Below, in pieces: positions 1 through 53,544 of a DNA stretch of 53,544 nt (position 1 is the first letter of the stretch; each line of letters begins with the position of its first letter). Under the pieces are notes generated by a model, which was given only the letters and a program-made list of their open reading frames with translations, made no database searches and was not told the origin of the DNA. The position numbers were made by a program, and so were the translations under genes. Source of the DNA: Candidatus Babelota bacterium (GTDB lineage: Bacteria > Babelota > Babeliae > Babelales > JACPOV01); assembly GCA_022707425.1 (NCBI GenBank), contig JAKJAQ010000004.1:38797-92340 (forward strand). Reading direction: 5' to 3'.

Positions 1-1797
1 GGCGCCGCCGATAAGTTGTTTGTAATACGGTGATCGTTCAAGCAATTGCGCTTGTGTGTAAAACGTCAGTTCTTTTTCTTGTGCAATCAATGAAAAATCT
101 AAAATGCCAACAGCGCTTTCAAGTGTTTTTATGCGGTGAGCAATTACAATGGTGAGTGCAGAGCGGGACAGTTCAAAAATCATTGCAGTAATTGCTTGTT
201 CACTCACTTCATCCAAACTGCTGGTTGGTTCGTCAATCAAAATCACTGAAGGTTTGTAGGCGTGTGAGCGCAAATACAAACTTGCAAAATTAAGTCGTTG
301 ACGTTGGCCACCTGAAAGAGTGAGGCCGCCTTCACCAATGAGCGTGTTGAGTCCTTTTTTTGGTTGGAAAATTGACCACAAACCGACGCGTTGCAACATA
401 TCAATTAAATACGCATCATTGTATGTTTTGCGATCTTTTTCCGGGAGCCCAAACAACAAATTGTAGCGCAAAGTGCCGCGCATGCTTGAGGCAACTTGGC
501 CTTGCATTGCAATTAATGAACGGCGCATGAAGTCATCTATTGCATAAATATTAATGCCGTTAATGGTAACGGTCCCAGTTGTTGGGTTAAGTTGGCCACC
601 GATGATTGAAATGAGGGTACTTTTGCCAACACCAGATGGCCCGATAATACCATACAATTTTGATTCTTGTTCATGCGGAATGGTGAGTGACAAATTATGA
701 TGATCAAAAATGGTAATCGCATTACCATATGAAAAAGAAATGTCGTGAGCATTGAGCGAAATGGTATCAGTTGCAGCAATTGGGGGAACTGGTTCTTCAA
801 GCGATTCTTGCAGCACGGGAAACGTTTGTTTACCAAACGCAGGAATGAATGCAAAAAGATCTTTGATGCGCGTGATTGATTTGGTCATGGTACGCATTGG
901 GCGCTCAAGACTGATAATGCCGTACGTTCCTTGAATGTACATAATCATGAGTGCAATTCCATCAACTGCGTTCATTGAACCGTGGTGAATCCCGCGTAAA
1001 ATATAGGTACCAAGTACAAACACAGTAATTAAATACATAATTTTAATTACTGACCACATGGTAATATTGGCGTTCCACAAACTGCGTTCTTGTTTTACCA
1101 AATTTTGATCCCGTGTTCTCAACAGATCATCAATTTCATTACTTGCAAAATAGGAACGAATCAAATTAATTTGTGCAAGATTTTCTTGACCGGTTGATTT
1201 AACAATATCATCAGCACGAATTAAATCATTTTCTCGGGGAATAATAAAAAAGCGTGAAAGGGTGAGACTAAAAATGAGAATGACGCTCAACAAAAGAAAC
1301 AAAAGCACCATGAGCCAGATGCTTTCATAGGCGAGTGAAATGAGCGCGGTAATAATTGCAGCTAAATATCCCAAAATGTCTATTAATACTGAATCGAGCA
1401 ATGTTTCATAAGCACGTGAAGCGCGATCAATTTTACCAAGAACGGTACCGCTTTCTCGATGCGCATGATAAACGGGATCAACTTGCAACAAGTATTGATG
1501 CGCATTGAAATGAATACTGTGAATGCAGCGTAGTTGAAGCGTAGTGTTTAATTTACGCACAAAATCTTGAAACACGATTGAGCTGAGCCATGCAAGAGAA
1601 AAAAAAGCAAAATAATCGTACCGTTTTGCAGTAAACACCCACCCTAAAACAATCGGGCTGACGGTGTCGAAAATATTTATGCCCGCTTCACCGAGCATAA
1701 TAAAAAAAACGCGCCATTTTTGTTGCCAGATTATCTGCCACCATGGTTGTTCAAAATCAACCGGAATGAGTAGTGAGTTGCGTTGCTTTTTTGGCAT
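1..1797 (-). CDS. ABC exporter, fused membrane and ATPase domains (C-terminus cut by window edge)
   Basis: This is a half-size ABC exporter of the MsbA/LipA-like type; its substrate cannot be told from sequence. The 599 codons present start at an ATG preceded by AAGGAG at an 8-base spacing. The first half is hydrophobic and has several membrane segments (for example the stretch around FFIMLGEAGINIF near residue 35 and the segment DILGYLAAIITALISL near residue 150). The second half is the nucleotide-binding domain: Walker A GPSGVGKST (about residue 395), signature LSGGQRQR (about residue 495) and Walker B ILIDEPTSSLD (about residue 520). The reading frame is open to base 1, so the last residues and the stop lie outside the window. 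It is divergent from priA. The family call is firm; export of lipid, peptide or drug remains open. Confidence 0.9.
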   Translation of the reverse strand, partial: MPKKQRNSLLIPVDFEQPWWQIIWQQKWRVFFIMLGEAGINIFDTVSPIVLGWVFTAKRYDYFAFFSLAWLSSIVFQDFVRKLNTTLQLRCIHSIHFNAHQYLLQVDPVYHAHRESGTVLGKIDRASRAYETLLDSVLIDILGYLAAIITALISLAYESIWLMVLLFLLLSVILIFSLTLSRFFIIPRENDLIRADDIVKSTGQENLAQINLIRSYFASNEIDDLLRTRDQNLVKQERSLWNANITMWSVIKIMYLITVFVLGTYILRGIHHGSMNAVDGIALMIMYIQGTYGIISLERPMRTMTKSITRIKDLFAFIPAFGKQTFPVLQESLEEPVPPIAATDTISLNAHDISFSYGNAITIFDHHNLSLTIPHEQESKLYGIIGPSGVGKSTLISIIGGQLNPTTGTVTINGINIYAIDDFMRRSLIAMQGQVASSMRGTLRYNLLFGLPEKDRKTYNDAYLIDMLQRVGLWSIFQPKKGLNTLIGEGGLTLSGGQRQRLNFASLYLRSHAYKPSVILIDEPTSSLDEVSEQAITAMIFELSRSALTIVIAHRIKTLESAVGILDFSLIAQEKELTFYTQAQLLERSPYYKQLIGGA

Positions 1798-1997
1798 GTA
1801 ATGAGCTCCTTCCCCCTTATTTTGTTGAACGCAGTATACTCCAAAAAGTAATTAATGAGCAATTTTTTTAATGATTTTATTCATATATGGTAGTGTTAAC
1901 TCTATTAGAGGTGCCGTTTTTTTGTTACTATCAAAAGCATCATTAATTATTTTTGATTAAGATTATTTCGTCCATTTTATTTGCGATTCTATAAATC

Positions 1998-3965
1998 ATG
2001 TATGCACAAGTTAAACTTCTCAACGGTTTTCAAGAATCATTATGGTACGAAATTCCGCACGAACTCAAAACGATTGTTCCTGGTTCAATTGTGGTGGTGC
2101 CGTTGCGCACGCGCACGCTCAGTGCCTATGTTGAAAAAGTTTCATCGCAGCCCCCGCGTGTTTCTTGGCAATTGCGTTCACTTATTGGATTAGAACCGTT
2201 TCCACATGATCCGCATTACGCAGAATTTATTCGTGTAGTAGCAAATTATTATCAATTGTCGCCACTTTATTTTGCAAAAAGGTTGCGTTCAATTTTAAAA
2301 CAAGCAAACAGTGAAAGTGCATTAAATTACAGTAGTTCGACCGAGCATGAATCGCAGACAGTTACGTTGACACAAGAACAACAAGATGTGGTGGAAACCA
2401 TAAACACTCAAATCACTCAACAATGTTTTGCGCCGTTGCTTTTGCATGGTTTAACTGGGTCAGGTAAAACTGAAGTATACAAAAAAGCGATCCTGCATGC
2501 ATTAAGCCACAATAAATCGGTGATTGTGTTGCTTCCAGAAGTTTCATTGGCGGTACAATTTACTGCACTATTTGCGGCAACACTTTCTGGTGTTGAACTG
2601 TATGGCTTTCACAGTGCAACAAGTGTTAAAGAAAAACGAGCATTGTGGAATGCACTCATGCAGAATCGATCGATACTCATTGTTGGCGTGCATTTGCCAA
2701 TCATGTTGCCGATTAATAATCTTGGCTTGATCATTGTTGACGAAGAACATGAAGTTGGGTATCAGGAAAAAAAACATCCGCGCATTAACAGTAAAGAAGC
2801 AGCGTTGATGCGTGCACAGACGGCAGCAATTCCCATTGTACTTGGTTCTGCAACACCATCAATTTCATCACTGTATGCGGTACGCACAAAAAAGTGGCGT
2901 TTACTGCAGCTCACAAAAAGATATGCGGGATCATTGCCACAGATTACGGTTGTTCCATTTACGATCGATCGAAAACGACCTCATTTTTGGATGAGCAAAG
3001 AATTGTGCCAAGCAATTGCTGATAGATTACAAAAAAAAGAACAAACAATTTTATTTTTAAACCGGCGCGGGCACAGTTTTTTTGTACAGTGCAAGCAGTG
3101 TGGTGCAAGCGAACGGTGTCCAAACTGTTCAGTAACACTTACGTTGCATGATTACAACCAGTTGCGCTGCCATTATTGTAATTTTGAAAAACAACTGCCA
3201 CTTGCCTGTTCTGGATGCCGCAGTACTGATGATCCGTTTTTAAAAAAAGGAATTGGCACGCAACAGTTGGTATCAATTGTGCAGTCATTATTTCCTGCTG
3301 CGCGCATTGCACGCGCTGATGTTGATTCAACGGTAAACAAAAAAAAATGGAAAAAAACGGTCGATGATTTTCATTCAGGAGAAATTGATATTTTAATTGG
3401 CACACAGACAATTACCAAAGGGTATCATTTTCCTCGGGTAACCCTCGTTGGTGTAATTTGGGCAGATTTAAATTTGAATTTTCCGCATTTCAACGCCGCA
3501 GAAACTGCGCTTCAACAACTCATTCAAGTTGCAGGAAGAGCTGGCAGAGCATCCCACGAAAGTGAAGTCATTGTGCAAACAATGGCAGAGCATCAAATCT
3601 TTTCCTATTTATCAGAAACCGATTATATGAATTTTTATGATGCGGAAATTGAGGGTCGCGAGCTGGTTGGGTATCCACCGTGCATTCGTTTTGTGGAAAT
3701 TGAACTCAAATCGACCGATTCCGTGGGGGTTGAACGTGAAGCGCATGAACTTGCCTCATTTTTACGAAGCAGGGTTGAGCGGAACAAAGAAACTATTACC
3801 GTGCTTGGTCCCGCGCGACCGCTTGTGCACATGATCAAGAATCTATCAAGTAGAAAAATTTATCTGAAATGTGTTTCAATGAACCCGCTCATTTCTTTAT
3901 TTCAATCCATTGATCAATCTCATTACACCAGTTCAATTTATTTCACTCCCAATCCCTTGAGTTGA
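1998..3965 (+). CDS. priA: Primosomal protein N' (PriA helicase)
   Basis: PriA is a 3'-5' DNA helicase that restarts collapsed replication forks by loading the replicative helicase. The 655-residue protein is a little shorter than the usual 700-730. It has an N-terminal 3'-DNA-binding domain (MYAQVKLL..., residues 1-100) and Walker A GLTGSGKTE near residue 151. The DEEH box (VDEEHEVGYQ) lies near 247. A zinc-binding cluster of paired cysteines (CKQCG, CPNC, CHYC, CSGC) spans about residues 364-408, followed by the C-terminal helicase lobe (GTQTITKGYHFP, QVAGRAGR). No clear Shine-Dalgarno precedes the start, but MYAQV is the natural family N-terminus. Its last 33 bases overlap the end of the convergent gene at 3933-4562. 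Confidence 0.97.
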   Translation: MYAQVKLLNGFQESLWYEIPHELKTIVPGSIVVVPLRTRTLSAYVEKVSSQPPRVSWQLRSLIGLEPFPHDPHYAEFIRVVANYYQLSPLYFAKRLRSILKQANSESALNYSSSTEHESQTVTLTQEQQDVVETINTQITQQCFAPLLLHGLTGSGKTEVYKKAILHALSHNKSVIVLLPEVSLAVQFTALFAATLSGVELYGFHSATSVKEKRALWNALMQNRSILIVGVHLPIMLPINNLGLIIVDEEHEVGYQEKKHPRINSKEAALMRAQTAAIPIVLGSATPSISSLYAVRTKKWRLLQLTKRYAGSLPQITVVPFTIDRKRPHFWMSKELCQAIADRLQKKEQTILFLNRRGHSFFVQCKQCGASERCPNCSVTLTLHDYNQLRCHYCNFEKQLPLACSGCRSTDDPFLKKGIGTQQLVSIVQSLFPAARIARADVDSTVNKKKWKKTVDDFHSGEIDILIGTQTITKGYHFPRVTLVGVIWADLNLNFPHFNAAETALQQLIQVAGRAGRASHESEVIVQTMAEHQIFSYLSETDYMNFYDAEIEGRELVGYPPCIRFVEIELKSTDSVGVEREAHELASFLRSRVERNKETITVLGPARPLVHMIKNLSSRKIYLKCVSMNPLISLFQSIDQSHYTSSIYFTPNPLS

Positions 3966-4562
3966 AATTTTTTTTTCAAAAGAATCAATCTTTTGAATTA
4001 CTTCCGAGGCGTATTTAAACTCTTTTATTTCATTCATTTTTGATACTTTGAGTACCATTGAATACGGCGTATCTTGAGAACCGCTGACTTTTACTTTAAA
4101 ATTAACTTTTTTTTCAAGGCAGTGTTCTAGAAGTTTTAGATTTCCGCTCGAAATAACAAGCTCGAGAATTTTATGTGCAATTGTATCATTCAATTCTTTA
4201 TAGGTGATCATGATCGCATACGGATTTGCCTGAGCATCAAGTAATCCTGAAATAGTAATAATATCTTGCTGAGAAATTGTATTGGAGTTACGTAATGCTT
4301 GAATAGTTTGCATGAGTTTGTAAGTTGCTTGTTGCGGGTTTAAGGATTGATTGAAAATAGTTGAAACATGCGCAGTTGAGGCTTTTTTTCCCTGGGTGCG
4401 ACCAATACTGAACGATGGACCTATTTGTTTTTGTTTCCATTTTCTGAGTTGCCCGGTGCTCATGGTAAGAAATTTTCGTTGGTCATCGTTTTCCATTGAT
4501 TGCATTACCATTGCTTGGTTTAGTGCATATACCAGAATCGCACACAACATGCGATAATTCAT
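3933..4562 (-). CDS. Secreted hypothetical protein, weakly ankyrin-like
   Basis: A 209-residue protein of unknown function. It begins with a probable signal peptide (MLCAILVYALNQAMVMQS) and the start is supported by AAGGGG upstream. The middle (about residues 115-190) contains stretches that look like degenerate ankyrin helices: LLDAQANPYAIMITYKE, ILELVISSGNLKLLEHCLEK and SQDTPYSMVLKVS. A full consensus repeat cannot be shown. In amoeba-associated bacteria ankyrin-type proteins often act on the host; that is only a possibility here. The gene converges on priA and shares its last 33 bases with it. Orn lies 20 bases upstream on the same strand, so the two may be co-transcribed. Confidence 0.7.
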   Translation of the reverse strand: MNYRMLCAILVYALNQAMVMQSMENDDQRKFLTMSTGQLRKWKQKQIGPSFSIGRTQGKKASTAHVSTIFNQSLNPQQATYKLMQTIQALRNSNTISQQDIITISGLLDAQANPYAIMITYKELNDTIAHKILELVISSGNLKLLEHCLEKKVNFKVKVSGSQDTPYSMVLKVSKMNEIKEFKYASEVIQKIDSFEKKISTQGIGSEIN

Positions 4563-4582
4563 TCATTACCCCTTTTTTAATT

Positions 4583-5152
4583 TTAAATCTGCAACGGTAT
4601 GAAAAAATGCTTTCTGTAATGTTTGAGTTCGTCAATCGATTCTTGAATATCGGTAAGTGCGCGGTGCGTGTCTGTTTTTTTAAATTCAAGGTATTGGTTT
4701 GCTGGATACCAGCGGCGTAATACTTCCTTAATACTGGTAACATCAACAAGGCGATAATGAAAATAGTTCAAGAGGAGTGGCATATATTTTTGTAAAAAAA
4801 TGCGGTCTTGCCACACTGAATTGCCACACAAACGTGCACTATTCGGTTTGCAAAATAATTTTATAAATTCGAGTGTTTCTTCTTGCGCTTGTTCAAGTGT
4901 GATTACAGATTCCAACACTGCTTTTGTCAAACCAGAAAGGCCGTGTTGTTTTTTGCACCATTCATTCATGGTTTGTAGCACAATTTCAGGTTGAGAAATG
5001 ATTAAATGTGGTCCAGTAGCGACAACAGAAAGATTGTTGTCGGTAATGATAGTGGCAATTTCCAGAATAACATCTTGCTCAACCAGCAAGCCAGTCATTT
5101 CAAGATCAATCCACACTAAATAGTCATCTCGTTTAATAATTTGGTTGTTCAT
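4583..5152 (-). CDS. orn: Oligoribonuclease
   Basis: Orn is a DEDDh 3'-5' exonuclease that degrades two- to five-base RNA fragments, including the products of cyclic-di-GMP turnover. The 189-residue length is typical of the family. The motifs are WIDLEMTG (Asp16, Glu18), CGNSVWQDRIFL (Exo II, about 115-125), and THRALTDIQESI (His and Asp of Exo III, about 163-172). The end HYRKHFF also matches Orn. No strong ribosome-binding site is seen. The gene is divergent from the Ddl fusion gene and lies upstream of the ankyrin-like gene. Identification is secure. Confidence 0.96.
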   Translation of the reverse strand: MNNQIIKRDDYLVWIDLEMTGLLVEQDVILEIATIITDNNLSVVATGPHLIISQPEIVLQTMNEWCKKQHGLSGLTKAVLESVITLEQAQEETLEFIKLFCKPNSARLCGNSVWQDRIFLQKYMPLLLNYFHYRLVDVTSIKEVLRRWYPANQYLEFKKTDTHRALTDIQESIDELKHYRKHFFIPLQI

Positions 5153-5239
5153 GGTATTTTTATTCGAGGGTTATTTTTTTCGTTTAAAATAGCTACTTCT
5201 TACTATAAAAAAAACCTGATGTGCAGAGCAAGGAGTTTC

Positions 5240-7474
5240 ATGAAGAGGATTCGTGTCGGGGTATTAATGGGAGGCAAATCGATTGAACGCGAAGTGTCGT
5301 TTAATTCGGGACGTACCGTGTGCGATCACCTTGATGTTGAGCGTTATGACATAATTCCTTTGTATCAAATGATGAGTGGACAGTTATATATAATGCCCTG
5401 GTCATTTTTGTATCGCGGAAAAACAGTAGATTTTGAACATCGCCTTTCTGCGCAAGCACAAGCAATTATTTGGGACGATTTAAAAGAGTTAATTGATATA
5501 CTGTACATAGCACTTCATGGCCGTTTTGCAGAAGATGGCACGTTGCAAGGATTGTTGGAAGTATTGGCAATTCCGTATGTGGGAACCAAACGATTCGGCA
5601 GTGCGCTTGGCATGGAAAAAATCATGCAAAAAAAGATTCTGCATGCTGCAGGCATTGCAGTGCCGCGTGGTATTGTGGTTGAACCTGAACAATTAGCAAC
5701 GCTCGATGAAACAATTTTGTCCGCACAGTTAGTTGATGCTGGGGTTTCATTTCCGTGCATTGTCAAACCACACCAGGAAGGTTCAAGTCTAGGAGTTCAA
5801 GTTGTAACATGCGCTGCACAATTAATTTCGGCTATTAACAGTGCAGCTCATTGTGCACCAGGTTATGTGCAACGTGTGCTCATTGAAGAAAAAGTGAACG
5901 GTATGGAATTCACAACAATTATTATTACCGATTACAAAAAAAATAAGTTTCAACCACTTTCAGTCACCGAAGTAGTAGTTGATGATGCAATTCAATTTTT
6001 TGATTATGAACAAAAATATATGCCCGGAAAATCGATACAATTTACTCCTGCACGTTGCAATGAAGAACAACAAGAATTAATACAAGAAACGTGCTGCAAC
6101 GTTATGGCTATTCTGGAATTTAAAAATATGGGCAGAATTGACGGAATTTTAACGAGCGATGGCCGAGTGGTAATTATAGATCCTAACAGTTTTTCGGGAG
6201 CAGGACCGGCCAGCTTTATGTTTAAACAGGCGGCGCAATGCAATATGAATCACACACAACTGATTAATCATTTGATTGAAACCGAACTCTATGCATGTGG
6301 TATGTTATCTGACGAGTTTATTGCGCAAAAAATGGAAATTGGCCAGATGAGTAGTCAAGAAAAAATTCGAGTTGCCGTTTTATTTGGTGGCAATTCTAAT
6401 GAAAAAGAAATTTCGCTCGAATCGGGAAGAAATGTTATTTATAAGTTATCTCCACATAAATATGACCCGGTGCCCGTGTATGTAAATCAACAGTTAGAAC
6501 TGTTTATTGTTGATTCTCAGCAATTAGTTTCGAGTTCTACCTTCGAACTTGAGAAAAAACTTAATTCTCAGCAGAAAATTTCGTGGGCAACATTGGGCAA
6601 TTATGCCGATTTTGTGTTTATTGCGCTGCATGGTGGTGCTGGTGAAAATGGTTCAATTCAAGGAGCGCTTGAGATGGTCGGGTTACCGTACAACGGTTCT
6701 TCAGTGCTCACCAGTGCATTATGTATGGATAAATGGAAAACAACTTCATTTTTACGCACAGAGGGTTTCGATGTCCCACGCAACTATCTTTTAACGCGTT
6801 CCGCATGGCAAACTGATCGTGAAAATGCGCTGGAAGAGTTGCAAAACATTGGTCAATTTCCACTGATTGTCAAACCGCATGATGATGGCTGCAGTGTAAT
6901 GGTGAGTAAAGTTGCCGATAACGAAGAACTTACTGCTGCAATTGAAACTATTTTTGCACATGAAAAAGAAGCAGTGCTTATTGAAGAATTTGTGCGTGGC
7001 ATGGAACTGACGGTTGGTGTTCTTGGCAATGCGCACCCGCGTGCGTTACCACCAAGCCAGGCTGTTTCTACGCATGCAATTTTGTCGATTGCAGAAAAAT
7101 TTTTGCCTGGTGCAGGTGAAAATCAAACACCGGCACCACTTCCAGAACACGCGTTGTGTTTTGTTCAAGAAACAATGGAAAAAGTGTATAAAGCAGTTGG
7201 TTGTAAAGGATATGCGCGCATTGATTGTTTTTATCAAAATGCGCAACAAAGCCCAACCGGAATAGAACGTGTTGTTACGTTAGAAATCAACACGTTACCT
7301 GGGCTAACCCCCGCAACATGCATTTTTCATCAAGCAGCAGAAGTTGGCATGAAACCGATGGATTTTATCGATGCAATTATAATGTTTGGTTTTGAGCAGC
7401 ATGCGTCCGCGAAAAAACCGTTTACACAATTTGTTCAGCCAGTTCTGCACAATGAAGGAGAAAAAGCTGCATGA
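5240..7474 (+). CDS. ddl: Tandem D-alanine-D-alanine ligase (two Ddl units in one chain)
   Basis: Ddl joins two D-Ala with ATP for peptidoglycan precursors; normal enzymes have about 300-370 residues. This 744-residue chain holds two complete units, about 1-368 and 372-744. Each opens with the Ddl N-terminus (GVLMGGKSIEREVSFNSG and AVLFGGNSNEKEISLESG). Each has the LHG...EDG/ENG...LQG/IQG segment, the SALxM(E/D)K serine and the ATP-grasp IVKPH lysine. Unit 2 keeps the normal metal and D-Ala site (ARID, EINTLPGLTP) but reads DDGCSVMV in the glycine loop. Unit 1 keeps EGSSLGV and the FDYEQKYMPG omega loop, but reads DPNSFSGAGP where ExNTxPG is expected. The start at 5240 has AAGGAG four bases upstream; an in-frame ATG at 5141 lacks one and adds non-family residues. 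It overlaps the next gene by ATGA. Confidence 0.92.
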   Translation: MKRIRVGVLMGGKSIEREVSFNSGRTVCDHLDVERYDIIPLYQMMSGQLYIMPWSFLYRGKTVDFEHRLSAQAQAIIWDDLKELIDILYIALHGRFAEDGTLQGLLEVLAIPYVGTKRFGSALGMEKIMQKKILHAAGIAVPRGIVVEPEQLATLDETILSAQLVDAGVSFPCIVKPHQEGSSLGVQVVTCAAQLISAINSAAHCAPGYVQRVLIEEKVNGMEFTTIIITDYKKNKFQPLSVTEVVVDDAIQFFDYEQKYMPGKSIQFTPARCNEEQQELIQETCCNVMAILEFKNMGRIDGILTSDGRVVIIDPNSFSGAGPASFMFKQAAQCNMNHTQLINHLIETELYACGMLSDEFIAQKMEIGQMSSQEKIRVAVLFGGNSNEKEISLESGRNVIYKLSPHKYDPVPVYVNQQLELFIVDSQQLVSSSTFELEKKLNSQQKISWATLGNYADFVFIALHGGAGENGSIQGALEMVGLPYNGSSVLTSALCMDKWKTTSFLRTEGFDVPRNYLLTRSAWQTDRENALEELQNIGQFPLIVKPHDDGCSVMVSKVADNEELTAAIETIFAHEKEAVLIEEFVRGMELTVGVLGNAHPRALPPSQAVSTHAILSIAEKFLPGAGENQTPAPLPEHALCFVQETMEKVYKAVGCKGYARIDCFYQNAQQSPTGIERVVTLEINTLPGLTPATCIFHQAAEVGMKPMDFIDAIIMFGFEQHASAKKPFTQFVQPVLHNEGEKAA

Positions 7475-7743
7475 AATCAATCATATTTTTTGTGTGGTTT
7501 GTTCTTGCACATGAAAATGATGTTTCGCAGAGATTAAAAAAAGCATTGTGCATGAAAATACATAAAAAATTTGAACATAAAACTGATAAAAAAGCGCAAT
7601 CGCCGGTTATTAATGATGCTTTGCCGCCGTGCATTCCCGAACCATTAATCTACAGTAATCAGGCCATTGCACTTGTACGCGGTCTTGAACGGTGCACCAT
7701 GATTATGAAGCATGTGCATCCTGAAAAAAATAAATTTGATTAA
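7471..7743 (+). CDS. Small hypothetical protein translationally coupled to Ddl
   Basis: A 90-residue protein of unknown function. Its ATG overlaps the Ddl stop as ATGA, so it is probably translated by coupling. A hydrophobic N-terminus (MKSIIFFVWFVLA) could be a weak membrane or export segment, followed by a basic stretch (KIHKKFEHKTDKK) and a proline-rich part (INDALPPCIPEPLIY). FtsQ often follows Ddl in cell-wall operons, but this protein is far too short and has no POTRA-like region. The gene ends just before a strong bidirectional terminator. The coupling and spacing make it likely to be real; no function is proposed. Confidence 0.6.
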   Translation: MKSIIFFVWFVLAHENDVSQRLKKALCMKIHKKFEHKTDKKAQSPVINDALPPCIPEPLIYSNQAIALVRGLERCTMIMKHVHPEKNKFD

Positions 7744-7745
7744 AA

Positions 7746-7775
7746 AAAAAGCGGATACAATCGCATCCGCTTTTT
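7746..7775. terminator. Bidirectional rho-independent terminator
   Basis: A stem with arms AAAAAGCGGAT (7746-7756) and ATCCGCTTTTT (7765-7775) around an 8-base loop. A-run and T-run flank it on both sides, so it can end the Ddl operon on the plus strand and the 7794-8141 gene on the minus strand. Confidence 0.9.
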
Positions 7776-7793
7776 TTACAATTCTTTTTTATA

Positions 7794-8141
7794 TTAGTCT
7801 GGTTTCGAAGATTCATTTTTCTTAACTGCTAAATTAGCATTCCAACCACTGTAGAGCAAATAACTACCGCCAACAATTGCAGCTGTTTCAGGAGTATGAT
7901 TAAAAATTGAATTCATTCGGGGGCTGCTGGTAAATCGAGTATTAACTTTTCCATACACAGGTACTGCTCCCGTATAGGCTGTCCATAGACCAACGCCGGT
8001 AAGGATAGATCCGGTTATTAATTTTACCATGTTGTGTTTTTTATAATCAAAATAATCTCTGATGTAAAATTCAGCTTGTGCTTGTTGTGTTCCGATCGAA
8101 AAAATAACAGCTAATAAAGTTGATTTTGCAAATAATTTCAT
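7794..8141 (-). CDS. Small exported protein of unknown function
   Basis: A 115-residue protein with a clear signal peptide (MKLFAKSTLLAVIFSIGTQQAQA, cleavage before EFYI). Two short hydrophobic stretches follow (LITGSILTGVGLWTAY and AAIVGGSYLLYSGW), so it may sit in a membrane. The start at 8141 is chosen because AGAAGGG lies six bases upstream. The in-frame ATG at 8147 abuts that site and would be too close. The gene converges on the Ddl operon across the terminator at 7746-7775. I recognise no family. Confidence 0.65.
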   Translation of the reverse strand: MKLFAKSTLLAVIFSIGTQQAQAEFYIRDYFDYKKHNMVKLITGSILTGVGLWTAYTGAVPVYGKVNTRFTSSPRMNSIFNHTPETAAIVGGSYLLYSGWNANLAVKKNESSKPD

Positions 8142-8243
8142 GTACATCCCTTCTGATAAGAAAAAACAGTTTTCAAAAAACTCCTGGTTAAGCTACCACA
8201 TGTATGAAAAAAAGTAAGTGATGATTCATGCTAATTATGTTTT

Positions 8244-8654
8244 TTAAAAAAGTGATGCAGAAATCCATTTTTCATTATCTGGCACGAACGCATTATCTAC
8301 ATAATTCAGATCAAATTGTGGATTGCGTCCAACAACCAATGCAACATCAAAGCGATAAATGCATTGGTATAATTTATTTTCTAAAATAAAAGCTGCTGCA
8401 GTTGCAACAATTTTGCGTTGTTTGGAGGGCACAATGAGTTGCGAAAGTTCAAAATAGTCGGTTGTGCGTGTTTTAACTTCGACAAAAACAATAAGATTTT
8501 TTTTGCGTGCAATAAGGTCAATTTCACCCATTTTTGTACGAAAATTGCGTGCAAGCACCGTATATTTTTGTTGTTCTAAAAATTGAGCAACAAATTGTTC
8601 ACCCTGTGCACCGACCGTTGTTCGTTGCACATTTTTTTTAGAAACGTTGAACAT
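8244..8654 (-). CDS. yraN: YraN family (UPF0102) endonuclease-like protein
   Basis: YraN proteins are small restriction-endonuclease-fold proteins of uncertain cellular role, perhaps in DNA repair or uptake. The 136 residues contain the family pattern GAQGEQFVAQFLEQQKY, then NFRTKMGEIDLIARKKNLIVFVEVKTR. The D and the E-x-K of the PD-(D/E)xK site are visible. RFDVALV comes near the end. The first ATG (8654) is used; an upstream TTG at 8681 is possible but not needed. The start lies 17 bases inside the end of bamD, which implies coupled translation. Confidence 0.9.
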   Translation of the reverse strand: MFNVSKKNVQRTTVGAQGEQFVAQFLEQQKYTVLARNFRTKMGEIDLIARKKNLIVFVEVKTRTTDYFELSQLIVPSKQRKIVATAAAFILENKLYQCIYRFDVALVVGRNPQFDLNYVDNAFVPDNEKWISASLF

Positions 8655-9528
8655 GTTTATTGAGAGGTTTTGAAGCAGCAAGAGTGAGCGTGTAGGTTGG
8701 GAATTTTGCTTGGATTTCAGCTGTTTTTTTCGCGATAAGTTCAGTGTTTTTTTGTAATTGCGCTAAATACAGCTCAAGTTCTAAATAAACTGCATCAAAT
8801 AAATGAACCGATTCAAACTGGTTTTTAATATTTTTTAAACGCGTTTCAGCAGCTTTGAAATTATGTTGTTTGCAGTAAAACTGAAAGATTCCTTTTTCAT
8901 GCTCAAACAAATCTTCATAGCAAGCAGTTTGGATTTTTGCTATATCAGATCTAAATTCTTGTTCATCCGGTTCTTGTTTTAAGTAGGAAGCGGTAAGTTT
9001 AAGTGTTTTATTTGTGCGTGTTTGATCACGTGGAGGTTGTAGTTGTGCATAAAAATTGCACAAAATCTTTTTATATTCGGCGTAATCTCGCTCTTTACTA
9101 CCGGGGTACAATTTTACATATTCGCGATAAAATTTTGCAGCATCTTTGAGTTTGCCCAGCTCAAAATAGAGATCGGCAATTTCCAAGCGTAATTGTTGTA
9201 CTTCCGCCTCATCATCTTGATCGTTACATAGGGCAATTAATCGCTCAATTACCTTGATTGCATCTTCGATATAGCCCCGTTCACGGTCAATTGCAAGTCG
9301 CAAACGTAATTGGGTGAGATCTGTGAGATCTTTTACCGGTTTACCTAACAGTTCACGTTCATTCTGTACAATCGTTGTAGGCGCCTCTTTTTGGGGCTGA
9401 GCTTTTGCTGAACGTTCAACAACCGGTTTTTTGAGCGTAAGGCGATCTCTATTGGTTTTCGAGCAACCAGTTAAACCAGCAAGGAGAATGAGCGCATATG
9501 AAAAATTAATTTTTGAATTAGTATTCAT
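8638..9528 (-). CDS. bamD: BamD-like outer-membrane assembly lipoprotein
   Basis: BamD is a periplasm-facing lipoprotein with TPR helices that works with BamA to insert beta-barrel proteins into the outer membrane. The 296-residue protein has a lipoprotein signal with lipobox LTGC (MNTNSKINFSYALILLAGLTGC). TPR-like helices run from about residue 75 onward: LEIADLYFELGKLKDAAKFYREYVKLYPGS and GIFQFYCKQHNFKAAETRLKNIKNQF (each given only in part as family marks). The FYxKxxxFxAAxxRxxxxxxxF pattern is typical of BamD. The start at 9528 gives a normal signal; an in-frame ATG at 9558 would add ten basic residues. It overlaps yraN downstream and is divergent from the pilB-like gene. The OMP genes of this window are obvious clients. 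Confidence 0.83.
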   Translation of the reverse strand: MNTNSKINFSYALILLAGLTGCSKTNRDRLTLKKPVVERSAKAQPQKEAPTTIVQNERELLGKPVKDLTDLTQLRLRLAIDRERGYIEDAIKVIERLIALCNDQDDEAEVQQLRLEIADLYFELGKLKDAAKFYREYVKLYPGSKERDYAEYKKILCNFYAQLQPPRDQTRTNKTLKLTASYLKQEPDEQEFRSDIAKIQTACYEDLFEHEKGIFQFYCKQHNFKAAETRLKNIKNQFESVHLFDAVYLELELYLAQLQKNTELIAKKTAEIQAKFPTYTLTLAASKPLNKHVQRF

Positions 9529-9594
9529 TGTTTTTTTACGTAGTGTGGTACGATGCAATCTTTATAAAATAGGCTATCATAAAAGAGCGGTGGG

Positions 9595-9631
9595 GGCAAT
9601 GGCAAAAAATGCGCATTACATGCGCATTGCC
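9595..9631. repeat. Nested inverted repeat between bamD and the pilB-like gene
   Basis: The outer arms are GGCAATG (9595-9601) and CATTGCC (9625-9631). An alternative inner hairpin pairs AATGCGCA (9608-9615) with TGCGCATT (9621-9628) over a 5-base loop. The two structures share bases and so exclude each other in part. It lies in the divergent intergenic region, about 100 bases before the ATPase start. It could be an operator or an RNA switch; no T-run follows, so it is not a simple terminator. Confidence 0.6.
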
Positions 9632-9728
9632 AAAAAGCCTATCAAGTAGAAAATAACTATGATATGGTGAAGGCAAGTAATGCTTAGTGCGTTGATAGAG
9701 GATCTGTTTTATTCATAAGGCATGTTCA

Positions 9729-11441
9729 ATGGCGATCAAAAAAAATCTTAATGAAATTCTGATAGAACAGGGTGTTTTGAATGCTCAACAGCTTCAAGAA
9801 GCACAAACGGCAGCGCAGAGTGCTGGGCAAACCTTAATTAATTATCTTAAAGAAAATAAATTGATTACGCCTGCAGCTTTGGCACAAGCATATGCTACTT
9901 TTATTGGTGTTGAATATGTCACTAAAATTACCGAAAAAATGGCAGATCCTGCGTTGCTTGCCAAAGTACCGCTTCGGTTTTTACGAAAAAATTTGGTCAT
10001 TCCTCTCATCATTAATGACCGTATTACGGTAGTCACCGCAAACCCACTTGAATATCAACCTATTGATGAATTGACGATGCTCCTTGGTGAAGAAATTTTA
10101 GTTGCAGTATCAACAAGTGACATGATCATCGATGCAATTAATAGGTATTATCCCCTTGAAGGTACCAAGCAAATGATCGAAGAGCTTGGTGAAGAAAAGG
10201 GTGCTCCTGAAGCGGTTGATTTTGCAGAAATTGAAGATAAAGATATTCTGTCAATGGCGACTGAAGCGCCAATTATTAAATTGGTTAACCATATTTTGGT
10301 ACAAGCGGTTAAACGCGGTGCTTCTGATATTCATATTGAACCGTTTGAAAAAGAAGTTCGTGTGCGGTACCGCATTGATGGGGTGATGTACAATGCTTTT
10401 AACCCACCAAAAAGAGTGCAAGCAGCATTAACATCACGCATTAAAATTATGGCAAATCTCAATATTGCCGAAAAACGCATTCCGCAAGATGGGCGCATAG
10501 AAATTAAAGTGGCCGATAAAGCAATTGATATTCGTGTTTCGGTCCTACCGGTAACTTTTGGAGAACGAATTGTGCTGCGTTTACTTGATAAATCGCGCAC
10601 TTTTGCAAAATTGCGTGATCTTGGTTTTAGTGATCGTGATTATCAAGTGATTGAGCGAAGCATTGAACGTCCAAATGGTATTATTTTTGTTTCAGGTCCT
10701 ACCGGTTCTGGTAAAACATCGACGTTGTATGCAATTTTATCGCAACTCAATACACCCGATGTAAATATTGTCACCGTTGAAGATCCGGTTGAATATCAAA
10801 TGCCTGGAATTGGACAAGTGCAAGTGCGTGAAAAAATTGGACTTACCTTTGCAGCTGCTTTGCGTTCAATTTTGCGCCAAGATCCTGATATTGTCATGAT
10901 TGGTGAAATTCGTGATCAAGAAACAGCACAAATTGCAATTCAAGCAGCACTTACTGGCCACTTAGTTCTGAGCACAATTCACACCAATAATGCACCGGCA
11001 ACCATTACTCGTTTGCTTGATATGGGAGTTGAGCCTTATTTAATCGCATCTTCAGTGGTTTCCATTTTAGCACAGCGGCTTGTACGCACTTTGTGCCCAT
11101 TGTGCAAAAAGAAATACAAACCAACACCTGAAGAAATTGAAAGTTTGGGTATTACGCAAGCACAAGCTGACACAATTACTTTTTATCAAGCAGTTGGTTG
11201 CGAAGAGTGTGGCAACACTGGCTACAAAGGTCGCATTGCAATTTTCGAAGTCATGGAAATGACGAATGAAATCGCAAAACTGACCATGGAACGTGCTGAT
11301 ATGGCTCTTATTAGAAAAGAAGCGATCGCACAAGGAATGACCATGCTTGTTCAAGATGGTTTGCGCAAAATTAAAATGGGAATAACAACGATTCAAGAAG
11401 TAATTCGCGTTGCAGCAGCGGAAGAAGAAATGGTAGAATAA
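9729..11441 (+). CDS. Type IV pilus / type II secretion assembly ATPase (PilB/GspE family)
   Basis: This cytoplasmic hexameric ATPase drives assembly of pilin or pseudopilin fibres. The 570-residue protein starts with an MshE/GspE N-domain (LNEILIEQGVLNAQQLQEA), and PLRFLRKNLVIPL follows. The ATPase core has GASDIHIEP (about 197), Walker A GPTGSGKTS (about 323), Asp box VEDPVEYQMPGIGQVQV and Walker B DIVMIGEIRDQETA (about 387). The His box is LVLSTIHTN. A zinc site CPLC...CEEC lies near 455-497, as in PilB/GspE and not in the retraction ATPase PilT. It is followed 29 bases later by a pseudopilin gene and then tamB on the same strand. No PilC, PilQ/GspD or prepilin peptidase is in the window. 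Confidence 0.95.
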   Translation: MAIKKNLNEILIEQGVLNAQQLQEAQTAAQSAGQTLINYLKENKLITPAALAQAYATFIGVEYVTKITEKMADPALLAKVPLRFLRKNLVIPLIINDRITVVTANPLEYQPIDELTMLLGEEILVAVSTSDMIIDAINRYYPLEGTKQMIEELGEEKGAPEAVDFAEIEDKDILSMATEAPIIKLVNHILVQAVKRGASDIHIEPFEKEVRVRYRIDGVMYNAFNPPKRVQAALTSRIKIMANLNIAEKRIPQDGRIEIKVADKAIDIRVSVLPVTFGERIVLRLLDKSRTFAKLRDLGFSDRDYQVIERSIERPNGIIFVSGPTGSGKTSTLYAILSQLNTPDVNIVTVEDPVEYQMPGIGQVQVREKIGLTFAAALRSILRQDPDIVMIGEIRDQETAQIAIQAALTGHLVLSTIHTNNAPATITRLLDMGVEPYLIASSVVSILAQRLVRTLCPLCKKKYKPTPEEIESLGITQAQADTITFYQAVGCEECGNTGYKGRIAIFEVMEMTNEIAKLTMERADMALIRKEAIAQGMTMLVQDGLRKIKMGITTIQEVIRVAAAEEEMVE

Positions 11442-11470
11442 AACCGTTGTGATGATTGATGGGGGAGATA

Positions 11471-11980
11471 ATGAAAACAATCCAGCGAACAGCCGGCAGT
11501 TTGTTGATTGAACTGCTCCTTGTGTGCGCTGTTGTTGCGATTGTTATGACCCTTTCGGTTTCACATTCGAATGGTATTAAACGGTTAACGGTTCGTGCAG
11601 AAATTGAAAAAATGCGTTCTCTTTTTTGGTATTTGCAACAACGGGCAGTTGTGCTTAATAAAGAAATGACTCTTACGTTTGATGTTGCAAAACAAACCTA
11701 TTATTTTGATTCGGTTGTTGAAAAACTACCGCATGGCGTGCAGTTTGGTGTTATCAACGGAGTAAAAGGACCTCCTTCAGATCCAAAAACTGCCGTACAA
11801 TTACCAACTACGTTTGAAAAACAACAAGTTATTTTTCGTCCTGATGGAACGATTTCTTCGGGTACCGTATACTTACATATGCAAACAAATTCTGTTGTAT
11901 ATGCACTTACTGCACCGGTGGGTGATATTAGTTTTTTGCGCATCTATCGATATGACATTGGGTGGAAATTGATTTCATGA
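11471..11980 (+). CDS. Pseudopilin-like protein (GspH/FimT type)
   Basis: A 169-residue protein with a type III (prepilin) signal: RTAG then SLLIELLLVCAVVAIVM, with Gly at -1 and Glu at +5 of the predicted mature protein. That is the prepilin peptidase and assembly signature. The C-terminal globular part has a PDGTISSGTVYL stretch like the GspH/FimT fold (FRPDG...). The start at 11471 follows GGGGGAGA at two bases' distance; ATGs at 11456 and 11459 have no such site. It would be the substrate of the ATPase just upstream and forms an ATGA overlap with tamB. Whether it builds a pilus tip or a secretion pseudopilus is open. Confidence 0.85.
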   Translation: MKTIQRTAGSLLIELLLVCAVVAIVMTLSVSHSNGIKRLTVRAEIEKMRSLFWYLQQRAVVLNKEMTLTFDVAKQTYYFDSVVEKLPHGVQFGVINGVKGPPSDPKTAVQLPTTFEKQQVIFRPDGTISSGTVYLHMQTNSVVYALTAPVGDISFLRIYRYDIGWKLIS

Positions 11981-14712
11981 TTCGGCGTTCTTTTGTATTC
12001 AATTTGTTGATAGCGCTTCTGGTTGGCGGTTTTATTACACTTCTCGTTATGCAAAATGATGATCGGTTTAAGCAAAAATGCCAAGTTGCGCTTGTAAATT
12101 TGTTTGAACAAGCATTTGATTGTCATGTGCTGAGTGCGCATATCAACAAGCTCAATATTTTTTCTGGATCCATCATTATTGATTCGGTGTCTGTTGTTGC
12201 ACAAGATTCTGTTTCATGGCGTTGGCAAGCGCATGAGGTGAAAATAAAAACATCCTGGTTATATCTCATTTTTAAGAAAAAAATTGGGCTGGAAATTACT
12301 CTCAACGAGATTTTTGCTTCTTCTTTGGTTGAAAAACAGCATCCCAAAATTGTTGATCATGTTTTGCGAATGATCGATGGCCCACCTGGTATGCCGATCG
12401 ATCTGCGTTCGCTTAAAATTGCGCAAAGCACGTTGCAGTTAAATAACAGTGAATCATTTAATGCACAGCTCACGTTTAATGCACAACTGAGTAATGGTCC
12501 AGAACAAATAAAATTGGTTTGCTATATTGATGAAGGAATGTGTAGCGATAACTGTTTTGGGGCGATCGAAAATGTGCAAGCAACATGCATAGTAGAAAAA
12601 TATGCAGGGAAGAAAATTCCACACATTACTTGTTCTGTGCAAGGACAATGCTTGCAATTGCCATCAGCGGCGCAACAAATTCTTGCACAAGTGCGAATAA
12701 ACGATAAAGAATCAACCATTGTCATTGGTAGCAAATCGCACGGTGAATTAATCAAAGCGCGCGGACTCATTCGTGATCTTAATAACATGCAGATTGAAGT
12801 TGCTGGCGAAATGCCGCTTGAACTACTGACACGATTTTGTGGTCAGTATATTGATACTGATGCGATTCAAGGAATTGCGCAAGGAAAAATGGAAATCAAG
12901 GCTGTTCCTGGTAAAGAAATTGAGTTAAATGGATCAGTACAGTTGCGTGATTTAAATTATCGAGCAATGCGACTTGGAAGTTTTACATTAGATGTGCAAC
13001 GAATGAACTGTGTATGGCAAGGAAACGTGCAAATGGATGCAGCGTTTGGTGGTTTATGGAAAGGAACTTACCATTTTGATGAAAAAAAAAAGCAGCAAGG
13101 TACTGGTACTCTTTTTTTAGATCAACCTCATCAACTTGGAACCACCGCATTTTATGTTCAATCACATGAAACAATGATCAACTGTTCCTATGATAATCAA
13201 TCTGGAATGAACGGATCATACGCATTTAAAATGATGCATGATAAAAATGAATCAAGCTATCAAACACATGGTAATTTTCAATCAGATGGAAAAAAAATTC
13301 AACTTGATGGTGTATATAATAATGATACCTATCAAATCGTTACGTTGATTGATAACGAAGGCATAGTATGCACCGGATCATATGTTGATGAAAAAAATAA
13401 AACATTGGGAACAATTGAGCGGGCTGCAGATGGTGCGATAACAAGCACAATTGATTATTCTGTGTTGCGATTATTATTTGAACAGTTGTTCAATATAAGA
13501 GTGAAGGGACAAGGTTCAATTACATTGCACGGGTATTATCACGATTCTCGCTTTGATGGTTCGCTTGCAATGAATAATGGCACAATTCAATTAGTGCCAA
13601 CGTATAATTTTATTAACGATTTTAAAACAGAAATGTGTCTTGATTTTTCTGCACGGAAGGTGACATTTCAAAATGCGTTCATGAAGCTCCATGAAGGAAG
13701 TATGAAATGTGCACGTGCAGTGTGCATGCTTGATAAAGATGGTGCGGTTTCGTTTGTACATATGCCATTGGTGATGGAAAAAATGTTTCTTAATTTTGAA
13801 AAAGATTGTTTCATGGTTGTGTCTGGTGCAACCATTTTTTCAAAAACCAATGATCATGCAGCGATTACGGGCCGCATTATTGTAGATAAAAGCCAATTAA
13901 AGAAAAATTTATTTTCATTAGTAACGTCAAAGCAATTTGTTGCTCCGTTCAAAATTCCGTTTGAGCAAACGGTGTTTGATGGAAAACTGGATGTGGCAGT
14001 AATGACACGAAAACCGATGAGTATTAAAACATCGTTTCTTGATTCTGATGCAGCAATTGATTTGCGCATCAAAGGAACGATTAAAGATCCGTTAGTTGCA
14101 GGAACGATTTCTTTGTCACGTGGAACTCTTGCATTTCCTTATAAACCACTTCATATTATGCACGGTAAATTATATTTTGTGCCACCTCACACGTTTGATC
14201 CTGAAATTACGCTTGTTGCAAAAGGGCGTGCGCGACACTTTGATCTTTCGTTGCGCATTGGCGGTTCGGTGCAACATCCTCATATTAGTTTTGAATCCAC
14301 ACCACCACTTACTGAGGAACAAATTATTACGTTATTATTAATTGGTTCTGAAAGTGGTTCATTTTCTCTCATCATGCCAACATTGATTATGAACAATATG
14401 CAACACATTCTTTTTGGTCCTGAACAATCAACTTCAAAATTAGAAACTTATTTTAAAAGTTTGTTAGCACCATTAAAAAATATTCGCATTGTGCCAAGTT
14501 TCACCGATCAATCAGGACGTGGTGGTTTGCGAGGCGCAATTGAAATTGATGTTAATGATCAATTACATGGTCTTATTCAGAAAAACTTTAGTCAACTTGA
14601 AGATACTAAATTTGAAGTTGAATATTTATTATCAGATGATTTGACCGTGCGCGGCATAAAAGATGAGCACAATGATTTGGGTGGTGAAGTGGAAATGCGT
14701 TGGAAATTTTAA
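11977..14712 (+). CDS. tamB: TamB-like (DUF490) translocation and assembly protein
   Basis: TamB-type proteins bridge inner and outer membranes with a long beta-groove. They help outer-membrane protein assembly or lipid transport. The 911-residue protein has one N-terminal membrane anchor (FVFNLLIALLVGGFITLLVM), then a long stretch of short amphipathic beta segments. Its end is typical of the family: GTISLSRGTLAFPYKPL, then PPHTFDPEITLVAKG, then PPLTEEQIITLLLIG, SGRGGLRGAIEIDV and a final FEVEYLLSDDLTVRG...GGEVEMRWKF. It is shorter than the 1260 residues of E. coli TamB. The ATG at 11977 overlaps the pseudopilin stop as ATGA. No TamA is visible. BamD nearby fits an outer-membrane biogenesis role. 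Confidence 0.88.
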   Translation: MIRRSFVFNLLIALLVGGFITLLVMQNDDRFKQKCQVALVNLFEQAFDCHVLSAHINKLNIFSGSIIIDSVSVVAQDSVSWRWQAHEVKIKTSWLYLIFKKKIGLEITLNEIFASSLVEKQHPKIVDHVLRMIDGPPGMPIDLRSLKIAQSTLQLNNSESFNAQLTFNAQLSNGPEQIKLVCYIDEGMCSDNCFGAIENVQATCIVEKYAGKKIPHITCSVQGQCLQLPSAAQQILAQVRINDKESTIVIGSKSHGELIKARGLIRDLNNMQIEVAGEMPLELLTRFCGQYIDTDAIQGIAQGKMEIKAVPGKEIELNGSVQLRDLNYRAMRLGSFTLDVQRMNCVWQGNVQMDAAFGGLWKGTYHFDEKKKQQGTGTLFLDQPHQLGTTAFYVQSHETMINCSYDNQSGMNGSYAFKMMHDKNESSYQTHGNFQSDGKKIQLDGVYNNDTYQIVTLIDNEGIVCTGSYVDEKNKTLGTIERAADGAITSTIDYSVLRLLFEQLFNIRVKGQGSITLHGYYHDSRFDGSLAMNNGTIQLVPTYNFINDFKTEMCLDFSARKVTFQNAFMKLHEGSMKCARAVCMLDKDGAVSFVHMPLVMEKMFLNFEKDCFMVVSGATIFSKTNDHAAITGRIIVDKSQLKKNLFSLVTSKQFVAPFKIPFEQTVFDGKLDVAVMTRKPMSIKTSFLDSDAAIDLRIKGTIKDPLVAGTISLSRGTLAFPYKPLHIMHGKLYFVPPHTFDPEITLVAKGRARHFDLSLRIGGSVQHPHISFESTPPLTEEQIITLLLIGSESGSFSLIMPTLIMNNMQHILFGPEQSTSKLETYFKSLLAPLKNIRIVPSFTDQSGRGGLRGAIEIDVNDQLHGLIQKNFSQLEDTKFEVEYLLSDDLTVRGIKDEHNDLGGEVEMRWKF

Positions 14713-14808
14713 TATATTTTTAATGATTAATTTATTGCGCATAGCATTGCATTGTTAAAAAACTTTTAGTAAATTACTTCGTACTTTAAAGTACGTCTGG
14801 AGAGATAT

Positions 14809-15492
14809 ATGAAGTCAAGTCGATCATCTGTGACCTTTTTTGCGTCCACGCGTGTTTGTTGTCTTATTGTTTTTCTCTGTTCTACCGTTGCGAGCGCATT
14901 TATAGATGAAGATATCGAATTTGCGCGAACAATGCTCGTGCGCGAAACAGACAATAAAATTGAAAAAGCTTTTTTCTCACCTGGTCAATCAATTAAAAAA
15001 ATGCTTCTTGGGTTGATTAAAAATGAAACGCAAGAAATTTGCGCCGCATTGTTTCGGTTGACCGATCCTGATGTTGCACAAGCATTGAGTGATGCATTTG
15101 CGCGGGGTGTTAAAATTAGTTTAATTACCGATTATGGTAATTTTGCAGAACGGTATGAAAAAGTAACGAAACTTTTCAATAGTGGTATTCCCATTCGTTA
15201 TTATGTAGTTCCCTATTCAATTATGCATCATAAGTTTTATATTTTTATGAATAATTTTTTAGAAAACCCAATTTTAGTTGCCGGATCTGCAAATAGTACT
15301 AAAGGCGGCTTGGGAAGAAATTTTGAAGATTATATTGTAACAAATTCACCAGATCTTTTGGAAAGTTATCATCAACAGTTTGTCAAATTAGAAGATAACA
15401 CACACAGTGGTATTCCAAAAATTAAAAAATATGTAACCAAAGTTATATTGCATACAACAAAAAATATACTGTGTACAAAATTTAAGAGATGA
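14809..15492 (+). CDS. Secreted phospholipase D-like protein with one altered HKD motif
   Basis: A 227-residue protein with a signal peptide (LIVFLCSTVASA, cleavage before FIDED) and the fold marks of single-motif PLD/Nuc enzymes. These are ICAALFRLTDPDVAQALSDA (residues 70-90), a variable region ending in IPIRYYVVP, then MHHKFYIFM, then LVAGSANSTKGG and NFEDYIV. Family members of this size act as dimers and hydrolyse phosphodiesters in nucleic acids or lipids. The canonical HxKxxxxD reads HHKFYIFM, so the His and Lys are kept but the Asp is Met. The start has GGAGAG four bases upstream. A palindrome GTACTTTAAAGTAC (14781-14794) precedes it. It might be an active variant, a binding protein or a secreted effector. 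Confidence 0.8.
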   Translation: MKSSRSSVTFFASTRVCCLIVFLCSTVASAFIDEDIEFARTMLVRETDNKIEKAFFSPGQSIKKMLLGLIKNETQEICAALFRLTDPDVAQALSDAFARGVKISLITDYGNFAERYEKVTKLFNSGIPIRYYVVPYSIMHHKFYIFMNNFLENPILVAGSANSTKGGLGRNFEDYIVTNSPDLLESYHQQFVKLEDNTHSGIPKIKKYVTKVILHTTKNILCTKFKR

Positions 15493-15495
15493 AAA

Positions 15496-15564
15496 AAGCT
15501 AAAAAGGAGATGCATGAATTTTATAAGAACGGCGTGCTTCACTACTACAATTCCTTCTTAGCTT
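15496..15564. repeat. Long-arm inverted repeat (13-bp arms, one mismatch, 43-base loop)
   Basis: Arms 15496-15508 (AAGCTAAAAAGGA) and 15552-15564 (TCCTTCTTAGCTT) pair at 12 of 13 positions. The left arm contains most of an AAGGAG ribosome-binding site placed before a very short open frame. It sits between the PLD-like gene and the convergent rluD gene. No T-run follows, so it is not a standard terminator. Confidence 0.55.
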
Positions 15565-15587
15565 GGCTTCAGACTATTTCCGTTTAG
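15510..15587 (+). CDS. Possible 25-residue peptide
   Basis: A short frame (MHEFYKNGVLHYYNSFLAWL...) sits just after AAAAAGGAG. A second ATG in another frame at 15514 has better spacing to that site but encodes only 15 residues. The peptide lies inside the loop of the inverted repeat at 15496-15564. The strong site with no longer gene after it is the only support, so confidence is low. Confidence 0.2.
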   Translation: MHEFYKNGVLHYYNSFLAWLQTISV

Positions 15588-15628
15588 GAAAAAAATCAAG
15601 CAAAATTTGGAGCTTGTCAGATGAGCTC

Positions 15629-16585
15629 TTAGATCGTTTTTTTGAGTTGATTGATGAGCTGTTGCATGTCCATTGGCATCTCTTGATTAAAAACAAAAGG
15701 TTTGCCATTGAATGCAAAAGTGAGTGATGTTGCATGCAGTGCATGACGAGAAATGAGTGATGATTTGGTGCCATATAAATGATCACCAATGAGTGGATGA
15801 CCAATTGCAGCACAATGAACACGAATTTGATGAGTGCGGCCAGTAATTGGTGATACTTCAATTAATGAACTGTTTTCAAAATATTCTTTTACCACAAAAT
15901 GAGTGAGCGCGGGTCGGCCACTTTGATTGGTGTGGGTCATTTTATTACGATTTACGTTGTCACGGGCAATAGGAAATTCAATGGTACCGGTACGAGCTGG
16001 ATGTCCATGAACAAGAGCGATATATTTTTTCTTTATTGCTCGTTGTTTAAAAAGATCGCTCATAATCATATGCGCATGATTAGTGCGCGGAATAATCATT
16101 AAGCCGGAAGTATCTTTATCGAGGCGATGCACAATTCCTGGTCGATCATGATGACCAACCAACGCTAACTGATGCCATTGAGAAAGCAACCAATCAACGA
16201 GCGTGATTTCGGTATTATAAGGTGATGGTTTATGGGTCATAAGACCGGCAGGTTTTGAAATAATCAAAAATTCCCGTTCTTCATGCACAATGTTAACATC
16301 AATTTCTCCTAATTTTTTTTTAATTTCAGGACTTGCTTCATAATTGATGGTTGGTACGGGGGGAATTTGAACCGTAATTTGATCAAATGGTTTGATAACC
16401 GTACTTGCTTTTGCTTTTTTATTGTTCACCATGACCAAGTTTTGATCTATGAGTGTTTGAAAAAAGGTACGAGAATAAAGCGGAAACTGCTGAGAAATAA
16501 ATAAATCTGCTCGTTTTGGTTCTTCTTCTTGAGGTACGATCAAGGAATGAGTAGTATGAACAGACGCAGATAGATGATTCTCCAT
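15629..16585 (-). CDS. rluD: RluA/RluD family 23S rRNA pseudouridine synthase
   Basis: These enzymes convert uridines of 23S rRNA (for RluD, helix 69) to pseudouridine. The 318 residues begin with an S4 RNA-binding domain (RADLFISQQFPLYSRTFFQTLI, then VMVNNKKAKASTVIKPFDQ). The catalytic domain has ISKPAGLMTHKP, the signature HRLDKDTSGLMII with the catalytic Asp (about residue 175), and SPITGRTHQIRVH near 255. Order and length fit RluD best; RluC is an alternative. It converges with the PLD-like gene and is divergent from mgtE. Confidence 0.92.
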   Translation of the reverse strand: MENHLSASVHTTHSLIVPQEEEPKRADLFISQQFPLYSRTFFQTLIDQNLVMVNNKKAKASTVIKPFDQITVQIPPVPTINYEASPEIKKKLGEIDVNIVHEEREFLIISKPAGLMTHKPSPYNTEITLVDWLLSQWHQLALVGHHDRPGIVHRLDKDTSGLMIIPRTNHAHMIMSDLFKQRAIKKKYIALVHGHPARTGTIEFPIARDNVNRNKMTHTNQSGRPALTHFVVKEYFENSSLIEVSPITGRTHQIRVHCAAIGHPLIGDHLYGTKSSLISRHALHATSLTFAFNGKPFVFNQEMPMDMQQLINQLKKTI

Positions 16586-16792
16586 TTTTTATATCCCCAA
16601 ATTAAAATGCAAAAGTAGTAAACCTGCGTTTTGTGTTGAAATAACAGGAAAAAACTACGTATATCTTTAGGTTAAAGAGAGAACTATTTAAAGTCAAATG
16701 GACAATAGTGTGTTGATGCCCTATGCTAAGGAAAAAACGTTGATTACAGCTGTCAAAATAACCACCAAATCCACTGTAAGGAGGTCGGCGCT

Positions 16793-18154
16793 ATGAACTC
16801 TGAAATGCTGCTGCATGAAATGCAACAACACCTTGATGAGCTAATTGCAAAAGATACTCCCGAGGCTCAAGCTCGCTGGCAAGAATTTTTACTCCTGCAT
16901 CCTGCCGATATTGCCCAGTTTTTAACCATGATTAGTCGAGAAGATGCACAAAAACTGTTTTTAGATTTATCTCAATCACTCAGGCTTGAGGTTTTTGCAG
17001 AGTTTATCACCCCCATGAAGGTCTTAGCTCTCTCATTTTTAACCGATCAAGACAAAGCTGGTATTTTGAACAATACCCCTATTGATGAATTGACTGATCT
17101 TTTTGATGAATTGTCAGATGAAGAACTTAAAGATTATCTGACGCTCCTCAGCACTCAAGACCGGCAAAAAGTGCTTTCATTGTTGAAATTTGACCCTGAA
17201 TCGGCCGGCGGTATTATGAATACCGATGTTTTAACCTTGCTCCAAGACTTTACGGTGGAAAAGTGTATTCATGTTCTGCAGCGGCTGCAACCGCGACGCG
17301 ATTTACATCAGCAAATTTATGTGACCGATCAAGATAATAGGCTTGTTGGACATATTCAGCTTGAAGATTTGGTATTGAAAAATCCAAAAGACCGCCTTTC
17401 CTCTTTTTTGCGCAAAAACGAGCTTGTTGTTCTTGCGACCGAAGATCGTGAAGAAGTTGCAAAAAAAATGATTCACTATGGTCTCATGACTGTTCCTGTT
17501 ATTAATGATCAAGAGCTTTTTCTTGGGGTTATTTCAAGCGATACGTTGGTCGACGTTATCGAAAAAGAAGCAAGTGAAGACGTGTACAGAATTTCGGCAA
17601 TGACGCCGATTAAATATCCCTATTTTGAGACTTCTTTTTTTAGAATCTTTTACGAACGAAGTTATATTTTAATTATTCTGCTTTTGGCACAATCATTTTC
17701 GAGCATAATTTTAAAATATTATGAATCTACCCTCTCAATGTGCGGTTTTCTTATTTATTTTATGACCATGTTGACGAGTACCGGAGGTAACTCAAGTAGC
17801 CAAACGTCTGCGCTCGTTATTCAGGGTATGGCAGCTGGTGAAATTAACCCAAACAATATTCATCGCTTTTTATTACGTGAATTAAGAATGGCATTTATGA
17901 TTGCCGGTGTGTTGAGTATTTTTTCATTTTTACGGGTATACTTTACCTACGGACAATTACTGGGAAGCTTCGCGGTTAGTTTGTCTCTCTTTTTTATCGT
18001 GCTGCTCTCTGTTTTGCTTGGTGCAGGAATTCCTATTGTGCTTAAACGATTCAATGTTGACCCGGCCTATGCTGCTGGACCGTTCTTAGCGACATTGATG
18101 GATATTTTTGGATTATTGATTTATTGTTATATCAGTAAATTAATTTTGTATTAA
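16793..18154 (+). CDS. mgtE: MgtE-type magnesium transporter
   Basis: MgtE is a homodimeric Mg2+ channel of the inner membrane gated by cytoplasmic Mg2+. The 453 residues hold the N domain (LHPADIAQFLTMISREDAQKL and similar, 1-130), FDPESAGGIMNTDVLTL, two CBS domains (QIYVTDQDNRLVGHIQLEDL and VPVINDQELFLGVISSD), then about five membrane segments from residue 285. The channel signature TSTGGNSSSQTSALVIQG and AGPFLATLMDIFGLLIY are both present. The start has a perfect AAGGAGG eight bases upstream. The 207-base leader (16586-16792) was checked for an M-box magnesium riboswitch; I could not build one. Confidence 0.96.
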   Translation: MNSEMLLHEMQQHLDELIAKDTPEAQARWQEFLLLHPADIAQFLTMISREDAQKLFLDLSQSLRLEVFAEFITPMKVLALSFLTDQDKAGILNNTPIDELTDLFDELSDEELKDYLTLLSTQDRQKVLSLLKFDPESAGGIMNTDVLTLLQDFTVEKCIHVLQRLQPRRDLHQQIYVTDQDNRLVGHIQLEDLVLKNPKDRLSSFLRKNELVVLATEDREEVAKKMIHYGLMTVPVINDQELFLGVISSDTLVDVIEKEASEDVYRISAMTPIKYPYFETSFFRIFYERSYILIILLLAQSFSSIILKYYESTLSMCGFLIYFMTMLTSTGGNSSSQTSALVIQGMAAGEINPNNIHRFLLRELRMAFMIAGVLSIFSFLRVYFTYGQLLGSFAVSLSLFFIVLLSVLLGAGIPIVLKRFNVDPAYAAGPFLATLMDIFGLLIYCYISKLILY

Positions 18155-18167
18155 ATCAGGCTTTTTC

Positions 18168-18196
18168 TTGACAAACAAGGGCTAAATTTATACGAT
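18168..18196 (+). promoter_or_regulatory. Sigma-70-type promoter for tRNA-Lys
   Basis: TTGACA (18168-18173), a 17-base spacer and TACGAT (18191-18196) lie 30 bases before the tRNA. The -35 is a perfect consensus and the spacing is ideal. Confidence 0.8.
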
Positions 18197-18225
18197 TTAA
18201 AAGTCTTATTTTTGAAATTTTTTCC

Positions 18226-18301
18226 GAGCCGCTAGCTCAGTCGGTAGAGCAACAGCCTTTTAAGCTGTGGGTCGTTGGTTCGAATCCAACGCGGCTCACC
18301 A
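18226..18301 (+). tRNA. tRNA-Lys (anticodon TTT), CCA encoded
   Basis: The acceptor stem pairs GAGCCGC (18226-18232) with GCGGCTC (18291-18297). D arm GCTC...GAGC, anticodon stem ACAGC/GCTGT with loop CTTTTAA (anticodon TTT at 18259-18261), and T arm GTTGG-TTCGAAT-CCAAC complete the cloverleaf. Discriminator A is followed by a genomic CCA. Confidence 0.97.
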
Positions 18302-18427
18302 TTCGCCGTCGCGCATAGCGCTAAGGCGTAATGTCACGCTAAAGTTTTTAACGAAAGCGGACACGCTTCCAGCCGTTGCCTGGCTGCGCCATTCTTTGCC
18401 TCATCGGTTCTGTCTGGTACATGCCAG

Positions 18428-18456
18428 TTGTTAATGTGTGCGAAGCATGGTACAAT
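18428..18456 (+). promoter_or_regulatory. Promoter for tRNA-Glu
   Basis: TTGTTA (18428-18433), 17-base spacer, TACAAT (18451-18456), ending 19 bases before the tRNA. It suggests the two tRNA genes are transcribed separately. Confidence 0.65.
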
Positions 18457-18475
18457 TCGGTTCGCATAGTTCTTA

Positions 18476-18553
18476 GTCCCTATCGTCTAGCCTGGTCCAG
18501 GACACCGCCCTTTCACGGCGAAAACAGGGGTTCGAATCCCCTTAGGGACGCCA
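18476..18553 (+). tRNA. tRNA-Glu (anticodon TTC), CCA encoded
   Basis: The acceptor stem pairs GTCCCTA with TAGGGAC; the T arm is CAGGGG-TTCGAAT-CCCCTT-like; the anticodon loop CTTTCAC gives TTC (18512-18514). The anticodon stem CCGCC/GGCGA has a C-A mismatch at its outer pair, where E. coli has C-G. Discriminator G and a genomic CCA follow. The CCA also begins a hairpin (18551-18577, CCAGTCATTTC against GAAATGCCTGG with one mismatch). Confidence 0.95.
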
Positions 18554-18624
18554 GTCATTTCCTTCAGAAATGCCTGGCAGGCCAGCTCCTCACGTTACAA
18601 TTTAAAAATGAACATTTTTTGTAT

Positions 18625-18882
18625 ATGTTTTACGTTTATTATCTTCAATCGCAATCTTTTTCTAATAAAACTTATATAGGTTTTACGTCAAATTTAAAAC
18701 AACGATTATTTGAACATAATGCAGGTAAATCTGTATATACCAAAGAATTTAAGCCATGGGTGCTAATAGGCTTTTTAGGATTTGATCAAGAATCTAAAGC
18801 TTTGCGATTTGAACGTTATTTGAAATCAAATGCGGGTAGAATTTTTTTAAAGCGCTATTTTAAAAATAATGAAGTTGGATAA
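18625..18882 (+). CDS. Small GIY-YIG nuclease-domain protein
   Basis: An 85-residue single-domain protein of the YhbQ/UPF0213 kind. The GIY-YIG core reads FYVYYLQ then KTYIGFTSNLKQRLFEHNAG, followed by FERYLKSNAGRIFLKRYF, the usual family end. The canonical GIY and YIG are replaced by VYY and YIG. Family members are structure-specific nucleases or of unknown role and are often spread as selfish-like genes. The frame is open further upstream through the tRNA-Glu gene; the ATG at 18625 is chosen because the domain begins there. No good ribosome-binding site is visible. It follows two tRNA genes and precedes a decayed relative. Confidence 0.85.
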   Translation: MFYVYYLQSQSFSNKTYIGFTSNLKQRLFEHNAGKSVYTKEFKPWVLIGFLGFDQESKALRFERYLKSNAGRIFLKRYFKNNEVG

Positions 18883-18927
18883 ATGTATAATGCAGGCTTG
18901 TCCGGCGTAACTTTATGTGAAGCCTGG

Positions 18928-19069
18928 ATGGTTCGATTCATACTGCGCAGTATCGGCCATGGAAATTAGAAATGTATCTGGTATTTACTGCCCAAGCAAA
19001 AGCTAAAGAATTTGAGCGATATTTAAAATCTCAGTCGGGCAGAGCATTTGCACAAAAAAGATTTTGGTG
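18928..19069 (+). pseudogene. Decayed second GIY-YIG gene
   Basis: An ATG at 18928 opens with MVRFILRS, like the first strand of GIY-YIG proteins (MVYFVYILRS type), but stops after 13 codons. In another frame from 18921 to the stop at 19069 the DNA reads HTAQYRPWKLEMYLVF, then KAKEFERYLKSQSGRAFAQKRFW. That is the C-terminal half of the same domain. The YIG and catalytic Arg region is missing. An internal deletion with a frameshift explains both parts. The fragment is not a close copy of the intact neighbour, so it is an older or separate insertion. Confidence 0.8.
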
Positions 19070-19102
19070 AAATTTTTGTCTTAATAAGTCAGAGGATTAT
19101 GT

Positions 19103-19942
19103 ATGATCACTATTTTATTAACGGCGCTTTTGCTGCTTAACACGCACAGTTATGCCAACTCATTAGAAAAAACAAATGCTTTACATCAGGAAGTGGCAAC
19201 ACATAAAAATCCTAACATTACCGCAGAAACTCATCCAATCATCTATCGCATGATTGAAGAGTTAGCAATGAAAGCACATGTTGCAATGCCACGGTACATT
19301 ACTCTTTATCCAGCAGAATACAAGATTGTTTCTGAAAATGGCGCAATAATAAAAGGAGAACATGAGATTGGTGCCTATGCAGATTGTTTTGGTGATTTGC
19401 ATATTTGCCAGGAGCTTGTAGCCCATTTATCGTTTGAGGAAATTCAAGGTATCCTTGCCATTGCGATTGCAGAAAAAGCAATAAACAAACCGATGCGAGT
19501 TGCTCTAACAGGAATTACTACTTTTGGTGTGACCCTTGGTTTGATCTATTTTTTCAACCATGCGCACAATTCCAATTTAAAAAAACCTGAAATCAACGAT
19601 CAAGAAAAGCGTGCATCAACTATGGTAGAAAAACTTTTCTTTCTCATGATCATGCCTGCATTAGCAACCAGTAAACTTGTTGCAAATTACTTACAAAAGA
19701 CAATTGATTTAAAAGCAACAGAGTTATTAACGGTCAAAAATGTTATAGATGGTCTTAAAGGCATTGCAAAAACTAAAGAAGAATATTTTAAAGAAAATGC
19801 ATTCAGCAGAATCGCCCAAATGCTTAAACTCAAAAAAATTGTTAATACTTTGTTGTATCCAATACGCGCTTTTACTTTAAAAGAAAGAATAGATTATTTA
19901 AATCAAGAACTTAAGCAATGCAATCATTTAGCATTATCCTAA
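19103..19942 (+). CDS. M48-like secreted protein without the zinc site (pseudopeptidase)
   Basis: A 279-residue exported protein (signal MITILLTALLLLNTHSYA). It aligns by eye with the M48 metallopeptidase at 22543-23472. GDLHICQELVAHLSFEEIQ faces GVIYLGDKFLENHSPKQAE; ILAIAIAEKAIN faces VVGHEIAHLQLN; NYLQKTIDLKATE faces RYQEQQADLRAAE; LKERIDYL faces PEARIEYL. The HEIAH motif thus reads IAIAE and the third ligand Glu reads Gln, so it should not bind zinc or cut peptides. The Asp of the second motif is kept. A membrane segment lies near residue 135-152. A role as regulator or decoy for the active paralogue is possible. AGAGGA precedes the start. Confidence 0.7.
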   Translation: MITILLTALLLLNTHSYANSLEKTNALHQEVATHKNPNITAETHPIIYRMIEELAMKAHVAMPRYITLYPAEYKIVSENGAIIKGEHEIGAYADCFGDLHICQELVAHLSFEEIQGILAIAIAEKAINKPMRVALTGITTFGVTLGLIYFFNHAHNSNLKKPEINDQEKRASTMVEKLFFLMIMPALATSKLVANYLQKTIDLKATELLTVKNVIDGLKGIAKTKEEYFKENAFSRIAQMLKLKKIVNTLLYPIRAFTLKERIDYLNQELKQCNHLALS

Positions 19943-20016
19943 AAAAAATAATGAAACCTATTTAAAAAATATTTTATATGTAGGACATGAATGATAACAG
20001 GTTGTTACAGTAAGTT

Positions 20017-20796
20017 ATGAAAAGAAAAATTACAAGCATTATGCATGATCCACTCCTTGATACGATCAGAATCAACTTGCCATCGTCTATTGATTTTACG
20101 GAATATCCCTATTCATTACCTATTATAAGAAATCTTCACGAGATTAAATTTACTTCAAAGGTAACTTTTTTTGTGGGAGAAAACGGTACCGGTAAATCGA
20201 CACTGGTAGAAGCCATCGCGCACAAAATTGGTTTTGGTGCAGAAGGTGGCAGTAAAAATATCTCATTTAAAACATCCGCAGATACGGTGTATTCAGGTGC
20301 ACAGAAGTTAGCTGATCACACGACTCTTTCATGGCGACAGAAACCAAAAGATGGTTATTTTTTCAGGGCAGAGAGCTTTTATACGGTTGCAAATTATCTT
20401 GATTCCATTGAACGCGAATCTGGTGGTGCTTATGGATCTTACGGTGGAAAATCACTTCATCAGCAATCACATGGCGAAAGTTTTTTATCATTTTTTCAAA
20501 ACAGAATCAAAGATGGATTTTTTATTCTTGATGAACCAGAAGGTGCATTGTCACCACAGCGACAACTTTCGTTATTGATAATTATTCAACAGTTGTGTAA
20601 AAAATTTAATACACAGTTTATTATTGCTACGCATTCGCCATTGTTGTTAGCCTATCCAGCAGCTACTATTTATTCGTTTGATAATAATTCGTTGGAAAAA
20701 ATTAATTATACCCAAACATCGCATTATCAAATTACAAAACAGTTTCTGAATAATCCTGAGTTCTACTTAAAAAATTTGTTTGCAGATAACATGTAG
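20017..20796 (+). CDS. ABC-type (RecF/SMC-like) AAA ATPase
   Basis: A 259-residue predicted ATPase of the AAA_21/AAA_23 type. Walker A is FVGENGTGKSTLVEAIA (about residue 52), the signature-like part is QQSHGESFLSFF (about 150), Walker B is GFFILDEPEGALSP (about 168) and the H-loop is FIIATHSPLLL (about 207). No coiled coil, membrane part or DNA-binding domain is fused to it. Relatives are found alone or as one half of OLD/abortive-infection pairs, but no partner nuclease or toxin is next to it. Function is unknown; ATP binding is secure. Confidence 0.85.
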   Translation: MKRKITSIMHDPLLDTIRINLPSSIDFTEYPYSLPIIRNLHEIKFTSKVTFFVGENGTGKSTLVEAIAHKIGFGAEGGSKNISFKTSADTVYSGAQKLADHTTLSWRQKPKDGYFFRAESFYTVANYLDSIERESGGAYGSYGGKSLHQQSHGESFLSFFQNRIKDGFFILDEPEGALSPQRQLSLLIIIQQLCKKFNTQFIIATHSPLLLAYPAATIYSFDNNSLEKINYTQTSHYQITKQFLNNPEFYLKNLFADNM

Positions 20797-20859
20797 TGTT
20801 AAATGAACCGTTGGTCGTTTGTTTACTTTTATCAAAAAAAAGACCACGAAAACATTGTT

Positions 20860-21597
20860 CTAATAATTTCCATAGATTGCATAGGTTGTATATTCTTCAA
20901 ATCCTACTTTCTGTGCTAAAGGCAATCCTTCAGGTGAGGCCATTAAAAGGGCAGCATGATACCCCTGATCTTTTGCTAATAATAATGGAAGAGCAATTAT
21001 TGCGCTCCCTACACCATTACGCCGAAATTGTTTTAATGTTCCTACAAAATGAATAGAGACATGATCTTCGTGATAAATAAGCATGCATGTAGAAGCTGGC
21101 TCACCATGATAATAACCTATATAGAATTTGATATTTTCTTGCGCTCGGTTTTTGAGAAACTGTAATGCTTTAATAAATTCTGCTTTGTTTTCTACATAAT
21201 TATAAATTTGTGATGTGAGAGAAACCCAGATATTAAAGTCGTCCTTTTCTACAGCTTCTTTGACGGTAATGTCAGTTTGAGTTGCGCAGGATAGTTGCTG
21301 CAGATTAAGAAACAGTGCTGGAAAATATCCTTTAAAAAAGAAAGACGAATCTTCCAGTAACTGCCGATTTTGCCTATCTTGTGCATCGATAATCCAAGTG
21401 AAAGGCATGTTGTCAAAAAAAACTTTAATGTGTTCAATATCTGTTGGTGATAGAGGACCAGTATTAAACACGCGATTAAAGCGACCTATGTTGCCTTCTG
21501 TTTTCATTGCTAAACAGTTACCAACTTGGTAATCAATAAACTGATTATGACCAAAATTCATAAAAAGAAGGCTTTGCAAGAATAGTAGATGATTCAT
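20860..21597 (-). CDS. GNAT-family N-acetyltransferase
   Basis: A 245-residue protein whose C-terminal half is a GNAT domain. It has ASTCMLIYHEDHVSIHFVG (strand 4), the acetyl-CoA loop LKQFRRNGVGSAII (about residues 200-213), then HAALLMASPEGLPLAQKVGF, the usual end. The N-terminal half looks like the FR47/YjdJ-type lead region. The first residues MNHLLFLQSLLFM are hydrophobic. A start at 21561 would remove them, but no ribosome-binding site favours either choice. The substrate is unknown. It converges with the ATPase gene. Confidence 0.8.
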   Translation of the reverse strand: MNHLLFLQSLLFMNFGHNQFIDYQVGNCLAMKTEGNIGRFNRVFNTGPLSPTDIEHIKVFFDNMPFTWIIDAQDRQNRQLLEDSSFFFKGYFPALFLNLQQLSCATQTDITVKEAVEKDDFNIWVSLTSQIYNYVENKAEFIKALQFLKNRAQENIKFYIGYYHGEPASTCMLIYHEDHVSIHFVGTLKQFRRNGVGSAIIALPLLLAKDQGYHAALLMASPEGLPLAQKVGFEEYTTYAIYGNY

Positions 21598-21682
21598 CCT
21601 TTTTTCCTTTTGCTAAAAAAAGATATTAGTAATAACATTTTTTATGTAATTCTATTTTTACAAATTTTTTAGGAGAGTTTGT

Positions 21683-22537
21683 ATGTTGTACAAAAATCTT
21701 TTTTTGTTCATTTCATTTAATTGTCTCACTTTGTGCAATCAATCTAATTTTGAATCTGCCTGGAATGGCGAAAAATATGATAAAAATTCAGAACGGCAAT
21801 ATAACTGTGGCGTTGCTGCAATTGAATCGTTCAATTTGCGCGGTGACGAAAAAGTTTTAGATATTGGGTGTGGTAATGGAAAAATTACTGCCTTATGTGC
21901 ACAGAGATTGCCTGCAGGATTTTTAACAGCAATAGATATTTCACCAAGCATGCTCGAATTTGCTAAAAACAATTATGGCGATGCAAACAATATCAATTTT
22001 TTGCTTCAAGATGTGACAACCATGAATTATGAAGAAGAGTTTGATTTTGTCTATTCAATTTTTTGTTTGCATTGGGTCAAAGAGCCAGAAACTGCGATGC
22101 ACAATATTGCTCGTGCCCTGAAGCCCGGCGGCAAAGCAGTTTTATATATTTCATTACCAAATGACTTTAATATAAAGTTTAAAGAGGTGTTTGGTAATAT
22201 AATGAACACGCCAGAGTGGAATCAATACAAAGAGAGCATATTCTATACTCATTTTCCAATAACCACTGAAACGTGGCTCAATTATGCAGAACAAAATAAT
22301 TTAAAAACTAACTTCAACGCAACGTGCGATAACATTGTTTATGAAAATTATGATGCATTTAAAAAGCGTTTTACCGCGTTTGGTTTAGGTTCAGAAATAT
22401 TGGGCGTTATGGGTAATGAAATTGGCAATTGTTTTATCGATGATTGCTTAGAACAATTTTATCGTGCGCTTGGGTTAAGACTTAATGATCCAATTGTCTG
22501 GCAATCAGACCGGTTAATTCTTACATTAACTAAATAA
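21683..22537 (+). CDS. Class I SAM methyltransferase with an N-terminal signal-like segment
   Basis: A 284-residue methyltransferase resembling trans-aconitate methyltransferase or juvenile-hormone acid methyltransferase. Motif I is VLDIGCGNGKITALCA (about residue 58), then AIDISPSMLEFA, LLQDVTTMNYEEEFDFVYSIFCLHWV and ALKPGGKAVLYISLP. Before the domain is MLYKNLFLFISFNCLTLC, which looks like a signal peptide or membrane anchor and is unusual for this family. AGGAGA six bases before the ATG supports that start. It ends five bases before the convergent M48 peptidase gene. Substrate unknown; the small carboxylic acids used by related enzymes are only a guide. Confidence 0.87.
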   Translation: MLYKNLFLFISFNCLTLCNQSNFESAWNGEKYDKNSERQYNCGVAAIESFNLRGDEKVLDIGCGNGKITALCAQRLPAGFLTAIDISPSMLEFAKNNYGDANNINFLLQDVTTMNYEEEFDFVYSIFCLHWVKEPETAMHNIARALKPGGKAVLYISLPNDFNIKFKEVFGNIMNTPEWNQYKESIFYTHFPITTETWLNYAEQNNLKTNFNATCDNIVYENYDAFKKRFTAFGLGSEILGVMGNEIGNCFIDDCLEQFYRALGLRLNDPIVWQSDRLILTLTK

Positions 22538-22542
22538 AAATT

Positions 22543-23472
22543 TTATTTTGGTAAGGCTTTTAAATATTCAATTCGAGCTTCGGGCGATGGATGAAGTCCA
22601 AAGAGAATCGAATTTGCTTTTGAAAAAAGATTGATCGGATTGAACCATGAATATTTAGTTTGTTCTTTAGGTAAATATTTTTCAAAGAACGAAATGCCTC
22701 CTTCGATTTGCCCAGTTTTTTCAGCGGCTCGCAAATCGGCCTGCTGTTCTTGATACCGAGAAAGAGCACAATAACCAAATTTGATGATGAAAAACCAAAG
22801 CAACGGATTTTCAATAATACTTTTATTAAGTTTTTTTGAAAGTTCAATTAATTTATAGAGCGTAGTTCCTGGCTTGGGAGCATATTTGATTTCAATAATT
22901 TTAATAAATGCTGCAAACAGCACTGGCGAAAGTGTAAGCAGGGCAGTAGATAAAGTTCTTTTAATTGCGTGATTTAGTTGCAAGTGAGCTATTTCATGAC
23001 CAACAACAAATTCAGCTTGCTTTGGGCTATGATTTTCAAGAAATTTATCACCTAAATAAATAACGCCTTTGTGCGCACAAGCATGTGATACTTCTGGACT
23101 AATAATAATTTTATTAGGATCCAACTCGAATGACATTTTTCTGCAAGCATCTTCGATTGGTGATGGAACCGAAGATAAGGTTTTTCCTGAAGGTGCGTTG
23201 TTAAATGCATTAGTAGCAGAATAGGCAAAAAGAGTGGCCGCCGTTAACAGTTGACTTTCAAAAGAAAGAAGAGCCGACTTTATTTTTCCAAAAAAAGTGG
23301 TGCCAAAAGTTCTTTGTTTATCAGCAGGTACCGCTGTGTTATCTTGGGTAGATTCAACAAGTGACTGTGCGTTATTTTCAACCGATGTTGACTGCATTGC
23401 AAACGCTGCAGACTGTAAGAAGAGTAACCCTAAAACAAACGTTGATTTGACCAGTTTCTTAAAATAATTCAT
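22543..23472 (-). CDS. Exported M48 family metallopeptidase
   Basis: A 309-residue zinc peptidase with a signal peptide (FVLGLLFLQSAAFA, then MQS). The active site is VVGHEIAHLQLNH (about residue 155) with the third ligand Glu in RYQEQQADLRAAEK (about 240). A hydrophobic stretch (LLTLSPVLFAAFIKII) lies between them. The end, GLHPSPEARIEYLKAL, is typical of BepA/LoiP/HtpX-like M48 enzymes. Its likely job is periplasmic quality control of outer-membrane or secreted proteins. The enzymatically dead paralogue lies at 19103-19942. Confidence 0.9.
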   Translation of the reverse strand: MNYFKKLVKSTFVLGLLFLQSAAFAMQSTSVENNAQSLVESTQDNTAVPADKQRTFGTTFFGKIKSALLSFESQLLTAATLFAYSATNAFNNAPSGKTLSSVPSPIEDACRKMSFELDPNKIIISPEVSHACAHKGVIYLGDKFLENHSPKQAEFVVGHEIAHLQLNHAIKRTLSTALLTLSPVLFAAFIKIIEIKYAPKPGTTLYKLIELSKKLNKSIIENPLLWFFIIKFGYCALSRYQEQQADLRAAEKTGQIEGGISFFEKYLPKEQTKYSWFNPINLFSKANSILFGLHPSPEARIEYLKALPK

Positions 23473-23642
23473 AACGAACCTCCAATAATATTCTATTATA
23501 AATTATTAATTAGTTTTGTCAAAAATAAGCTTTAAAATAAGCCATTGTTTATAATAAAGTATTAAATTTGTCCAAAGTATTGTATGTAGCGCTTAATTTA
23601 TTTATATTCTCTTAAACATAAATTTAGGAATTATTAGAAAAT

Positions 23643-24239
23643 ATGAATCAAAGAACATTAACACAAGAAAAATTGAGCATTTTAACTGATGCCTTGTATT
23701 TTCTCAAAATGACTCAATTAAAAAGAGCATGTGATCTTTTTCAATTACCAACCGAGGGTAAAAAAATTGAACTGATTAAACGTATTTTGACATTTGTGCA
23801 AACAGGAAAAATCATTCACGCTCCTACCATTCCTGAAGAGTCGCATGCGCGAAACTATCCGGTTCAAGCAATAAGCAGTTCTGCGCTCATGCTCTATGGT
23901 TCATATAAAAATGACGCAGAAACCCGAGCATTTTTTAAAAAAATAATTGGACCACATTTTCATTTTACAGCATTTGGTATCGATTGGTTGAACGAACTTT
24001 GGCTCAATGGAAACCCGCCAACGTATCAAGAGTTTGCAGACTATTGGAGTGAAGAAACAGCGCGTCGAAAAGACAAAAGAGTTAAACCCAAAGATGAATG
24101 GCGCTATATAAATTTCTTGCAACACATGCAAAAAGAACAACCATCACTTTCTAAAACTGAATTAATGAAGAAATGGAAAAAGCTTCAAGCAGATAACGCG
24201 CGCACTGCTTTTGAAATTTTACAATCGATCAAAAATTAA
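23643..24239 (+). CDS. SAP-domain protein
   Basis: A 198-residue protein. Residues 8-52 read LSILTDALYFLKMTQLKRAC, then LFQLPTEGKKIELIKRIL. This is the two-helix SAP pattern that usually binds DNA. The rest (HFTAFGIDWLN..., PPTYQEFADYWSEE, then many Lys/Glu) resembles a conserved domain of small bacterial SAP proteins. No catalytic motif is seen. An AGGA lies about 12 bases before the start. It overlaps the convergent gene at 24236 by four bases. Confidence 0.75.
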   Translation: MNQRTLTQEKLSILTDALYFLKMTQLKRACDLFQLPTEGKKIELIKRILTFVQTGKIIHAPTIPEESHARNYPVQAISSSALMLYGSYKNDAETRAFFKKIIGPHFHFTAFGIDWLNELWLNGNPPTYQEFADYWSEETARRKDKRVKPKDEWRYINFLQHMQKEQPSLSKTELMKKWKKLQADNARTAFEILQSIKN

Positions 24240-24532
24240 TTTTTTTGAAATATCTTTTTTACTTGACCGGTGGGATTATAAGCTAACTGTATGTGGCGAG
24301 TGATAGTGCCTTTTGCATCTATCAGATCAAGCTCTTGCAAGATCTTGCGTGATTGAAGATCAGATATTAGGTAATTCGGATTTTTTAATTTTTCTAAGAA
24401 ATCATTTTTTGCCTGTTTATTTTCATCTTTTAATAATATTTGCAGAATATATGGTGCGGTTTTTTGAATATGCATTGCTCCAATAATTTGAGTACATAAA
24501 CTTAATATGAGTATAAACATACATTTCTTCAT
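24236..24532 (-). CDS. Small secreted protein of unknown function
   Basis: A 98-residue protein with a signal peptide (MKKCMFILILSLCTQIIGA, then MHI). The mature part is about 80 residues, mixed charged, with helical character (ILQILLKDENKQAKNDFLEKL). AGGA lies upstream. It overlaps the SAP gene by four bases at its end. No family recognised. Confidence 0.6.
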   Translation of the reverse strand: MKKCMFILILSLCTQIIGAMHIQKTAPYILQILLKDENKQAKNDFLEKLKNPNYLISDLQSRKILQELDLIDAKGTITRHIQLAYNPTGQVKKIFQKN

Positions 24533-24756
24533 AAAAATTATTCCTAACTAGTTCCATTGCTTCTTTTAATTGATCAATCATAATTATTGTTGAATTATAT
24601 CTAAAAGATTTGGCTCTTGATACATTGGCGCAGTTCAATCACTGATGATTAAGGATTTTAGTATGAATATAATCGACATTTTTACAAAATGCTGGATTGT
24701 AGTTTTTTCAAAAAAAAGTATATTATTTTCAGTAATTTTTTTGGGGAGAAGTGGTC

Positions 24757-33011: not shown

Positions 33012-33956
33012 ATGAATATTTTTATTAAAGTTTGTTTTTTTGTTCTTTGCGCATCGCCTCGTGTGCATGCAATATCACTTGTTTATAACTTAAAAATTAG
33101 GCGTGCATTTAACTATCCAATTTCTCCGCTTTTAAAAAAAGACAAAAAAGCGTTGTGGGTTGCAAGTGCAGTTCCCATTGTGTATAAACGAGATCGGCAT
33201 ATTGTTGATCCTGCTTTTGGTATTGATGTTGTTGATAAACGTCTTACCAGTGGTTCATTGTTTAATGTGCGGTACATTCCGCGGCCTACTTGGTGGGCAG
33301 AACTATCTACTGGCTTTGAGCATGAACATGCACAGGTTTCGGGAACTTCAATTATCGATGCTTCTCGAACAGGGTTTGATGATATTGTTTTTTCTGTTGG
33401 GCATAATTTTTTCATAAAAAAAAATACACAGTTTGTGCTTTATGCACTTGGTGGTGTGCCATCACGGCTTAAAGTAACACCCAATGAAGCACAAGATACA
33501 CTTGTGGGAACCCGCTTTTTTAGCGTTGGTGTTGGCTCAGAGTTTTCATACAGTTTCATTAATTCGTTGCCACAGTCACTTGTTGTTATTTTCCAAAATC
33601 GATTTTTACATTTTTTTAATCGTCGGTGGCCGATTTTGCCGCCCGGAAGTAGCATCCAACCCGGCAACGTAACCGATTTACTTTTTGCTATTGATTACCG
33701 TCATAAAAAAAATGCGTTTGAAATTGGTTACAACCCAACGATTTTTAGCAATCAAGCCGTTATTCTTCCAACACAAACTATTGGGACTCATGCTTTTGTG
33801 CGGCAAAGTGGTTTTGCAAGTTATTCGCGATTGTTTGAAAAATTACCGTTGCTTCATCGTCCCGGACTTATTGGTACCGGTTTACTGGTGAGCCGTGCAC
33901 ACCATCTTGATATTAAAATAGTTTCAATATGGGTAAATTTTACAACGGTGTTCTAA
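33012..33956 (+). CDS. Predicted outer-membrane or exported beta-rich protein
   Basis: A 314-residue protein with a signal peptide (IFIKVCFFVLCASPRVHA, then ISL). The mature part has many short alternating strands: LFNVRYIPRPTWWAELSTGF, TQFVLYALGGV, FFSVGVGSEFSYSF, LLFAIDYRHKKNAFEIGY. It ends in IVSIWVNFTTVF, with the aromatic Phe at the C-terminus typical of beta-barrel proteins recognised by BamA. Length and spacing suit a 10- to 14-strand barrel. No family recognised. The frame opens at a GTG at 32982, but ATG 33012 begins the signal. Confidence 0.65.
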   Translation: MNIFIKVCFFVLCASPRVHAISLVYNLKIRRAFNYPISPLLKKDKKALWVASAVPIVYKRDRHIVDPAFGIDVVDKRLTSGSLFNVRYIPRPTWWAELSTGFEHEHAQVSGTSIIDASRTGFDDIVFSVGHNFFIKKNTQFVLYALGGVPSRLKVTPNEAQDTLVGTRFFSVGVGSEFSYSFINSLPQSLVVIFQNRFLHFFNRRWPILPPGSSIQPGNVTDLLFAIDYRHKKNAFEIGYNPTIFSNQAVILPTQTIGTHAFVRQSGFASYSRLFEKLPLLHRPGLIGTGLLVSRAHHLDIKIVSIWVNFTTVF

Positions 33957-33964
33957 AAAATGAA

Positions 33965-33985
33965 GGGCCGACATTAAGTCGACCC
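33965..33985 (-). terminator. Weak hairpin terminator for the aquaporin gene
   Basis: GGGCCGAC (33965-33972) pairs with GTCGACCC (33978-33985) except for one C-A mismatch. Read on the minus strand it is followed by TTCATTTTTT. It lies between two convergent genes. The hairpin could also serve the plus strand, but no good T-run follows there. Confidence 0.55.
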
Positions 33986-34010
33986 CACCGAACTTAAAAA
34001 AAGTAACTTT

Positions 34011-34640
34011 TTAACGGCTTCTTTCTGGAACAAAATAGATAAATGCATAGGCTGCTAATGCACCACCTAAAAATGCACCAATTACGTACATGCCAAGATG
34101 TGACCACATAATTTCGCTCATACCACTGATTGCACCAAACAACGTAGAACCAATTGAAATTGCAGGATTAAATAATCCACCTGAAATTGGCCCGCCAAAT
34201 GCCATTAGTGCAGGAATGGTGAACCCAATTGCAAACCCAAAAACGGTGCTTGCATGAAATCTTTTGGTCATTGCTACGTGCAATACAACTGATGCAAAAA
34301 CGAATGCTAACAATATTTCAACAATAAATGCTTGAGCGAGTGAAACGCTTGCATTCGGTTCAGGAAAAACAACACGTGTGTGCAAATAAGCTGCTGCTGC
34401 ATAAGCTAAAAATCCGCCAGCAATTTGTGCAAGCATATAATAGCCTGCATGCACAAGTGTAATGCCTTCTGTCAGCATAACAGCGAGGGTGACCATTGGG
34501 TTAAAATGACCACCCGACACATAAAATCCAATATAGAGCCAGGCCATGAGCATAGATGAAACTGCTATCGGACCAGCACCAATAGCAATAGTCAAAATGA
34601 AAAAAAATGTGCCAATAAACTCCATGAGTAGCTTTCTCAT
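34011..34640 (-). CDS. Aquaporin / MIP family channel
   Basis: A 209-residue MIP channel with six membrane helices. The two half-helix motifs are SGGHFNPMVTLAV (first box, NPM instead of NPA) and SGGLFNPAISIG (second box, normal). In AqpZ/GlpF these form the pore through which water or glycerol passes. The second half has the family end LGMYVIGAFLGGALAAYAF. The Arg of the classic NPAR is replaced by Ile, which suggests a widened selectivity filter. AAAGGA lies upstream. Specificity is not clear. Confidence 0.9.
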   Translation of the reverse strand: MRKLLMEFIGTFFFILTIAIGAGPIAVSSMLMAWLYIGFYVSGGHFNPMVTLAVMLTEGITLVHAGYYMLAQIAGGFLAYAAAAYLHTRVVFPEPNASVSLAQAFIVEILLAFVFASVVLHVAMTKRFHASTVFGFAIGFTIPALMAFGGPISGGLFNPAISIGSTLFGAISGMSEIMWSHLGMYVIGAFLGGALAAYAFIYFVPERSR

Positions 34641-34860
34641 ACTTTTCCTTTTTGGTTAAAAATTTATTAGAGAAGCTTTAACACAACATACCCTGTACAT
34701 TTTGTTCGAGTAAAATCAAGAATTTGTGCAATCGTTGTAAAGAGAACGCGAAAGTAACGGTAAATTACAGCGATGCAATGTTTTTTTACTGGAGAGAAGA
34801 ACCAATTTTTAAAAAATCGTAATTAATGAAGAGCTAAATCACGTTGAGTTAGATTAATTG

Positions 34861-35316
34861 CTAAATCATTGATTCAAGTAACATTTTTTTTCGATTAATT
34901 CCCCAACGGTAGCCACCGAGTGCGCCATTTTTTTGCACGATTCTGTGACAGGGAATGAAATAGGCAATTTTGTTGCGCGCTAAAGCTTGTGCAACGGCGC
35001 GATAGGAATGTGAATGACCGATTTTTTCTGCAAGCGCTTGATAGTGCATTGTTTTTACATTCATAGTTGTGAGCTCTTGCCACACTTTTATTTGAAACGG
35101 TGTACCTACCAAAATAAAAGATAAGGCAGTGAGATCATCAAGCTGAGAAAGTTGCGTTTCATGGATCTTCTCATCAATAAATGTGGCGCGATACATTCCA
35201 ACGCTCGTTGATTCTGTACGCAGAATTCCTGCAGGTGTGTGAAAAAAACTTGTTGTTGTTTCAACCGTGCTTATATGTTTTTTAAAATCTGCAGGTGAAA
35301 AAATAGTATAATTCAT
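34861..35316 (-). CDS. ogt: Methylated-DNA--cysteine S-methyltransferase (Ogt)
   Basis: This single-turnover repair protein takes alkyl groups from O6-alkylguanine in DNA onto a cysteine. The 151 residues have the acceptor motif IPCHRIVQKNGALGGYRWG (about residue 120) and the helix-turn-helix with the Arg finger (SHSYRAVAQALARNK). GTPFQIKVWQELTTM is the usual lead-in. The start at 35316 is the first ATG; the frame opens 18 bases earlier with a TTG. It is read on the minus strand after the aquaporin gap; the 220 bases between (34641-34860) show no convincing feature. Confidence 0.95.
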   Translation of the reverse strand: MNYTIFSPADFKKHISTVETTTSFFHTPAGILRTESTSVGMYRATFIDEKIHETQLSQLDDLTALSFILVGTPFQIKVWQELTTMNVKTMHYQALAEKIGHSHSYRAVAQALARNKIAYFIPCHRIVQKNGALGGYRWGINRKKMLLESMI

Positions 35317-35404
35317 AAGTGGCTTGATATCCAAGAAAAGTAGATGTGTTAATTAGATAGATCAATTGTAATGATTTTTTTTGTGTAAAGATATTAATTG
35401 AGAT

Positions 35405-35429
35405 CTTTGGTGAGACCAAGGTGACCTTG
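35405..35429. repeat. Overlapping palindromes
   Basis: CTTTGGT-GAG-ACCAAGG (35405-35421) and CAAGGT-G-ACCTTG (35417-35429) overlap in five bases. They lie in a 204-base gene-free stretch between ogt and a small conserved gene. They may form an operator; nothing else is seen there. Confidence 0.4.
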
Positions 35430-35520
35430 TGGACGCGAAAAACTAATGCACCTTACTATGCAAAATAAGTTAATAGCTTGGCACACAACAATGAAATCAA
35501 TCCAAAGAAATTAAGATTAG

Positions 35521-35727
35521 TTATTTCTTTTTTTTGCGTAACATTGGTAATCCGGTACGTTTGTTTTCCATGGTTTCATACCCTTTTGGAATTTCATCGA
35601 TTGCATCTTTTCCGGCTTTACCAGCAAAATAGTAAATGGTTTGTTTACGGCCGCCAGCAAGTTTTACATCTTTTGAGTGAAGATGGTATGTTTTGCCACT
35701 TTTTTTAGATTTAATTGTAAATGCCAT
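35521..35727 (-). CDS. Small conserved basic protein
   Basis: A 68-residue protein (MAFTIKSKKSGKTYHLHS, then KDVKLAGGRKQTIYYF, PKGYETMENKRTGLPMLRKKKK, read in part). I recall similar small proteins from many bacteria with the pattern KSKKSGKTYxLH...GGRKQTIYYFA, all without known function. The start at 35727 follows AAGGAG at a rather long spacing of ten bases. A longer frame from 35769 would add non-conserved residues. The high Lys/Arg content suggests nucleic-acid contact, which is only a guess. Confidence 0.75.
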   Translation of the reverse strand: MAFTIKSKKSGKTYHLHSKDVKLAGGRKQTIYYFAGKAGKDAIDEIPKGYETMENKRTGLPMLRKKKK

Positions 35728-35898
35728 GGGTGTTCTACTCCTTTTTTGATAAACATTTATTTTTTTCAAACAATCATAAGCAACCTAATAAATTCATTTT
35801 ATAAAATCTAGAAAATATCTGTTCTTCTGTTAAAGTGGCGTAAGAACAATACAAATTCAATTTTTAACAATGATATTTTCAATAAGGATACGGCATTT

Positions 35899-36156
35899 AT
35901 GAAACAAGTAATTAATTTGTTTGTATTATTTTTTTTAAGCGTAAGTGTTTATCAAGAAATAAATTGTATGAATACCGACCAATCTAATAGCGATAAAAAC
36001 AATTCGCTCGCACAAATGAATAAGCAGTTGAGTCAACTTTCTCCCAAAGATAAATGGGCACTAGTTTTTAAAATAGTTAAACAAAGAAACGGTAAAAATG
36101 CTAGTGGAACAATGATAGAAAAAGAAGGAAGCTGTGAAGACCTTAGTAACGAATAA
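35899..36156 (+). CDS. Small secreted protein of unknown function
   Basis: An 85-residue protein with a signal peptide (LFVLFFLSVSVYQEINC, then MNT). The mature 60 residues are polar and Asn/Lys/Gln-rich (NSDKNNSLAQMNKQLSQL, KDKWALVFKIVKQRNGK). AAGGA lies upstream. The last 23 bases overlap the DUF1653 gene that starts with GTG at 36134, so the two are translated in overlapping frames. No family recognised. Confidence 0.6.
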   Translation: MKQVINLFVLFFLSVSVYQEINCMNTDQSNSDKNNSLAQMNKQLSQLSPKDKWALVFKIVKQRNGKNASGTMIEKEGSCEDLSNE

Positions 36157-36406
36157 CGCAGAAGAAATTTGTTTTCCAAATATTGGAAAAGTATATCAAC
36201 ATTACAAAGGAAATAAGTACAAAATCGTAATGATTGTATTTAATAGCGAAACTGACCAATTAGAACCATGGGTGGTGTATCAAGGATTATACACCGACCC
36301 AAAACTTGGTGATCAACCATTATTTACACGTTCAGTTGCAGCTTTTATGGAAACAATTGCCATGAACGGTAAAACAATTAAACGATTTACGTTGCTGAGT
36401 GAGTAA
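36134..36406 (+). CDS. DUF1653 family protein
   Basis: A 90-residue protein. The DUF1653 pattern is clear: IGKVYQHYKGNKYKIVMIVFNS, then ETDQLEPWVVYQGLYTDPKLGDQPLFTRSVAAF, and KTIKRF near the end (all read in part). These domains are small beta folds of unknown role. The start is a GTG at 36134: AAGAAGGA lies four bases upstream and no ATG fits better. The frame overlaps the end of the secreted-protein gene by 23 bases. Stop is five bases before the end of mnmE on the other strand. Confidence 0.85.
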   Translation: MKTLVTNNAEEICFPNIGKVYQHYKGNKYKIVMIVFNSETDQLEPWVVYQGLYTDPKLGDQPLFTRSVAAFMETIAMNGKTIKRFTLLSE

Positions 36407-36411
36407 AATGA

Positions 36412-37788
36412 TTATTTGCCAACACAAAATTCTCTAAATACGGCGTCCATGCCCTGCTCAGAGATTGTTTTGCCTGTTAATTGAGTAATTATTTCAAGAA
36501 TGTGTTGCAATTGTGCAGAAATTAATTCGTATGGGGCATGCTTTTGGTTGATCAATGGTAGTAATTCTTGTAGTTTTTTTTCTACATTAATCAGGACACG
36601 AAAATGTCGCTGATTAAGCAAAAATGGTGAATCAGTTCGCGCAAATAAATTGTTCATTTTATCATGAATTGCGTTTTTGAGTTGCTCAATGGTGACACTG
36701 TTTTTTTCAGTAACTTCTACAACGGTTGTGTGGTTGAATGATTGTTGATGAACTTGTGGCAAATCTGTTTTACTGTGAACCACAATAATTTTTGATGCAT
36801 ACGAGTTGAGTAATTCATTATACGTGTGCATTTCGTGTTCACTGAACGGTCGGGAAACATCGGTTACTAATAAAATAATATCTGCTTTGTGTGCTTCTTG
36901 TTGCGAACGCACAATTCCTTCTTGCTCAATGATATCATTGGTATTGCGTAATCCGGCAGTATCAATAAGGGTAACTTGCGAACCGTTGAGCGAAATAGTT
37001 GATTCGATCGAATCTCGTGTTGTGCCAGCAACGGGTGCAACAATAGCGCGGGCATGCCCAAGGAGCTGATTGAATAATGAAGATTTTCCTGCATTAACTG
37101 AGCCAATGAGTGCAATACGCACACCTTGACGCAACTGTTGTTGTTGATCAAAGGTGGTTTTAATGCGTACAATTGATTCAAGCACCTGAGTAAGTTGTTC
37201 ATTGATAAATGGTGCAAACTCCATTTCATCATCAAGAAATTCAAAACTTGCTTCGCTGTAGGCCAAGCACGTGATTAATTTTTTTTCAAGTGATGCAATC
37301 CAATGCGAAAAGGTCCCACTTAATTGTGCAAGTGATTGTTTTAGTGATAACTGATTGGTTGCATGAATAAGTTCATTGATTGCTTCCGCTTGCAACAAAT
37401 CAATTTTTCCGTTGGTAAATGCGCGACGTGTAAATTCACCCGGGTGTGCCATACGCGCACCGCACATGAGTGCACGGTTGAAAATGCTTTCAATTAAAAA
37501 TGGATTGTTGTGGCAGGTGATTTCAATCGTATGTTCGCCCGTAAATGTTTTTGGCGCATGCATAACCAAAAAAAGAACCTGATCAATTTTATTACCAACT
37601 TCATCAATGATCCATCCATACTGAATAGTATGCGAAGGAACGGTTGACAAGAGTTGATTGTCTGGCAAACGACTCATGCGATCGATAATAGCAAATACAT
37701 CGGCGCCAGAAAGACGCAGCAATGCAATTACACCGGTTCCGGTTGGTGTGCATTGAGCAATGATCGAGTCGTTTTCAATCGAAATCAT
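36412..37788 (-). CDS. mnmE: tRNA modification GTPase MnmE (TrmE)
   Basis: MnmE and MnmG make the carboxymethylaminomethyl group at U34 of some tRNAs. The 458 residues show the N-terminal tetrahydrofolate domain (MISIENDSIIAQCTPTGTGVIA...), then a G domain with GSVNAGKSSLFNQL (G1, about 228), APVAGTTRD (G2), DTAGLR (G3) and VHSKTDL (G4). The C-terminal FCVGK is the FCIGK motif with the catalytic Cys. It overlaps the upstream jag gene by ATGA. MnmG is not in the window. Confidence 0.97.
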   Translation of the reverse strand: MISIENDSIIAQCTPTGTGVIALLRLSGADVFAIIDRMSRLPDNQLLSTVPSHTIQYGWIIDEVGNKIDQVLFLVMHAPKTFTGEHTIEITCHNNPFLIESIFNRALMCGARMAHPGEFTRRAFTNGKIDLLQAEAINELIHATNQLSLKQSLAQLSGTFSHWIASLEKKLITCLAYSEASFEFLDDEMEFAPFINEQLTQVLESIVRIKTTFDQQQQLRQGVRIALIGSVNAGKSSLFNQLLGHARAIVAPVAGTTRDSIESTISLNGSQVTLIDTAGLRNTNDIIEQEGIVRSQQEAHKADIILLVTDVSRPFSEHEMHTYNELLNSYASKIIVVHSKTDLPQVHQQSFNHTTVVEVTEKNSVTIEQLKNAIHDKMNNLFARTDSPFLLNQRHFRVLINVEKKLQELLPLINQKHAPYELISAQLQHILEIITQLTGKTISEQGMDAVFREFCVGK

Positions 37789-38369
37789 GAGCGAATAAAT
37801 ACGATCTTATAGCCACGTAACGGACGCTTGAATGTTCGTTTGAGTGAACAAAGTAATAAAAATGAAAGTGAACGCAACAGTTGTTGTTCTTTTTCAGCGT
37901 GGTCAAGAAGTGGGCCAGAAAATGTAAAACGCAATTGATAATTGTCGGCTGCAACGGTAAAAGGCAGCGCTGCTTGATCAAGTGATTTGAGTGTACCGCG
38001 AATCCAATTGGTAGCCGCATCAATCATTTCATTGGTCCAAATTGCGCTTGTTGGCCGTAATTCTCTTTGCGGTTGTTCTTTTGGTCTTTCAACGCGCTGT
38101 TGTTGTTGCGGTTGTTGAGGAGCTGGCCGTTGAGGCTGATGTTGTTGGCGCATTTTTTGTTTTTGTTCATAATGAGCGCGTTCAGGCTTAAAAGCAACCG
38201 TTTCGTTGAAAAAAATCCCAACTTTTGCCGACTCAGTGGTCATGCCAATAAAATTTTTCTTTCCTTCTTCAAAGACTTTGATCGAAAACTCTTTCGGCTT
38301 GCCTGCAGCCTCCCACCCTTTTTCGATCGCTTTCATAATTGAAGAAGCTTCTTGCATAATTGATTTCAT
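37785..38369 (-). CDS. jag: Jag / SpoIIIJ-associated RNA-binding-like protein
   Basis: Jag proteins bind RNA through KH and R3H domains and are usually coded between yidC and mnmE. The 194-residue protein has the Jag_N domain (AIEKGWEAAGKPKEFSIKVFEEGKK, read in part, ending FIGMTTESAKVGIFF). A Gln/Pro-rich linker (QQHQPQRPAPQQPQQQQR) and a C-terminal KH-like part follow. The R3H domain with its RxxxH motif is not seen, so this is a short form. AAAAGG precedes the start. It is ATGA-coupled to mnmE. No yidC is next to it. Confidence 0.8.
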   Translation of the reverse strand: MKSIMQEASSIMKAIEKGWEAAGKPKEFSIKVFEEGKKNFIGMTTESAKVGIFFNETVAFKPERAHYEQKQKMRQQHQPQRPAPQQPQQQQRVERPKEQPQRELRPTSAIWTNEMIDAATNWIRGTLKSLDQAALPFTVAADNYQLRFTFSGPLLDHAEKEQQLLRSLSFLLLCSLKRTFKRPLRGYKIVFIRS

Positions 38370-38522
38370 CGTTAACCTTTTTGGTTAAAAATAGAATAAA
38401 AACAGACTCATGTAATAATTGTGAGTATAAATAGTCCCAAGATGAGCATGTAACGATTATCGCTGATTTTGATTGAGCATTGGAAGGCAACCGGTTTTTC
38501 AAACGAACTACATTGCTTCTTT

Positions 38523-38597
38523 TGGAGCGGGAAACGGGATTCGAACCCGCGACCTTTGCCTTGGCAAGGCAACGCTCTACCGCTGAGCTATTCCCGC
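38523..38597 (-). tRNA. tRNA-Gly (anticodon GCC), CCA encoded
   Basis: Read on the minus strand the acceptor arm pairs GCGGGAA with TTCCCGC. The D arm is GCTCAGCGGTAGAGC, the anticodon arm TTGCC-TTGCCAA-GGCAA gives GCC, and the T arm is GCGGG-TTCGAAT-CCCGT. Discriminator T is followed by a genomic CCA (38523-38525). Confidence 0.97.
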
Positions 38598-38614
38598 GTC
38601 ACATAGCAATGAAA

Positions 38615-38642
38615 AATGTAACAAAAGGGAGACAATTGTCAA
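38615..38642 (-). promoter_or_regulatory. Promoter for tRNA-Gly
   Basis: On the minus strand TTGACA (38642-38637), a 16-base spacer and TACATT (38620-38615) end 17 bases before the tRNA. A perfect palindrome GACAATTGTC (38631-38640) overlaps the -35 box. Confidence 0.6.
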
Positions 38643-38800
38643 TAAGGAGGTCTTAAAATCGAGTAAACTTATTGCCTTTGCTGTAGGGAAAAAGCGATAA
38701 AAATAGGCTTTTAAGCGTTGTTTTTTAAAAACTGTTATGAGTTTTAAAAAAATAGTATACGATCAAGAAATAATACCTTTCAAAAATAGGAAACAGTGCA

Positions 38801-39397
38801 ATGATCAATTTTTTGCGCGGTAATGTGCACGCACTTGAACAAAACACTATTACGTTATTGGTTGGCGGAGTGGGCTATGAAGTGATGAGTCCTACAGCAC
38901 AAATGCTTTCGGTCGGGAATGAAACGAGTTTGCATTGTTATTATCATTGGTCTGCAGAAAATGGTCCATCAATTTTCGGGTTTGCAACAGAACAGGAACG
39001 AGCAGTTTTTTTGCTTATTTTGAAGTGTCCTGGCATTGGGCCAAAAATTGCACTTTCAATTTTGGAGCAAATGAGTGTTGGACCATTTTTGCAAGCAATT
39101 TTGAACGGTTCAATCGAAACATTAACTGCGCTTCATGGAATTGGCACCCGAAAAGCGGAGCAAATGATTGTGCAATTGAAATCGCCGGCACAAACTTTAA
39201 TTACCAGTGGCAAAATTGCGGTTGATGCGCAATCGGGTGGGTTGCAGTGGAAAGAGCTTGCCGAGGCGTTGCAATCACTCAACTATTCACGGTCAGAAAT
39301 TGCACAGGTAGTTTCTACCTTGCGTCAACAAACAACGAACGACTCGTTTGACCAATTATTGCGAAAATCGCTTTCATTGCTGTCTAAATCACGGTAA
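38801..39397 (+). CDS. ruvA: Holliday junction DNA helicase subunit RuvA
   Basis: RuvA binds four-way junctions and guides RuvB to branch-migrate them. The 198-residue length is normal. Marks are the OB fold (MINFLRGNVHALEQNTITLLVGGVGYEV, read in part), FGFATEQERAVFLLILKCPGIGPKIALSIL (first HhH, read in part), and ALHGIGTRKAEQMIVQLK (second HhH). The C-terminal domain (KELAEALQSLNYSRSEI) contacts RuvB. AGGA lies upstream. cdsA follows after six bases. The 203 bases before ruvA hold the tRNA-Gly promoter and an orphan AAGGAGGT at about 38645 with no ATG after it. Confidence 0.96.
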   Translation: MINFLRGNVHALEQNTITLLVGGVGYEVMSPTAQMLSVGNETSLHCYYHWSAENGPSIFGFATEQERAVFLLILKCPGIGPKIALSILEQMSVGPFLQAILNGSIETLTALHGIGTRKAEQMIVQLKSPAQTLITSGKIAVDAQSGGLQWKELAEALQSLNYSRSEIAQVVSTLRQQTTNDSFDQLLRKSLSLLSKSR

Positions 39398-39403
39398 TAA
39401 AAA

Positions 39404-40066
39404 ATGATGAATTTGTTAAAAAAACAATCTGAATTAACGCAGCGTATAATTACCGCTTTCTTTTTGGGAACTCTTTGTTTGGGTGTTTTTTTTTGGATGC
39501 CCCCAATTGTTTTTTCAATGTTCATTGGTGCAGTTATTGCTTATTGCGCATTCATTGAATTACCAAAATTAATGAATGTTGAGCGATTTTTTTTCTGGGT
39601 GGTATTGATAGGCTATTTAGTGATTCCCGCGTTTTTTTTAATAGTACTCAATCAATCTCACAATCGGATTTTTTTATTTTTTTTGTTCTGTGCAGTAGTG
39701 AGCTTTGATTCAGGCGCCTATTTTGTAGGTAAAAAATGGGGTAAACATAAATTAGCACCTAAAATTAGCCCCAAAAAATCATGGGAAGGTTTATTGGGTG
39801 GGTTTTTATGTGTTTTATTAGTCATTTTTATACTATTTACCTATTTTGAAATTTTTATTTCAAAAGGCATTATTTTTAGCATTTCACTGTTAATTTCAGT
39901 TGGGGCAACTCTTGGAGATTTTTTTGAATCATGGCTAAAAAGGCAAGCTGGTGTTAAAGACTCTGGAAAAATTCTCCCTGGACATGGTGGTATTTTGGAC
40001 CGAATTGATAGCTTGTTAGGTGCTTTGCCTCTTTGGTACCTGATTACTATAAAATATTTCTATTAG
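39404..40066 (+). CDS. cdsA: Phosphatidate cytidylyltransferase
   Basis: CdsA makes CDP-diacylglycerol, the precursor of all main phospholipids, in the inner membrane. The 220 residues have about six to seven membrane segments. The Mg2+-binding region is SFDSGAYFVGKKWGKHKL and the family signature is SWLKRQAGVKDSGKILPGHGG, then ILDRIDSLLG. Two adjacent ATGs (39404, 39407) can start it. It is six bases downstream of ruvA. Confidence 0.94.
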   Translation: MMNLLKKQSELTQRIITAFFLGTLCLGVFFWMPPIVFSMFIGAVIAYCAFIELPKLMNVERFFFWVVLIGYLVIPAFFLIVLNQSHNRIFLFFLFCAVVSFDSGAYFVGKKWGKHKLAPKISPKKSWEGLLGGFLCVLLVIFILFTYFEIFISKGIIFSISLLISVGATLGDFFESWLKRQAGVKDSGKILPGHGGILDRIDSLLGALPLWYLITIKYFY

Positions 40067-40077
40067 AAAACATTAAA

Positions 40078-40107
40078 TTGACTTAATTCTTCGATAAACT
40101 ATACTAA
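40078..40107 (+). promoter_or_regulatory. Predicted promoter of the 40146 gene (TTGACT-N18-TACTAA)
   Basis: TTGACT (40078-40083), an 18-base spacer and TACTAA (40102-40107) lie 38 bases before the start codon. The same -35 and spacing occur before OMP1 and the secreted gene at 46520. Confidence 0.55.
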
Positions 40108-40145
40108 TAAAGACAATAAAATAATGGTTAAATGGAGGTTTTATT

Positions 40146-40682
40146 ATGTCTTTATTCAAAAAATCTATGCTTGCACTTTTAGTTGCAGGAATTTCATTTG
40201 GAAATATTTTTTCGATGAATGATGGTCTTGATCCAATTTTGCTTCGTCAAATGCATGACGATTGTAATATAGAATGTGCAATGGTAAATACTGTTGCTGC
40301 TGCACAAGAACAAGCAGACTTGCTTGATTTGCAAAATTGGGAAGCAAGTAATCCAGCTGATTTTACTTTTCAAATTCCTGGTGTGCTTACCTATGCAAAA
40401 CATTATGCGACAGTTGCTGCACGAAACATACAAACTCAAGCAACAAATTTCTGGTCGAAATTACCAAGTTTTAACACCGTTGCACAATCAGTAAAAGATG
40501 TCGGCTCTTTTGCAAAAGCAAAAGCAGTTGAAAAACCATACGTTGCTGCCGCAATTGTAACTGGAACTATTGCTGCACTTTGTGCTTCAAGACTTGCGTG
40601 GAAGAAATTCTGCAGTAAGCCCCAAGCACAATTGGTTGCACAAGATCGTGCACCACGCTTTAGAGTAACTAATTTAGATTAA
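40146..40682 (+). CDS. Secreted protein of unknown function
   Basis: A 178-residue protein with a signal peptide (SMLALLVAGISFGNIFS, then MND). The mature part is helical; residues 140-160 form a hydrophobic helix (PYVAAAIVTGTIAALCASRLAW) that may be a membrane anchor. GGAGG lies seven bases upstream. It is the first of three small envelope genes (40146, 40715, 41125) on the same strand ending at a common terminator. No family recognised. Confidence 0.65.
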   Translation: MSLFKKSMLALLVAGISFGNIFSMNDGLDPILLRQMHDDCNIECAMVNTVAAAQEQADLLDLQNWEASNPADFTFQIPGVLTYAKHYATVAARNIQTQATNFWSKLPSFNTVAQSVKDVGSFAKAKAVEKPYVAAAIVTGTIAALCASRLAWKKFCSKPQAQLVAQDRAPRFRVTNLD

Positions 40683-40714
40683 TCAATTTTTAATTTAATA
40701 AGAGGTTATATTGT

Positions 40715-41098
40715 ATGAAGAAATTAATTAAATATGCTTTCTTAGCACTTTCTATCATCGGTTTTGGTTTAAATAATTCAGCACAAGCGATTGATGCTCG
40801 ATCTGCTGCATGTTGCTTTGTTGCAAGTGCCGCAGTTGGTGGATTAACCGCACTGTATGCCAAAAAATTTGGTCAATGGTTATATAAAAACCCCCAAACA
40901 ATGCTCATGGCAGCGCTTGGCTTTGCGACAGAATTAATTCCTGCTCAGAATGAATGTATCCATTCAGTTGCAGGTTCAGCTGCAGCATTAACGTGCGGCG
41001 TTGCGGTTGTTCAAAGCAAATCATATTTTACTGCAGCAGCTACAACATTGATTCCGTATTTGGTTGGTTCTGAACTTGCAAGACAAATTAGCTCATAA
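40715..41098 (+). CDS. Small membrane or exported protein
   Basis: A 127-residue protein with a signal peptide (YAFLALSIIGFGLNNSAQA, then IDA). The rest is hydrophobic and Ala-rich (CCFVASAAVGGLTALYA, AGSAAALTCGVAVVQ, AAATTLIPYLVGSEL), which suggests three or four membrane segments. It is the second gene of a three-gene group. No family recognised. Confidence 0.6.
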   Translation: MKKLIKYAFLALSIIGFGLNNSAQAIDARSAACCFVASAAVGGLTALYAKKFGQWLYKNPQTMLMAALGFATELIPAQNECIHSVAGSAAALTCGVAVVQSKSYFTAAATTLIPYLVGSELARQISS

Positions 41099-41124
41099 TA
41101 CTGAAAATAATGGTTGAAGGTTTT

Positions 41125-41460
41125 ATGAAACAAATAAATAAATGCGCATTATTGGCAATCTTCATCTTAGGAGTAGCTCGATGCACTTTCGTTCATGCAG
41201 TTGAAAATACAAAAGTATATACATTTTCATCAGCCGATTTGCCAGAATGGAAACCGCATGAATCAACTTTTTCAGATTCTTTCTTTTTAGTTTCAGCTGG
41301 GTATGTTTTTTGTAAGTCTGCTCAGGTTATTTACACAAAGTTGAAGCAAAACCCGAAAGATTTTAAAGCGTACAAAGTGTTGGCTGCGTATGCAGTTCTA
41401 TTGAGTGGGATTGCAGGTGCGGTTGGATTGCATTTGCTTACAGATTGTTATCGCAATTGA
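41125..41460 (+). CDS. Small exported protein with C-terminal membrane segment
   Basis: A 111-residue protein with a signal peptide (CALLAIFILGVARCTFVHA, then VEN). It has a polar middle and a C-terminal hydrophobic stretch (VLAAYAVLLSGIAGAVGLHLL). The start at 41125 has GAAGG four bases upstream; the ATG at 41110 does not. It ends just before a strong terminator. No family recognised. Confidence 0.6.
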   Translation: MKQINKCALLAIFILGVARCTFVHAVENTKVYTFSSADLPEWKPHESTFSDSFFLVSAGYVFCKSAQVIYTKLKQNPKDFKAYKVLAAYAVLLSGIAGAVGLHLLTDCYRN

Positions 41461-41493
41461 GCACAATTAAACTAAAACATTAAGTTATAACAC

Positions 41494-41524
41494 AAAAAGC
41501 ACTCATGCAAATTGAGTGCTTTTT
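41494..41524. terminator. Bidirectional rho-independent terminator
   Basis: Arms AAAAAGCACTCA (41494-41505) and TGAGTGCTTTTT (41513-41524) enclose a 7-base loop, with A- and T-runs on either side. It separates the small envelope genes from hisS on the other strand. Confidence 0.92.
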
Positions 41525-41531
41525 TTTATGT

Positions 41532-42782
41532 TCATTTTTTCAAATAGTGCACTAAATCTCGTTGCGCAATTTTTTCTTCAGTTCCGGTCATCATTGTTTT
41601 TACGGTAATGGTTCCCGTTTCTTGTTCTGTTGGACCAATAATAAGTGCAAATTGTGCACCCAATTTATTTGCTTTGCGCATCATACTTTTAATTGAATCT
41701 TCTTCAAGCATTACTTCTACACAAATACCAGCATCAAACAATAAATCACCAATCAAGAGTGCTAAATTTTGTTGTTCCGTGCCAAGTGGCATAACAACAC
41801 TTAATGCTTCCTTTTGTGGCAAATTAAGTTGATCAACTCGTTGTTCGAGCATTAACAATACTCGTTCGATCCCGATCGCGGCACCAATTGAAGGATAATC
41901 GGTTTTACTTCCCATGAGTGTTGCTAATTGATTGTAGCGACCACCTGAACAAAAAGCATTTTGTGCACCGAGTGAACTGGTAACAAATTCGAAAACTGTT
42001 TTATCGTAATAATCAAGCCCACGCACCAGTGTTGGTGAATGTGTGTACGTTACTGAAAGAATTTCGAGTTGATCTCGCAGTTGTTTCCATTCTTTGGTGC
42101 AGCGTGCGCATAAATGTTGTGTAATTTCTGGTGCCGTGCGGTACAACTCTTGGCAGGTGGGATTTTTGCAATCAAAAATCCGCATAATATTTTTTTCTTT
42201 ACGTTCTTTACACGCAGAGCAAATAGCAGCTTCATGCATAGTTAAAAACGCATACAATTTTGGTTTATATTCTGCACGATCTTGTCCGCACCCTAAAAAA
42301 TTAATTAAGAGCGCATAATCATCACATTTAAAAACATTTTGAAAAAGTTGATCAAGAAGGCCAAGCAAAAATGCATCTTGCGCAATGCTTTCAGTGCCAA
42401 TTATTTCAAGGTTAAATTGATGAAATTCGCGGAATCTTCCTTTTTGTGGCCGTTCATGACGAAACATAGAACCGTAAGAAAACACTTTCCAGGGCAGTGA
42501 CAAATTTCCCTGTTCTAAAAATGCGCGCATGGTAGATGCAGTTGCTTCCGGGCGTAAACAAATTAAATCACTCTCACTGCTTTGTTGAATAATAAACATT
42601 TCTTTGGTTATAACATCGGTGTGCACACCAAGTGAACGTTTAAAAAGTTCAAGTGGTTCTAAAATCGGCGTTATAATCTGTGTAAAATGTGCACGCTTGA
42701 AATGGTGTTGTGCAGAGTTTATTACAAAATCAAAAAGAGTAGTATCTAATAAATCATGTGTACCGCGAACTTTGGTAATCAT
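41532..42782 (-). CDS. hisS: Histidyl-tRNA synthetase
   Basis: HisRS charges tRNA-His. The 416 residues have motif 1 near RAHFTQIITPILEP, motif 2 YGSMFRHERPQKGRFREFHQ (about residue 108), and the two His signatures LVRGLDYYDKTVFEF (about 253) and GRYNQL. A zinc-finger-like insertion (CSACKE, DCKNPTC, CARC) sits between motif 2 and the His signature; it is also known in other bacterial HisRS. The C-terminal anticodon-binding domain is complete. AAGGG lies upstream. Confidence 0.97.
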   Translation of the reverse strand: MITKVRGTHDLLDTTLFDFVINSAQHHFKRAHFTQIITPILEPLELFKRSLGVHTDVITKEMFIIQQSSESDLICLRPEATASTMRAFLEQGNLSLPWKVFSYGSMFRHERPQKGRFREFHQFNLEIIGTESIAQDAFLLGLLDQLFQNVFKCDDYALLINFLGCGQDRAEYKPKLYAFLTMHEAAICSACKERKEKNIMRIFDCKNPTCQELYRTAPEITQHLCARCTKEWKQLRDQLEILSVTYTHSPTLVRGLDYYDKTVFEFVTSSLGAQNAFCSGGRYNQLATLMGSKTDYPSIGAAIGIERVLLMLEQRVDQLNLPQKEALSVVMPLGTEQQNLALLIGDLLFDAGICVEVMLEEDSIKSMMRKANKLGAQFALIIGPTEQETGTITVKTMMTGTEEKIAQRDLVHYLKK

Positions 42783-42927
42783 CCTATTACCCTTACTAAG
42801 AATGGATCATTTTTTTTCAACGTAGCATAGTTCAAACATAAGGTATAGTCATTATTTTGTTGCATATTAAAATGCGGTTAAAATATGCTGTGCGATATCT
42901 GGTTTTGATTCAAGTGTAAAAAAATAG

Positions 42928-42957
42928 TTGACTTCTTTTTAAATGTCATGGTAGAAA
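42928..42957 (+). promoter_or_regulatory. Upstream promoter of OMP1 (P1)
   Basis: TTGACT (42928-42933), 18-base spacer and TAGAAA (42952-42957). Together with a second, similar promoter at 43023 it forms a tandem pair in the 329-base leader of OMP1 (42783-43111). Its spacer ends ATGTCATGG; that of the second ends CAACATGG. Confidence 0.5.
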
Positions 42958-42965
42958 GAGGTCAA

Positions 42966-43007
42966 ATGTCTAAAAAAACAACAATTGTTGAATCAACAAG
43001 GAGGTGA
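42966..43007 (+). CDS. Possible 13-residue leader peptide of OMP1
   Basis: A 13-codon frame (MSKKTTIVESTRR) follows an AGAGG site just after promoter P1. It ends inside a perfect AAGGAGGTGA (42998-43007), which is a full match to the anti-Shine-Dalgarno. That strong site has no gene start at a normal distance. The frame could be a leader for P1 transcripts. It is very short and unsupported by homology. Confidence 0.2.
   Translation: MSKKTTIVESTRR
42979..42999. repeat. Overlapping palindromes upstream of the second OMP1 promoter
   Basis: CAACAATTGTTG (42979-42990) is a perfect palindrome. TTGTTGA-A-TCAACAA (42985-42999) is a second one that shares TTGTTG. They end 23 bases before the -35 box of promoter P2, a common place for a regulator site. 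In RNA from P1 they give two exclusive hairpins. Confidence 0.55.
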
Positions 43008-43022
43008 AAAACACAAAAAAGA

Positions 43023-43052
43023 TTGACTTATGTGTTTCCAACATGGTAAGAC
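43023..43052 (+). promoter_or_regulatory. Proximal promoter of OMP1 (P2)
   Basis: TTGACT (43023-43028), 18-base spacer and TAAGAC (43047-43052), 59 bases before the OMP1 start codon. Confidence 0.55.
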
Positions 43053-43111
43053 TCAAAATAAGTGTAAGGTAGAGTGTAAAGATGTTTAATGTTTTCAAAA
43101 AAGGAGTGTCC

Positions 43112-44677
43112 ATGAGAAAACAATTTCTCATTCCTCTCTTGTTATTAGTAGCAAGCACATCAGTTCTTGCTAATGTTACAAGTCACACGTTCTTCTCTGT
43201 TCGTCCCGTTTTCCAATCTGCGTTTCCAGAAAAAATCACTATGTTCAGAAATAGTCGCGCAAAAGTGGGCGATGATAGCTGGATGGGTGCAATGCAAGCA
43301 GTTGTATTTGGTGGCAGATCAACTAACTCAAAAAAACTAGCACGTTTCTTCTTGCCTTTTGGTAAAGATACATTGGTGTTTGCTGAAAACGGTGCACCAG
43401 CTGCTGGTGGGTTAGTATTCCCTAACGTTGATCCACATTTTAGAGATGTTGCTGCAGAATTTTTTAATATTCAAACAACTGGTGACAACTTCCAAAGTAC
43501 AGTTGCATTCAGACCGCGCCAAACCTACGTTGGTGGTGGATTTGATTGGATCCAATATTTTGGCTGGGGTTGCGATCCATGTGACAAACGCTGGTGGTTT
43601 GAAGTTTCATTCCCCGTTGTCAACGTGCGCAATGAAGTTAAGTTAACAGAATCTATCCAAAGCCAAGGAACTGCACTTAACGCTAGCGTAAATACAAGCG
43701 TTATCGAAGCGTTCGCAGGATTAAAACCATTCTTCAGCCCAAATGCTGGAGTTGCAGGTATTGTTACCGGTTCGCCAATCTTGTTTGGTAAAATTGATGG
43801 CCGCAAATCAAAAACTGGTGTAGCGGATGTCGAAATCAAACTTGGTTATGACTGGGCTTGCGAAGAATGCTACCATGCATACAGCTATATTGGTGTCGTT
43901 GTTCCAACTGGTAACAAACCAAAAGGTGAATTTGTGTTTGAACCAATCGTTGGTAACAATCACCATGTTGGTGTAATGTGGGGCGGCGCATTTGGATTTG
44001 AATTATGGCGCGGTTGTGATGGAAGTAAGAGCATTTGTTGGGAACTTGAAACCAATAGCCGCTACTTATTCCGTAACACACAAACACGTTCTTTTGATTT
44101 AATTAATAAAGAATGGAGTCGCTATCAATTGATATTCGTTAGCCAAGCTGATGCACAAGCTGCTGCAGCAACTGAAGGCATAAACGAATTCACACGAAGA
44201 GTGCGCGTTAAACCTCGCTTCTCATTCGACTTTAATAGCGGACTCGTGTTCACCACTGGTTGTGGATTTGAAGGTGAATTAGGGTATAACTTCTGGGCGC
44301 GTCAAGGTGAAAAAGTAACGCTCAGAGATCCATTCCCAACAACCATAGCACTTTCTTCACTTTTACCAGTTGCTGCTCCAGGTGCAATCAACCGTGCAAT
44401 CACCATTCGTGAAGAATTTGATGGTGCCGATGTTTCATTAGCTGCAAACGCTGCTCAACGCTACACCAACAACCGCATTCAAGAACAAGATATTGACTTC
44501 GGTTCAGCAGCACATCCATGTGCACTTTCACATACCGTTTATGGCTCACTTGGCTTTAACTGGGATTGCATGTGCTGGCCAGTATTTGTTGGCGTTGGCG
44601 GATCATATGAATTTGCATCTTGCAATACCGCTCTTGAACGTTGGATGGTATGGGGCAAACTCGGCGTATCTATCTAA
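43112..44677 (+). CDS. Outer-membrane beta-barrel protein, paralogue 1 (OMP1)
   Basis: A 521-residue protein with a signal peptide (FLIPLLLLVASTSVLA, then NVTSH). It is a paralogue of the proteins at 47252 and 49039 and shares SHxFFSxRxxFQSAxPExxTxFR, QAVVFGGxSTNSKxLARxFLPFxKDTLxFA, GNKPKGEFVFEPIVGNN, RYLFRNTQxRSFDL, and ELGYNFWARQ. The C-terminus (RWMVWGKLGVSI) alternates as a barrel end strand. Cysteine pairs (WGCDPCDKRWW, WACEECYHA) may form disulfides. It is probably a major surface or porin-like protein; no database family can be named. Start 43112 has AAGGAG six bases upstream; the earlier ATG at 43082 does not. Confidence 0.8.
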   Translation: MRKQFLIPLLLLVASTSVLANVTSHTFFSVRPVFQSAFPEKITMFRNSRAKVGDDSWMGAMQAVVFGGRSTNSKKLARFFLPFGKDTLVFAENGAPAAGGLVFPNVDPHFRDVAAEFFNIQTTGDNFQSTVAFRPRQTYVGGGFDWIQYFGWGCDPCDKRWWFEVSFPVVNVRNEVKLTESIQSQGTALNASVNTSVIEAFAGLKPFFSPNAGVAGIVTGSPILFGKIDGRKSKTGVADVEIKLGYDWACEECYHAYSYIGVVVPTGNKPKGEFVFEPIVGNNHHVGVMWGGAFGFELWRGCDGSKSICWELETNSRYLFRNTQTRSFDLINKEWSRYQLIFVSQADAQAAAATEGINEFTRRVRVKPRFSFDFNSGLVFTTGCGFEGELGYNFWARQGEKVTLRDPFPTTIALSSLLPVAAPGAINRAITIREEFDGADVSLAANAAQRYTNNRIQEQDIDFGSAAHPCALSHTVYGSLGFNWDCMCWPVFVGVGGSYEFASCNTALERWMVWGKLGVSI

Positions 44678-44696
44678 GTTAAGCTGAGGAGCAAAA

Positions 44697-45281
44697 ATGA
44701 TGAAACGTTCTTTATTAGTAATAGGATTTTTGCCATTGCTTGCAGTTAATCTGCAAGCAATGGAACGGCCCACACAGGGCTATCCTGGTGTCGCACAAGC
44801 AGTTAGTCAAATCAATCAGCTTATTTCAAAGCGATTTAGAGACCTTGTAACGTCGTACATTAGAGCATTAAATTCTAATCGTCCTGAATCAGAGCTGACA
44901 AAGATGCGCAATGAACTTTCGTCTGAAATGTCTAGTATGGACAATGAAAAAAGCCGAATTGAAGCAAGAATTGCGACAAGTACAGGCGAAGTACGGACGA
45001 GCAATTTAATAAAACAAGCATGGTCAAGATATAACGAATCACTTGATTCATTAAATGCAGGACGTAAAAAAGCTGAAGAAACTTATGGTTCAGGAATGAG
45101 ACGTCCTGGTGAAGGTGGCGAAACTGATCGACCAGCCCGCTACACCATGGATTTTAATGGTGCAAAAGCTATAGCTGGCGATATCAAAACGCAGTTGGCA
45201 TCTGTTCGCGAAGCAGGTAAGGTTTTGTCGTCAGATCAAAAAAAACAGCTTAATGATGCAGCTGGTATAATGATTTTCTGA
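44697..45281 (+). CDS. Secreted helical protein, YTMDF family copy 1
   Basis: A 194-residue protein with a signal peptide (LLVIGFLPLLAVNLQA, then MER). The mature part is helical and charged (ESELTKMRNELSSEMSSMD, then EKSRIEARI). It is a paralogue of the 46520 protein, shown by PESEL, YTMDFxxAKxxAGxIxxxLAxVRxAGKxxSxxQ and a final IF. It lies 19 bases after OMP1 with GAGGAG upstream, so the two form an operon. The coding DNA of the signal peptide holds a perfect 13-bp hairpin. A partner or chaperone of OMP1 is a guess. Confidence 0.75.
   Translation: MMKRSLLVIGFLPLLAVNLQAMERPTQGYPGVAQAVSQINQLISKRFRDLVTSYIRALNSNRPESELTKMRNELSSEMSSMDNEKSRIEARIATSTGEVRTSNLIKQAWSRYNESLDSLNAGRKKAEETYGSGMRRPGEGGETDRPARYTMDFNGAKAIAGDIKTQLASVREAGKVLSSDQKKQLNDAAGIMIF
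44733..44763 (+). promoter_or_regulatory. Perfect 13-bp hairpin inside signal-peptide codons
   Basis: CCATTGCTTGCAG (44733-44745) is the exact reverse complement of CTGCAAGCAATGG (44751-44763) across a TTAAT loop. The right arm includes the Met22 codon (44760-44762), the first residue after the predicted cleavage site. It lies 56 bases after the OMP1 stop and has no T-run. Confidence 0.8.
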
Positions 45282-45305
45282 TTATCTAGTAATCAAATCT
45301 TTAAC

Positions 45306-45335
45306 AAGAAGAGAGTTAGCAATAACTCTCTTCTT
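45306..45335 (+). terminator. Terminator-like hairpin after the OMP1 operon
   Basis: AAGAAGAGAGTTA (45306-45318) pairs with TAACTCTCTTCTT (45323-45335) over a GCAA tetraloop. A short T-rich stretch follows. It lies 25 bases after the stop of the 44697 gene and before galE. Confidence 0.8.
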
Positions 45336-45355
45336 TCTTATAAAGGTAATTTTGT

Positions 45356-46372
45356 ATGGACAAACGCACGGTGTTAATTACCGGAGGTGCCGGATACATT
45401 GGTTCGCATATTGCGTATCTTTGTGCACTATCAGGTTATCAAGTTATTGTACTTGATTCGTTTGTTCATAATAATTATTTTGCTCCAAGTTGGGCAACAG
45501 TGATCAAGAGCGATTATGCTAATGCTCATGTGTTGGATTCAATTTTTTCATTACATAAAATCGATGCAGTTATTCATTGTGCTGCTTTCATTGAAGTTGG
45601 TGAATCTGTGCGCGATCCACTGGCATTTTATGACAACAATGTAACTAAAACAGTAACGCTTTTGCAGAAGATGATGCAATGGGGTGTGCATAATTTTATA
45701 TTTTCCTCAAGTTGTGCTGTTTATGGTCAACCGCATTATCTTCCATTAACCGAATCACATCCACAGCAACCAATGAGCCCTTATGGCCACACAAAAGCGA
45801 TGATTGAAAAAATTGTAGAGGATGTGGCACAAGCGCATGGCTTACGTTTTATTGCACTCAGGTATTTTAATGCAGCAGGTGCGTTTCCTGAACAGGGACT
45901 TGGTGAGCTGCATACAAACGAAACACATTTAATACCATTGATGCTTGATGCATTGCTTATGCGCAAACCGTTTACGATTTTTGGAATTGATTATCAAACC
46001 AAAGATGGTACTGCGATTAGAGATTTTGTACATGTGCGCGATATTGCACACGCGCATTTATTAGCACTTGAACACCTTCATCAAGGAAATCCGTCAGACT
46101 GTTTTAATTTAGGAACCGGTGTTGGCTATTCAATTAAAGAAGTTGTTGAAATGATGCAACGCATTTCAGGTATTATGCTTAAAACAATTGTAGCACCGCG
46201 CCGCTTGGGCGATCCTGCTCTATTAATTGCCGATCCACAAAAAGCATTCATGATTCTTAAATGGAAACCACATTATTCACAATTAGAGTTCATTCTCAAA
46301 TCGGCGCTTATTTTTCATAAAGAGTTGTTGCATAAAAAAGAAATGTATTATTCAAGTGCCACTGCATTTTGA
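45356..46372 (+). CDS. galE: UDP-glucose 4-epimerase
   Basis: GalE interconverts UDP-glucose and UDP-galactose with bound NAD. The 338-residue length is normal. Marks are the NAD loop TGGAGYIGSH (residue 9), CAAFIEVGESVRDPLAFYDNN, the catalytic Ser (SSSCAVYG) and YGHTK (Tyr and Lys of YxxxK, about residues 143-147). RYFNAAGA, RDFVHVRDIAHAH and FNLGTGVGYSIKEV follow. AAAGGTAA lies upstream. It sits between OMP1 and OMP2, which suggests it feeds surface glycan or glycosylation; that is inference. UDP-GalNAc or UDP-GlcNAc activity cannot be excluded. Confidence 0.94.
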   Translation: MDKRTVLITGGAGYIGSHIAYLCALSGYQVIVLDSFVHNNYFAPSWATVIKSDYANAHVLDSIFSLHKIDAVIHCAAFIEVGESVRDPLAFYDNNVTKTVTLLQKMMQWGVHNFIFSSSCAVYGQPHYLPLTESHPQQPMSPYGHTKAMIEKIVEDVAQAHGLRFIALRYFNAAGAFPEQGLGELHTNETHLIPLMLDALLMRKPFTIFGIDYQTKDGTAIRDFVHVRDIAHAHLLALEHLHQGNPSDCFNLGTGVGYSIKEVVEMMQRISGIMLKTIVAPRRLGDPALLIADPQKAFMILKWKPHYSQLEFILKSALIFHKELLHKKEMYYSSATAF

Positions 46373-46442
46373 GAAAAATAATATATTCAATTTTGGTGCA
46401 ATTTTGCGTGATACAGCAGCTTTCAAGTCGTTGTGCCCACCA

Positions 46443-46472
46443 TTGACTTTTATTAATTTATTTTCTTAAAGT
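46443..46472 (+). promoter_or_regulatory. Predicted promoter of the 46520 gene (TTGACT-N18-TAAAGT)
   Basis: TTGACT (46443-46448), 18-base spacer and TAAAGT (46467-46472), 47 bases before the start codon. It shares -35 and spacing with the promoters at 40078, 42928 and 43023. Confidence 0.5.
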
Positions 46473-46519
46473 TAAATTTAAGTTCAGGTTTGTACGGAAA
46501 ACAAAAAGGATTAAGAACT

Positions 46520-47089
46520 ATGAAGAGAGTGCTATTATTAACTTTCTTGGCTATTTGTGCCATTGATGCACACGCAATGGAAAAAAAGACACAACCATTT
46601 ATCAGTGTAAAACAAGTTGTAGGTGCCTATGGTCAAATTTATTCAAAAACATTTCGCGATACGGTTAATGAATTTGTGCGTAAATTAAAAATGAATGCTC
46701 CGGAATCAGAATTACGCAAATTTTCACAAAGATTTCGTGAAGAAGTAGAAGACGCGGACAAAATGGAAAGCGAAATTGCAGCACGCATAAGAGTTTCTCG
46801 CAAAGAAATTGCTGAAAGCCCGCTAATTATGAGCGCAGAAGAGAGATTGAAAGAAAATATTCAAAATGCAACAACTCAAATAGAACGTGCCATGGAAGCT
46901 TATAAAAAAAGAAATCCTGGTTCTAAATTAGGTGCAGAAGAACGTGGTTACACCATGGATTTTACACGAGCAAAAAAAGAAGCTGGCCAAATTAATCAAA
47001 AATTAGCTGCTGTCCGCGATGCAGGTAAAACCTTCAGCAAACAACAGTGTGATGAACTTAACGCGGTTGCGCAAATCGCCATCTTTTAA
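46520..47089 (+). CDS. Secreted helical protein, YTMDF family copy 2
   Basis: A 189-residue protein with a signal peptide (VLLLTFLAICAIDAHA, then MEK). It is a paralogue of the 44697 protein: both share a Phe-Arg-Asp segment (KTFRDTVNEF against KRFRDLVTSY), PESEL, YTMDF, AGKxxSxxQ and a terminal IF. Charged helical stretches (EDADKMESEIAARIRVSRKE) suggest coiled coil. AAGGA precedes the start at nine bases' distance. It has its own promoter and ends at a terminator, so it is a single-gene unit between galE and OMP2. Function unknown. Confidence 0.75.
   Translation: MKRVLLLTFLAICAIDAHAMEKKTQPFISVKQVVGAYGQIYSKTFRDTVNEFVRKLKMNAPESELRKFSQRFREEVEDADKMESEIAARIRVSRKEIAESPLIMSAEERLKENIQNATTQIERAMEAYKKRNPGSKLGAEERGYTMDFTRAKKEAGQINQKLAAVRDAGKTFSKQQCDELNAVAQIAIF
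46560..46580 (+). promoter_or_regulatory. Short hairpin at the signal-peptide end (6 bp)
   Basis: CCATTG (46560-46565) pairs with CAATGG (46575-46580) over nine bases. The right arm covers the Met20 codon, as in the gene at 44697. On its own it is weak; its position makes it notable. Confidence 0.35.
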
Positions 47090-47108
47090 TCACCGTTAAG
47101 CTATTAAT

Positions 47109-47138
47109 AAGAGAGAGAGTAAAGAAACTCTCTCTCTT
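47109..47138 (+). terminator. Rho-independent terminator after the 46520 gene
   Basis: AAGAGAGAGAGT (47109-47120) pairs with ACTCTCTCTCTT (47127-47138) across a 6-base loop and is followed by TTATTTTTTT. Confidence 0.9.
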
Positions 47139-47167
47139 TTATTTTTTTATGGCAGGCAATACATGCA

Positions 47168-47197
47168 TTTACTTTCAAGCGCTTCCTATCTTAGGGT
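47168..47197 (+). promoter_or_regulatory. Predicted promoter of OMP2
   Basis: TTTACT (47168-47173), 18-base spacer, TAGGGT (47192-47197). The spacer resembles that of the OMP3 promoter (TTCAxGCxCxTxCTATC, then TAGG), so the two promoters are homologous. Confidence 0.5.
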
Positions 47198-47251
47198 AAC
47201 AGAGATTTGAAAAAGTTTTTTATAACACCGATGTGCAATAAAGGAAACATG

Positions 47252-48856
47252 ATGAACAAAATGTGTGTTGGTATTGTTTGCATGTTAATTGCAGTAAGTA
47301 ATAGTGCATATTGCAGCAGTCAAGATGTTAACAGTCATTCTTTCTTTTCTATTCGTTCGCCATTTCAATCAGCTTCACCTGAACGAGTAACTTTGTTTCG
47401 TGATGCACCATTGCTTAATTGCGATCGATATCAAGGTGGCTTACAAGCAGTTGTATTTGGTGGCGAGTCAACTAATTCAAAAGCGTTGGCCCGTTATTTT
47501 CTGCCATTTGATAAAGACACATTAATTTTTGCTAATGACAATGCACCAGGGAGCACGATCGGTGGATTAGAGAATCCGAATTTTAGAGATGTGAATGCAT
47601 TTTTTTTCAATATCCAAACTGTTGCAAACGATTTTAAAAGTACAGTAAAATTCAGCCCACGGCACACGTATGTTGGGCTCGGTCTTGATTGGAAACAATA
47701 TGTTGGCAGTTGCGAATGTGGGCCCAAACGTTGGTGGCTTGAAATTTCATTTCCGATTTTGCATGTACGCAATGAAATCAACTGTATTGAAACAGTTCTA
47801 AATCAAGGTGTCGCGGGAGCTTTCTTGGGGGATGATTTGGGTAATCCACCAGTTGGAGCTAATGAAGTAAATACGAGTGTGTGTGAAGCGTTTAAGGGAC
47901 TGAAACCTTTTTTTGTTGGCGCAGCCAGTGGCGGTGCTGTTACTGGTTCAGGTTTTAAGTTTGGAAAAATTGACGGAGCAAAAAGCAAAACAGGATTAGC
48001 AGATATTGAATTTAAAGTTGGTTATGATTTTGCACAAGAAGAATGTTACCATGGTGATCTTTATGCAGGTATGGTAATTCCTACCGGGAACAAACCGAAA
48101 GGTGAATTTGTTTTTGAACCAATTGTGGGGAACAATCGTCACTTTGCTTTAATGTGGGGCGGTTCGTTTGGATATGAATTGTGGCGCAGCTGTGATGATG
48201 TGCAAGATCTCCGTTTTGAATTTGAAGTTAATGGGCGTTATTTATTTAGAAACACACAAATACGTTCATTTGATTTAGTTGATAAATCGTGGAGCCGGTA
48301 CATGCTCGTGTATCGCGCTTTTGCAAATTCACAAAATGTTACTCCTGAAGAGGGGATCAATGTATTCACTCAAAAATTGCACATTACACCGCGCTATGCG
48401 CAAGATTTCAATTTCGGTTTAGTATACGATATTTGTAATTGGCAAGCAGAAATTGGGTATAATTTCTGGGCACGTCAATCTGAAAAAGCAAAATTAAAAG
48501 AACCGTTCAGCACAACAATAACTTTTCCTGAAGTATCAGCTTCCATAATTTCTGCTGATACCATCAATCGGGCAATCACGATCAAAGAAAACTTTGCAGG
48601 AGCAAATCTTCCTTTAGGTGGTAGTGAATCGTTGTATAATTTAAATGCATGGCAAGAATCTGATCTTAATTTGCATTCAGCAGTAGCGCCCTGTGCAATT
48701 TCTCATATTGTATATGGTTCACTTGGCAGCTACAGCGACCATTGGTGTGATTGCTGGTCGCTCTTTGCAGGAATGGGTGGTTCGTATGAATTTTCATCGG
48801 TCAACACAGCAATCAATCGTTGGATGGTATGGGCAAAAGTTGGTGTATCGGTGTAA
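47252..48856 (+). CDS. Outer-membrane beta-barrel protein, paralogue 2 (OMP2)
   Basis: A 534-residue protein with a signal peptide (VGIVCMLIAVSNSAYC, then SSQD). It is very close to OMP3 for most of its length and more distant from OMP1. It shares the SHSFFSIRSPFQSASPERVT start, EFVFEPIVGNN, RSFDLVDKSWSRYMLV, and the barrel-like end RWMVWAKVGVSV. A segment around residues 190-225 (NQGVAGAFLGDDLGNPPVGA) differs strongly from OMP3 and OMP1. The many Cys residues (SCECGPKRWW, QEECYHGD, ICNWQ, WCDCW) could cross-link the outer membrane. ATGs at 47249 and 47252 both follow AAAGGA; 47252 has the better spacing. Confidence 0.8.
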   Translation: MNKMCVGIVCMLIAVSNSAYCSSQDVNSHSFFSIRSPFQSASPERVTLFRDAPLLNCDRYQGGLQAVVFGGESTNSKALARYFLPFDKDTLIFANDNAPGSTIGGLENPNFRDVNAFFFNIQTVANDFKSTVKFSPRHTYVGLGLDWKQYVGSCECGPKRWWLEISFPILHVRNEINCIETVLNQGVAGAFLGDDLGNPPVGANEVNTSVCEAFKGLKPFFVGAASGGAVTGSGFKFGKIDGAKSKTGLADIEFKVGYDFAQEECYHGDLYAGMVIPTGNKPKGEFVFEPIVGNNRHFALMWGGSFGYELWRSCDDVQDLRFEFEVNGRYLFRNTQIRSFDLVDKSWSRYMLVYRAFANSQNVTPEEGINVFTQKLHITPRYAQDFNFGLVYDICNWQAEIGYNFWARQSEKAKLKEPFSTTITFPEVSASIISADTINRAITIKENFAGANLPLGGSESLYNLNAWQESDLNLHSAVAPCAISHIVYGSLGSYSDHWCDCWSLFAGMGGSYEFSSVNTAINRWMVWAKVGVSV

Positions 48857-48950
48857 GAATTATTAACAAAAATATGCAGCTATTGAAATCGATGTTTTGA
48901 AAGTTAAAATATATAAAAAATGAATATAAAAAAATTAAAAAAAACCATCG

Positions 48951-48979
48951 TTGACATTCAGCTCATGCTATCGTAGGTT
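48951..48979 (+). promoter_or_regulatory. Predicted promoter of OMP3
   Basis: TTGACA (48951-48956), 17-base spacer and TAGGTT (48974-48979). An A/T-rich stretch (48900-48945), UP-element-like, lies just upstream. Confidence 0.6.
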
Positions 48980-49038
48980 AAAAAACGCACTTTAGAAAAA
49001 ACTGTGTATTGCCGCTTATACATAAAAAAGGAGTTAGT

Positions 49039-50634
49039 ATGAATAAGCTACGGATGAGTATGGTACTATATGCACTTGCTATGCTTTGTGGAGTTGCATA
49101 TGGTGGCAGCCAAGATGTTAACAGCCATTCATTTTTTTCTATTCGTTCGCCTTTTCAATCAGCTTCACCTGAGCGAGTGACGCTCTTTCGTGATGCACCG
49201 CTAAAAAATTGTGATGGTTATCAAGGTGGATTGCAGGCAGTTGTATTTGGTGGTAAATCAACAAATTCAAAAGCATTAGCCCGTTATTTCTTGCCATTTG
49301 ATAAAGATACGTTAATTTTTGCAAACGATGATGCACCAGGAAGTTTGGTAAATGGATTAGCAAACCCAAACTTTAGAGATGTGAATGCATTCTTTTTCAA
49401 TATTCAAACGGTTAACAACGATTTCAAAAGTACTGTAAAATTCAGACCGCATCATAGTTACGTTGGATTGGGTCTAGATTGGAAGCAATATGTTGGCAAT
49501 TGCGAATGCGGACCCAAAAGATGGTGGTTTGAGGTTTCATTTCCCATTTTGCATGTACGCAATGAAATAAAATGCACCGAAACAATTCAAAATCAAGGTA
49601 TTACTGGGTTTGGCGTTGAAGGCGAACTGGTACCAGGAACTGAGCTTTTGGTGAATGACAGTGTGTGTGAAGCTTTCAAAGGGTTAAAACCATTTTTTGA
49701 TGGTAGTGGTAATGTTGTTACGGGTTCTGGTTTCAAATTTGGTAAAATTGATGGCGCAAAAAGCAGAACTGGTGTTGCAGATATTGAACTGAAAGTTGGC
49801 TACGATTTTGCCCAAGAAGAGTGTTACCACGGTGACCTGTACGTAGGTGTGGTAATTCCAACAGGTAATAAACCAAAAGGTGAGTTTGTTTTCGAACCAA
49901 TTGTTGGTAATAATCGTCACTTTGCATTAATGTGGGGTGGTTCGTTTGGGTATGAATTGTGGCGCAGCTGTGATGACACGCGAGACTTGCGTTTTGAATT
50001 TGAAATAAATGGTCGTTATTTATTCCGTAATACACAAACACGCTCATTTGATTTAGTAGATAAATCATGGAGCCGGTACATGCTCGTGTTTCGTGAATTT
50101 GCAAATTCGCAAAACGGTACAGCAGAAGAAGGTATCAACGTATTTACTCAAAAATTGCACATTACACCACGCTATGCACAAGATTTCAATTTTGGTCTAG
50201 TATATGACTGGTGTGACTGGCAAGCAGAACTTGGATATAATTTCTGGGCACGGCAATCTGAAAAAGCAAAATTAAAAGAGCCATTCAGCACAACCATTAC
50301 CTTCCCAGATGTATCAGGTGGTACGATTGCACAAGCAATTAATCGCGCAATTACCATTAAGGAAAACTTTGCAGGAGCAATTCTTAATATTGGTGCAGGA
50401 GATCAGGCATTGTATAACTTAAATGCTTGGCAAGAATCGGATCTTAACTTGCACTCAGCGGTAGCTCCATGCGCAATTTCTCATATTGTGTATGGTTCTC
50501 TTGGTAGATCATGGGACAACTGGTGCGGATGCTGGCCATTGTTTGCTGGAATTGGCGGTTCATATGAATTTTCATCAGTTAATACCGCAATCAATCGCTG
50601 GATGGTATGGGGCAAAGTTGGCATATCGATCTAA
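49039..50634 (+). CDS. Outer-membrane beta-barrel protein, paralogue 3 (OMP3)
   Basis: A 531-residue protein with a signal peptide (MVLYALAMLCGVAYG, then GSQD). It is near-identical to OMP2 over long stretches (SQDVNSHSFFSIRSPFQSAS, then PERVTLFRDAPL) but differs in the segment around residues 190-220 (GVEGELVPGTELLVND) and near residues 440-460 (GAGDQALYN). It keeps the Cys pairs and the barrel-like end RWMVWGKVGISI. AAGGAG lies five bases before the ATG at 49039; the frame from 49009 lacks a good site. It is followed by a secreted gene after 27 bases. Confidence 0.8.
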   Translation: MNKLRMSMVLYALAMLCGVAYGGSQDVNSHSFFSIRSPFQSASPERVTLFRDAPLKNCDGYQGGLQAVVFGGKSTNSKALARYFLPFDKDTLIFANDDAPGSLVNGLANPNFRDVNAFFFNIQTVNNDFKSTVKFRPHHSYVGLGLDWKQYVGNCECGPKRWWFEVSFPILHVRNEIKCTETIQNQGITGFGVEGELVPGTELLVNDSVCEAFKGLKPFFDGSGNVVTGSGFKFGKIDGAKSRTGVADIELKVGYDFAQEECYHGDLYVGVVIPTGNKPKGEFVFEPIVGNNRHFALMWGGSFGYELWRSCDDTRDLRFEFEINGRYLFRNTQTRSFDLVDKSWSRYMLVFREFANSQNGTAEEGINVFTQKLHITPRYAQDFNFGLVYDWCDWQAELGYNFWARQSEKAKLKEPFSTTITFPDVSGGTIAQAINRAITIKENFAGAILNIGAGDQALYNLNAWQESDLNLHSAVAPCAISHIVYGSLGRSWDNWCGCWPLFAGIGGSYEFSSVNTAINRWMVWGKVGISI

Positions 50635-50661
50635 GATTGATAGAATTAACGGAGAACAAAG

Positions 50662-51276
50662 ATGTTAAAGACAACTTTAGTTTTGGCAGGTGTATTGGCG
50701 ATGCTTTCAGGCATCGCCAATGGCATGAATTTTGAAACGGCAAAACAAGCACAAGTACAGCTACAAATGTTTGTCATCGATGAAAAAGATGAAAAAAAAG
50801 CGATGGATAAGTGGGCCCTTTTTACACAACGCTTATCGAATATGTCAGATAAATTTATAGAGCGAGTAACAGAGAGCAACGAATTTAAATCTGCACGAGA
50901 AAGAATAGATAAATCATTACGAAGAACGCCAAACGCAGATATTAGATTTGAACCCGATTATATTATATTAATGGTTGCACACAAAAGATTGCCATCAATG
51001 GCAAATAAGCCATCTGATCTACAAAAATTTGTGCATTATTATGAAAAATTAAAAGAGAAAGTTGATAATAAAGAACTTACTGATTCTAAGAAGGTCCTCA
51101 GAAAATATGATCGCGATTACAAAAAAGTAAAAAATCGTTTAAAAGCAGAATTCAATATTACCATGAATGAAGTTGCAAAACAACTTGATGCAATGAGTTT
51201 TCAAATTGAACAACTGCGCATGGTGATTGAAGATTCATCAACTTCGTGGCGAAAACCAACTGCAAAACTTAACTAA
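50662..51276 (+). CDS. Secreted helical protein downstream of OMP3
   Basis: A 204-residue protein with a signal peptide (TLVLAGVLAMLSGIANG, then MNF). The mature part is highly charged and helical with Lys/Asp/Glu-rich coiled-coil stretches (KLKEKVDNKELTDSKKVL, NEVAKQLDAMSFQIEQLR). It takes the same place after OMP3 as the 44697 gene does after OMP1. It lacks the YTMDF motif and may be unrelated. GGAGA precedes the start. The codons of its signal peptide contain a perfect 11-bp hairpin. The operon ends at the terminator at 51303. Confidence 0.7.
   Translation: MLKTTLVLAGVLAMLSGIANGMNFETAKQAQVQLQMFVIDEKDEKKAMDKWALFTQRLSNMSDKFIERVTESNEFKSARERIDKSLRRTPNADIRFEPDYIILMVAHKRLPSMANKPSDLQKFVHYYEKLKEKVDNKELTDSKKVLRKYDRDYKKVKNRLKAEFNITMNEVAKQLDAMSFQIEQLRMVIEDSSTSWRKPTAKLN
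50694..50721 (+). promoter_or_regulatory. Perfect 11-bp hairpin inside signal-peptide codons
   Basis: ATTGGCGATGC (50694-50704) is the exact reverse complement of GCATCGCCAAT (50711-50721) over a TTTCAG loop. It ends four bases before the Met22 codon, the predicted first mature residue. It lies 60 bases after the OMP3 stop. Confidence 0.8.
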
Positions 51277-51302
51277 CTATTTTTAGTTAAACTTGATCTA
51301 AT

Positions 51303-51332
51303 AAAAAGGCCCTCGTAATTGAGGGCCTTTTT
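51303..51332. terminator. Bidirectional rho-independent terminator
   Basis: AAAAAGGCCCTC (51303-51314) pairs with GAGGGCCTTTTT (51321-51332) over GTAATT. It serves the OMP3 operon on the plus strand and secA on the minus strand. Confidence 0.93.
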
Positions 51333-53544
51333 ATTTACCGTGACATTTTTTGTACTTTTTACCTGAGCCGCATGGACATAAGTCATTGCGTCCAACTTCG
51401 GGCTGCGATTTGCGCACTGGAGTTTGCGCAACAGCACCAGTTGGTTCCTGCGGTCCTGATTCACCAGAAATTAAATTAATTTGATTCAGTTCACGTTGGC
51501 GTTTTTGCTCAAGCTCTGTTTGATTGAATCGCTCAAGATTAAGATGGAAAATATGATTGATAATTTCAAAGCGTACGCTTTTCATCATATCTTGGAACAT
51601 ATAAAATGCTTCTCGCTTGTATTCAATGAGCGGGTTCTTTTGGCCCCAGCCACGTAAACCTATTCCTTCTTTGAGATTATCCAAATTGAGCATGTGTTGT
51701 TTCCAAGCTTGATCGATGGTTTCTAACATGAGCCATTTTTCAGCTTGGTGCAATGCTTCATCGGGCGTGCGATTGTGATAGAGATCATATTTTAATAATA
51801 AGAAATCAATTATTTGCGTTTGCAGTGCATCGCTATTTGTTTTATTAAACGATTCTTTTTCGATTGCATCTTGTGCAAGACCAGTGATTGCACTAATAAT
51901 GTGCATAATATGGTCATATCCTTCCTTAGCAAGAGTGCGGCCTTGGCTAAATTCTGCAACTAAATCTTGCACAGTTGTAGCTATTAAATCTCGGACTAAT
52001 AATGTAATTTGTTCTTCGCCTTCTAAAATTGAACGGCGGTAACCATAAACAACTAATCGTTGCTGATTGAGTACATCATCATACTCTAAAAGTTGGCGAC
52101 GAATTTCAAAATTATGCTTCTCAACTTTTTCTTGTGAACGTTCAATTGTTTTTGAAATGAACTTTGATTCAATTTGTTCATCTTCGGTCATGCCAAAACG
52201 TTGCATATTTTTTTTGATACCATCGCCGGCAAAAATGCGAATGAGATCATCTTCTAATGAAATATAAAAACGTGACTCACCAGGATCACCTTGGCGACCA
52301 GAGCGTCCACGAAGCTGATTGTCAATGCGACGACTTTCATGCCGTTCTGTACCTAAAATGTACAGACCGCCAGTTTCTACCGATTGCGGAGTTAGTTTGA
52401 TATCAGTACCGCGTCCTGCCATGTTTGTTGCAATAGTAACATGACCAACTTCTCCAGCATGTGCAACAATATCTGCTTCGCGTGCATGTTGTTTTGCGTT
52501 GAGAACATCGTGCGGAATATGACTTGCAGATAAAATTGAACTTAATAGTTCAGATGTTTCAATTGCAATCGTACCAATTAAAACAGGTTGGCCTTTTTTG
52601 TGCCGTTCTTTAATATCTTCAACAATAGCTTTGTATTTTGCTGTTTTTGTTAAAAAGATTATATCAGGTTTATCAAGACGAATCATTGCACGGTGAGTTG
52701 GCACACTAATAACATCAAGTTTATAAATTTTGTGAAATTCTTCTGATTCGGTCATTGCTGTACCGGTCATGCCAGCTAATTTTTTGTACATGCGGAAATA
52801 ATTTTGCAAGGTAATCGAAGCAAGTGTTTGTGTTTCACGTTCAATCGTGACACCTTCTTTTGCTTCAAGTGCTTGATGCAAACCATCGCTGTAGCGTCTG
52901 CCAGACAAAATGCGACCGGTAAACTCATCAACAATTAATACTTCATCATCTTTTACAACATAATCAACATCGCGCTTGAAAAGCACATGTGCTCGCAGAG
53001 CTTGATTGACATGATGGAGTAAGTTAAGGTTTTTAATATCGTATAAATTTTCCACGCCAAGAGCAGATTCAACTTTATCAATACCAGCTTCGGTTAGTTG
53101 TGTTGTGCGTTGTTTTTCATCGACTTCGTAATCAGTAGTTGCTTTAAGGCGGGGAATAATAGTATTTACTTCAATATATAAATTGCTTGATTTATCAGCT
53201 GCACCAGAAATAATAAGCGGTGTGCGAGCTTCGTCGATTAAAATTGAGTCAACTTCATCAACGATTCCATAAAACAGTTCACCTTGCACATAATCTTCAA
53301 GGCGAAACTTCATATTATCACGTAAATAATCAAACCCAAATTCGTTATTGGTGCCGTAGGTAATATCACAAGCATATGCTTTTTTGCGTTCAACATCGGT
53401 CATCTTATTTTGAATAATGCCAATGGTAAGCCCGAGACTTTCATAAATGGGTGACATCCATTCAGCATCGCGACGTGCTAAATAATCGTTCACGGTAATT
53501 AAATGAGCACCTTTGCCCGGAAGTGAATTCAAATATAATGCAAG
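51331..53544 (-). CDS. secA: Preprotein translocase ATPase SecA (N-terminus cut by window edge)
   Basis: SecA pushes unfolded signal-peptide proteins through SecYEG with ATP. The window holds 737 codons; about 85-100 N-terminal residues including Walker A lie beyond the edge, as the frame is open to base 53544. Visible marks are [37 protein letters not shown] (Walker B), then the preprotein cross-linking part, [26 protein letters not shown] (motif VI) and the helical scaffold. The SEC-C zinc tail [17 protein letters not shown] is complete. An export motor fits the large number of signal-peptide proteins here. Confidence 0.97.

Follow-up and report, generated by a model that had tools for sequence, protein, structure and literature searches.

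A perfect 13-bp hairpin lies within the signal peptide (SP) codons of a gene that directly follows OMP1, a presumed outer-membrane protein gene of Candidatus Babeliales (Dependentiae, TM6), a deeply diverged and almost uncultured phylum of intracellular parasites. The question is whether this hairpin serves the message of the outer-membrane protein, serves the gene in which it is written, or serves nothing at all.

The locus and its hairpins

The window (the whole stretch of DNA analysed, 53,544 nucleotides) belongs to a genome of 1.03 Mb in 20 contigs and holds three OMP genes that form one family, at 43112-44677, at about 47246-48856 and at about 49039-50634. The label OMP derives from an earlier naming and the general character of the proteins and has no database match behind it; neither OMP1 nor the OMP followers matched a Pfam or NCBIfam family. 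The OMP1 family is present in all 49 relatives searched. The relevant features are as follows.

43112-44677, + strand: OMP1, presumed outer-membrane protein gene (ORF)
44678-44696, + strand: OMP1/follower junction, 19 nt, with Shine-Dalgarno-like GAGGAG (sequence)
44697-45281, + strand: follower gene, 194 aa, presumed secreted, with SP, of no known family (ORF)
44733-44745, + strand: left arm of the hairpin (sequence)
44746-44750, + strand: hairpin loop TTAAT, 5 nt (sequence)
44751-44763, + strand: right arm, containing ATG 44760-44762 (sequence)
45306-45335, + strand: 13-bp hairpin 3' of the stop of the 44697 follower, probable end of the OMP1 operon (inverted-repeat listing)
49039-50634, + strand: OMP3, presumed outer-membrane protein gene 5' of the second hairpin (ORF)
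50662-51276, + strand: OMP3 follower, SP protein, family unassigned by Pfam/NCBIfam (ORF)
50694-50721, + strand: second post-OMP hairpin, 11 bp with a 6-nt loop, extending with one bulge to 50690-50726 (sequence)

The geometry given by the original prediction is accurate in every respect. The two arms form Watson-Crick pairs at 13 of 13 positions, with no G-U pair. The left arm starts at +56 counted from the end of OMP1 (44677), which is nucleotide 37 of the follower. By eye, the SP is likely cleaved at ...LQA↓M, so that the ATG in the right arm would be the codon of the first mature residue. The claim that such a stem is rare by chance in coding DNA also stands. When codons are varied under an unchanged protein, between 0.12% (window codon use) and 0.44% (own-codon permutation) of the resulting sequences form a stem of this length, and only two perfect stems of at least 13 bp (loop 3-10) occur in coding sequence in 752 kb of the bacterium's own genome, a sample taken as stretches. 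Comparison with shuffled versions, which had been proposed as a check, agrees: the RNA of 44700-44800 folds at -34.7 kcal/mol (z -3.5), a stability reached by none of 200 shuffles, and 44697 ranks first of the 247 SP genes in the own-genome sample for structure beyond synonymous resampling (z -4.9), the SP genes being those flagged by a home-made caller that marks about a third of ORFs, on gene calls that are likewise simple.

No T-tract is found behind 44733-44763 (AACGGCCC). From 44764 on (AACGGCCCAC), the eight nucleotides after the stem contain no T, so the T-run of an intrinsic terminator is missing, and the hairpin is not among the terminator-like sites of the terminator scan, from which the 45306-45335 hairpin is also absent. 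A mobile or repeated element as the origin is rejected, because the 31-nt hairpin sequence occurs only once in the genome. At the far end of the OMP3 follower, a perfect 15-bp hairpin (51300-51335) between the convergent ends of 50662-51276 and secA is probably a two-way terminator.

Hairpins at the same relative place had also been reported in the genes at 50662 and 46520, and only the first of these holds up. The 11-bp hairpin of 50662 has a P of 0.00125 by codon resampling and ranks fifth of the 247 SP starts (z -3.0), while the 6 bp of 46520 are what chance would give (P 0.27 in the same resampling; z +1.2 for structure at the gene start). Among 727 sampled ORFs, three begin a perfect stem of 11 bp or more within their first 110 nt. 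Two of these are 44697 and 50662, the only SP genes with such a stem, and both lie directly behind an OMP. The 46520 gene, paralogous to 44697 at 41-43% identity, lies behind galE with a gap of 147 nt and is unstructured. Since both OMP followers carry stems and this galE-following paralogue carries none, the upstream OMP, rather than the SP or the protein family, is indicated as the reason for the hairpin.

Several other features of these genes were seen in passing. Met appears to be over-represented at mature position +1, as SPs here often end right before a Met codon (QA↓ME, HA↓ME, NG↓MN and FS↓MN at 44760, 46577, 50725 and in gene 40146-40682). OMP1 itself has a perfect 8-bp stem beginning at its ATG (43112-43131, ATGAGAAA/TTTCTCAT) that could mask the start codon, and in the relatives G003 and G001 the followers (L006, L007; 3118-3143) also have a perfect 8-bp stem from the ATG (ATGAAGAA/TTCTTCAT), where start-codon masking is likewise possible. 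A galE-like sugar-nucleotide epimerase gene (45356-46372 here) follows or adjoins OMP genes in several distant genomes (L091, L094, L096, L104); in L104, a 15-bp hairpin lies between the two.

Recurrence behind OMP genes in related genomes

Since the idea of a link to the OMP was formed after the window data had been seen, it was tested on other genomes. The survey covers about 100 related genomes. For each OMP stop with a same-strand next gene, it takes the 40-nt segment with the most stable fold from the 150 nt that follow. Dinucleotide shuffles serve as the null and other gene junctions, drawn from fewer genomes than the OMP junctions, as controls. In the first set, 52 OMP junctions have a mean z of -2.0 versus -0.59 in 575 controls (P 4e-5; this and the other P values of the survey are optimistic because the genomes are related). 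Where the next gene lies within 40 nt, z is -3 or lower at 10 of 41 OMP junctions and 29 of 442 others. A separate set of the same order (G049-G100), treated by the same procedure, gives 7 of 20 versus 29 of 442 (Fisher 3.6e-4, MWU 3.9e-5). With the window's own two left out, this threshold is reached at 15 of 59 tight OMP junctions versus 5 of 135 other SP-gene junctions (Fisher 1.8e-5) and 1 of 56 SP-to-SP junctions (Fisher 1.6e-4). A strong hairpin is present at roughly one in four tight OMP junctions, and about three quarters, in many families, are without one. Having an SP makes no difference by itself: without an OMP upstream, SP followers show no more structure than other genes, and a general property of SP codons is therefore rejected as the source of the structure.

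The synonymous-codon test across OMP followers gives a weak excess (P 0.04 versus SP controls overall, 0.08 in the replication set); an earlier version, applied to the first set, had given P 0.001 versus all controls and 0.028 versus operon-internal SP genes. As the excess is weak with protein and codon use fixed, the amino-acid sequence itself accounts for much of the pairing. Either the amino acids have adapted to the pairing, as the loose constraint on SPs would allow, or composition explains part of the excess.

Closer relatives give a mixed picture. According to the original prediction, orthologues that keep the protein and lose the pairing would speak against a function, and, taken literally, this is the case in G001 and G003, where the followers have no strong hairpin at the corresponding place. 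In G002, whose OMP1 is 69% identical, the follower lies 14 nt behind OMP1 and again has a hairpin at this position, though with another sequence; it consists of 9 bp and 8 more on the outside (z about -3). In G004, an 18-bp terminator-like hairpin lies between OMP1 and the next gene, so that a hairpin follows OMP1 in three of the five genomes of the family. The pairing among OMP1 followers is not conserved base by base. The followers of G000 (44697), G001, G002 and G003 and the gene at 46520 have a common C-terminal motif, the rest being divergent, and a search of genome contigs found no relatives of 44697. Because these downstream proteins diverge fast (43-18% identity), covariation within the same stem is impossible to assess in orthologues. 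A suggestive stem match between L082 and L216, from two species of one genus, depends on very weak protein homology and is left out of the argument. It is the position of the hairpin, not its sequence, that recurs behind OMPs across the clade.

Position and possible functions

In tight junctions with a gap of 0-30 nt (45 OMP, 244 control), excess structure peaks at +46 to +85 after the OMP stop (-8.8 versus -5.0 kcal/mol, P 1.2e-5), while +1 to +40, the region of the ribosome-binding site, is less structured than in the controls. Most hairpins of tight junctions start at +44 to +56, often at ATG+24 to ATG+36, which places them within the SP codons, a little beyond the ribosome-binding site. 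In wide junctions (gap 36-97 nt), the hairpins are intergenic and mostly start at +4 to +32. Since the hairpin is intergenic where the gap is wide and in SP codons where it is tight, it appears to belong to the 3' end of the OMP mRNA. Several hairpins contain G-U pairs (for example L100), and folding is slightly more stable for the sense strand than for the antisense strand (P 0.04), which favours a function in RNA rather than in DNA.

By analogy with E. coli, the hairpin may be a barrier to 3'-to-5' decay of the OMP1 mRNA that is coded inside the SP codons of the next gene, a reading to which an even chance is given. The hairpin would be an RNA element of the OMP1 message, placed within the SP codons of 44697 because the junction has only 19 nt and its ribosome-binding site must stay open. 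We infer that the two genes are co-transcribed, that an endonuclease would cut in the less protected follower mRNA, and that 3'-to-5' exonucleases would then be stopped by the hairpin, so that the OMP1 mRNA would persist and one operon could make more OMP than follower protein. A decay barrier would be expected to appear as a stable hairpin at the end of the upstream gene, above background and with no uridine tract behind the stem, in a genome that encodes a 3'-to-5' exonuclease and an mRNA endonuclease. All of this is found for 44733-44763, the enzymes being PNPase and RNase E/G (both above curated cut-offs). Several points speak against a decay barrier: ribosomes translating the follower would open a stem that lies in its reading frame, strong hairpins are missing from most tight OMP junctions and from G001 and G003, the synonymous-codon excess is weak, and some intergenic cases (L008, L161, L176, L240) resemble terminators. 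Of the four functions offered by the original prediction, protection of the 3' end of OMP1 mRNA is the best supported, as the hairpins track the OMP, keep a set distance, are intergenic when there is room and mostly have no T-tract. A broader proposal, which falls somewhat short of an even chance, is that OMP operons across the Babeliales have evolved such a protective 3' hairpin again and again from unrelated sequence, as a dual-coded element about +50 nt from the OMP stop, in the SP codons of whichever gene follows. Near the PNPase question lies a separate observation: in G000:C11:133990-135060 (L112-L115), a single 616-aa frame matches the C-terminal region of PNPase weakly and several times over, a pattern that probably reflects the tandem S1 domains of ribosomal protein S1.

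The hairpin could instead act on the follower, slowing early elongation just past the footprint of the initiating ribosome and so lowering the yield of the second protein. The frequent start of tight-junction stems at ATG+24 to ATG+36, with the ribosome-binding site itself open, suits such an action, which would shift protein ratios in the same direction as a decay barrier. The lower expression of the second gene that had been suggested is thus compatible with the data, but it leaves the intergenic cases unexplained, since wide-junction hairpins sit upstream of the follower's ribosome-binding site and could not act in this way. SP genes not behind an OMP lack such a hairpin, and this action is unlikely.

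Somewhat less probable is a functionless by-product, in which freely drifting SP codons acquired a long stem by quasi-palindrome mutation or chance. About one codon-resampled version in 800 still yields a stem of 13 bp or more, so that one case among about 250 SP genes is unremarkable, and the weak synonymous-codon excess across OMP followers points the same way. Chance does not explain, however, why both SP genes with such stems are OMP followers, or why the OMP association replicates in other genomes at a set position.

A transcription attenuator, at which part of the RNA polymerases would stop after the OMP gene, alone or with Rho, has a smaller chance again. The bacterium's own genome has a Rho gene and the intergenic versions in L008, L161, L176 and L240 are terminator-like. 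However, comparable structures in E. coli were not termination sites (PMC5927463), and a T-run is absent behind 44733-44763 and behind most surveyed hairpins, including most of the SP-embedded ones.

It is very improbable that the stem pauses translation for SP recognition or masks an internal start at ATG 44760, as had also been suggested: it does overlap the SP cleavage-site codons and the in-frame ATG, but no Shine-Dalgarno is visible before that ATG, other SP genes show no excess of structure, and, by general ribosome geometry, only about 9-18 residues would have been made when the stem is reached, none of them yet outside the tunnel, so that a stall would precede the exit of the SP.

Known systems and significance

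The arrangement proposed for the decay barrier is probably one already known from E. coli, of which the Babeliales case would be a further instance. In the differential operonic mRNA decay of E. coli, demonstrated by RNA half-lives and 3' ends, a stable hairpin lacking a U-tract marks the end of 26 of the 34 5' genes that are stabilised. In 17 of these 26 cases it falls within the coding sequence of the next gene, at a mean distance of 107 +/- 56 nt into that gene (PMC5927463). The Babeliales hairpins are similar in being stable, soon after the stop of the 5' gene, in the next frame and without a U-tract, but they are predictions and lie mostly 24-36 nt in, in SP codons. The malE-malF hairpin of E. 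coli also lies behind the gene of an exported protein and stops 3'-to-5' exonucleases; it is intergenic and proven, unlike the one proposed here, which is inside coding sequence at tight junctions (PMC5927463). Another junction hairpin, between arsC and arsD of the ars1 operon of Bacillus sp. CDB3, cuts expression of the operon remainder; that case is experimental and from an unrelated operon, and its abstract does not describe the hairpin as within SP codons (PMC4562236).

If the OMP hairpins are indeed decay barriers, differential operon decay would extend to this remote phylum of intracellular parasites, which has hardly been cultured, and it would explain how one operon could give OMP in excess of its neighbour protein. 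Loosely constrained SP codons would then serve as a site for encoding RNA structure, and structure at +46 to +85 after the OMP stop would provide a computational handle for any new Babeliales genome.
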